Origin: an uncultured Deferribacteres bacterium
GTDB lineage: Bacteria; Zhuqueibacterota; JdFR-76; DREG01
Length of the DNA: 43,432 nucleotides
Assembly: GCA_913009825.1 (NCBI GenBank)
Contig: CAJVYQ010000040.1
Coordinates: forward strand, 1 to 43,432
Direction: 5' to 3'
Part shown: positions 1-43,432 of the stretch, in pieces
How the letters are laid out: each line of letters opens with the position of its first letter
Position numbering within the stretch: position 1 is the first letter of the stretch
The notes under the pieces: generated by a model
Told to the model about the DNA's origin: nothing
Database searches by the model: none
The model's input: only the letters and a program-made list of their open reading frames with translations
Made by a program: the position numbers and the translations under genes

Positions 1-2
1 CG

Positions 3-125
3 GATACTTGTTTTATGCACAGGATGATTAACATCGAAGAATGGAACAAAAGATATTCCGGACAACTGTATTTTTCGGATCCTGACAAGTTACAATACCT
101 GAGTTATTATAAATGCGAAACTTGA
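3..125 (+). CDS. possible 3' end of a gene entering the window
   Basis: An open frame runs in from the left edge and ends in TGA at 123-125, giving about 40 residues that end in YLSYYKCET. The stretch around EEWNKRYSGQLYF looks protein-like (aromatic and charged residues mixed), but there is no recognisable motif and the piece is too short to judge coding character. It converges on the DUF4097-like gene, which runs the other way. It could be chance. Confidence 0.25.
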   Translation, partial: DTCFMHRMINIEEWNKRYSGQLYFSDPDKLQYLSYYKCET

Positions 126-190
126 GTTATCACATACTACAAACGGAAAGCGATTCTCTGTTTTGTCATCAAACCCGGAAGGTTTGCTTC

Positions 191-1963
191 TCACTCTTTC
201 CGCAGCGTAATATCTCCATCGGTTCGGAGTTTCACCAAAACGCCGCTATTGCCCGTCCGGACCTGCACTCCTTTTTCATCAAAATTTTCAAGAAATACGG
301 GGAAATCGGAATAAATTCTCCCATATTTTGAATAGGCGGAAACCGTGTATTCTCCTTGTGCGGGAACTTGCAGCACAATCGGTTTGTAGGTAGTAATCAA
401 CTCTATATACCCCTTTTCAGGCAGCCGTTTGATGGCAGAGACCTCAATTGGACTGCTTGTTCCGCGCACTTTTATAGACCCGGAAGTTCCCTTCAAAACT
501 ACATATTTATAGGAATTGGTAATTTCCGTATCCCCGGCGATACTTTCAGCCAAAATACTGCACGAACTGCCGTTTACACTCAGCTTCCCGCCAATATGAT
601 TCACGCTGATCGGTTTATAGGTGGAATAGATGAAGGCCGACCCGCCAATATTCATGGCAGATACTTCCCCTGAAGCATTGCGGACATCCAACCGGCCATC
701 GACCCCTTTCACATCCACTTTGTGGTAGGAAGTGACAATGTTTGCGTCGCCGGTTATATCACGTAAAATGACCGCAGCGTTATTTGCCTTCACATCCACA
801 TCTCCGGAAATTTTTTCCAGCTCCACCGTTTTATAGGAAGAACGAACCGCTGCGTTCCCGGCAACCCGGTAAACAACCACAGCGCAGGAATTGCCGTCCA
901 CATCCACGGGACCGCCGATATTCCGCAGCTCTACTTTTGCATAAGACGTGCGAACGGTTGCATCCCGGCCAATTCGTGTAGCCGTTACCTGACTGGAATT
1001 GGCAATAATATTCAATGAACCTCCCGTACTATCTACGCTAACCGGTTTGTAACTTGTTTCGATCACTACATTTCCGTTCACGTTTTTAACATACACGCTA
1101 CTGCTGTTGCCTTTCACTCCAAGCTCGCCCTGTACATTGGCGATGGTAATTTTGCGATAAGAAGAGGTGATATCACAACTGCCCTGCACACCATCACCCG
1201 TAATCTGCGAACTGTTTCCCAGAATGGTAACAGAACCGCCGATATTGGTAAAATCAACCGGTTTGTAACTGTTTTCCACCCGGGTATCGCCGCCAATATC
1301 TTTCAATGATACCCGGCAACTTGAACCGTTGATTGCAACCGGTCCGGAAAAATTTACCACTTCTATCTTAGCATATTTATTCAACACCGTCAGTTCACCG
1401 CGGCCGTTTTCGACGATAACTTCACCGGAAGAATTGTCCAGATTCAACTGCCCGGTCAGGTGATTGGCGTAAACATCGCCATATCTGTTTTCCAGGGAAA
1501 TGGATTGTTTTTCCGGAACTACAATTTTCACATCATAAGAAACGGATAAACCAAACTCATTTCTATGCAGCAGCTTTTGCAAAAAACGGGACAATCCGCC
1601 TTTCTGCTTCGTATCGTAATCGGCATCTCTGGGATTTTTGATGGTCAGTTTTGTCTCATTACGATAATCCCGCAGTTTCATGGAAATCCGGTGCAAAAAT
1701 TCGGTTACAAGTTCTTCATCTTTTCCCTGCACTTCCACTGTTGCTTCAACGATAATTTCATTGGTCTGCTTCCCGGTTATTGAAATATCGGCATTCTTCA
1801 GATCGATATACAGCGTCCCCCCCGGTTTTGCAGTTCTATTTTGCGTAAGAACTTTCGATTTTATCACCCTGAATGCTTCTCCGGCTTGGGCGTCTGCCCG
1901 AAATAAATACAGGGAAACCAATGCCAATGTGAGAAATAAGAGTTGTGTTTTGCTGCGTTTCAT
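191..1963 (-). CDS. secreted DUF4097-like beta-solenoid repeat protein
   Basis: 590-residue protein with a Sec signal peptide (basic MKRSK, hydrophobic core, likely cleavage after ADAQA near residue 27). A DUF4097-like head is followed by a regular repeat from about residue 155 to the end: a turn of the type (N/S/T)SYKPV alternates with GNSSxVxxxxIxG, giving a unit of about 36 residues. Some eleven SYK/TYK/KYG-type turns are visible. This predicts a stacked beta-solenoid exposed on the cell surface or in the periplasm. Many small and polar residues (G, N, S, T) and few Cys fit that. A Shine-Dalgarno GGAGGT precedes the start. It lies just downstream of an anti-sigma factor and an ECF sigma factor on the same strand, so it is probably part of that regulon. 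DUF4097 members are usually shorter. No enzymatic motif was seen and the function is unknown. Confidence 0.8.
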   Translation of the reverse strand: MKRSKTQLLFLTLALVSLYLFRADAQAGEAFRVIKSKVLTQNRTAKPGGTLYIDLKNADISITGKQTNEIIVEATVEVQGKDEELVTEFLHRISMKLRDYRNETKLTIKNPRDADYDTKQKGGLSRFLQKLLHRNEFGLSVSYDVKIVVPEKQSISLENRYGDVYANHLTGQLNLDNSSGEVIVENGRGELTVLNKYAKIEVVNFSGPVAINGSSCRVSLKDIGGDTRVENSYKPVDFTNIGGSVTILGNSSQITGDGVQGSCDITSSYRKITIANVQGELGVKGNSSSVYVKNVNGNVVIETSYKPVSVDSTGGSLNIIANSSQVTATRIGRDATVRTSYAKVELRNIGGPVDVDGNSCAVVVYRVAGNAAVRSSYKTVELEKISGDVDVKANNAAVILRDITGDANIVTSYHKVDVKGVDGRLDVRNASGEVSAMNIGGSAFIYSTYKPISVNHIGGKLSVNGSSCSILAESIAGDTEITNSYKYVVLKGTSGSIKVRGTSSPIEVSAIKRLPEKGYIELITTYKPIVLQVPAQGEYTVSAYSKYGRIYSDFPVFLENFDEKGVQVRTGNSGVLVKLRTDGDITLRKE

Positions 1964-1984
1964 ATTGACCTCCGACTTTTTTAA

Positions 1985-2596
1985 CTATATTTCAACTTTA
2001 CCAAGGTTTACTATTTCCTTCAATGTTTCTTTTTTGTCTGCCAGAGCCGCCAACAGATAACGGCGAATATGAGCATTGGCGGGATTACCCTTTAAAGCTT
2101 CCCTGCAATGCCCAATTTGTTCATCGATGGCGGCCAACTTTTCTTTGTAAAGAAACATCAAATCCAGATTGAGCTGTGCCATTTGCGGTACAGCCAGATT
2201 TTCTAATTGAGTGATTGCCGCTTCATATTGTTTCTCCTTTTCTTCTACCCTTGCAAGCGCGGAATAGGCAAGCAATTTTGTATTGACGTTTGCTTTTCTG
2301 TCGGCAAAAAACAGAGTGATGCCGACGGCCACAACCAAAACGGCGGCAATGCGAAAAACAGCGAAATTGTTGAATCGCATTCTCTTTTTTTTCCATTGCT
2401 CCGTGCGAAGGCCATCTTCAATTTTTTGCCATAAATCGTGGGCCGCAACGGGTTTTTTAAGCAATTTCGCCGCCGCTGTCAGTTGCACGTCGCTTTCAAC
2501 CTGTTTCCGGCAGAGTGAGCAAACCGGCAGATGTGCCCGAAACTCCACGCCTTCAATTTCCCCCAGTTCGTATCGCTGATATTTATCACATTCCAT
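1985..2596 (-). CDS. membrane-bound zinc-finger anti-sigma factor
   Basis: 203-residue protein. The N-terminus has the anti-sigma zinc-binding pattern: Cys3, then His22-x3-Cys26-x2-Cys29 (HLPVCSLC). A single membrane segment lies near residues 77-98 (AVFRIAAVLVVAVGITLFFA). The C-terminal half is rich in Ala, Leu and Glu and looks helical, TPR-like, presumably outside the membrane, and may sense or bind a partner. Only 4 nt separate it from the stop of the upstream ECF sigma gene, so the two are almost certainly cotranscribed and translationally linked. By family knowledge it should hold the sigma factor inactive until a signal arrives. The signal cannot be read from the sequence. Confidence 0.85.
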   Translation of the reverse strand: MECDKYQRYELGEIEGVEFRAHLPVCSLCRKQVESDVQLTAAAKLLKKPVAAHDLWQKIEDGLRTEQWKKKRMRFNNFAVFRIAAVLVVAVGITLFFADRKANVNTKLLAYSALARVEEKEKQYEAAITQLENLAVPQMAQLNLDLMFLYKEKLAAIDEQIGHCREALKGNPANAHIRRYLLAALADKKETLKEIVNLGKVEI

Positions 2597-2600
2597 AATT

Positions 2601-3146
2601 TTAGCCTCTCAAATCTCCCGCCAATATTTTTTTCAGTTTCTTTTTTGCATGAAAAATATTGGCTTTGACCGCGCCCAGACTGATTTTTAAAATTTCGGCA
2701 ATTTCCGTTTGTTTCACTTCCTCCACCGCAAACAGCACGAAGCAGACACGCATTCTCTCCGGCAACTGTAAAATGGCACGTTCAAGTTGAATCTTCATAT
2801 CTCCGTCCGGAGAATAGGATGGATCCACACAATCCAAATCCTGCAGCATCATTCTCTTTCTCTTCTCCAGCAGATCGTAACAGGAATTGACCAGAATGCG
2901 AAACAGGTAGGTGCTGAACCGGGCTGCAAAATTAAAATTCCCGATGCTTTTGTAGAGTTTCATGAATGTCATTTGAACCGCATCTTCCGCATCCTGCTTA
3001 TTTCCCAGCATTCGCAATGCAACACGCAGCAACGGCTGCCGGTATTGAACAAATATGCGTTCAAATCCGCTCACATCGCCCTGTTGACACAGGCGAATAG
3101 TATCATGATCGATTTCCGCTCCCGAAAGAGAAAGTTGTTTATTCAT
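2601..3146 (-). CDS. ECF-family RNA polymerase sigma factor
   Basis: 181 residues, the usual size for a group 4 (ECF) sigma factor. The sigma-2 region is visible as RMLGNKQDAEDAVQMTFMK (about residues 46-64) followed by FSTYLFRILVNSCYDLL. The sigma-4 helix-turn-helix follows as LPERMRVCFVLFAVEEVKQ and TEIAEILKISLGAVKANIFHA, ending in a basic KKKLKKIL tail. First gene of a set with the zinc-finger anti-sigma factor (4-nt gap) and the beta-solenoid protein. ECF operons are usually autoregulated. The upstream region has no homologue here that would let me define its promoter. Confidence 0.93.
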   Translation of the reverse strand: MNKQLSLSGAEIDHDTIRLCQQGDVSGFERIFVQYRQPLLRVALRMLGNKQDAEDAVQMTFMKLYKSIGNFNFAARFSTYLFRILVNSCYDLLEKRKRMMLQDLDCVDPSYSPDGDMKIQLERAILQLPERMRVCFVLFAVEEVKQTEIAEILKISLGAVKANIFHAKKKLKKILAGDLRG

Positions 3147-3250
3147 TTTTACTGTTAGACCTGATATTGACCGGAAAGGTTTAATGTATATTTTTATCCT
3201 TCATATTCGATACTTAAATTGCGAAAGTTTTTTGCATTCATGCAACAAAA

Positions 3251-3383
3251 CAATATTGACGCACTCGTAAAAAGTCCCCAAATTTGACGACGAATCTATA
3301 TATAGCATGAAATCAAATACAATATATACCATATTTTGACCATGCTTTTACTGTGTCGACTTTTTACGAGTTCATCAATATTG
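3251..3383. repeat. MITE-like element, CGTAAAAAGTC family, copy A
   Basis: About 133 bp bounded by imperfect inverted repeats of 26 bp. The left arm starts caatattgacgcactcg at 3251 and continues through cgtaaaaagtc to 3276. The right arm (3358-3383) is its complement with two mismatches. The interior is AT-rich and non-coding. Copy B at 29465-29583 shares the gtaaaaagtc core of the arms. It could be a miniature transposon or a bidirectional terminator-like stem. Confidence 0.7.
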
Positions 3384-3401
3384 ACATTCCGTTTTTTTTA
3401 T

Positions 3402-3678
3402 GTAAAACCTCAGTTACGGGTGGAAGTATGCATAAACCTTATTTTTGTTTTTTCAACCTTAATAGCTGCAAGTAGCCCCACCCCATTTTTACCTTATTAC
3501 CTTATTTTTCATGTTTTCATATCACAACTAAGGTAATAAGGTTTAGAGACTTGATTGCAAATCATGCTATTAAGGTGTAAAAGATAAAAATAAGGTTTTT
3601 AGAACTCTAAAATGGGTAGCTCAGGCTACAAAATAATGAAGCGAAACCACTTTTATCCACCCGTAACTGAGGTTTTAC
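3402..3678. repeat. 277-bp palindromic element with 23-bp perfect terminal inverted repeats
   Basis: The ends are perfect inverted repeats: gtaaaacctcagttacggg plus TGGA at 3402-3424, and the exact complement at 3656-3678. Inside are further complementary pairs: accttattacctta (about 3490) with taaggtaataaggt (about 3531), an AAACCTTATTTTT block (about 3434) with AAAAATAAGGTTT (about 3588), CCTTAATAGC (about 3459) with GCTATTAAGG (about 3567), and a CCCATTTTTA-like block (about 3481) with AAAATGGG (about 3610). The inner pairs are not in simple mirror order, so this is not one plain hairpin. No ORF lies inside. It is probably a non-autonomous mobile element. Confidence 0.75.
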
Positions 3679-3769
3679 TTTTTCATTTAAAATTTCCTTG
3701 ACTTTTGAAATAAACAGTACTAAATTGCAAAAAAAGAAGCAGATCATTTCTAAAAATTGGGGCAACAAA

Positions 3770-3997
3770 ATGAGTTATGAACTTTCACCGGATATTGTCA
3801 AGAAAGCGAAGAAATGTAAAAAAGGCCTCCAGTGTCTTAAAAATGAGAAACCGAACTTCTGTCCTGCGATCAGCAACATTGGCGGAGAAGTCCTTACATT
3901 GACACGCAATTCGTGCAGCTATAAAATGTCCTTTGGCAACTCATTCATCTGCAATTGTCCGGTGCGAAAAGCATTGAACAATAAATATGGCATATAG
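3770..3997 (+). CDS. small Cys-rich hypothetical protein
   Basis: 75 residues from the ATG at 3770; the frame is open further upstream, but MSYELSPD looks like the natural start, with a weak GGGG 9 nt before it. Six cysteines (positions 16, 22, 31, 49, 61, 63) sit in a Lys-rich background (KKAKKCKKGLQC, PNFCP, NSCSYK, FICNCPVR), which suggests a metal-binding or disulfide-rich domain. I do not recognise a family. The stop lies about 20 nt before the GH5 start, so cotranscription is possible, but a functional link is not evident. Confidence 0.55.
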   Translation: MSYELSPDIVKKAKKCKKGLQCLKNEKPNFCPAISNIGGEVLTLTRNSCSYKMSFGNSFICNCPVRKALNNKYGI

Positions 3998-4017
3998 TGT
4001 GCGTTAAATATGGAAAT

Positions 4018-4792
4018 ATGAATATTCGATTCCATCATCTCAAATATATTTTTTTTATCTCTCTTCTTTTCCCACTGATCTTTTTCACCTGTTTGCGGGA
4101 ACAGGAGCAGGTTCAGGTGCCCGTCAATTCACAACCGGCAGATATCGATCCGTTCACAATGAATACAAAAATCGGCAGGGGCATTAATTTGGGCAACGCG
4201 CTGGAAGCTCCTAATGAAGGGGATTGGGGAGTAACTTTACAAGAATTTTATTTCGATTTGATCAAAGAAGCCGGATTCAATTCCATTCGTGTTCCGATCC
4301 GTTGGTCAGCCCATGCAAACTTGAACGCTCCGTACAAAATAGACCGGAGTTTATTCAGTCGCATCGATTGGGTTATTAATAACGGATTAAAACGAAATTT
4401 AACCGTAATCATCAATATTCATCATTATGAAGAGCTATTCAAAGACCCGGACAATCACAAAAACCGGTTCATCGGACTTTGGAGACAAATTGCGGAACAT
4501 TATAAAGATTTTCCTGCGGATTTGGTTTTTGAAATTTTAAACGAACCGCATGATAAATTGGACGCCTCCACCTGGAATAGTTTATTGAATGATGCCATCA
4601 TTGTAATTCGTGAGACAAACCCGACTAGAAACATCATTATTGGCGCGGTTTCCTGGAACAATATTGGCAGTTTAAACGACATACAGCTCCCTGAAAATGA
4701 TCGGCATATCATTGTGACTTACCATTATTACAGTCCGTTTCATTTTACCCATCAAGGTGCCGGCTGGGTTTCCGGCAGCAACGCCTGGCTAG
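4018..4792 (+). pseudogene. GH5 cellulase-like glycoside hydrolase, 5' part (interrupted by IS)
   Basis: N-terminal part of a GH5 beta-glycanase (endoglucanase type). I chose the ATG at 4018 because GGAA lies just upstream and a signal-like segment follows (FFISLLFPLIFFTC, possibly a lipoprotein signal with a non-standard Thr before Cys). GH5 landmarks: GRGINLGNALEAP, the RVPIRWSAH strand, NIHHYEELF and the acid/base Glu176 in EILNEPHDKL, then TYHYYSPFHFTHQGAGW. The frame continues 23 nt into the insertion sequence and stops at 4815. The catalytic nucleophile lies in the 3' fragment at 6865-7151, so this piece alone should be inactive. Confidence 0.9.
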
Positions 4793-4879
4793 CGGAAGTT
4801 TCCTACTTATTATAAGAAGCTTCCCATAATATATTGATAATTAAAAACAAATAGAGATTGCGTTTGTAGTGCCTATCTT

Positions 4880-6613
4880 TTAATCTGGCGCCAAACTATT
4901 TAACTCTAGCGTTTCATAGATTGCCTGTTGCCGATCAGACATTTTAGACAGAGTGCGGTAGAATTTGGCTTTTTGAGATTTGCCTGACGGCGGCAATTGT
5001 AGCGTCATAACTTCTTTTATCTCTTTTAATTCTTTTTCTAAAGTGGGGAGACCTATCTCAATACCGGCTTGCCATACCTGTCGATGTGCAAGCGAAATGA
5101 AGAGTAAAGATAGCACACAATAGAACGCGTGAATATGTAATTTTTGATCTGTCCAATGAAAATTCGGCTGCCATGAAGAAAAATGTCCTCGTTTGGTAAT
5201 TTTAAATGCAGCTTCGATTTGATATTGATGGCGATAACCCAAAATGATATCTACTGTGGACCAGTTGTCCTGATCAGTAAACAAAATAGTTTTACCAAGA
5301 CGAGTTTTTTGAATCTTGGTGAATTTTCTTGAACAAAATTTATATTCCAAATTCACTAATCCATCGTGTTCAGTGATGTCTATTTTAAAAATATCCTTCA
5401 TATATTGCTGTTTTAGTATGTCGTTTACTTGTTTTTCAATAGATTGATATGTGGAAGGAGTTCCTGGTAATGATGTACCACTATTACGAGCATCGATCCA
5501 CTTTTGTAATTTAGTCTTAAGTTCTGCGAGCTCTTTCCCGCATTTATTAATTTGTCGAAGCAACGTCTTGTTCTGTTTTTCATAAAAAGTTCGACTAAAA
5601 GTTACAACAATTGTACGTTTTTTCCCAAATGCAAATTCAGTGGTTCGGTAAGCTGTAACATTTCTAAGCCGTTCATCATTAAGAGGCTTAAAGCATTGCG
5701 AAGCAGTATCAAGTTTAGCCAGCGTTGGAAACTCGCTCAGTTTTAAAGAACCAATAAAATGATACGATGAGGCATCTACTTTTTTCTGATTTTTTTTCGA
5801 GTTGTTACCTTTATCATAAATAATTGTAATGTCTTCACAATATTTTGCTAACAGTTTATAACGGTCAATCAGTTCATCAACAAGGCTGGTGAAAGATTTG
5901 CTATCATTTGTGTTGCCTTCATAAATCTTATGGAATAGAGGAATATGAAAATCTCTTGTGACTGTCAACGCCAAATTGACTTGTCTGAGGTCATAACGTT
6001 TCTGTTTATTTTTACCTCGTTGAGCAATTTGGTTACGTTCGTTAAAAGTATCAATATAAGTGTAATAATTTGTTGTATCGTAAATCAAAAATCGCAAATC
6101 CAGATTATACAATTCAATAACATGGCGGCTAATGGATTTTTCAATCTCTGGAATCGCTGCAATGGGAACCATGTCCATGTGATCCCAGAATCTTTGCGAG
6201 CATAAGTCTGTTTTGCTGGCGCAATTATCCATTAGACGGGGCAGGCACGTTTGTCGATACCAATCCCAGCATGCCCTTTTACTAATAGGTTCAACAGTGC
6301 GGCTAATCGCCGCGATTGTAAGATATTGCCCAACTGTCAAACCTTGATTACGTTTTGGAATAAATTGATCGATTAAGTCAATGATGTTTAATTTTGTAGC
6401 TAAGTTAAAACAGGTGGCAACAATACCAAACTCGAATACAGCTATTTCTTTTGGAGCTTGAGTTGTATCTGCTTGCAGCCTGGCAGAAATAAGTTGCTCG
6501 ACAGTGCCCAGGTAGATTTGATTTACTGTGCGTGGTTTGCCGTTAATGCGTTTAGACTCGACCGCATAGTAATATTTTTTGCCTTTAATTTTTTTTGTTT
6601 TGAGATAAGCCAT
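4880..6613 (-). CDS. IS1634-family (IS4-like) DDE transposase
   Basis: 577 residues from the preferred start MAYLKTKK at 6613 (the frame extends to 6640). The N-terminus KIKGKKYYYAVESKRINGKPR is typical of IS1634-type transposases. DDE landmarks: YDTTNYYTY (first Asp), IIYDKGNNSKKN (second Asp), and YRHQYQIEAAFKITKRG (the Y-R-IE-F-K signature with the catalytic Glu). No frameshift or internal stop, so the enzyme may be active. It lies antisense to the GH5 gene it interrupts. A taggcactaca repeat sits about 25 nt upstream of the start and could be a transposase binding site or operator. Confidence 0.9.
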   Translation of the reverse strand: MAYLKTKKIKGKKYYYAVESKRINGKPRTVNQIYLGTVEQLISARLQADTTQAPKEIAVFEFGIVATCFNLATKLNIIDLIDQFIPKRNQGLTVGQYLTIAAISRTVEPISKRACWDWYRQTCLPRLMDNCASKTDLCSQRFWDHMDMVPIAAIPEIEKSISRHVIELYNLDLRFLIYDTTNYYTYIDTFNERNQIAQRGKNKQKRYDLRQVNLALTVTRDFHIPLFHKIYEGNTNDSKSFTSLVDELIDRYKLLAKYCEDITIIYDKGNNSKKNQKKVDASSYHFIGSLKLSEFPTLAKLDTASQCFKPLNDERLRNVTAYRTTEFAFGKKRTIVVTFSRTFYEKQNKTLLRQINKCGKELAELKTKLQKWIDARNSGTSLPGTPSTYQSIEKQVNDILKQQYMKDIFKIDITEHDGLVNLEYKFCSRKFTKIQKTRLGKTILFTDQDNWSTVDIILGYRHQYQIEAAFKITKRGHFSSWQPNFHWTDQKLHIHAFYCVLSLLFISLAHRQVWQAGIEIGLPTLEKELKEIKEVMTLQLPPSGKSQKAKFYRTLSKMSDRQQAIYETLELNSLAPD

Positions 6614-6860
6614 GAGTGCCTCACAATATCTGTTAGGCACTACATTACGAAATATTTAATTTAAAGTCAAGTACTTTTTTATATTTTATGCATCACATTA
6701 TCTTTATTTCAAGATAGTTAACATTGTTTCTTATTAACATTGGTTCATTAAACGTTATGACTGATTTGTTATTAATGTTAGGCACTACATATCAACGGTT
6801 GTAACTTTCTGTTTTTTATGATAATTCGTTATTCTACTTTTAATAACTAGGAAACTTCCG
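6614..6860. repeat. IS upstream end with subterminal repeats
   Basis: About 250 bp between the transposase start and the outer terminal repeat. It contains gttaggcactacat twice (about 6632-6645 and about 6777-6790); the 11-nt core is mirrored at the other end at 4865-4875. The stretch is AT-rich and otherwise empty. The pairs may be subterminal transposase binding sites, or the ends of an IS nested inside another element. Confidence 0.5.
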
Positions 6861-6864
6861 CTAG

Positions 6865-7151
6865 GTACCAAATGGACGGGCACACAGACGGAAAGACAGG
6901 CGGTACAAAATGATTTTGACCGTGCAGAAAATTGGGGTAAAATAAACCATCGGCCTATATTTATGGGAGAGTTCGGCGCTTACGAGAAAGCGGAGATGAA
7001 CTCCCGTGTCCTTTGGACTAACTATGTTGCCCGGCAGGCTGAAGTGAGAAGTTTTAGCTGGGCCTACTGGGAATTTTGCGCCGGTTTTGGGGTTTATGAC
7101 AAGTATCAATCCAAATGGCGCAGCCAATTGCTCAAAGTTCTCATTCCATGA
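6865..7151 (+). pseudogene. GH5 cellulase-like glycoside hydrolase, 3' part
   Basis: Directly after the right-hand CTAG the GH5 frame resumes as GTKWTGTQTERQ and runs to TGA at 7149-7151. It contains the nucleophile motif PIFMGEFGAYEK (Glu294 in the rejoined protein) and the C-terminal barrel strand SFSWAYWEFCAGFGVYD. The rejoined protein would be 353 residues, normal for a single-domain GH5. No start codon or RBS for independent translation precedes it. No other damage is seen, which suggests a recent insertion. Confidence 0.9.
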
Positions 7152-7757
7152 TGGACGGTTCATGTTTACAGATGACGACTCAATTCACTAATCTTCTATC
7201 CACCGATCTTCCGAAGGATGATAAATAACCAAACACAAAAAGATATGACTTACTGATAACGTAAATCTCCCAGGTTTCTATAAAAATAGAGCCTCTCTAA
7301 GTTTCATAATAATTGGGGGCCAAAAACCAATTTTCTACAATCAAATAAAACCTGGAAGTTTTCAATTCTCACCGGAATCCGAAACATTCCATGTTGTACA
7401 AATTTTTTCTAATCAAACAGAATTATTTTTTACCTGTATTTTCATAATAATTATAGTACATTATTGGAAATCTTTTAACTGTTCGGGTCGATGTTATTCC
7501 CGAATGCTTTTATCGGGAATACATCTTTTAGAAAATAGCAGATCCCAATAAAATCACACAGGAACAACAGAATTGTGTACCTTTTTTTATAAGCGGCCGA
7601 CACCAGAACGGTTACGGGGACATCAAAATTGCTTTACAAGTTACGCGCGGGAATTGCATGGAGAAAGATTCAAAGTGGCTCTTGGCGGCTATAACTGCTT
7701 CTTCCACCTTATAAGATAAAAACTCCCGCCGATTTCAGATTAATGGAGATGTATTAA
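7152..7757. other. 606-bp intergenic region, no gene recognised
   Basis: AT-rich spacer between the GH5 remnant and tldD. All six frames are broken by stops. Nothing in it resembles a known RNA or a strong hairpin. It should contain the tldD promoter; a GGAG at about 7745 is the likely tldD ribosome binding site. Confidence 0.5.
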
Positions 7758-9167
7758 ATGGACTATTATAATCATTTCGGTATCACAAATTCCGACATAC
7801 AAATCGTTATAGCGGAGGCATTATCGCGGGGCGGCGATTATTGCGACATTTACTTTCAGCACAAAATCTCGAACAGCATCGGACTGGAAGATAAATCGGT
7901 GAACAGAGCCTACAGCAATGTGGACTTCGGTGTGGGGATCCGGGTGTTGAAAGGCGACCAGACCGGCTACTCCTTTACGGAAGAAATGACCGTAAAAGCA
8001 ATGAAATCGGCAGCTAAAACAGCGGCAAATATTGCCAAAGACAGCAGAACCATTCCACCACAACAACTAAAAGTACATTCAGGGCCTGACTATTACCCGG
8101 TTCAAACCAGATGGGAAGATGTTTCTGTTGATCAAAAAATCCCTCTGTTACACCTGATAAATGAAAAGGTATTTGCGAAGGACCAGCGAATCATAAAATC
8201 AAACATCATGTTTTCCGACGAGACATCCTACATCTTTCTGGCCACATCGGAAGGAAAAATTATTTCCGACTATCAACCCATGGGCTCTGTTTATGTGACG
8301 GCTACCGCAGAACAGAACGGTCGGAGGGAACAGAATTATGCCAATTTAGCGGGAAGAAAGGGGATTGAATTTCTCACTGCGGCTGCAATCGACAAATTGG
8401 CCACAGACGCCGTGCAAAAAACCGTAGAATTGTTTGAAGCAGAAAAACCCCGCGCCGGTGAAATGGAAGTCGTGTTAGCCGCAGGGAGTTCCGGTATTCT
8501 GCTCCATGAAGCCATCGGACACGGCATGGAAGCGGATTTCAACCGCAAGGGAACATCCATCTTTGCCGACAAAATGAACAAACCCGTAGCTGAAAAATTT
8601 GTCTCCATTTTAGATGACGGCACCAATCCGGGTTATCGCGGTTCCATAAATGTAGATGACGAAGGAAATGATACGGAAAAAACGTTTTTAATAAAGGACG
8701 GCATTTTGCGCAGTTACATGCATGACCGGATCAGCGCACGTTTTTACAAAGTCAAACCAACCGGCAACGGACGCAGACAGTCTTTCCGTTACGCTCCCCT
8801 TCCCCGGATGAGAAACACCTACATGTTACCCGGGCCACACAAAAAAGAGGAAATTATCCGCAGCGTCAAAAACGGATTGTATGCGGAATCCTTTACCAAC
8901 GGCCAGGTGTTTATCGGCGCCGGTGATTTCACTTTCTATGTCAAATTTGGTTACATGATCGAAGACGGCAAGCTCACCAAACCGGTCAAAGATGTGAACA
9001 TCATCGGCAATGGGCCGGAGGTGCTTAAAAATATTATCATGGTTGCGGACGATTTCATAATGGATGAAGGCGGCTGGACTTGCGGTAAAGACGGCCAGGG
9101 AGTACCGGTATCTCTTGGGTTACCTACCGTGAAAGTTTCCCGCATTACGGTTGGCGGCAAAAGTTGA
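7758..9167 (+). CDS. tldD: TldD-family metalloprotease
   Basis: 469 residues, the usual length for TldD. The zinc-protease motif HEAIGHGMEAD has His250 and His254 (HExxxH), and the third expected ligand is Cys442 in GGWTCGKDGQGVPVS. Further family features are DLGVGIRV-like N-terminal text (VDFGVGIRVLKGDQTGYSF) and the C-terminal GLPTVKVSRITVGG. TldD forms a heterodimer with TldE/PmbA and degrades or matures unfolded small peptides, in the cytoplasm. The partner gene follows at 9364 on the same strand (196-nt gap). I kept the first ATG since GGAG lies upstream and the N-terminal helix is typical. Confidence 0.95.
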   Translation: MDYYNHFGITNSDIQIVIAEALSRGGDYCDIYFQHKISNSIGLEDKSVNRAYSNVDFGVGIRVLKGDQTGYSFTEEMTVKAMKSAAKTAANIAKDSRTIPPQQLKVHSGPDYYPVQTRWEDVSVDQKIPLLHLINEKVFAKDQRIIKSNIMFSDETSYIFLATSEGKIISDYQPMGSVYVTATAEQNGRREQNYANLAGRKGIEFLTAAAIDKLATDAVQKTVELFEAEKPRAGEMEVVLAAGSSGILLHEAIGHGMEADFNRKGTSIFADKMNKPVAEKFVSILDDGTNPGYRGSINVDDEGNDTEKTFLIKDGILRSYMHDRISARFYKVKPTGNGRRQSFRYAPLPRMRNTYMLPGPHKKEEIIRSVKNGLYAESFTNGQVFIGAGDFTFYVKFGYMIEDGKLTKPVKDVNIIGNGPEVLKNIIMVADDFIMDEGGWTCGKDGQGVPVSLGLPTVKVSRITVGGKS

Positions 9168-9363
9168 AGAATTTTGGTAATATTTCAACACCTTAGTCAT
9201 CTTATTATGTGCGAGAAAGAAATGATTTAAGAACAAGGAATGGTACCTAAATTTAAATCATAAAATTTAGATACTTCAACTATCATAAACCGTTAATCCT
9301 TGTTCTGAGATCAAAAGCAAAACCGGCAAAAGTTAGACTTTTAATCATAACAGGAAGTAAAAT

Positions 9364-10686
9364 ATGACCACAGAAGAACGAATCGAGCTGGCCCAATGGG
9401 CGATAAAACAAGTTTTGACAAACGGTGCTAACGAGTCGGCCGTTTCCATTTCGAACAGAAGAAATATCGAGATTCAATATCGTGATAAAAAAATAGAGAG
9501 ACTGAAGGAATCCGTACAAAATTCGCTCAGCCTGGAAATATACGCCGATCAGCGCTATTCCGCCCATTCCACCAACGATTTGCGCCGTTTATTTCTGCAA
9601 AATTTTTTCCGGGAAGCTGTAAGCAGCACCAAATATTTGAACCCGGATCCTTTTCGAGCGCTGCCCGAAGCCAAATATTATCCACAGAAAGCAGACAGAG
9701 ATTTAAAAATTTATGACCCTTCATTCCACATAATCCAGCCTGCTGACCGGTTAAAACTGGCCCGGCAGATCGAGGCGGCTGCCATGTCTCAAAGTGATAA
9801 AATCATTTCTGCCACAGCCGGTTATTCAGATGTCCACTATGAAAACGTGCAGATTCACAGTAACGGATTTGTAGGAATCTCTACAGGAACCATGTACGCG
9901 GCAAGTGCAGAGGTCACAGTGCAGGACAAAAATGGCGGACGACCGGAAGACTGGTGTTCCGCCAGCGTCCGCTTCCATTGTGATTTGCCCCCGGCAGATA
10001 TGATCGGCAAAACCGCGGCTGACCGGGCCTTGCGTAAAATAGGCCAGTGCAAAGTAGAATCCGGTAAATACGATATGATTGTGGAAAATCGCAGTGGCAG
10101 TCGGCTGCTTTCTCTTTTTCAAACTCCCATGACTGCCCGGGCATTACAACAAAAGAGCTCTTTTTTAGACGGAATGCTGAATAAAAAAATCGCCTCTCCC
10201 TTGCTGACAGTAATAGACGATCCGTTTCTGGAAAAAGGGCTGGCTTCCCGCCTGTTTGATAGTGAAGGATTAGCAGCGGAAAAAAAGAATATGATCGAAA
10301 ACGGCATTTTACGTCATTATTACATCGATAATTATTACGGGAAAAAATTGGGTATGGAACCAAATGCCGGCTCGCCTTCGAACATTCGGTTGCGGACAGG
10401 TGAGAAATCACGCGAAGAGATGATCGGAAATTTATCCAGGGGGATTTTGATTACGGGATTCATCGGCGGCAATTCGAACACGACCACGGGAGATTTTTCG
10501 TATGGTATTGTCGGTTTACTCATTGAAAACGGTGAAATCGTCAAACCGGTGAATGAGATGAACATTTCCGGCAACGCCGGGGATTTCTGGAATCGCCTGG
10601 TTGAAATAGGCAATGATCCGTATACATACGCTGCCGCCCAAACGCCAAGTATGTTATTCGAAGGTGTGCAGTTTAGCGGTATTTGA
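9364..10686 (+). CDS. TldE/PmbA-family subunit, partner of TldD
   Basis: 440 residues. It aligns in outline with the TldD fold (SLEIYADQRYSAHSTNDL near the N-terminus, GFIGGNSNTTTGDFSYGIVGLLIENGEIVKPVNEMNISGN near the C-terminus) but has no HExxxH motif, as expected for the non-catalytic TldE/PmbA partner. An AGGAAG Shine-Dalgarno stands 7 nt before ATG. With tldD upstream it should form the heterodimeric TldD/TldE protease. Known substrates of such pairs are antitoxins, microcin precursors and other small unstructured peptides; the substrate here is unknown. No RiPP precursor is evident nearby. Confidence 0.92.
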   Translation: MTTEERIELAQWAIKQVLTNGANESAVSISNRRNIEIQYRDKKIERLKESVQNSLSLEIYADQRYSAHSTNDLRRLFLQNFFREAVSSTKYLNPDPFRALPEAKYYPQKADRDLKIYDPSFHIIQPADRLKLARQIEAAAMSQSDKIISATAGYSDVHYENVQIHSNGFVGISTGTMYAASAEVTVQDKNGGRPEDWCSASVRFHCDLPPADMIGKTAADRALRKIGQCKVESGKYDMIVENRSGSRLLSLFQTPMTARALQQKSSFLDGMLNKKIASPLLTVIDDPFLEKGLASRLFDSEGLAAEKKNMIENGILRHYYIDNYYGKKLGMEPNAGSPSNIRLRTGEKSREEMIGNLSRGILITGFIGGNSNTTTGDFSYGIVGLLIENGEIVKPVNEMNISGNAGDFWNRLVEIGNDPYTYAAAQTPSMLFEGVQFSGI

Positions 10687-10791
10687 AGCGGAAGATTTCC
10701 TGAACAAATAAGATTTATTCTCTATATTCCGGCAAGTTCAAATATAACAAGCGCTATTTAAAAATCACGCCAGCTAAAAATGGAGGAAACT

Positions 10792-12744
10792 ATGGCCGTC
10801 ACTTCAAATCCGCAACAAATGACTATTAATAATCCCACTTCATCCTCTGCAGCAACAACCTTCAAATGGATCAGTACCAAAATAATCGATGATGTTTTTA
10901 CCGATGAAATATCCCTGTTCAAACCCAAATTTCAGGTTGATTACAAAGCCTATTTGCAGCGACTCTGGGAAGCGAATCCGGAAATACATGCCTTGTTGAA
11001 AAATTCACCCGATGTGGAATCCGCCCGCAATGCCCTGTACACCTATCTGGAAAAAAAGGAAAGAAATATTTTTGCCCTGGACAACGATCTGCATATTTTG
11101 GAAAAAGCAACCGTGCGGGAGGGGGTCCGGGTTTTCAAAAGCATCATCGGCCCTATCAATGAATCGCGAACAGGAGTTTCCGCTTTGCAGCATCTCCACA
11201 AATTAGCCGGAGATGAAAATGAAGAGGCAGACGATCCGGTCTCTGTGGGGTTTCTGCTGGAATTTATCAACCTGTTCAGAAGTGTCATCGGCCAATCGAA
11301 TATTTATCTGGAAAACAGCGAAGTAAAGAAACACATTCCGGATTTTCTTAAAATGCACGGCCGGAAAGCAGCGCAGATCAGAACCGGTATTCTGGACGAC
11401 CTGGGTTTAACAGCGAAAAAATATTTTAAAAAATATCCGGCCGGCCTGGATGAAGAGGTGATCACCTGGCGACAGGAAAACAAAGAGAAAATTCTCCGCT
11501 ATTTTAACGGTTCAGAAGAAGACTGGGAGGATTACCGCTGGCATCTGAAGAATGTCATTCGCGGTGCCGAACCGCTATCAGACCTGCTTGATCTCACCAA
11601 CGAACAGAAAGACGCCATCGCAAAGGCCGGAAAAAATAAAATTCCGTTCGGTATTTCGCCCTATTATCTCAGCCTGATGGATGCCAATTTATCTATCGGC
11701 TACGACCATGCGGTGCGGAGCCAGGTAATTCCGCCAAAAAATTACGTAGATCTGATGACCGAACACAAATACGACCGAAAACTGCTGCTTGATTTTATGG
11801 GTGAACACGATACTTCACCCACGGACCTGGTGACACGGCGCTACCCGCTCATCGCGATTCTGAAACCGTTCAACACCTGTGCGCAGATTTGCGTCTACTG
11901 CCAGCGGAATTGGGAAATCGATCGTGTGCTGGAACCAAAAGCCATGGCCTCCCGGAAAAAAGTCGATGAAGCCCTTACCTGGTTTGATCATCACCAGAGC
12001 ATCGGCGATGTGCTGATTACAGGCGGCGATCCATTGGTAATGAAGGATAGTCAACTGGAAAGGATACTGGAAATTCTGGCCGGAAAAAAGCAGATTTACC
12101 GCATCCGCCTGGGCACCAGAACGCCCGTGGTGCTGCCCATGCGCTGGACCGATGAATTGATGAAGATCATCGCCAGGTACCATGAACCGGGCAGAAGAGA
12201 AATATCCGTAGTCACCCATTTTGAACATTCTTACGAAATTACGCCGGAGGCCATGGCTGCAGTGCAAAAGATTCGCAGGACAGGCATCGGGGTCTACAAT
12301 CAGGTTGTGTTCACCATTGAAAATTCACGCCGGTTTGAATTGGCCAAACTACGCCTGGATTTAAAATCCATCGGCGTCGATCCCTACTACACATTCAATA
12401 TGAAGGGTAAGGAAGAGACGAAACAGTACATGGTTCCCATCGCCCGTATTTTACAGGAACGAAAAGAGGAAGCGCGCCTGCTGCCCGGACTCGACCGCAC
12501 CGACGAACCGGTATTCAACGTGCCCAGATTAGGGAAAAATCATCTGCGCGCCTGGCAGGATCACCGGCTGGTGATGATTCTGCCCAACGGCTCCCGCGTC
12601 TATGAATTTCATCCATGGGAAAAAAATATCGAAGCGGTTCCCCCTTACAATTATATCGACGTTCCTATTTACGATTATCTGGAGGAACTGGCGGCAAGAG
12701 GAGAAAACATACGTGATTATCGCACGATCTGGTATTATTACTGA
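10792..12744 (+). CDS. KamA-family radical SAM aminomutase, probable glutamate 2,3-aminomutase with long N-terminal extension
   Basis: 650 residues from ATG 10792, chosen because GGAGGA lies 5-10 nt before it; an in-frame ATG at 10780 overlaps that RBS. The radical SAM cluster motif is Cys363-x3-Cys367-x2-Cys370 (CAQICVYC). The PLP lysine is probably Lys582 in VPRLGKNHL, at the same spacing from the cluster as in lysine 2,3-aminomutase (219 versus 212 residues). Where lysine aminomutase has two Asp that bind the substrate amine (293 and 330), this protein has Lys538 (YYTFNMKG) and Asn576 (VFNVP), the pair described for glutamate 2,3-aminomutase. It should make beta-glutamate, a compatible solute. 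The first 240 or so residues are extra relative to KamA and are helical in appearance. It follows tldE by about 100 nt. Confidence 0.85.
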   Translation: MAVTSNPQQMTINNPTSSSAATTFKWISTKIIDDVFTDEISLFKPKFQVDYKAYLQRLWEANPEIHALLKNSPDVESARNALYTYLEKKERNIFALDNDLHILEKATVREGVRVFKSIIGPINESRTGVSALQHLHKLAGDENEEADDPVSVGFLLEFINLFRSVIGQSNIYLENSEVKKHIPDFLKMHGRKAAQIRTGILDDLGLTAKKYFKKYPAGLDEEVITWRQENKEKILRYFNGSEEDWEDYRWHLKNVIRGAEPLSDLLDLTNEQKDAIAKAGKNKIPFGISPYYLSLMDANLSIGYDHAVRSQVIPPKNYVDLMTEHKYDRKLLLDFMGEHDTSPTDLVTRRYPLIAILKPFNTCAQICVYCQRNWEIDRVLEPKAMASRKKVDEALTWFDHHQSIGDVLITGGDPLVMKDSQLERILEILAGKKQIYRIRLGTRTPVVLPMRWTDELMKIIARYHEPGRREISVVTHFEHSYEITPEAMAAVQKIRRTGIGVYNQVVFTIENSRRFELAKLRLDLKSIGVDPYYTFNMKGKEETKQYMVPIARILQERKEEARLLPGLDRTDEPVFNVPRLGKNHLRAWQDHRLVMILPNGSRVYEFHPWEKNIEAVPPYNYIDVPIYDYLEELAARGENIRDYRTIWYYY

Positions 12745-12820
12745 TCAGGAAACCAGAGTAGTTGCGAAAAAAGATTAATAAGGAGTAAAATTCTAATGCT
12801 TTAAAAATATTTTATTTACA

Positions 12821-12950
12821 CCTAAATTGAGCGATTCTTAGCTTGCGATAACCACCCAAAGAGTTTTGTCATTCTGTAAGAATCTTTTTAATCCTTTGCA
12901 CTAAACCAATAAGATTCCTACGGAATGACATAAGAATCGCTCAATTTAGG
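12821..12950. repeat. MITE-like element, family 1 type B, copy 1
   Basis: 130 bp with perfect inverted ends: cctaaattgagcgattctta at 12821-12840 and its complement at 12931-12950. A direct repeat TTACA flanks it on both sides (12816-12820 and 12951-12955), which looks like a 5-bp target duplication. The interior has gtcattctgtaagaatc and gattcctacggaatgac, a second inverted pair. Copy 4 at 36470 shares ends and interior. Confidence 0.8.
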
Positions 12951-12955
12951 TTACA

Positions 12956-13179
12956 ATAAGAAGGAATAGGTGTGAGACCCTTCGACTTCATCGAAATAAA
13001 AACATCGGGATTCCCCGAAAGAGTCGGACACGCGCCCAAGGTGACAGTATCGGATCGTGTCATGTCGAGGGGAGTTCTGATGGTTTTTTATTAGACCGGA
13101 ATCGAGACATCTCTTACTATTCAAACAACGGAGCCAACAATTTTAACAAACCCAAATATTGCAAAAAGGATGATTATTG
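12956..13179. other. spacer with decayed repeat text
   Basis: Between the MITE and the URO-D-family gene lies non-coding DNA containing cccttcgacttcatcg, gtgtcatgtcgaggggag and aatcgagacatctctta. Such text resembles common intergenic palindromic repeats, but I see no second full copy in this window. AGGA at 13167-13170 is the likely RBS of the next gene. Confidence 0.4.
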
Positions 13180-14157
13180 ATGAAAAAATTTGCACCTGCG
13201 ATTTACGAACACGCGGCAAAATTAATCGGTAAAAGTCCATGGGAGGTTTCCCGAAGTGAAGAACTGATTTTTCAGGCGCATGCGGAAGCTTACCGCACTT
13301 ACAGCCACCGGCCTATCACGGTTGGTATCAATATTTACAACCCGGAATCCGAAGCTTACGGAGCAAAGATCGGTCAGCCGGAAGGGAACGATCTTCCGGC
13401 TATAAAAAACAATGCATTTTCAACCGTGGAGGAGATATTGGATTTACCTCCTCTTAATACGGAAAAAGACGGCCGCATCTCCATGATCATCCGTGCAGGC
13501 AAGCGGTTAGCGGCCACATTCCCGGAAGCGGAAGTGCGGATCCCGGTGAGCGGTCCCTTTTCCCTTGCCGGGAATTTGTTGGGCATGGAAAATTTACTCA
13601 TCGAAACCGTCATGGCGCCGGATGTTGTTCAACAGGCTCTGGAACATCTCACGGAGGGACAATTCGCTTTCTGTGAGGCGGTGCACAACAGCGGACTGAA
13701 GCCCACCGTATTTGAATCGGCCGGCGCACCGCCGTTGCTCTCACCCAAAATTTTTATCGAATTGCTGCAGCCGGTTCTAAAATCATTGTTCACCAAAATC
13801 GCAAGGTTGACCGGAGCAAAACCGGCTTTCATTATCGGCGGCGATGCCGTTTCCATTGTTGATGCCGTTGTCGCCACGGGGGTTAGCTACATCATTTGTC
13901 CCGCCGAAACGGATCAGGCCGGATTCATGGAGCGGATGAAATTCCATCCGGAAGTTACGGTGCGCATCAACATGCAAGCCAATGTCATCGCTTCCGCCAA
14001 TTGGGATGCAATTCTTCCGGAGATTGAACGGGTTAAAATACTGGCAAACGGCCGCGTGAATACACTCATCGGCAGCGGCGTTTTACCTTATGAAGTCGAT
14101 CCGCGAGTAGTGTTTAAAATTGACGAATATTTGGCGAATAAAATGGAGTTAAATTGA
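13180..14157 (+). CDS. uroporphyrinogen decarboxylase-family (URO-D) protein
   Basis: 325 residues from ATG 13180 (AGGA 9 nt upstream). The fold family is recognised from VGINIYNPESEAYGAKI, VRIPVSGPFSLAGNLLGMENLL, EFAxxEAVHNSGLKPTVFESAGAPPLLSPKIF and a C-terminal INMQANVIASANW and GRVNTLIGSGVLPYEVDP. The glycine-rich close and central SGPF are typical of the URO-D/methyltransferase-A branch (MtaA, MtbA), used for corrinoid or cobalamin-linked methyl transfer. True heme-pathway HemE is closer to 340-355 residues with a conserved N-terminal RQAGR, which is absent here. It is not next to heme genes. Substrate unknown; a catabolic methyltransferase or decarboxylase is most likely. Confidence 0.75.
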   Translation: MKKFAPAIYEHAAKLIGKSPWEVSRSEELIFQAHAEAYRTYSHRPITVGINIYNPESEAYGAKIGQPEGNDLPAIKNNAFSTVEEILDLPPLNTEKDGRISMIIRAGKRLAATFPEAEVRIPVSGPFSLAGNLLGMENLLIETVMAPDVVQQALEHLTEGQFAFCEAVHNSGLKPTVFESAGAPPLLSPKIFIELLQPVLKSLFTKIARLTGAKPAFIIGGDAVSIVDAVVATGVSYIICPAETDQAGFMERMKFHPEVTVRINMQANVIASANWDAILPEIERVKILANGRVNTLIGSGVLPYEVDPRVVFKIDEYLANKMELN

Positions 14158-14442
14158 ATATTAAACGAATATTGTGATTTAACCTGAATAATTCATTCGC
14201 CGGGATATCACAAAAACACAAATCTGTAAAAACCGAATGTTATATAAAAGTGTATGTAATTTTCCGAGGAGTAGAGAGAGGATAATCAATGTGTCAATTT
14301 ACAAAATTCGCTGCAGATTGCCACATGCCGCCAATGAACAGTTCGGCAAAAACAAATTTAATGAAAACAGTGACAGCAAAAAGTAAATTTCCACAAATTA
14401 TTTTTGTATTTTTGCAAATTTTCATCAAAAACCGGGACAAAC

Positions 14443-15138
14443 ATGAAAACAATCGGATTAATCGGCGGGATGAGCTGGAAATCCACGCTGGAATATTACC
14501 GCATCATCAATGAAAAAGTGAAAGAGAAACTGGGCGGACTCCACTCGGCAAAATGTTTGCTCTATTCTGTTGACTTTGCAGAGATCGAAGAATTGCAGCA
14601 TCAGGGGAAATGGCCGGAAGCGACACAAACGATGATCGATGCGGCACGACGCGTTGAGAACGGCGGCGCCGATTTTTTACTCATCTGCACCAATACCATG
14701 CACAAAATGGCGGATGAAGTCGCGGTAAACAGCAGCATTCCTCTGCTGCATATCGCCGATGCCACAGCTGCAGCAATTAAATCAGAAAGGATGAAAAAAA
14801 TTGGCTTGCTGGGGACAAAGTTTACCATGGAACAAGATTTTTACCAAGGCAGACTCATTAACAAACACGGTCTGCAAGTGCTCATTCCGTCGTCTGCAGA
14901 CAGAGAGATTGTCCATAAAGTAATCTACAATGAACTCTGTCTGGGCAAAACCATTAAGCAATCGCGAACCGAATATACACGCATCATGCAGGAAATGGTG
15001 GATGAAGGAGCGGAAGGGATCATTTTGGGATGCACCGAGATCGGACTTTTGGTAAAGAATGAAAACAGTCCGGTTCCGTTGTTCGACACAACGGTGATTC
15101 ATGCCCGCGCCGCCGTGGATTTTGCTTTATCAGAATAA
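14443..15138 (+). CDS. aspartate/glutamate racemase-family protein
   Basis: 231 residues from ATG 14443 (MKTIGLIGGMSWKSTLEYY, the classic N-terminus of this family); the open frame extends 13 codons upstream but without RBS. Two catalytic Cys motifs are visible: LLICTNTMHKMAD and IILGCTEIGLLV, the paired thiols of the cofactor-independent racemases. Length is normal. It probably racemises aspartate or a related amino acid in the cytoplasm. It follows the URO-D-family gene with a 285-nt gap, so it may have its own promoter. In context with TldDE, an aminomutase and dipeptidases it fits amino acid salvage. Confidence 0.88.
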   Translation: MKTIGLIGGMSWKSTLEYYRIINEKVKEKLGGLHSAKCLLYSVDFAEIEELQHQGKWPEATQTMIDAARRVENGGADFLLICTNTMHKMADEVAVNSSIPLLHIADATAAAIKSERMKKIGLLGTKFTMEQDFYQGRLINKHGLQVLIPSSADREIVHKVIYNELCLGKTIKQSRTEYTRIMQEMVDEGAEGIILGCTEIGLLVKNENSPVPLFDTTVIHARAAVDFALSE

Positions 15139-15422
15139 AAAATGGCAACGTGCCGGTTGTTATGTTTTTCATTTGTTATTCACAAAGTAGGGTACTATCT
15201 TCAAATTTCCGTTAGTTGAATGGAAACAAAGATGAGGATGAATGAATAATAGTAAAAGCAAAAAAAGACGATCCGGTAAAAGTTCATTGCAGGGGGTTTG
15301 AATCCAGGACGGTTTCTGATGAATATACATCATTGGTTAAATTGTGATGAATACGAATATTTTTAACGGTTATTCAGTTGTCTTATGCTGCGGGTTATTT
15401 GGGAAGTGGAAATAGAGTATTA

Positions 15423-15537
15423 CCCAAATTGCGCGATTGTAGGGCGATTCGCTGAATCGCCAACGGGATTTACACTAAAAAATGAAAACCGGTTTGGTAA
15501 CAACAAGCTTAAAAACAAGAGAATCGCTCAATTCAGG
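15423..15537. repeat. MITE-like element, family 1 type A, copy 2
   Basis: 115 bp with imperfect inverted ends: cccaaattgcgcgattg at 15423-15439 and gaatcgctcaattcagg at 15521-15537. The interior carries the hairpin ggcgattcgctgaatcgcc, then gggattta and an aagcttaaaaa block. It is closely similar to copy 3 at 19536. No clear target duplication remains. The 421-bp spacer around it (15139-15559) has no other recognisable content. Confidence 0.75.
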
Positions 15538-15559
15538 AAAGAGATAGTTTTAGAGCGAA

Positions 15560-16405
15560 TCATTTGACCGTTTTCGTGTCGATCAAATTCCCGGCTTTTT
15601 TCAACAGCTCATCTTCTTTTTCCACTCCCGAAACGCCAAAAATTTTGCCACCGTTTTTCACGAGTGCCACAGAACCCAGGTAGGGTACTTTTTTCAGTAA
15701 GAGCGGCCGGCCGGCAATTTTTTTCATTTGCCATTTTTTCACCAAATGAGACCACAGCTTTTCCGTCTCCTCGCCGGAGGTTGTGTTTACAAAAAAATAC
15801 CGGAATTTTTCTTTGCCGGCAGCATAATCTGCAATCACGCAATTATTCAACTCGGCAAGTCCCAGATAGGCTTTTTTGACGAACCTTTCAGAACCGGCAA
15901 TTTTTCCGGTTGCGGGAAGGTTTCCGAGCACAACAGGATATGTATCGGAACCGGGGAGCGCAGCCGCAACCGCCTGCAAAAGCTGCACACCGTTTTTTTC
16001 GTTCAAATCACCCTCAAGCACATCAATCTTGACATAATAGACATCCTTCAACAGCAGCGCCTGATAGGGCGGCGACAGCACCGCCTCAACGCCGTATTTC
16101 AGCTTTTCCACTTCCGGCGGCCGCTCCGAGGTGTAAATACCAAAAGCGTTCAACGGCGTTACCATATTATAAACATCGATGGCAACCGTTATTTCCCCGG
16201 ATGAAAAATCACAGGAGCGTAAATTACGGAAACCGTAATCGATAAACATATCGGCGCCGCCATCGATATATTCCCACAGATTATCCGCAGAGTAAGTTCT
16301 CACTTCGCCGGCCTGTTTGAACCCCTTTATTTTGGGAAAATCTCCGGCAAACAGAAATGAGGTGTAAACGAACAGAAATAAAAATATCAAACCGGTCTTT
16401 TTCAT
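15560..16405 (-). CDS. exported DUF6599-family protein
   Basis: 281 residues from MKKTGLIFLFLFVYTSFLFAG, a Sec signal peptide with likely cleavage at FAG-D. The DUF6599 hallmarks are LWEYIDGGADMFIDYGFRNL and IAIDVYNM-like text (VAIDVYNMVTPLNAFGIYTSERPP). I chose the ATG at 16405 because AAGGTG lies just upstream. An alternative ATG at 16420 overlaps the stop of the upstream aldo/keto reductase gene as ATGA, so the two genes are translationally coupled either way. DUF6599 proteins have no known activity. The pairing with an exported reductase suggests a shared job in the periplasm. Confidence 0.75.
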   Translation of the reverse strand: MKKTGLIFLFLFVYTSFLFAGDFPKIKGFKQAGEVRTYSADNLWEYIDGGADMFIDYGFRNLRSCDFSSGEITVAIDVYNMVTPLNAFGIYTSERPPEVEKLKYGVEAVLSPPYQALLLKDVYYVKIDVLEGDLNEKNGVQLLQAVAAALPGSDTYPVVLGNLPATGKIAGSERFVKKAYLGLAELNNCVIADYAAGKEKFRYFFVNTTSGEETEKLWSHLVKKWQMKKIAGRPLLLKKVPYLGSVALVKNGGKIFGVSGVEKEDELLKKAGNLIDTKTVK

Positions 16406-16416
16406 CTGAACACCTT

Positions 16417-17790
16417 TCATGCCAAGGTTAACATTTCATGCGCTTGCAGTAATTGAGTCCGGACATTCAGTTGATAGGGACAGGCGCTCAAACAGGGCGC
16501 GTCACAATTCCGGCACAATGAAGCGTTCCGGCTATCCAGACGAGCATATTTCAATATGGCTTCCTTTTCCCCGCCCTGATATTCGTAATAATAAGCATAG
16601 CGCATGATGGCGCTTACCGGCAGATCATGCGGACAACTGCCGTTGCAATCCGCACATCCGTGCCGGCAATACTGGTCATCATAAGTATATTTGAAATCAC
16701 GCAAATAGGCATCTTCCACATGAGAAAGCTGAGTCCCGGAGAGCGGAATAATTTTATCCACCAGGTCGAAATCCGCAAATGAAACACAAACCGTATGCAG
16801 TTCGGGGTTTTGCATGGCCCAGTGGATGCCGGTTCTTCGCAGATCGAAGGCGGTTTTTAAACCATATTTTTCGATGAACGGTTTGGTCTTTTGGTAGGTT
16901 TCCTTTTGCTTCTTAATTCTTTTTTTCAGGCTTGCCAACGCCGTTTCTTTTGATCTGCCCCGGCGGGCAAATCGTTGAATATATTCTTTCTGCTGTTTAG
17001 TAAGATTTTCCGGGTCAAATTCAGCGACTTTTAAAACGCCCGGCGAAGTTTTCATCGCAGTTGTGCCGATATTTTTCTCTCGGCAGGCGGAAATAACTTC
17101 ATCGGCGATTTTATGGTTCATAAAATTATATACCATCAACATCATATCAAACCGGCCGTCTGCTACGGCGGAGAGAAGAACATTTTTCATTTCGTCATCT
17201 CTTCCGCTCCTGCCGCCGTGGGAAGAAACGCCCATAAAACGGACTTTCCCTTCACGTTTCAAGTTCTTAAAGGCGGTATGAAAACCTTCATGCTTCAGTA
17301 ACACAACGCCGGGATTATGAATATACAAGGCATCGAAGTAATCGGAGTCCAGCCGCGCCAGACATTTACGGTAACGGTTCAGAATTGTCTGTTCCGTATC
17401 CCGTTCCGAAATATGTAATTTGGTGGTAATAAAGACTTTTTTCCGATTCATGTATTTCAGCGCTTCGCCAATAATTTTTTCCGAAGTGGAATTCTGGTAA
17501 CTTTCCGCCGTATCGATATAATTGACGCCATGATTGTACACATAGCGAACCACATTCACCTCTTTATTTCTCGTATTGCCCATGCCGATATCGGAAACTT
17601 TAAACCCGGTCCTTCCCAATAGTTTAAATCTCTTGATCTTCGGCTCATCTTCTTCCGGTGCATGGGTAAATGGCAATCTGTTACCATTGTTCGAAGCAAG
17701 ATTGCCGCCCACAAGTAACCCGCCGTATCTCATGAAATTTCTTCGTGAAAATTCTTTCTTCTCTCCGGAGGATTTGGATTCTGTTATCAT
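16417..17790 (-). CDS. Tat-exported aldo/keto reductase with C-terminal ferredoxin-like domain
   Basis: 457 residues. A twin-arginine signal SRRNFMRYGG starts near residue 15. The aldo/keto reductase barrel runs from about 55 to 340: FKVSDIGMGNTRN, NYIDTAESYQNS with the catalytic Asp and Tyr, FITTKLH, DALYIHNPG and GTTAMKTSP. The C-terminus has two Cys clusters, CRHGCADCNGSCPHDLP and CRNCDAPCLSACPYQL, which fit two [4Fe-4S] clusters. Ferredoxin-type aldo/keto reductases are known in anaerobes. Export with an iron-sulfur domain by the Tat route is consistent, since cofactors are loaded before export. GAGGAG precedes ATG. The gene is coupled to the DUF6599 gene downstream. Confidence 0.88.
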   Translation of the reverse strand: MITESKSSGEKKEFSRRNFMRYGGLLVGGNLASNNGNRLPFTHAPEEDEPKIKRFKLLGRTGFKVSDIGMGNTRNKEVNVVRYVYNHGVNYIDTAESYQNSTSEKIIGEALKYMNRKKVFITTKLHISERDTEQTILNRYRKCLARLDSDYFDALYIHNPGVVLLKHEGFHTAFKNLKREGKVRFMGVSSHGGRSGRDDEMKNVLLSAVADGRFDMMLMVYNFMNHKIADEVISACREKNIGTTAMKTSPGVLKVAEFDPENLTKQQKEYIQRFARRGRSKETALASLKKRIKKQKETYQKTKPFIEKYGLKTAFDLRRTGIHWAMQNPELHTVCVSFADFDLVDKIIPLSGTQLSHVEDAYLRDFKYTYDDQYCRHGCADCNGSCPHDLPVSAIMRYAYYYEYQGGEKEAILKYARLDSRNASLCRNCDAPCLSACPYQLNVRTQLLQAHEMLTLA

Positions 17791-17814
17791 TTTAATTCTC
17801 CTCGTTTTGGGACA

Positions 17815-17875
17815 GCTACTCAGGTATGCTTATTGTTTGATTTGACGGGCCGGAAGCCTTCGACTGAGTAGTTAC
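17815..17875. repeat. inverted pair of the CTGAATAGTTAC-type motif
   Basis: gctactcaggt at 17815-17825 faces ctgagtagttac at 17864-17875, about 38 nt apart, between the aldo/keto reductase and the M19 dipeptidase genes, which are both on the minus strand. Related motifs occur in other intergenic regions of the window. It could act as an element end or a regulatory stem for the operon. Confidence 0.45.
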
Positions 17876-17887
17876 GTTTTGGGAAAT

Positions 17888-19093
17888 TTATTCGCCAATT
17901 ACTTCACGATAAACCCGCAGAAAATTGCCACCCAATATTTTTTTGATCTGCTCATCGGTATAACCACGATCCAGCAACATCTGTGTGATCCGCGGCAATT
18001 TGGTAACATCTTCCAGACCGGCAGGCGGCGCGGAGATGCCGTCAAAATCGGAACCCAGTCCCACATGATCGATACCGGCCACTTTCACCGCATGATCAAT
18101 GTGTTCGATGAGTCGATTTATAGAGACTTTGGGATATTTGCTGCGATACTTGTCGTAGATTTTTTCCTTCTCTCTGTCGTATTGTGCATTATGATCCGGA
18201 TACTTTGCCTCCAGAGCGTCTAACTCCGGCTGTGCCGATTTCATAATTTTATCCACAGCCGGCTCATACTTGTCATCTAAGTAACCGGCATAATAGTTAA
18301 TGCCGATCACCCCTCCGTTTTTCGCCAGGGCGCGCAGCATGTCGTCGCTCATATTTCTGAAATGGTTGGCCAGTGCCCGGCAGCAGGAATGAGAGGCGAT
18401 CACCGGTTTTTTGCTTACGCGCATCACATCCCAAAAAGTATCATCGGAAACATGGGATATATCCACGATCATGCCGAGGCGATTCATCTCCCGCACCACT
18501 TTTTCACCAAATTCATTGAGTCCGCCCCAGCGCGCAGTATCGCCTGAAGCATCCGCCCAATCGTTGGTATTCATCCAGGTCAGCGTCATGTAACGCACCC
18601 CCAATTGGTAAAAAACACGCAGCAATCCCAAATCGTTTTGAATGGCATGCCCACCTTCCACGCCGAAAAAGATGGCGATTTTCCCGGAGCCGACAATCTT
18701 CTCCGCATCGGCAGCCGTGTACGCCACAGCAATTTTATCCGGGTATTTTTGGATGTTCTGAAAAGCCGCATCCCACATATCCAACGCCCGTTTGGCAGCA
18801 TTATCCGGGATATATTTTGGCGCTACCCACAAGGCAAACACCTGAACATCCAGACCGCCTTCAATCATACGCGGAATGTCCATGTGACCGGTTTTGTTGC
18901 GGATGCCGATATCAAAGTTTTCATCCAGGATGTTTCCCGGCGTATCGGAATGGGTATCAAAAACAATGGCCTGCTGATGCAATCTCTTTGCGTGGGCGGA
19001 AATTTTGATCTGCTGCGGTAAAACAGAAGTGGAAAACAGAAATGTGGCCGTGCTTAAAAAAGCAAAAAAATGAAATACTCTGTTTTTTTTCAT
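17888..19093 (-). CDS. membrane dipeptidase, peptidase family M19
   Basis: 401 residues from MKKNRVFHFFAF; AAAGGAG lies just before ATG 19093 and a Sec signal peptide follows (cleavage near SVLPQQ). M19 landmarks: FDTHSDTPG (zinc ligands), FFGVEGGHAI (bridging Glu), RYMTLTWMNTNDWADASGD, VDISHVSDDTFWDV, SHSCCRALANHFRN and GIDHVGLGSDFDG. M19 enzymes are binuclear zinc dipeptidases that cleave dipeptides, including ones with D-residues. Here it should act in the periplasm and supply amino acids. The gene is first in its minus-strand set, with about 90 nt to the aldo/keto reductase, so a shared transcript is possible. Confidence 0.93.
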   Translation of the reverse strand: MKKNRVFHFFAFLSTATFLFSTSVLPQQIKISAHAKRLHQQAIVFDTHSDTPGNILDENFDIGIRNKTGHMDIPRMIEGGLDVQVFALWVAPKYIPDNAAKRALDMWDAAFQNIQKYPDKIAVAYTAADAEKIVGSGKIAIFFGVEGGHAIQNDLGLLRVFYQLGVRYMTLTWMNTNDWADASGDTARWGGLNEFGEKVVREMNRLGMIVDISHVSDDTFWDVMRVSKKPVIASHSCCRALANHFRNMSDDMLRALAKNGGVIGINYYAGYLDDKYEPAVDKIMKSAQPELDALEAKYPDHNAQYDREKEKIYDKYRSKYPKVSINRLIEHIDHAVKVAGIDHVGLGSDFDGISAPPAGLEDVTKLPRITQMLLDRGYTDEQIKKILGGNFLRVYREVIGE

Positions 19094-19854
19094 TTTGACT
19101 CCTTTTTCAAATAGATCGGATTGAAAGGTTATATAACAAACCACAAAGGTTTCGGATTAGCAACGAATGTTGTTGAAAAAAGACATCATCGAAAAATGAA
19201 TGCACTCCTCCTAACCTCACCTTAACAAGGGGAGGAAAAACTTCTCCTTTCTGATGACGGGTAAAGGAAGGTTCCTTGCCGTTATTTTTACATGAACATT
19301 TTTCTTTTTTATCATTTTGATGAATTCATAAAATGCCTCCGGGATAATGATTAATATAGTATTTTTATCCATTCAATCAAACAATTTTATATTTGAATTT
19401 CAGGATGATTTTCGGTCTACCTCTCCCGGATATTTTGTTGAGCAATAAAGGGAAATTATTATGAGAAGATGATTTACCCGCCCGCATTCTTTATAAATTC
19501 TGCCGCCAAGACTCTAAGATACTAAGATTATATAACCTTAATTGAGCGATTGTAGGGCGATTCGCTGAATCGCCAATCGGATTTAGTTTAAAAATGAAAA
19601 TCCGTTTAGTAATAAAAGCAAGCTTAAAAATAAGAGAATCGCTCAATTCAGGGCATAGAAAAATCATGATTAAAACTAAGTTTCTTTCGATTTATATTCA
19701 AAAACTTACTTCCTTTTTATTTTTCAATACTTTGTGCCTTTTAGCCTTTGTGGTTATGATTTCACCGTAAAAATAAATTCTTGTATTCTATTCATAATTT
19801 CAACATATTTTAATACAATTGGCAGCTTGAGAATGTTCAATAAAATAGTGATTC
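19094..19854. other. 760-bp divergent intergenic region
   Basis: Lies between the divergent M19 and GHMP kinase genes, so it should hold promoters for both. It contains a MITE-like copy at 19536-19652. The remainder (19144-19530 and 19653-19854) is AT-rich with no reading frame of interest. No RNA gene was recognised. Confidence 0.5.
19536..19652. repeat. MITE-like element, family 1 type A, copy 3
   Basis: 117 bp, ends ccttaattgagcgattg (19536) and gaatcgctcaattcagg (19652). The interior repeats the ggcgattcgctgaatcgcc hairpin and the aagcttaaaaa block of copy 2 with few differences. The flanks do not show a clean direct repeat. Confidence 0.75.
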
Positions 19855-20889
19855 ATGATCAAACCGGATAAAATCATCAATGCGGCAGCGCCGATCCGAA
19901 TTTGCGATATCGGCGGCTGGACCGACACCTGGTTTGCCGGATACGGCGCCATTTTCAACATCGCCGTTTATCCGTACGTAGAGGTTCAGATAAAAATATC
20001 GGAACGGATTTCCGATTCTAAAATCACCATCAATCTGGAAAATTTCGGCGACCGTTACACGCTCAATCCTGATGAGATCACCTACAACAAACATCCGCTC
20101 ATCGAAGCCGCTATCGACATCATGGAAATTCCTCAGTCTCTCGCTTTTGCCATCAACATTTTTTCGACCGCGCCGCCGGGCGCTTCCACGGGCACGTCTG
20201 CAGCCGTATCGGTGGCGTTGATCGGGGCGCTGGACACGCTCACCAAAGGCCGGCTATCGCCCCATGAAGTAGCGGAACTTGCCCACAAAATCGAGACGGA
20301 AAAGCTGAAATTGCAATGCGGTATTCAGGACCAGATATGCAGCGCCTACGGGGGCATCAATTTCATTAAAATGCACGACTTCCCATTCGCCAGCGTCTCA
20401 CCCATTCATATCCCCAATTCCGTCTGGTGGGAACTGGAAAAACGTTTGGCGCTCATTTATATCGGCACACCGCACAGTTCCAGTGAAATTCATCATAAAG
20501 TGATTGCGGATCTGGGCGATCATGCAGAAAGCGATTCCCGGTTAGAAAAACTGCGGCAATTAGCGGTTCAGGCCAAAAACGCTCTGTTTGAAGGTGATTT
20601 CAAACAATTGGGACAGGCTATGAACCGGAACACGGATGTGCAGCGGGAGCTCCATCCCGAGCTGGTCTGTGCTAAATTTGAAGAGATCATTGCCATCGCA
20701 AAAGAGTTTAATGTTTTGGGCTGCAAAGTGAACGGCGCCGGCGGCGACGGCGGTTCATTAACCATTCTCACCGACGGCGATGCGGCGAAAAAGCGACGTC
20801 TGCTCAGTCTGTTGCAGGAAAAGGGATTTGAATCGATCAACATTTATTTATCCCGATTTGGTCTGCGTGTCTGGCATAGCATGCAATAA
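19855..20889 (+). CDS. GHMP-family sugar kinase
   Basis: 344 residues. GHMP motif 1 is INAAAPIRICDIGGWTDTWFAG; the ATP-binding loop is TAPPGASTGTSAAVSVALIGAL (about 103-124). Motif 3 is VNGAGGDGGSLTILTDG near the C-terminus. The GGWTDT text resembles the heptose-7-phosphate kinase (HddA) and fucokinase branch rather than galactokinase or homoserine kinase. It should phosphorylate a sugar at the anomeric or nearby position in the cytoplasm. The substrate cannot be fixed from sequence. No good Shine-Dalgarno is visible; the ATG start is supported by the motif position. It is followed after 26 nt by an M20 peptidase gene. Confidence 0.85.
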   Translation: MIKPDKIINAAAPIRICDIGGWTDTWFAGYGAIFNIAVYPYVEVQIKISERISDSKITINLENFGDRYTLNPDEITYNKHPLIEAAIDIMEIPQSLAFAINIFSTAPPGASTGTSAAVSVALIGALDTLTKGRLSPHEVAELAHKIETEKLKLQCGIQDQICSAYGGINFIKMHDFPFASVSPIHIPNSVWWELEKRLALIYIGTPHSSSEIHHKVIADLGDHAESDSRLEKLRQLAVQAKNALFEGDFKQLGQAMNRNTDVQRELHPELVCAKFEEIIAIAKEFNVLGCKVNGAGGDGGSLTILTDGDAAKKRRLLSLLQEKGFESINIYLSRFGLRVWHSMQ

Positions 20890-20915
20890 AAAATAAATCT
20901 GAACAAGGAGAAGAT

Positions 20916-22157
20916 ATGGAAACCAAAGAAAAGATCAACCAATATTTTAAAGAGAATCAGGAACAATTGAAAAACCGGTTGATCGGGTTGGTGCGGGAAA
21001 TGGTTAAAGAGAAAACCGTGAATGTGGTTTCGGAAAAGTTAGCCGAACATCCTTATTTGAAAATTCGCGGCGAAGAGTATCGCGTGGCTAAAATTGTCAA
21101 ACGGGAATTTGAAAAAAGCGGCATCCCGTACGATGAATTTGCCCGCATGGAAGGGCGTCCCAATGTCATTGGCAGGCTTGGCAGCGGCAATAATAACGGT
21201 AAAAGTCTGTTGATGCCCGGACACATGGATATTGTCCCCGCCGGCGAAGGGTGGGATACGGATCCGTTCGAAGTGATCGAAAAGGACGGAAAACTGTATG
21301 GCCGGGGCACACTGGATAACAAAGGCCCGCTGGCGTCCATTCTGGTCGCTGCGCAGGTGCTGAAGAAATTGAATCTGGATGCTGAATTGCACGGCGAACT
21401 TTTGATTGCAGCATTGGCGGACGAAGAGGCGGAAGACCCGGACGGCATCGATTACGGCATCGGCTATCTGATGGAAGAGAAACTCATTCACCCCACTTAT
21501 TCGGTCATCCCCGATATTGGTGAAAACATGAAGCGCATCGATATTGCGGAGAAGGGACGCACCGTTATCAAGATCAACGCTTATGGTAAACAGGCTCACG
21601 GATCGACACCGGAAAGGGGCATCAATGCAATTTATATGATGGCTAAATTGGTTACTGAAATCGAAAAGCTAAAAATGACCTACCGGGTTCATCCCGTTCT
21701 GGGCCATCCTTCTCTTAACACCGGTGAAATTCATGGCGGCGCAGCGCCCAATATCGTCCCGGGCACCTGCACCATCTATATCGATATCCGCACAGTGCCG
21801 GGGATGACCAAAGAAAGTGTGATAGCTGAGCTGCAATCCTGCGTGGACAAGGTTGAAAGCGGCAAATTTGAAACGGAAGTCATGTCCTGGAACGACCCCC
21901 ACGGTATCGACCCGGACAATGAAGTGGTCAGGGCGATTCAGAAAAATGCCAGGGAAATTCTGGGCTTTGAGCCGGAACCGTTCGGCATGGGCGGCGGCAC
22001 GTATGCAAAAACATTGAATCTGAACGGTGTTTTGGCCGTGGGATGGGGACCCGGCGATGATGAAGCGTTTCATGTGGCCAATGAATTTGTGGCGACGCGG
22101 CAATTGATTGATTTTACCCGGCTTACTTGTTTACTCGCTTTGGATCTGTTAAGTTAA
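20916..22157 (+). CDS. M20-family metallopeptidase (ArgE/DapE/ACY1/CPG2 type)
   Basis: 413 residues, AAGGAGA before ATG. Landmarks: LLMPGHMDIVPAGEGWDTDPFEV (first zinc His and Asp), LYGRGTLDNKGPLASIL (bridging Asp), LADEEAEDPDGIDYGIGYL (catalytic Glu and ligand Glu), SVIPDIGENM (ligand Asp), INAYGKQAHGSTPERGINAIY (dimerisation-domain His) and GDDEAFHVANE (last ligand His). It should hydrolyse an N-acyl or peptide bond in the cytoplasm. Substrate is uncertain because the family is broad. Close coupling (26 nt) to the sugar kinase gene suggests one transcript but not a shared pathway. Confidence 0.9.
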   Translation: METKEKINQYFKENQEQLKNRLIGLVREMVKEKTVNVVSEKLAEHPYLKIRGEEYRVAKIVKREFEKSGIPYDEFARMEGRPNVIGRLGSGNNNGKSLLMPGHMDIVPAGEGWDTDPFEVIEKDGKLYGRGTLDNKGPLASILVAAQVLKKLNLDAELHGELLIAALADEEAEDPDGIDYGIGYLMEEKLIHPTYSVIPDIGENMKRIDIAEKGRTVIKINAYGKQAHGSTPERGINAIYMMAKLVTEIEKLKMTYRVHPVLGHPSLNTGEIHGGAAPNIVPGTCTIYIDIRTVPGMTKESVIAELQSCVDKVESGKFETEVMSWNDPHGIDPDNEVVRAIQKNAREILGFEPEPFGMGGGTYAKTLNLNGVLAVGWGPGDDEAFHVANEFVATRQLIDFTRLTCLLALDLLS

Positions 22158-22186
22158 TAACTGTGCCGGCCGGCCACCTAAAAAAA

Positions 22187-22987
22187 ATGAATAGACCATA
22201 CCGCCGCCTCCTGTTTTCATTGCTTGTCCTGCTGTTTACGTCTCGATTGCCTGCCCAGGCAAACCCGGGAAAAAACTACTATTTAAGTTTTTCCCCGGGC
22301 ATTTCAGCCGATTATGTTCGGGATGACCAGGCCTCGCCAATGCGGTACCAGGGGATTTTATACCCCTTCCGTTTAACCTGTTTTTTCAGCGGCAACAACA
22401 GCAGGCATACAATTAGACTGTTTTATTCCGGCGGCACGTTGCAATCTGCTCCGCAGCACTCCGCGGATATCAGGCATTTGTCGGGTTCTTACCAATATTT
22501 TAAACGATTGCAAAAATTCGGTGACGGCAGAAATGAATTTTTTCTGGGCGGCAAATGGGATTTTCAATCTGTTGTCAGAAAATACAGATATTCCCGGCAA
22601 AGTTTCCCGGAACAATTTCGTAACGACTTTTCTTCCCTTACTATTGATCTTATGTTCCGTTTTCCGGTGAAGAGCCGCATTTTCATCGAGACATCATTCG
22701 GTTTTCCGTTTTTAACCTACATGATCCATTCCGGTTACGCTTATGAGCGTCCGGATAAGCTTATCATAAAACAGGATTATTCGGTGCCGGATTATCTGAC
22801 AAGCGGAACATTCACTACAATCAACCGATTCCGCAGTATTTTTTTTACGGCACATGCCGGTATAAAAATATCCGTACATTTCCGGTTAGCGATAGATTAT
22901 CATTTTCTCTACTACCGTTATCCCAAACCAAGATTGCTAAAATTTGCCGCTCATCAAATTTCCACCGGGCTGATCCGGAGCTTTTAG
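22187..22987 (+). CDS. predicted outer-membrane beta-barrel protein, unknown function
   Basis: 266 residues from MNRPYRRLLFSLLVLL; the signal peptide ends near LPAQA. The mature part has many alternating aromatic/polar strands (NYYLSFSPGISADYV, RHTIRLFYSGG, SYQYFKRLQKF, SSLTIDLMFRF, IDYHFLYYRYP), is rich in Tyr, Phe and Arg, and contains no Cys, as expected for an outer-membrane barrel. I do not recognise a family. The frame is open from 22127 but that part overlaps the M20 gene. The stop abuts the ATG of the S41 protease gene, so the two are likely cotranscribed. Confidence 0.65.
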   Translation: MNRPYRRLLFSLLVLLFTSRLPAQANPGKNYYLSFSPGISADYVRDDQASPMRYQGILYPFRLTCFFSGNNSRHTIRLFYSGGTLQSAPQHSADIRHLSGSYQYFKRLQKFGDGRNEFFLGGKWDFQSVVRKYRYSRQSFPEQFRNDFSSLTIDLMFRFPVKSRIFIETSFGFPFLTYMIHSGYAYERPDKLIIKQDYSVPDYLTSGTFTTINRFRSIFFTAHAGIKISVHFRLAIDYHFLYYRYPKPRLLKFAAHQISTGLIRSF

Positions 22988-24040
22988 ATGGGAAAATTGT
23001 CTGATAAAATTTTACTTTTTTTATGCATCATCCTGCCGGTATCAATCCTTTCCTGTGCTGATTTTCTAACGGGCCCGGATCCGGAAAACACACCGGAAAC
23101 TAATTTTGATACACTTTGGCATGAGTTCGACCGGTATTATTCATTCTTTGAATGGAAACATATCAACTGGGATTCCCTGTATCAGGTTTACCGGCATAAG
23201 GTTTCCAAACAAACCGGCGACATGGAGCTTTTGTCAATTTTCAGCGATATGCTGGACAATCTGAAAGATGGTCATGTGAATATTTACACACCGTTTGGCG
23301 GATATTCCTATACAGCCTGGTTTGATCAGCGAAACACCCTTTTTCAATTGAATATTATTTTATCGAAATATCTGAATAACCGGTTCTCGAGCACTCCGGA
23401 TAACAACATCGTTTATGGAAAAGTGAAAGATAATGTCGGATACATTCTCATTAAATCCTTCGACAGTAAAAAATTACAGAAAAAAAACTTCAGGTTGATC
23501 GACGATATTCTGGAACAACTTTTCAACTGCGCCGGTCTCATTGTCGATGTGCGGGATAATGGCGGAGGAAATTCAGGGTTTGCGAAAATCATTGTCAATC
23601 GTTTTGCCGATAATAAGCGTCAGGTCTCTTTTGTGCGTTATCGCAACGGGCCGGATCATGACAATTTTACAGATTACATCCCGCAATATATTTTTCCTGA
23701 AGGCAAAAGGCAATACACCAAACCTGTTGCCGTTTTAACCAATCGAAAATCGTTTAGCGCCACCGAATATTTTGTCCTGGCCATGCGAACCCTGCCCCAT
23801 GTTACCATTATTGGGGATACAACCGGCGGCGGTTCGGGCATTCCCATATCCAGAGAGCTGCCCAACGGCTGGGCTTACCGTCTGCCCCGTTCCATGCAGT
23901 TGACTCCCGATTCGGTTAATTACGAGGGTATCGGCCTGGCGCCTTATATTTTCGTCGTCAATCCCTACACCGATAAAATTTTCAGCACGGATACGCAGCT
24001 TGTCAGAGCTGTACATTTTCTGGAACAGGGAAGAAAATGA
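22988..24040 (+). CDS. S41-family peptidase, lipoprotein
   Basis: 350 residues. Lipoprotein signal KILLFLCIILPVSILSC with lipobox ILSC. The tail-specific-protease fold is seen as DNLKDGHVNIYTPFGG, VGYILIKSFDSKKL, GLIVDVRDNGGGNSGFA and VAVLTNRKSFSATEYFVLAMR with the catalytic Ser in SFSATE, then IGDTTGGGSGIPI. It lacks an obvious PDZ domain, as do several short S41 members. It should be anchored in the envelope and cleave peptides or protein C-termini. It starts immediately after the stop of the predicted outer-membrane protein, which may be its partner. Confidence 0.88.
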   Translation: MGKLSDKILLFLCIILPVSILSCADFLTGPDPENTPETNFDTLWHEFDRYYSFFEWKHINWDSLYQVYRHKVSKQTGDMELLSIFSDMLDNLKDGHVNIYTPFGGYSYTAWFDQRNTLFQLNIILSKYLNNRFSSTPDNNIVYGKVKDNVGYILIKSFDSKKLQKKNFRLIDDILEQLFNCAGLIVDVRDNGGGNSGFAKIIVNRFADNKRQVSFVRYRNGPDHDNFTDYIPQYIFPEGKRQYTKPVAVLTNRKSFSATEYFVLAMRTLPHVTIIGDTTGGGSGIPISRELPNGWAYRLPRSMQLTPDSVNYEGIGLAPYIFVVNPYTDKIFSTDTQLVRAVHFLEQGRK

Positions 24041-24228
24041 ATTGGGGCAGCGATTGAGCCTGCGAATAACACGGATCAGATAAAATGAAGCAATTATCAA
24101 AGGGGTACGGGGGGTGTAAAGCAACTTCGATTATAATTGTATTGTATCCTGAATAGCTACAATCCGGGAATATTTGCAGGATGATCGGTATAAATATCTA
24201 AACATTGGGAAGTTTTAAAGGAACAAAA

Positions 24229-25419
24229 TTGATTTCGAATACGAAAATATCTTTTCCAGTACCAAAATATCTTATATTTCTCGGACTGATCCTCTTCCTC
24301 CCGGCCGTAAGTGTGGCACAGGAAAAGATCGATCCGGCTGAGAAACTCGCCGCAGATATTTCCGATTTCAATCTGGACGATTTTTCCCTCATCGAAGCGG
24401 CGTTTATTTTATCCGGCGCATCTCAACCGGACAGCTTACAGCGTTATTTGAACTGGTACAACAAATTGCTAACCACCTTAAAAAATTTCCATTTCGATCC
24501 GTTCGATCAGGAGGCTTCGGCGGCAAAAGTGTTCAATTATCTGCATGGCACCTGGTTGAAAAAATACAAGGAAGAGGCCACAACACTGCTGAATGTAGTA
24601 AACGAAAAACGGTTCAACTGTGTGGCCGGAACCATTCTGTTTAATCTGGTCTGCAAAGATTTGGGCTGGCAGACCGAAGCCTTCGAGACGCCCACACACA
24701 CATACACCATTTTCCCAACCTTCCGCAAACAGCTTATGGTTGAGAACACCTCCACAATCGGTTTCGATATCATGAAGAATCTGCACCAATACAGCCGCTA
24801 CCTGCTTCAATTTTACCCGGAAAAACAGGCTTTTAACATCGGTCTGGATAAAATATATTCCTATGAAAATTCAAAAGGCCGTCGGATTAACAATACCGAA
24901 CTGTTGGGGTTACTGGCTTACAACAGAGCTTACTTTGCCCTGCAGGATAAGAATTACCGAAAAGCGTACGACTTTGTTCTCCTCGCCCAGAATTTCAATC
25001 GCGATTCCCGGTCGAATATCCGCTTTGAAAAGAATCTTTATTTTGAATGGGGGAAAAAACTGTTCTCCGAAACCAGGTACCCCGAAGCTTTTGAAATCTT
25101 CGCCGACGCCGTTTACCGTTATCCGGATGAAGAAAATTTCGCACAAAATTGTAAGGCTGCCTTTTTTAATACACTGATACAAGCCCGGCAAAAAAAGGAC
25201 TGGCCAACTTGCCTCCGGGTGACCAAAGAAATATTCGAGCTGAATCTCCTCAACAATAGCGACCGCACTCGACTGCGAAAGATGTTGCTGAACTGGGCAA
25301 ATCATTTTTACATGACCGGCGAACAGCGGCAATCCCGCGAACTAATCGAAATATGGCAGCAACTTGATCCCGGCGATGCGAAATTACAGGAATTTAAGCA
25401 GGCAGTCAGAAAACGGTAG
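24229..25419 (+). CDS. exported transglutaminase-like and TPR protein
   Basis: 396 residues if started at TTG 24229 (AAAGGA 6 nt upstream); the frame is open from TTG 24205. Signal peptide: ISFPVPKYLIFLGLILFLPAVSVAQ. A transglutaminase-like core is suggested by KRFNCVAGTILFNLVCKDLGW (Cys) and ETPTHTYTIF (His), an arrangement like papain-fold transglutaminases. The C-terminal half (about 215-395) has TPR-type helices: LGLLAYNRAYFALQDKNYRKAYDFVLLAQ, EWGKKLFSETRYPEAFEIFADAVYRYP. No defined function. It is probably periplasmic and protein-binding. The gene stands alone, about 190 nt after the S41 gene. Confidence 0.65.
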   Translation: MISNTKISFPVPKYLIFLGLILFLPAVSVAQEKIDPAEKLAADISDFNLDDFSLIEAAFILSGASQPDSLQRYLNWYNKLLTTLKNFHFDPFDQEASAAKVFNYLHGTWLKKYKEEATTLLNVVNEKRFNCVAGTILFNLVCKDLGWQTEAFETPTHTYTIFPTFRKQLMVENTSTIGFDIMKNLHQYSRYLLQFYPEKQAFNIGLDKIYSYENSKGRRINNTELLGLLAYNRAYFALQDKNYRKAYDFVLLAQNFNRDSRSNIRFEKNLYFEWGKKLFSETRYPEAFEIFADAVYRYPDEENFAQNCKAAFFNTLIQARQKKDWPTCLRVTKEIFELNLLNNSDRTRLRKMLLNWANHFYMTGEQRQSRELIEIWQQLDPGDAKLQEFKQAVRKR

Positions 25420-25540
25420 GAATGAATATTTTTCCAGTATTTCATTCTTATTGGAGCCATCTGTGATCTTTTTTCTTTAACATTGACATAAACATCTTTT
25501 TTTATTACATTTAGTAGCATTGAAAATAAAATAAACAGTA

Positions 25541-25550
25541 AAAAGGAGGT
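25541..25550 (+). promoter_or_regulatory. strong Shine-Dalgarno of the bTHX gene
   Basis: aaaaggaggtgattaa precedes ATG 25557. AGGAGGTGA is nearly a full complement of the 16S anti-SD, the strongest site in the window and consistent with a highly translated ribosomal protein. Confidence 0.8.
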
Positions 25551-25556
25551 GATTAA

Positions 25557-25658
25557 ATGGGTAAAGGCGATAATCGCACAAAACGCGGCAAGATATTTCA
25601 GGGAAGTTACGGAAAAAGCAGGCTAAAAAAGAAAAATCAAAAGAAGAAAGAAAAATGA
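25557..25658 (+). CDS. 30S ribosomal protein bTHX
   Basis: 33 residues: MGKGDNRTKRGKIFQGSYG, then KSRLKKKNQKKKEK. This matches the bTHX/Thx family (MGKGDxxTxRGKIxxGSYGxxR), a tiny basic protein at the head of the small ribosomal subunit in Thermus, Bacteroidota and relatives. The gene is short enough to be missed by length-filtered gene calling. The stop overlaps the next start as ATGA (25655-25658), so the cupin is translationally coupled to it. Confidence 0.93.
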   Translation: MGKGDNRTKRGKIFQGSYGKSRLKKKNQKKKEK

Positions 25659-25930
25659 ACGAAATTAAAATAGAGAACAATCCTTCCGAAAACCGGCTGA
25701 ATGAGATAGGCGTATTTGACTGGCCGGTGTGGACAAAAGAAGTATCCGAATTCCCGTGGAGTTACAGTGAACCGGAAACTTGCTATTTCCTTGAAGGGGA
25801 TGTAGTTGTCACGCCGGATAACGGAGAGCCGGTGCACATGGGCAAAGGCGATCTGGTTACATTTCCATTGGGACTGTCCTGCACCTGGAAAGTTCTCAAA
25901 GATGTAAAAAAACATTATCATTTCGGATAA
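25655..25930 (+). CDS. small cupin-domain protein (DUF861-like)
   Basis: 91 residues in a single cupin domain: WTKEVSEFPWSYSEPETCYFLEGDVVVTPDNGEPVHMGKGDLVTFPLGLSCTWKV. The YFLEGDVVVTPD and GDLVTFPxGxSCxWxV patterns are characteristic of the DUF861 ((S)-ureidoglycine aminohydrolase-type) cupins. Few His ligands are present, so metal binding is doubtful. Its ATG overlaps the bTHX stop by ATGA. Function unknown; the coupling to a ribosomal protein is odd and may simply be translational sharing. Confidence 0.85.
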   Translation: MNEIKIENNPSENRLNEIGVFDWPVWTKEVSEFPWSYSEPETCYFLEGDVVVTPDNGEPVHMGKGDLVTFPLGLSCTWKVLKDVKKHYHFG

Positions 25931-26564
25931 TTTTTACCATCAACTGTTTGCCAAAGCATTTTCCTGAACGCCATTTTTTTATTTGAATATTGACAGCGGG
26001 AAAAAGGTTTTCAGGACGTTCCCTTTAGCTCCTCTTTTGTAACTATTCAGGTAGGTTATCTGTTCGGACGGTTCAGGAATTATTGGGACACAATGATGTA
26101 AAAACTACGATGATATACACATGTGATCAACCGGGGCGGTCAGGGTGTTCGTAGTCCTGCGGATTTACTGGTTTCTTGAGATGAATGGATTTTTATCCGA
26201 CAATTAGGGTTTTATCCGACTATGATAAAATTCCAAACCATAATGGCAATTGGGTGTTATTTGATTGTATTATCTAAAGTTACGATAACAATACAAAGAA
26301 GTTTATCAAATGATTTTTTCAGATATAGTCTGTTATCATAGTTTAATAAACGTAGTTAGCTTACCTAAAATAAATATTATGAATTAGTAAGCTTCACAAG
26401 CTGACTATGAAATGCCATAAATTCCACATTATTTTATTTCCATTTGAAAATGAATAACTGATCAAACCTCATTGATTGTTTGTGGAAAATTATTACTTTC
26501 CCTTGATTTTTAATTTTTATAGTATATATTTGGTATATACATTCAGAATAAAGGAGAAAAAATT
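25931..26564. other. 634-bp intergenic region
   Basis: AT-rich, with a GTAACTATTCAGG motif at 26039-26051 and a direct repeat ttttatccgac at about 26190 and 26210. No reading frame of interest. The open frame at 26476-26661 shadows the mazE-like gene. A promoter for the first toxin-antitoxin module is expected just before 26565 (GGAGAAA at about 26552). Confidence 0.5.
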
Positions 26565-26813
26565 ATGCAGACAAAAATACAAAAATGGGGGAATAGTCAA
26601 GGATTACGATTTCCAAAACATATTTTACAGGAAGCTCAAATCAGCATTGGAGATGAATTAAACATTTTTGTTCTCGATGGAAAAATTATTATAGAACCGT
26701 TACATAATATTAGAAACAAGTATAATATTAAAGAGCTTATTTCACAAATACCAAAGAATTACTCTTCAAATGAAGTAGATTGGGGAAAACCAGTCGGAAA
26801 GGAAGAATGGTAA
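26565..26813 (+). CDS. MazE-type (AbrB-fold) antitoxin, module 1
   Basis: 82 residues. SpoVT/AbrB-fold start MQTKIQKWGNSQGLRFPKHIL with the WGNS signature, then DELNIFVLDGKIIIEPL. The tail VDWGKPVGKEEW is probably the toxin-binding segment. TAA is followed directly by the ATG of the toxin gene (no gap). It should bind the operon promoter and neutralise the MazF-type toxin. AT-rich compared with neighbours, suggesting transfer. Confidence 0.9.
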   Translation: MQTKIQKWGNSQGLRFPKHILQEAQISIGDELNIFVLDGKIIIEPLHNIRNKYNIKELISQIPKNYSSNEVDWGKPVGKEEW

Positions 26814-27155
26814 ATGAAATCATATATTCCTCAAAAGGGTGATTTCATAATTTTAACTTTTGATCCACAATCTGGTCATGAACAAAAAGGGAGAAGACCA
26901 GCTATCGTAATAAGTAATTATTTATTTAATAAACATACAGGTCTTGCCATTGTATGCCCTTTAACCAATACTTTTCGTAATCTTCCTTTTCATGTTGAAA
27001 TTCCTGCACATTCTTCATTATCAGGATATATAATGGTTGAACAAGTTAAATCCATTGATTATATCAGTAGACAAGCAAAATTTGTTGAAATAGCAGATAA
27101 GAACATTCTCAATGAAGTATTAGCAATATTAGATGCATGCGTGTATCAAGATTAA
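26814..27155 (+). CDS. MazF/PemK-type endoribonuclease toxin, module 1
   Basis: 113 residues. MazF/PemK/CcdB-fold landmarks: FIILTFDPQSGHEQKGRRPAIVISN (with the conserved Arg-Pro), GLAIVCPLTN, and GYIMVEQVKSIDYISRQAKFVE. Should cleave single-stranded RNA at short sequences when the antitoxin is lost. Located directly after its antitoxin (0-nt gap). About 36-40% similar by eye to the module 2 toxin at 27871, so they are related but not recent duplicates. Confidence 0.92.
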   Translation: MKSYIPQKGDFIILTFDPQSGHEQKGRRPAIVISNYLFNKHTGLAIVCPLTNTFRNLPFHVEIPAHSSLSGYIMVEQVKSIDYISRQAKFVEIADKNILNEVLAILDACVYQD

Positions 27156-27631
27156 TCTGAAAAAATGTTAAAAATAATTTCACTCATATTTTGTTAAGAA
27201 AGCAGAAAAATTAGCGATAAATCAAACTCCGCCAACATATCCGTTTTTTAAACTGTAAAAAAACGGACAAGTTGGCTTGTGGTAGTTTTGGGGCCAATTA
27301 AAGAGGTGTGCTTTCGTTGCCTGTCTGCTCAGGCAGGCAAAAAGCGTAACCAAAGCGTTTAATTTTGTATTTGTTTTGGTGTAAATATTTCACTTTTGTG
27401 CGTAAAAGCCAGCTAACCATTGCTTCAACCCGACTTTAAACAGCCGATGGTTTTTGGTTATTTTGAATTAATTTTGGAAAAAGTGGGTTGCAATTTAGCA
27501 AGTTTATTGCCGCTGTTTCAAGCGGGTTAAGCTGGCCATTATACCTTTACAGAAAATCCGAAATAAGAAAATAATTCTTGCAATCTTATTGTTGTTAATG
27601 TATCTTCATTGTATAAACAATGGAGGTGATT
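27156..27631. repeat. palindromic intergenic DNA between two mazEF modules
   Basis: 476 bp without a gene. Palindrome 1: gccaacatatccgtttttt (27231) with a near-complement ending gttggc (27276), a stem of 17 of 19 bp. Palindrome 2: gccagctaacc (27408-27418) with ggttaagctggc (27525-27536), plus an inner aaacagc/gctgttt pair (27438-27444, 27512-27518). Between these lies attgcttcaacccgac, reminiscent of the left half of integron attC sites, and gttaagc fits the GTTRRRY core. A small tgcctgtctgctcaggcagg palindrome sits at about 27319. Also includes the module 2 promoter region (GGAGG at about 27622). Confidence 0.55.
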
Positions 27632-27874
27632 ATGCAAATTCAAGTTAGAAAATGGGGAAATAGTTTAGCCATTCGAATACCAAAATCCTTTGCAAAAGAA
27701 ATTAATATCAATAACGGTTCTATCGTAGATTTATCATTATCTGACGGAAAACTGATTGCGACACCATTATCGAAAGAGAAGTATTCACTCACTCAATTAT
27801 TAAATAAAATCACAGATGAGAACATTCACGGGGAAATTGATACCGGCTCTCCGGTTGGAAAGGAAATTTGGTGA
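27632..27874 (+). CDS. MazE-type (AbrB-fold) antitoxin, module 2
   Basis: 80 residues from ATG 27632, which has GGAGGTGATT just upstream (an in-frame ATG at 27620 overlaps the RBS). MQIQVRKWGNSLAIRIPKSFAKEI with the WGNS signature; the tail IDTGSPVGKEIW matches the module 1 tail (PVGKE-W). Its stop overlaps the toxin start as GTGA. Likely repressor of its own operon. Confidence 0.9.
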   Translation: MQIQVRKWGNSLAIRIPKSFAKEININNGSIVDLSLSDGKLIATPLSKEKYSLTQLLNKITDENIHGEIDTGSPVGKEIW

Positions 27875-28215
27875 AAGAACAAATTTATATTCCTGATAGA
27901 GGTGATTTAGTCCGGATAAATTTTAATCCGCAAGCTGGCCATGAACAGGCTGGTAGACGGCCTGCAATTGTGATATCTCCATTTGCGTATAATAAAAAGG
28001 CTGGTCTTGCAATTCTATGTCCGGTAACAAGCAGAATTAAGGGCTATCCATTTGAGGTAAATATTCCGGATGGATTTGATGTCAAAGGTGTTATCCTTGC
28101 AGATCAAGTAAAAAATATGGATTGGAGAGTTAGGCAATTTTTATTTATCAATAGGCTTCCGGAAGAGATACTTTTAGATATCTTAAAAAAACTAAATGTA
28201 TTAATAGGATTTTAA
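27871..28215 (+). CDS. MazF/PemK-type endoribonuclease toxin, module 2
   Basis: 114 residues from GTG 27871, which overlaps the antitoxin stop (GTGA). YIPDRGDLVRINFNPQAGHEQAGRRPAIVISP, GLAILCPVTSRIKGYPFEV and GVILADQVKNMDWRVRQF are standard MazF family text. Same layout as module 1. Cross-neutralisation between the two antitoxins is possible since the tails are alike. Confidence 0.92.
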   Translation: MKEQIYIPDRGDLVRINFNPQAGHEQAGRRPAIVISPFAYNKKAGLAILCPVTSRIKGYPFEVNIPDGFDVKGVILADQVKNMDWRVRQFLFINRLPEEILLDILKKLNVLIGF

Positions 28216-28328
28216 CGTCACTTTTTGTATTAGAATATTTTCAATATTTTCGTTGTTTCATTAAACAAGTCTTTAATATTTTAATAAGTTATCATAGGCT
28301 AACATTTATAATAGATTGGCATAGATAA

Positions 28329-29033
28329 TTGTTAATTCATTTTGATCAATTCGAAGTCCTATCTTTTGACTGCTACGGCACATTAATCGATTGGGAAACG
28401 GGGATTCTTTCCGCCTTGCGGCCCCTATTGCGGGCAAAAGGCGTAAAATTGTCCGATGCTGAGATTCTGTCATTTTACGCAGAAATTGAGCCGGAGGTGC
28501 AGCAAAAAGAATTTTGTAATTACAAAACGGTCCTGGAATCCGTCCTGTCTGAATTTGGAAATCGGTTTCATTTCCCCCTGTCTGATGCGGAAAAATCGCT
28601 TCTCCATGATTCACTGAAAACCTGGCCGCCTTTTCCCGATTCGGTTGAAATGCTCTCCCGATTGAAACAAAAATACAAACTTGCCGTCATTTCCAATATT
28701 GATGAGGATCTGTTTCGCTATTCTAACAGGCTATTGCAGGTGGAATTTGATTGGATCATCACGGCGGAACAGGCCGGATCGTACAAACCGTCCCGGAATA
28801 ACTTCTATTTCGCCATCGATAAAATAGGAGAGCCAAAAGAAAAAATTCTCCACGTGGCTCAAAGTATTTTCCACGACATTGTTCCGGCGAAAGCAATTGG
28901 ACTAACCACGGTTTGGGTGAACCGGCGGCAAAAGCAAAAAGGCAGCGGCGCAACACGGTCGGCTTCAGCGCAGCCGGACTGGAAAGTACCTGATTTAAGA
29001 ACATTGGTGCGGTTACTTGAAAGCCAGGCCTGA
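28329..29033 (+). CDS. HAD-superfamily hydrolase, haloacid dehalogenase type
   Basis: 234 residues beginning at TTG 28329 (no strong RBS; no ATG closer to the motif). HAD motif I: VLSFDCYGTLIDWETGI with the Asp nucleophile, the form seen in L-2-haloacid dehalogenase-like members. Motif II: LAVISNIDEDLF. Motif III Lys: SYKPSRNNFYFAI. Motif IV: ILHVAQSIFHDIVPAKAIGLTTVWVNRR. Could be a dehalogenase or a phosphatase; sequence alone does not decide. Stands alone after the mazEF modules, with its own start but unclear regulation. Confidence 0.85.
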   Translation: MLIHFDQFEVLSFDCYGTLIDWETGILSALRPLLRAKGVKLSDAEILSFYAEIEPEVQQKEFCNYKTVLESVLSEFGNRFHFPLSDAEKSLLHDSLKTWPPFPDSVEMLSRLKQKYKLAVISNIDEDLFRYSNRLLQVEFDWIITAEQAGSYKPSRNNFYFAIDKIGEPKEKILHVAQSIFHDIVPAKAIGLTTVWVNRRQKQKGSGATRSASAQPDWKVPDLRTLVRLLESQA

Positions 29034-29464
29034 TGCACCACGCAACGGACGATAAAAAAGATTTGATGACGGATGGGCAAGACAGTTAAGTGAGTTGGCT
29101 TCCGGTTAAAAATGCAGTGGGAAGTGAATTACTTTCTATAACGGACTTCAAGTTAAAAGAACAGAGACAGGAACAAAATTTGAACCGTCCACATGTCTTT
29201 AACCAAATCCTTCAGAACTCAAAAAGGCAAATGCTGTCTCGGTTCGGTTTGAATGAGGGGTAGGAATTCTACTTTTTAAATAAATAAAGGTAACTTTTGG
29301 GCCTGGTTAAAATAATTAATATTCATGAAACGATCAATCCCGATCAAAGTTTAATTTTTTTTTATTAGAAAATTTTTCTGATTGATCTTTATCTTTTGCA
29401 CTAAATTTCCCTCTGATTTTCCATTTATTATACTCAGACTTTTATTCCTATTTTACTATAATTT

Positions 29465-29583
29465 GTCGAATTCGTAAAAAGTCATGAAATGGTAAACACG
29501 ATCAACATACAGTACTGAAAACATTTCACTATCTACTATATGTGGACGTATGACATATATTTTGGACTTTTTACGAATTCGAC
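29465..29583. repeat. MITE-like element, CGTAAAAAGTC family, copy B
   Basis: 119 bp with a perfect 19-bp inverted repeat: gtcgaattcgtaaaaagtc at 29465-29483 and gactttttacgaattcgac at 29565-29583. The interior has a gacatatattttg stretch that recalls ccatattttgacc in copy A. It lies in a region of convergent genes. Confidence 0.75.
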
Positions 29584-29671
29584 ATAATTTGAATTTTTAT
29601 TATTTCATTTTTTTCCGGAAGGCAACTTTAAGGCGTTTGCCAAACAGGCTATTAGTTAATTTTTCTCTAAG

Positions 29672-29874
29672 TTCAGACCTCGTTAAATCAGGTATTTTAT
29701 TGTTCATTAAGTTCTTGTTTACTAGTCAATTGTGAGAAAATCCATGAATAATTGAACACTGCATGTTTTACTTTAAACTAAAAAACAAGTACTTACGCAA
29801 TATATAGTGCAAATTCATGATGATTTTTGTCCGGTTATTCAACCTAATATTTATCAAATTTAACGAGGTCTGAA
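29672..29874. repeat. inverted-repeat element next to GH98-like gene end
   Basis: ttcagacctcgttaaat at 29672-29688 and the exact complement atttaacgaggtctgaa at 29858-29874, about 170 bp apart. The interior is AT-rich and non-coding. The right arm ends 4 nt from the stop of the GH98-like gene. Could be a third miniature element or a very long terminator-like palindrome. Confidence 0.65.
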
Positions 29875-29878
29875 GTTA

Positions 29879-32224
29879 TTAACGAACGTTTTTATTGGAA
29901 TATTTGATCTCAACAGTCACTGCTTCCTGAGCCAGCAGAAATTCGAGTATTTGGCAACCATCAGCTGTGTTCCATGAAGAGCTGACAAGAACTTTAGGCG
30001 GAGTTGCTATAATTTGACCTGGCGCTTCAGATGCCCATATTTTCAATATTTGACGTTTGCCTTCTCTGCCATTAAGCAGAATCCTTAGTCCATCGTCGTT
30101 TTTCTGCACCACCAGCAGATAACTATTTACATCAACATTTCCTGCAATTTTTTTAACCTTACCCTCCATCGAGACTTCAAATGTTTGATCTACATTCCAA
30201 TTTTCGCTGCTGTTCATTACAATCGTGCAATTGTTGAGAAAAAACACCAGGGCATCACTATTGCTAGCGACCGTATCCTGTTTTCCCAGATATTTCAGAA
30301 TGCTCTCTTTACCGGAAACTTTTGCCGCATCCAAACAATTGGGAAACTGTTTCAAAATTGCATGATCTGTCCATTTTGACAAAATCGGCAGCCAGAAATA
30401 TTTTCCAAATGAAGGAATCATTTGAAAAGGATGGTCAATACCGTATGTGTTCTTGTAAAGATTATGCATTGTGCCATAATCCAGTGACCACCTGGCATCT
30501 AAGCTGTCGGCGATATAAATATTATGGATTTTTGGTATAACCTGCTTCCGGTTGGGGATTAAATGATGGCTGATCATATCAAGAAACAGAGGGAATGTTA
30601 CAGCTCGCGAAATCTCAGATAAATCACCATCCTTCTGCCAGATATCTGAGGGCGGCTCTAAAAAATAAACAGTGGCACCGCTGGAGAGACCCAATAAAAT
30701 CATTTGTCCGTAGAACGTTGCCGGAAAATCGGCCAATACTCCTTCTTTAAACCAGGCCTGATGATTCAACTTTCCGAATCCTGCTTCGTACCAGTACCAG
30801 CGCTCGGGCTGCACACCCCAATTATCCACGGCCTGGCTGACCCAGAACCCGAAAATTGCATCGTGAGCGGAATAAGGTGTCAGCGCGTCGTTCATTTTCC
30901 AAATCGGCACAATATATTGCCGATACTTCCTGAAAGTCGTAAACAGTTCTTTGTTTAAGCCGACATCGATCCAGAGATTTCTTCCCCAGTGTCCATCTGC
31001 CCAAAAAACGGTTTTCCCATATTCGGCGGATAGCGAAATCAAACGCTTTGCATAATTCATCATAATCCAATTCTTTTCGGGTGACACTCGAAAAGCCTGT
31101 TCACAAATATAAACTCCTTTCACCGTGGGATAATCCATAAAAATCCGCTCTATTTCCGATAAAGGAATTCGTGAGGATATTTGCCCATAATAGTCATGCG
31201 GACCAGAAGCTTGAATGATGATTGGAATATGGTTCTCTTGAGCGGTCTCCATGATCGTTTGTAATTTACCCGATTGAATTTCCTCAATCCTTAATATTGT
31301 GTAAGGCTTCAGTTTCCGCGGCACCGCTCTCCAATTGGCGGTTAAACCCGGACCGCTGCTAAAAAGGATGAAAAACGGATGGGTGTTGGAGATCCTCAAT
31401 TCTGATGGCCGGGGATTCAACATTGATTTTCTCACCGTAAATGTTCCCGTTTCCGACCAATTGCCCGCCTGTCCGCCAATACTGAAACCCCGGACCCGCC
31501 AGAACCATTTTCCCCCCTGCAATAATTCTTCTTCCCCGGGAAGATAAGGCAGCTTATCTGCCAGATAAAACGGTTTTACCGTAAACGATCTATTCTCAGA
31601 AAAATTTGGCTTCCTCGAAACTTGTAATTCGTATTTAATGGCATTTTTCACTTGATCCCAACAGTAATGAAGAGCAAATGGGCTTACAGTCATTCCGTTA
31701 ACCGGAGCGGATAATTTTGGCGCTGCGGGTTTATCCGGCCTCATGCTGACCGCCTTCAATGTGCTAAATTCCATCCAGTCCCAACGATGTCCCTCTATTT
31801 CAATCCCCATGACAAATTTCATTTTACCTTTCCAGCCTGTGATCTTTTTTATGGGTATAATGAATCCGCCTTCTTCGATATATTTTTTGATGAGGCAAAT
31901 TCTTCTGCTATCATCTGTTATTGATGACTCATCTTTTGCCACGATGATTTGCCACCATTCCCGCGGCATAGAATCGGATATGCGAGCTAACAAGATTGGG
32001 GATTTATCCAGGTCAAGCTCAACCCATTTCCAAACCATGCCCCGCCCATTCTCAGTTAGAGAAATTCGGCCATCATCACGAATTTTGACTGCACCTTTGG
32101 TTTGCCAGCCGCGTTCAGGATGAAAATCAATCTCTGAGATCACTGTCTGGCCGGATAAAATCAGTGAATGACTCAAAAGCAAATAAACCCAAAAAAACCA
32201 TACATGTTTTATTTTCCAAAACAT
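29879..32224 (-). CDS. exported GH98-like glycoside hydrolase with FN3-like domain
   Basis: 781 residues. Sec signal FFWVYLLLSHSLILSG. Residues 30-160 resemble a carbohydrate-binding beta-sandwich (ERGWQTKGAVKIRDDGRI); 167-265 an FN3-like domain (APVNGMTVSPFALHYCWDQ, KYELQVSR, FWRVRGFSIGG). A TIM-barrel region of about 285-550 has SSGPGLTANWRAVPRKLKPYTILR, NHIPIIIQASG and FMDYPTVKGVYICEQAFR, with Glu375 as possible catalytic acid; this is the pattern I associate with GH98. GH98 members are endo-acting on blood-group-type galactans or on xylans. The product cannot be predicted further. 3 nt downstream of the GH-D-like gene, so an operon. Confidence 0.6.
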   Translation of the reverse strand: MFWKIKHVWFFWVYLLLSHSLILSGQTVISEIDFHPERGWQTKGAVKIRDDGRISLTENGRGMVWKWVELDLDKSPILLARISDSMPREWWQIIVAKDESSITDDSRRICLIKKYIEEGGFIIPIKKITGWKGKMKFVMGIEIEGHRWDWMEFSTLKAVSMRPDKPAAPKLSAPVNGMTVSPFALHYCWDQVKNAIKYELQVSRKPNFSENRSFTVKPFYLADKLPYLPGEEELLQGGKWFWRVRGFSIGGQAGNWSETGTFTVRKSMLNPRPSELRISNTHPFFILFSSGPGLTANWRAVPRKLKPYTILRIEEIQSGKLQTIMETAQENHIPIIIQASGPHDYYGQISSRIPLSEIERIFMDYPTVKGVYICEQAFRVSPEKNWIMMNYAKRLISLSAEYGKTVFWADGHWGRNLWIDVGLNKELFTTFRKYRQYIVPIWKMNDALTPYSAHDAIFGFWVSQAVDNWGVQPERWYWYEAGFGKLNHQAWFKEGVLADFPATFYGQMILLGLSSGATVYFLEPPSDIWQKDGDLSEISRAVTFPLFLDMISHHLIPNRKQVIPKIHNIYIADSLDARWSLDYGTMHNLYKNTYGIDHPFQMIPSFGKYFWLPILSKWTDHAILKQFPNCLDAAKVSGKESILKYLGKQDTVASNSDALVFFLNNCTIVMNSSENWNVDQTFEVSMEGKVKKIAGNVDVNSYLLVVQKNDDGLRILLNGREGKRQILKIWASEAPGQIIATPPKVLVSSSWNTADGCQILEFLLAQEAVTVEIKYSNKNVR

Positions 32225-32227
32225 AAT

Positions 32228-34675
32228 TTATTCCTTATTTTTTCTTAAAGTGATCATGTAAATTTCTCCTTTCTGTGCATTTGGTATCAAAGTTACATTT
32301 GATGATAGAATCTTAAACTGAGCATCTTTGCCCTGTTCTGTCTGAACTTTTACCGGAAATGCGTTATGCAGAGGCACGCGCAGGTCTTGCTGTTTTGTGG
32401 TTAACAAAAGAACACGCGACATATCTTGATATACTATGATCGCCGTGCCATTTAAAAAAGACTCGGCGATCAGTTTTTTATTGCGCACAAATTGCCAGTT
32501 TCCAAAGCTTTTAAACACAGCATGACCCGGTTTTTTCAAAGCTGCCAACCTAAAAATTTTGCCTATCATTTTGTGCATTTCATCGGAAATGATACCGTCA
32601 GAGAAACGAGACAGATAATACAGCGAAGGAATGCTGTAGGCAGAGCTGGTAATATATTGATAATCGGCAAGAGAGTTGAACATATCGGCGCCGTCGCCAT
32701 CGATCAAAAGGTTCGGCGCAGAGAGGGCGCTGACACGGGCGCGGTATTGCCTTTGCAGGCTGTCTCTACCGGCATCATTGAGCCGCGACATATCTTGAAC
32801 CAATGAGAAGTGCGGGTCTGATCCGCTAAAGGTTATGAGGCAGTCATCTTTTATCTTTTTGGCTTCGTGATACCAGATGTTAGCATAGCGATAAACTTCG
32901 CGAAAACCGATTCCGAGAGAAGGATTGGCGTAAATTGCGGTGGCGGGATTGCGTACATCAAAAATATAATCCAGTTTAAATCCATCGGCATTCAATTCAC
33001 CGGGCCCGTTGCCAAGCATCATTTTAACCGATCGTTTTACATACTCTTCAAAACGGGGATGAGTTGCGTCGATGCAATCGCCATCCAGCAATCCCAATTT
33101 ATCAGGTAATGACCCCTTTTCACCGTACCAGCAGCGCCACCACAACAGAACCTTGTGTCCCCTATTGTGAACCCAGTTTATGAGTTCTCTCAAGTCCCGG
33201 AAACGAGTAGAATCAGGATAAGGATCGCCATAGTTTTGCTGCCACTTGTCATCAATAATAAGGGTATATTGTGTGATCGCTAATTTTTTTTCCAGATTAG
33301 AAACATAATTTTTAACCCAGTTTGATGTGAATCGCGGTTTATCTTGCCAGGCATTATCCAGGGTTTGCTCTCCCCAGGTGCATATTAATGGATACATCCA
33401 CCAGTCAGGAATTTGCTTTTCTTCGATAGGTAGATCCGAGGCATAGTCGTTTTTCATCAAATAATTTCGATAATCTTTTATCCCGTCCCATTCGGATTGA
33501 TTAAAAGTAAAACAAATAGGCGTGGTCCAATATAACTGCTCCTCGGGTAATTTCATCTTGTACCAGGGATAATCAATTGAGACATAGCCATCGTGAAATT
33601 GAAAGTTCGCGGCATCGGGCAATTGACAAAGTCCCATTGAAAACCATCCGGCTGGTGTCTGAAACGACAGATTAAGAGGCGCCGGCGCGAAGAAACGCTG
33701 ACCGTCAACGTCCTGCCTGATTCCCACCATTACTGTATAGTTGGAATAGTAATTGTCCGGCTCCGGTGTGAACATTTTTATCCATTTGGATGTATCGAAA
33801 ACCTGATCATCCCTGGTAAAAATTCGCATACCTTTTTGAAAATTTGAAATTAGATCGCTGATATAAATTACCTTACCATCAGCGGAAATCAATCGTGCAT
33901 CGGCCCAATCAGCTTGGTCGGCACCCGTGCCGTCTCCCGCATCCGTTACGACAAGCTCTATCGTCCTGGCACTATCAACGGATGCAAAAAGAGACTTTGC
34001 AAGTTGTCCAGCTTTCATCGTTCCGCTGTCTGCAGCTTTCTTACCGTCTATGATCACCTGAAATTGAGCGCTACCTTGTTCTCCTGCTGCACCATCAATA
34101 CCGACTACAGCTTCAAATTTATTAAATCCAACCGGTTTCTTAAAAGTTAATTTAACATTGGAATAAGCATGAGCTCCCAATCCCTTGTGATATTTTTTTC
34201 CGGCAAGAGAGATGGTATGACGTGAAAAAGAAGTGTCTACACCCAATCCCCAGGGCCAACTGCCGTTTACTATATTCACATCGTAATCCAAATCAGCGAC
34301 TTTGGGATAAATACCAAAGCGAATTTCAAAGTCGTCGGCATAAAACTTGAGAAGAGACTTGAGAATTATCTGTTTCTCAGAATGATTCTTTATGGTCAGT
34401 TCGATCGAAGGGGATTTTATTTTCCAGATGTAATTCAGTTCGATCTTTGATTTAGCTGCCGGCACAGGATAAGCAAAAAGAGGAAATGTTGTGTAGGTAA
34501 TATAATCCTGGTTTTGGATAGCAATCATTCCGGAAGTGCAGTCAATGTTTAAAAAATATTTTTTCCCTTTTACAAAAATTATATCCGCTTTTGTAGTGAA
34601 AGATTGGGAGTAAAGCGAATTAAACAGAACAAAAGAGATGAGAAAAAATAGGGGTATTCTTATTATTTTTTTCAT
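32228..34675 (-). CDS. exported NPCBM-domain glycoside hydrolase, clan GH-D-like
   Basis: 815 residues with a Sec signal (IPLFFLISFVLFNSLYSQ). An NPCBM carbohydrate-binding module lies at about 140-275: SLAGKKYHKGLGAHAYSNV and GQLAKSLFASVDSARTIELVVTDAGDG with DQADWADARL. The catalytic barrel follows at about 425-670: WGEQTLDNAW, LIIDDKWQQ, INWVHNRGHKVLLWWRCWYG, ELNADGFKLDYIF (Asp569 as nucleophile candidate) and SAPNLLIDGDGADMF (Asp acid candidate). The fold looks like clan GH-D (GH27/GH36) or GH31, i.e. alpha-galactosidase or alpha-N-acetylgalactosaminidase-type. First gene of an operon with the GH98-like gene; together they could trim and cleave one glycan. Confidence 0.7.
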   Translation of the reverse strand: MKKIIRIPLFFLISFVLFNSLYSQSFTTKADIIFVKGKKYFLNIDCTSGMIAIQNQDYITYTTFPLFAYPVPAAKSKIELNYIWKIKSPSIELTIKNHSEKQIILKSLLKFYADDFEIRFGIYPKVADLDYDVNIVNGSWPWGLGVDTSFSRHTISLAGKKYHKGLGAHAYSNVKLTFKKPVGFNKFEAVVGIDGAAGEQGSAQFQVIIDGKKAADSGTMKAGQLAKSLFASVDSARTIELVVTDAGDGTGADQADWADARLISADGKVIYISDLISNFQKGMRIFTRDDQVFDTSKWIKMFTPEPDNYYSNYTVMVGIRQDVDGQRFFAPAPLNLSFQTPAGWFSMGLCQLPDAANFQFHDGYVSIDYPWYKMKLPEEQLYWTTPICFTFNQSEWDGIKDYRNYLMKNDYASDLPIEEKQIPDWWMYPLICTWGEQTLDNAWQDKPRFTSNWVKNYVSNLEKKLAITQYTLIIDDKWQQNYGDPYPDSTRFRDLRELINWVHNRGHKVLLWWRCWYGEKGSLPDKLGLLDGDCIDATHPRFEEYVKRSVKMMLGNGPGELNADGFKLDYIFDVRNPATAIYANPSLGIGFREVYRYANIWYHEAKKIKDDCLITFSGSDPHFSLVQDMSRLNDAGRDSLQRQYRARVSALSAPNLLIDGDGADMFNSLADYQYITSSAYSIPSLYYLSRFSDGIISDEMHKMIGKIFRLAALKKPGHAVFKSFGNWQFVRNKKLIAESFLNGTAIIVYQDMSRVLLLTTKQQDLRVPLHNAFPVKVQTEQGKDAQFKILSSNVTLIPNAQKGEIYMITLRKNKE

Positions 34676-35198
34676 GAGTACATAATCCTATTCATTCAGA
34701 AGACACAAAATAAGCACTTTATTTCATTAATTTTGAATATTTCATGTCAAAGTTTTGTATTTCATTTTTTAAGCTACTTCAAGGTATGATGTTTTTTGAT
34801 GTACTGGATAAAACCGATTATTTGTACCAAACTTATTTTATCCTGTTTATCGTGTATATCCCGTCTAAAATACCTGAATAGTGTTAGAGATTCGAAAAAA
34901 TACAGAATCAAATTGTAGATGAGGAACTTAAGAATGAGTCTTTTATGATCTAAATATTTTTATTGCCACAGAAAAAGTTTAAAACAAAAATGCATTTATA
35001 TTTTTGCTTTTTTTTGTGGTTTCTTCCGCCAGCTGGCGGATGACCCAATCTTTTTAAGTTTCTTGAAAGTTACCATTATTCTTATAAATAATGTGGAATT
35101 TTTCATATAAAATCAGATTTCTTTTATACATAATGATTTGAAAGAGAACGAGTTGACCCTATTCGAGTATTTAAGATTATCCTCTTTTTCTCTACGGC
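34676..35198. other. 523-bp intergenic region
   Basis: Upstream of the glycan operon and downstream of the Gfo/Idh/MocA gene, so it should contain the operon promoter. Holds the motif cctgaatagtgt (34873-34884) and a perfect 16-bp palindrome tccgccagctggcgga (35025-35040). No reading frame and no RNA gene recognised. Confidence 0.5.
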
Positions 35199-36398
35199 TC
35201 AATCAGAGTTCACATCCACCTGCTTCTTTGTCCGTGCCGCTTCAGTGATGGCGTCACAGACAACAGCGGCTTTGTAACCGTCCTCAAAGGTGGCGCCGTA
35301 CGGCGCGACCGGTTTGTCATTGACGATACAATCGAAAAGATGAGTGAACTGGTGAATGAATGTGTGCTCCCAGCCAATTATATGTCCATGCGGCCACCAG
35401 TTTTCCCACCAGGGATGGTAGCTGTCGCTGATTAACACGTTGTGGAATCCCTGGGTTTCCTTTGGTTCTTCATCCACCCAGAAAACATTCAGTTCATTCA
35501 GTCTTTCCAGATTAAATTCAATGCTCCCCTTTTCACCGTTAATTTCAATCACCTGGTGATTTTTCCTGCCGCCGGCAAACCGGGTGGCTTCCAGCGTGCC
35601 GATGGCGCCGTTTTCGAATTCAACCACGGAGACAAAAGCATCATCCAGCGTTACTTTGCCCGAACCGCTGCCATCCGGCAAAGGCCGTTCATCGATGATG
35701 GTCTTGACGATGGCGCCGACGCTTTTGAACTCGCCCACTAAAAACCGGCCCAAATCGACGAGATGAGCGCCCAAGTCACCCAGGGCGCCTGAACCGGCAA
35801 CCTTTTCATCCAGGCGCCAGATTTTGGGCGTGTTGTAATGAGGCATCACCCATTCCTGCAAATAGACGGCGCGGAAATGGTAGATTCGCCCCAGCAAACC
35901 TTTTTCAATTAACTCTTTTGCCTGACGAATCGCCGGGACGAAGCGATAGTTGTAACCAACCTGATGTTTTACGCCGGCTTTTTCCGCCGCATCCCACATC
36001 GTTTTAGCCTGTTCCGCAGTGATGGCCAGCGGTTTCTCACAGAACAGATGTTTCCCTGCCTGCGCGGCTGCGATGGTCGGTTCGACATGCAGATTATTGG
36101 GACCGCCGTTATCAAACACCCGGATATGTTCATTTGCCAGCATTTTGTGCCAGTCGGTGTAATAATTTTCATACCCGTATCGATGCGCCGCTTCTTTCAC
36201 CGCTTCTTCATTCCGGCCGCAAATACCAACTAATTTGGGAATAGCCGGCGGCGGATACATCATGTATGGAATAGTTTTAAAGGCATTGGAATGCGCCTTG
36301 CCCATAAAGGAATAGCCAAGTATGCCAACGCCGATTTCCGGGATTGCAGCCTGAATTTTGGCGCCGGCCATGGTTGTAAATCCGGTTTCTTTGCTCAT
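35199..36398 (-). CDS. Gfo/Idh/MocA-family oxidoreductase, cytoplasmic
   Basis: 399 residues from ATG 36398 with GGAGGA just upstream (the frame is open to 36470). N-terminal Rossmann: VGILGYSFMGKAHSNAF. Sugar-dehydrogenase motif LFCEKPLAITAEQAK (the EKP Lys) and VGYNYRFVPAIRQAKE. DLGAHLVDLGRFLVGEF carries the catalytic His. A large C-terminal beta-sheet domain follows. No Tat signal, so it is cytoplasmic, unlike the paralogue at 38988. Should oxidise or reduce a sugar or inositol-type hydroxyl with NAD(P). Its place beside an exported paralogue and isomerases suggests a step late in the same pathway. Confidence 0.92.
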   Translation of the reverse strand: MSKETGFTTMAGAKIQAAIPEIGVGILGYSFMGKAHSNAFKTIPYMMYPPPAIPKLVGICGRNEEAVKEAAHRYGYENYYTDWHKMLANEHIRVFDNGGPNNLHVEPTIAAAQAGKHLFCEKPLAITAEQAKTMWDAAEKAGVKHQVGYNYRFVPAIRQAKELIEKGLLGRIYHFRAVYLQEWVMPHYNTPKIWRLDEKVAGSGALGDLGAHLVDLGRFLVGEFKSVGAIVKTIIDERPLPDGSGSGKVTLDDAFVSVVEFENGAIGTLEATRFAGGRKNHQVIEINGEKGSIEFNLERLNELNVFWVDEEPKETQGFHNVLISDSYHPWWENWWPHGHIIGWEHTFIHQFTHLFDCIVNDKPVAPYGATFEDGYKAAVVCDAITEAARTKKQVDVNSD

Positions 36399-36835
36399 TA
36401 TTCCTCCGAAATTTTCGCCCACGCCTGTCTGCAATAGGCAAGAAAAACACGAAAAGATTTTAATTATCACCTAAATTGGGCGATTCAAATGTCATTCCGC
36501 AGGAATCTTGTTGGTTTACTAACAAGATTCTTTCCCGCCTGCGGTCGGGCAGGCAGAATAACAAAACTCTATGGATGGTTGTTTTAAGCAAAGAATCGCT
36601 CAATTTAACTATCAGGTATGCGCTGTATATTAACCTTAATCACGCTTCGACTTCCCTCAGCATGTCTTTCAAAATTAGTCTGAGTCCTTTCCGGCAAAGT
36701 TTATCCTGAGCTTGTCGAAGGGCTCAGGATAAACTCAGTCGAAGGCTTATCTCCCATCAGGAAACTTGTATATCTGAATAGTTAGAAACAATTTATTCAC
36801 GATCTTCGCGCAATTCGCGTGCCCAAAACAATTCT
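36399..36835. repeat. 437-bp intergenic region with MITE and stem-loop
   Basis: Contains family 1 copy 4 (36470-36609) and a perfect inverted repeat agtttatcctgagc (36698-36711) with gctcaggataaact (36722-36735) and a 10-nt loop. Just before lies cacgcttcgacttccctcag, complementary in part to actcagtcgaaggc after the loop. A ctgaatagtta motif is at 36774-36784. No gene. Confidence 0.65.
36470..36609. repeat. MITE-like element, family 1 type B, copy 4
   Basis: 140 bp. Left end cctaaattgggcgattc at 36470; right end gaatcgctcaatttaac at 36593-36609. Flanked by a TATCA direct repeat on each side (36465-36469 and 36610-36614), consistent with a 5-bp target duplication. The interior shares gtcattccgcaggaatc-type text with copy 1. 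Confidence 0.8.
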
Positions 36836-38908
36836 CTATTTCATCTGGTCCAATACCCGTTGTGCGCGGCGAACCGTATTTTCATTTTTTGAAGAAGATA
36901 CAATTTTCAGCAGGCATTGCTTCGCTTCCTGCGGGTGTTCCTGATTAATATTTTGGCTGATTTGCACTGCCGCCAATTCGGCTTCCTGCTGTAAACTCTT
37001 GTTCTGCAAAAAGGAAAGCGCCATATTTAAAGCGGAAAGCGATTTCACTTTGGCCAAACCGGAAAGGACCATTCTCTGTTCATTCTGCTGAGTTGCCAGA
37101 TCCATTGCGGTTCGATACAATTTCACCGTCTCTTCCACCGGCCGCTCGCTGCCAACCTCTATCAGACGAATGAAACCCCGTAAAGCCAGGATTTTCTGAA
37201 CCTCATCGCCGGAAGTTTTCGCCACATTCAGCAGATCGTTCATGGGTGCATCGGTCGGCCAGTCTGTAAACGCCTGAATCACCGCATTCTGAATTTCCGC
37301 ACTTTTTCCTTTAATCGCTTCACGCAAAACCGGCAGCCCAGCGGGATCGCCAATTTTGCCTAAAATGGCCAACAGAGAACTTTTTGCCGTCACATTCATT
37401 ACGGCAGGTAATTTATCCAAAAGCGTTTGCGCTCTTTTGTTTGGATCGGCAATTTTCAGAGCAACAGTGGTTACCGTCTTTTGTGCTGCTTTTCTTTCCG
37501 GCACGCCCTCTACTGTAATCAGGCCATCCACCAATTGGGGCAGATATTCCGGCGCGGCAATCACGCTCAACACCCGGAACGATTCCACCCTCACTTTTCT
37601 ATCGCCGTCTTTTGTGGTTTTCAGAACATCCTCAACGGCGGCCGTCGCATCGCGACTGCCAACTGCACGGATCAATTCCAGTTTGATTGCCGGTTCAGCC
37701 GATGGGATACCGGCAATGATGGTTTGATCGACTTTCCCGCCCAGCAATCGTGCCAGACTTTCCCGCGCGGTTTCACTCTCTTTCCCACCGGAACCGGCAG
37801 CCATTTGTGTTAGCAAGCCCACATTCGCTTCATCGCCCAGACCGGCCAGAGCTTTGAGTGCGGCAATTCGAACCGTGCCGTCGCCATCTTTTGCGGCCTG
37901 AACCGCGAATTTGGCGAAATGATGATCGCCAAAATCGGCTAGCGCCGTTAACAATTGCACTTTGGTTGCCGCATCTGCGTTCGGAATCAGTTCCGCTATG
38001 GCAGAAATATCCGCCGTTTTGGGTAGTTTTTTCACGCAGGAAATTGCAGTTGGATACAAACCGGCATCTTTCCCCTGCAATGTTTGCAGGATGATTCCAG
38101 ATCCTTTGTCCCCCGCAGCCAGAATCCTTCCCCGCAAAGATGCAATACGAACGGGCGCCGGTAAATCGGGAGCAGATAATTGCCGAAATATTTTTTGCGC
38201 TGCTCCGGCCTTGCCGTCTGTCAGTAAACGGTCCGCGCACAACAAGTAAGCATCGTAAACTGCAGATGTTAAATGAGGCGCAACCTTATCTTTGACGGCA
38301 GTAAGCGCGGCAACGGATTCCAACGATCCGATATTGCCCAAACCTGCAATGGCTGACTCTGCGATCAGTTCATTGTTGTTTGCTGCTAATTTTTGCAGTT
38401 CCCCGACCGCCTGCTCGTCTCTCAATTGCCCCAGCGAGTTGATGATACCGATTTTAATCTTCCCAGCCGTAGTCGCCAGCGCTTCACGCAGCGCGGTTTT
38501 TCCTTTTTCGCCGTCGATCCGTTCCAGGGCATATCTGGCCATATCGGATGTTCTCTCTGTCACCAGCATTTTGCTTAAAGTAGGCACGGAGGCTTCGGTG
38601 CCGATTCGGCTCAACTGTTTACAAACAAACAATTTACTGTCCGGAGTTGCATCGGAGTTCAGAAAACCGGTAAACTGATTTTCCAAAACCTGAATTGCCG
38701 CCGGCGTTTTTTTCACCGATCGAACCAGATCCGCCAGATTGGTTAGTTCCTCCCTGGACCGGCCAAATTGGTAATTTGTAATTTTCTGCAAAATAGCGCC
38801 GGTATCTTCCTTTAATTTAATCAGATCCTGTGATTTTTGACAACTACCGAATAGAAGAATCAAACACAGCGCAAACAAGGTTAGAACTGCTACAATTTTT
38901 CTTTTCAT
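36836..38908 (-). CDS. HEAT-repeat lipoprotein
   Basis: 690 residues. Lipoprotein signal KIVAVLTLFALCLILLFGSC with lipobox FGSC. The remainder is a long array of helical HEAT/PBS-lyase-type repeats: LSKMLVTERTSDMARYALERIDGEKGKTALREAL, IINSLGQLRDEQAVGELQKLA, AALKALAGLGDEANVGLLTQM, ESFRVLSVIAAPEYLPQLVDGL. No enzymatic motif. Such scaffolds bind other proteins. It sits between two Gfo/Idh/MocA genes on the same strand and may organise an envelope complex with the exported dehydrogenase. GGAGAAGAG precedes ATG. Confidence 0.9.
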   Translation of the reverse strand: MKRKIVAVLTLFALCLILLFGSCQKSQDLIKLKEDTGAILQKITNYQFGRSREELTNLADLVRSVKKTPAAIQVLENQFTGFLNSDATPDSKLFVCKQLSRIGTEASVPTLSKMLVTERTSDMARYALERIDGEKGKTALREALATTAGKIKIGIINSLGQLRDEQAVGELQKLAANNNELIAESAIAGLGNIGSLESVAALTAVKDKVAPHLTSAVYDAYLLCADRLLTDGKAGAAQKIFRQLSAPDLPAPVRIASLRGRILAAGDKGSGIILQTLQGKDAGLYPTAISCVKKLPKTADISAIAELIPNADAATKVQLLTALADFGDHHFAKFAVQAAKDGDGTVRIAALKALAGLGDEANVGLLTQMAAGSGGKESETARESLARLLGGKVDQTIIAGIPSAEPAIKLELIRAVGSRDATAAVEDVLKTTKDGDRKVRVESFRVLSVIAAPEYLPQLVDGLITVEGVPERKAAQKTVTTVALKIADPNKRAQTLLDKLPAVMNVTAKSSLLAILGKIGDPAGLPVLREAIKGKSAEIQNAVIQAFTDWPTDAPMNDLLNVAKTSGDEVQKILALRGFIRLIEVGSERPVEETVKLYRTAMDLATQQNEQRMVLSGLAKVKSLSALNMALSFLQNKSLQQEAELAAVQISQNINQEHPQEAKQCLLKIVSSSKNENTVRRAQRVLDQMK

Positions 38909-38987
38909 TTTACTCTTCTCCGCAACTTACATTTATAATTGAGCCGGTGAGACAGCAACAATCTGCTCACAGGCGGCCTGTTCAATT

Positions 38988-40304
38988 TTACAGATGCCAG
39001 GGACTGCGCATCGGTCGGGAAAGCATTCTGTCCGCATCCGGGTCATTAATGAAACGTTCTTTTTGCGGGTTCCACCTGAGTTTACGAGCTAATTTCATGG
39101 CGATGCCGCCCAAATGTCCCACCATAATGGAATGATGCGCCACATCGACCGGGGTAACGGTCAGCGCCCTGGAGCGCACGCAATCCAGGAAATTCTGATG
39201 ATGATCATCACTTTTGTAAAGATGAATTTCTTCCGGACGAATAACGGAAGTCAACAGGGATTTTGGCTCCGCTTCCAGGCCGCTGCGGCTTACGTGGATC
39301 CAGCCTTCATCGCCGATGAAATGCACTCCCATTCCCTTGGGCTGCTGCAGCCTATCGGCAACGATCATGGTGAAACCTTCTGCATATTTGCCTTCAAAAT
39401 AGTAGCTTTCCGGCGTATCAAACAGGCCATCCTTTGCCGGTGGATAATCGGCCTTCCCGGCGATTTCAACCGGAGCGGACAATTCCGTATCCATCCCCCA
39501 ATTGGCGATATCACAATGATGACCGGCCCAATCGGTTAACTGGCCGCCGGAGTAATCCAGAATCCAGCGGAAATTCCAGTGACACCGCGCCGGAGCGTAC
39601 GGCACCCACGGCGCCGGCCCCAGCCACATGTTGTAATCAAATCCTTCCGGCACCGGCGAGGGCTGTGTGCTGCGTTTCTGAATGCTGTTGCCATAGGGCA
39701 AACCCACGCGCACAGTGTCGATCTTGCCGATGCGTCCGTTCCGTACCAATTCACAGGCAAAGCGGAAATGCCGCTGTGAACGCTGCCAGCTGCCGGTTTG
39801 CCAGACAATATTGTATTGCTGAACTGCATCTACGATAGATCTGCCCTCGGAAATAGTGTATGCCAGTGGTTTTTGTCCATAAATATCTTTCCGCGCCTGG
39901 GCGGCATCTACCGCAATGATGCCATGCCACTGATCCGGCACTGCAAGAGCCACCGCATCGATATCCTGCCGGGCAATCAGATTCCGGAAATCGTTGTACG
40001 CAGCGCAATCTTTGTTGCCGTATTTTTGATCCGTTATATTTTTTGCGCGGTCGCGATGATTTTTATCCACATCACAAACAGCGATAACGTGCGCACCCGG
40101 CTTACTTAAAAAAGATCGCAAATCTCCTGTGCCCATACCGCCCACACCGATGCTGCCGATGGTGATCCGGTTGCCCGGCGCCACGGTTCCGGCTTTACCC
40201 AGCGCAGAAGAAGGGATCAAATAAGGAAAAGCAACCGCACCCACAGCGGCACCAACCGATTTTTTCACAAAACTACGGCGATTCATTTCTTTTGATTTTT
40301 TCAT
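38988..40304 (-). CDS. Tat-exported Gfo/Idh/MocA-family oxidoreductase
   Basis: 438 residues. Tat signal MKKSKEMNRRSFVKKS followed by VGAAVGAVAFPYL. The Rossmann motif is GSIGVGGMGTGDLRSF; then DVDKNHRDRAK, YNDFRNLIARQDIDAVALAVPDQWHGI and QKPLAYTISEG (the EKP Lys is here QKP). The substrate side has GHHCDIANWGMD and EGWIHVSRSGLEAEP, typical of exported members. By family knowledge such enzymes keep NAD(P) tightly bound and oxidise glycosides or sugars in the periplasm. GGAG precedes ATG. Follows the isomerase gene by 17 nt, so the two are an operon. Confidence 0.93.
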   Translation of the reverse strand: MKKSKEMNRRSFVKKSVGAAVGAVAFPYLIPSSALGKAGTVAPGNRITIGSIGVGGMGTGDLRSFLSKPGAHVIAVCDVDKNHRDRAKNITDQKYGNKDCAAYNDFRNLIARQDIDAVALAVPDQWHGIIAVDAAQARKDIYGQKPLAYTISEGRSIVDAVQQYNIVWQTGSWQRSQRHFRFACELVRNGRIGKIDTVRVGLPYGNSIQKRSTQPSPVPEGFDYNMWLGPAPWVPYAPARCHWNFRWILDYSGGQLTDWAGHHCDIANWGMDTELSAPVEIAGKADYPPAKDGLFDTPESYYFEGKYAEGFTMIVADRLQQPKGMGVHFIGDEGWIHVSRSGLEAEPKSLLTSVIRPEEIHLYKSDDHHQNFLDCVRSRALTVTPVDVAHHSIMVGHLGGIAMKLARKLRWNPQKERFINDPDADRMLSRPMRSPWHL

Positions 40305-40321
40305 TGATTCACTCCAAATTT

Positions 40322-41314
40322 TTAATTATCAAAAGCGGCATCGAAGGCAACACCGGACGGCGAAAAATCGATTCTTTTCACAAAATCGAATGCTTCTTTT
40401 GCGCCCCGTTCCCGCTGCATGCCGCTATCTTCCCATTCCACGGACAGCGGACCATTGTAGCCGATATGATTCAATGTGCGAATAATTTCTTCAAAATCGA
40501 CGCCGCCCCGTCCCAGCGAGCGAAAATCCCAGCCACGCTCCGGATGACCAAAATTGAGATACGAAGCCAGAATCCCGCTGCGACCGTCTAATTGCAGCGC
40601 GGCGTCTTTCATGTGCACATGATAAATCCGCTCGGAAAATTCTTTTAAAAACACAACCGGATCGATCATCTGCCAGTGTAAATGGCTCGGATCAAAATTG
40701 AAACCGAATGTCTTACGGTGATCGATCGCCTCCAGCGTACGTTTGGCGGTCACAATATCGAAGGCGATTTCCGTGGGATGCACTTCCAGAGCAAATTTTA
40801 TCCCGTTGTTATCGAACACATCCAGAATCGGGTTCCACATTTCGGCAAAATAGCGGAAACCAGCTTCGATCTGTTCGTCGGAAACCGGCGGAAAGCTGTA
40901 CAACAGATGCCAGATGGATGAACCGGTAAAACCGTTCACGACTTTTACACCCAAATTTTTTGCCGCAATGGCGCTGTTTTTCATAGTTTGAACCGCCCAT
41001 CGCCGTTTCTTTTCCGCATCTCCGGCACAATCCGGGGGGGCAAAAGCATCGGAACGGTTGTCGTTGTTCGGATCACAAACCAATTGTCCGGCCAGATGAT
41101 TGCTGATGGCAAAAACTTTCAGATTGTTCTTTTCAAGAATTTCCAACTGCTTTTTGCAATAATCCATATCCTCTACTGCTTTTTCAATATCGAAATGATC
41201 TCCCCAGCAGGCTAATTCCAGACCTTCGTACCCCCAACTTGCCGCTTTCGGAACAAGTTCCGCCAGCGGTAAATCGGCCCACTGACCCGTAAAAAGAGTG
41301 ATTGGACGCGCCAT
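40322..41314 (-). CDS. sugar phosphate isomerase/epimerase-family protein, cytoplasmic
   Basis: 330 residues in an AP-endonuclease-2-type TIM barrel: MARPITLFTGQWADLPLAELVPKAASWGYEGLELACWGDHFDI, metal-ligand text VNGFTGSSIWHLLYSFP, LEVHPTEIAFDI (Glu ligand), GFNFDPSHLHWQ (Asp/His ligands), IYHVHMKDAAL (His/Lys) and GPLSVEWEDSGM (Glu ligand). No signal peptide. AAAGGA before ATG. Should isomerise or epimerise a ketose or 3-keto sugar. First gene of a minus-strand set with the exported oxidoreductase, 17 nt apart. Confidence 0.9.
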   Translation of the reverse strand: MARPITLFTGQWADLPLAELVPKAASWGYEGLELACWGDHFDIEKAVEDMDYCKKQLEILEKNNLKVFAISNHLAGQLVCDPNNDNRSDAFAPPDCAGDAEKKRRWAVQTMKNSAIAAKNLGVKVVNGFTGSSIWHLLYSFPPVSDEQIEAGFRYFAEMWNPILDVFDNNGIKFALEVHPTEIAFDIVTAKRTLEAIDHRKTFGFNFDPSHLHWQMIDPVVFLKEFSERIYHVHMKDAALQLDGRSGILASYLNFGHPERGWDFRSLGRGGVDFEEIIRTLNHIGYNGPLSVEWEDSGMQRERGAKEAFDFVKRIDFSPSGVAFDAAFDN

Positions 41315-41429
41315 ATTTCTGTTCCTTTCTTTGATTTATCGGTATATTTCCGTGTTTGTTGATTTATGCAAACTAACATTGAACGATTTACCTGTTTTGG
41401 TAATTTCTATTTTTTGCCGGAACTGTTTT

Positions 41430-41488
41430 CCTTTTTTATGTATTCCGTTGTCGATTCAGCGAATCGACCTGCAATCACGTCATTAAGG
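41430..41488 (-). repeat. partial MITE-like element, family 1 type A, copy 5
   Basis: Read on the minus strand it begins ccttaatgacgtgattg and continues ggtcgattcgctgaatcgac and aacgga, matching the left half of copies 2 and 3. The right half is diverged or lost. Shows that the family also occurs truncated. Confidence 0.6.
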
Positions 41489-41884
41489 TTACGAGTAGAT
41501 AGCAACAGAATATTTACCATCATCCATTTCTGAGCTGTTTCTATCGATCTGTGCAGGAAACATAAAAAATAAATTAATGTTTTTTTATTAATAGTCAACG
41601 ATAAAAATGATTGGAATTGCATAAAATGGTTTTGATCTTTATATTGAGACCATGTAACTTTTAAGAAACTTGAATTTTTTTAGAAATTTCCTGTATTCAT
41701 TGAGACGCGCGAAATAGGCGGGTCTTGGTCACTATTCAGCTCACGTCTGTCTGACACAGGCAGAAAACACACGAAACAATCGAATGATCTCATCTAACTT
41801 TTTTCCTGTTTTTTTTTGAGTCTTGCGCGGGCTGCCTGAGTAGTGACAATACCGTAACACTTTAGTTTTTTGAACAGATCCGCT

Positions 41885-41959
41885 TTCTCTGCGCTCTCTG
41901 CGTCTCTGCGTTTTAAAGCGCCTGTTTTTTTAACGCAGAGACGCGGAGGGCGCAGAGAA
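41885..41959. repeat. 75-bp stem-loop of ctctgcg units
   Basis: Left arm 41885-41912 (ttctctgcgctctctgcg and on) pairs with 41932-41959 (26 of 28 bases). The loop includes gcgcctgttttttt. Similar text is scattered in many bacterial genomes. It could form a strong RNA or cruciform structure. Lies in the divergent spacer, so it is not a terminator of a recognised gene. Confidence 0.6.
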
Positions 41960-42122
41960 ATTGAAAAAATCGTCTGCCTGTTCAGCACGCGAATTACACG
42001 AAATCATACGAACAGGACAAAATAGTTAACGATTCGCGTTTTTTAGCGATATTAGCGGGCAATCTGAATAGTTACAGAAAATCAACCTATTCAGGTTTTC
42101 ACAAAATGTAAGGAGAAAGATC

Positions 42123-42974
42123 ATGGTAAAATCAACCAGAAGAGTTTTTTTCCGAACAGCGGGAACAGGTATCCTGACAGGAGCGCTGTTGACCAATTTA
42201 AGCGGCTGCGCCAAACCGGAAAAATTGACAAAAAAAGATGGGGCCGGGCGCATTCACCTGGGTATGGCCTCGTACACATTCCGTAAATTTGGGCTGGAAG
42301 AAACCATTGCCATGACCAAACGGCTCGGCCTGCAAAGAATTGCTTTGAAAAATTTTCATCTTCCCCTTAACAGCTCCGATGAGGAGATAAAACGGGTGGC
42401 TAAAAAAGTGCGGGACGCCGGCCTGGATTTGTACGGCTGCGGTGTAGTTTACATGAAAGACGAGGCCGAAGTTCACAATGCTTTCCGGTACGCCGGAGCG
42501 GCCGGCATGAAAGTGATCACCGGCGTGCCGGAGTATAATTTACTGAAATTGGTCGAACAAAAGGTGAAGGAAACCGGCATTGAACTGGCTATCCATAACC
42601 ACGGTCCCGGCGATAAACGGTATCCTACGCCACAGAGCGCCTACGAAAAAATAAAAGATTTGGACGCCGGAATGGGACTCTGCGTCGATGTGGGGCATAC
42701 ACAACGTTCGGGACTCGATCCGGCGGATGTAATTTCCATGTACGCAGACCGTGTGCTGGACATCCATCTAAAAGATGTTTCGGCGGCGACAAAAGAAGGC
42801 GGGACTGTGGAAATTGGCAGAGGCGTTATCGATATTCCCAAATTGTTACAAACATTATTGAAAATAAAATACGCCGGAAGCGCTTCGTTTGAATTTGAAA
42901 AGGATGCCGATGATCCTTTGCCCGGCGTTGCCGAATCTGTGGGATATGTGAGAGGTGTATTAACGATAATCTGA
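42123..42974 (+). CDS. exported sugar phosphate isomerase/epimerase-family protein
   Basis: 283 residues. The N-terminus combines a twin-arginine signal (STRRVFFRTAGTG) with a lipobox-like LSGC near residue 30, so it may be a Tat-exported lipoprotein. The TIM barrel shows GMASYTFRKFGLEETI, LAIHNHGPGDKRYPTP (Glu/His region), GLCVDVGHTQRSG (Asp/His ligands), VLDIHLKDVSA (His/Lys) and GSASFEFEKDAD (Glu ligand). GGAG precedes ATG. It is divergent from the set at 35199-41314 but of matching function; probably an epimerase or lyase step acting outside the cytoplasm. Confidence 0.88.
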   Translation: MVKSTRRVFFRTAGTGILTGALLTNLSGCAKPEKLTKKDGAGRIHLGMASYTFRKFGLEETIAMTKRLGLQRIALKNFHLPLNSSDEEIKRVAKKVRDAGLDLYGCGVVYMKDEAEVHNAFRYAGAAGMKVITGVPEYNLLKLVEQKVKETGIELAIHNHGPGDKRYPTPQSAYEKIKDLDAGMGLCVDVGHTQRSGLDPADVISMYADRVLDIHLKDVSAATKEGGTVEIGRGVIDIPKLLQTLLKIKYAGSASFEFEKDADDPLPGVAESVGYVRGVLTII

Positions 42975-43432
42975 AGTGTTTTTATGTCATTAGTGCCACT
43001 TTAAAATGACAATTGTTTTTTTGTATCCTTTCAATAAATTATTCTGGAATGCCGGATGGCTTGCTATTACGGGCGAGAAGTGAGTGCAGATCTGTTCCAC
43101 GAGCTAAAGCTCGCGGCAATGAAAAGAAGAAAAAGATTCATTCATGGCCATGATCTTTAGATCGTGGATTTATATTAGTACACAAGCTTATTATGGTTTT
43201 AGCCTAATTTGACTCATTTCAATTTAAATTGTACGATAATATCAAACCGACCATTTTTTTAAAGAACTGAAAAATTTGAATGACCTAATTTTTCTTGACA
43301 GAGCATCCTCGTATATTAATTACAGTTCATAAATGTGGATAACTTTCAAATTATTTCCCACCCAGAGCTCTGTTGTTAAGCTCAGGGTGGGGTGGGAAAA
43401 ACTTTAATGATTCTATCCTCAAATTTAGGCAG
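42975..43432. other. 458-bp 3' region with palindromes, no gene
   Basis: Contains two 20-bp palindromes of one pattern: ccacgagctaaagctcgcgg (43097-43116) and ccatgatctttagatcgtgg (43148-43167). A third stem lies at 43358-43369 with 43379-43390 (ccaccc, then gagct; 11 of 12 bases pair). The remainder is AT-rich. A promoter of a gene beyond the window may lie here. Confidence 0.6.

Follow-up and report, generated by a model that had tools for sequence, protein, structure and literature searches.

A distinct branch of long KamA-family proteins with a possible glutamate-type substrate pocket

We analysed a 43,432-nucleotide stretch of DNA (the window) from an uncultured Deferribacteres bacterium (contig CAJVYQ010000040.1), and found that a 650-residue protein encoded in it, P0001, and its long relatives are a distinct, unnamed branch of the known KamA family. 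At the places of the two aspartates with which lysine 2,3-aminomutase (LAM) binds lysine, P0001 has Lys538 and Asn576, a pair that is invariant across the branch. Judged from its residues, there is about an even chance that P0001 is an enzyme of the glutamate 2,3-aminomutase (EAM) type with a glutamate-like pocket.

Results

Gene and domain layout

The likely start of the gene is ATG 10792, because a GGAGGA site lies 4 nt before it; an in-frame alternative, ATG 10780, overlaps the same site and is less likely. The features are as follows.

10782–10787, plus strand: ribosome-binding site GGAGGA, read from the sequence
10792–12744, plus strand: long KamA-family gene, 650 aa (open frame and stop; GGAGGA 4 nt upstream; TIGR00238, 331 bits)
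10792–10926, plus strand: codons 1–45, N-terminal tail, predicted to be disordered and differing between relatives (pLDDT under 50; absent in the relatives of 50–55% identity)
10927–11502, plus strand: codons 46–237, predicted all-helical N-terminal domain of the clade (AlphaFold2; conserved in 29 sequences)
11488–12534, plus strand: codons 233–581, KamA radical SAM/PLP catalytic domain (TIGR00238 match 233–581; best match of the model, 2a5h)
11878–11901, plus strand: CAQICVYC, the CxxxCxxC motif for the [4Fe-4S] cluster (C363, C367, C370; alignment to LAM)
11905–11907, plus strand: R372, equivalent to LAM R134, for the alpha-carboxylate of the substrate (alignment to LAM)
12403–12405, plus strand: K538, at the place of LAM D293 (alignment to LAM)
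12517–12519, plus strand: N576, at the place of LAM D330 (alignment to LAM)
12535–12537, plus strand: K582, equivalent to the LAM PLP lysine K337 (alignment to LAM)
12538–12741, plus strand: codons 583–650, C-terminal tail that ends in IWYYY and lacks the Cys found in the LAM tail (sequence comparison)

The three cluster cysteines are the sole cysteines of the whole protein.

P0001 is a KamA protein outside the named EAM family

P0001 scored 331 bits on the KamA family model TIGR00238 (NCBIfam cut-off, 199.2) and has the residue signature of the family, namely the CxxxCxxC motif, the arginine after it (R372) and the PLP lysine (K582). It scored below the cut-offs of the models for EAM (TIGR04368, 237 bits vs. 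650), LAM (TIGR03820, 181 vs. 525, with Asp at neither 293 nor 330), arginine 2,3-aminomutase (TIGR04468, 162 vs. 600) and EpmB (TIGR03821, 126 vs. 369). By curated model, P0001 is outside the named EAM family. Of the original prediction of a glutamate 2,3-aminomutase, what stood was a KamA-type PLP/radical SAM aminomutase with Lys and Asn for the lysine-binding Asp; membership of the EAM family did not. The expectation that annotation pipelines would name it a lysine aminomutase was not borne out either: NCBIfam gives just "KamA family radical SAM protein", and plasmid records of long relatives read "KamA family protein".

Among equivalog models, that for EAM scored best on P0001, ahead of LAM and arginine aminomutase, which counts for the glutamate reading, but its alignment ends before N576, which counts against it. 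A true LAM reached 497 bits on the EAM model, against 237 for P0001, which places EAM close to LAM, with the long clade at a distance from the two. If so, the Lys/Asn pair probably arose twice, separately in EAM and in the long clade, that is, by convergence. Since P0001 is not a member of the EAM family, identifying the two as one enzyme depends on a pair of residues that most likely arose by convergence.

The substrate pocket carries an invariant Lys/Asn pair

We numbered the KamA alignment from Clostridium subterminale LAM (PDB 2a5h), the sole solved structure related to P0001 by sequence, by way of a second LAM, nearly the whole of which aligns to 2a5h. In this alignment, C363, C367 and C370 correspond to LAM C125, C129 and C132, and the lysine-binding pair D293/D330 corresponds to K538/N576, with no Asp at either position, just as predicted. 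The equivalents of R134, K337 and the cluster cysteines map one to one from LAM to P0001, which counts for the glutamate reading. So does the invariance of the pair: K538 was found in 90/90, and N576 in 88/88, of the long proteins with letters at the site. These include two Bacteroidales proteins that are only ~30% identical, in which "FSVKGF" and "VLNLPAIGKS" supply the K and the N, respectively. Among the short KamA proteins sampled, most (28 proteins) retain both Asp, whereas a few other types of KamA have different residues; among the short and long proteins sampled, the Lys/Asn pair was seen in long proteins only.

In work attributed to Ruzicka and Frey in 2007, the characterised EAM of C. 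difficile is said to be marked by Lys at one specificity position and Asn at the other. The positions in P0001 were fixed against LAM, and the EAM side of this comparison is the pair attributed to that work. We found no protein above the TIGR04368 cut-off in 39 relatives, in three genomes or records behind loci, in 149 genomes of another phylum, or in the LAM-like loci of viral contigs.

P0001 is like LAM (KamA/AblA) in predicted fold, cluster motif, the R134 and K337 equivalents and other barrel core motifs. Besides the exchanged Asp pair, it differs in reading TRRYP for THRYPDR and C-QR for C-TR after the cluster cysteine, in an extra N-terminal domain of ~190 residues, and in a C-terminal tail without Cys. 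With the EAM of Clostridioides difficile it shares the Lys/Asn specificity pair (EAM residues as attributed to the 2007 work), whereas it differs in scoring 237 of the 650 bits when a true LAM scores 497, and in having an extension that the EAM model lacks. In gut Bacteroidales, the long "KamA family protein" (e.g. WP_009275016.1, 704 aa) shares the K and N; it is ~30% identical to P0001 and matches it through the C-terminal end, plus the end of the extension (YPSGLDEEV...R..N), while most of its N-terminal domain has no detectable relationship. Two such gut loci (L065, 5617–7731; L066, 5590–7731) encode proteins of 704–713 aa that likewise have this K and N.

The source genome also encodes a second unusual KamA protein (locus L002, G000:C70:15033-15713, minus strand), in which LAM D293 is replaced by R and D330 by M or S and the PLP lysine is kept; this non-lysine pocket is also found in several relatives.

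From these residues, we infer the following chemistry. The [4Fe-4S] cluster would split S-adenosylmethionine to give a 5'-deoxyadenosyl radical, which would abstract a hydrogen from C3 of the PLP-bound amino acid; K582 would carry PLP at rest, and the amino group would shift from C2 to C3 of the substrate. R372 would bind the alpha-carboxylate, and K538 and N576 would bind a side-chain carboxylate in place of lysine's ammonium. Because these two residues would hold such a carboxylate, the substrate would most likely be L-glutamate and the product beta-glutamate, which would likely be used as a slowly metabolised osmolyte.

The N-terminal extension is a predicted helical domain

LAM residue 11 aligns with P0001 residue 239, and hence the extension ahead of the LAM-like part is real. 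It is conserved across the clade, in agreement with the predicted extra domain absent from ordinary KamA and EAM proteins. In the AlphaFold2 model (pLDDT 86 and pTM 0.84 for the whole protein), residues 1–45 are disordered and residues 46–237 form a confident, all-helical fold (pLDDT mostly 87–97, with some low spots). The best match of the model among all PDB chains was 2a5h (E 4e-23; TM 0.75, scaled by target length, over 393–396 aligned columns), which counts for the glutamate reading. The helical domain folded alone had no PDB match at E ≤ 0.001, and none below E 0.4.

Positions conserved at ≥95% number 16 of ~192 in the helical domain and 136 of 413 in the core; this lower conservation fits a structural or regulatory part rather than a catalytic one. 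Sequence comparison assigns the extension to the whole long clade and not to the source genome in particular. Because the whole clade shares it, a structural role is more likely than one in specially regulating or localising P0001, as first proposed, and the domain would most likely replace subunit contacts that LAM makes otherwise. Cysteines in the C-terminal tail of LAM bind an inter-subunit zinc. The tail of P0001 lacks them, and so its oligomer should differ from that of LAM.

Long KamA proteins are widespread and patchily distributed

At least 575 database stretches, spread over about a dozen phyla, encode a long KamA relative that matches over the full length, extension included. The best 80 were retained; among the phyla represented are Aminicenantes, Bacteroidota, Neomarinimicrobiota, KSB1, Ignavibacteria, Zixibacteria, Desulfobacterota, Planctomycetes and Acidobacteria. 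One orthologue (locus L093) comes from Prolixibacter denitrificans. In a catalytic-domain tree that took in no EAM, the long proteins and the Bacteroidales pair split from LAM and the other sampled KamA types (SH-aLRT 99), along a long branch for which the tool warns of long-branch effects.

The nearest protein to P0001 in this tree is from Aminicenantes, and the top match among the matches listed is 77% identical. Within the phylum of the window, 32 of 82 genomes have a long KamA protein, mostly 48–56% identical to P0001; a copy of the 69–81% type is present in four other genomes of the phylum only, two of which also carry the other type. All six other genomes of the window's own family and order lack the gene. 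This patchy distribution, together with the Aminicenantes neighbour, points to gene transfer. In one genome (locus L086, 542–4500, G039:C323), two long KamA genes stand in tandem, 19 nt apart, with K/N in both.

Gene neighbourhood and alternative substrates

Across 91 loci, long kamA mostly stands alone. No general partner gene emerged among them, and no family accounted for more than two of 76 neighbour proteins. A one-step product made from a central metabolite would permit a lone gene, and standing alone thus counts for the glutamate reading. In the window, TldD and PmbA protease genes precede long kamA, and a MITE-like repeat and a URO-D/MtaA-like methyltransferase gene follow it; none of these recurs next to the relatives.

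MITE-like repeats, whose ends resemble CCTAAATTGAGCGATT / AATCGCTCAATTTAGG, are intergenic at 12812–12959 (directly behind kamA), 15418–15544, 19531–19659, 36554–36609 (inverted) and 41442–41491 (inverted). The window also holds an IS1634-family transposase gene (4880–6640, minus strand) within an element (4789–6864) bounded by 31-bp inverted repeats (4789–4819 and 6834–6864).

At ten loci (for example L101, 2323–7159), nine from Bacteroidales or Bacteroidetes and one from an Aminicenantes, kamA is followed within five genes, on the same strand, by genes for a lysine-ketoglutarate reductase-like protein (AlaDh/PNT type) and saccharopine dehydrogenase; in four loci an MscS channel gene is present too. 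Because of these ten loci, we kept L-2-aminoadipate, from lysine breakdown via saccharopine, as a candidate substrate, within a broader, rather unlikely alternative in which P0001 is a 2,3-aminomutase for another acidic or amide amino acid (2-aminoadipate, aspartate or glutamine). The Lys/Asn pair reads "carboxylate" but leaves the chain length unfixed, which counts for this alternative. However, the source genome has neither gene of the pair; in 39 relatives the pair occurs both with and without long KamA (the reductase in 6/12 other genomes with long kamA vs. 7/26 without), and the near-restriction of the paired loci to Bacteroidales or Bacteroidetes may reflect inherited gene order. We rejected the pair as an obligate partner on the first two grounds. 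A mechanosensitive channel was likewise rejected: it is near kamA in six loci, too few, and four of these share gene order.

It is less probable still that P0001 acts on a peptide or protein residue or another bound substrate, as EpmB does on EF-P, or carries out chemistry beyond 2,3 amino migration. P0001 is very divergent from all enzymes of free amino acids, from which a long branch separates it, the helical domain could bind a partner, and the protease pair precedes kamA in the window. Nevertheless, the kept R134 and K337 equivalents fit a free alpha-amino acid on PLP, and beside the relatives neither the protease pair nor any precursor-like neighbour recurs. Finally, an ordinary lysine or arginine 2,3-aminomutase, to which family membership and retained catalytic residues would point, is very improbable, given that every member of the clade has K and N instead of the two lysine-binding Asp and that the scores are far under both cut-offs.

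Discussion

If P0001 does act on glutamate, a role for beta-glutamate as a salt protectant is plausible but weak, the evidence for it being no more than suggestive. Beta-glutamate is known to form a static osmolyte pool (PMC1224877), and Na+ riboswitches occasionally control eam genes (PMC9337991). At least 19 of the best 80 named relatives bear sample names from sediment of the Kulunda soda lakes, where salt is ~100 to 400 g/L (PMC6146748). This raw count, taken without a habitat base rate, counts for the role, but the soda-lake relatives are mostly of one order, Bacteroidales, which counts against it, and the Lys/Asn pair in distant gut Bacteroidales fits poorly with a salt function. A search of the window and eight relatives for Rfam riboswitches found none, and we saw no conserved osmotic operon around long kamA among the loci compared. 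Searches of the relatives gave one match for a betaine transporter and none for ectoine synthase, but the latter had none in controls too.

Tentatively, and with the odds against it, the long clade may be a second, independently evolved family of glutamate 2,3-aminomutases that carries a helical domain of its own, has spread among sediment bacteria by gene transfer and is, in anoxic saline sediments, a main bacterial source of beta-glutamate. If this were true, the family, with its glutamate-type pocket in uncultured sediment phyla, would provide a candidate gene, and the Lys/Asn switch would have evolved twice on one fold.
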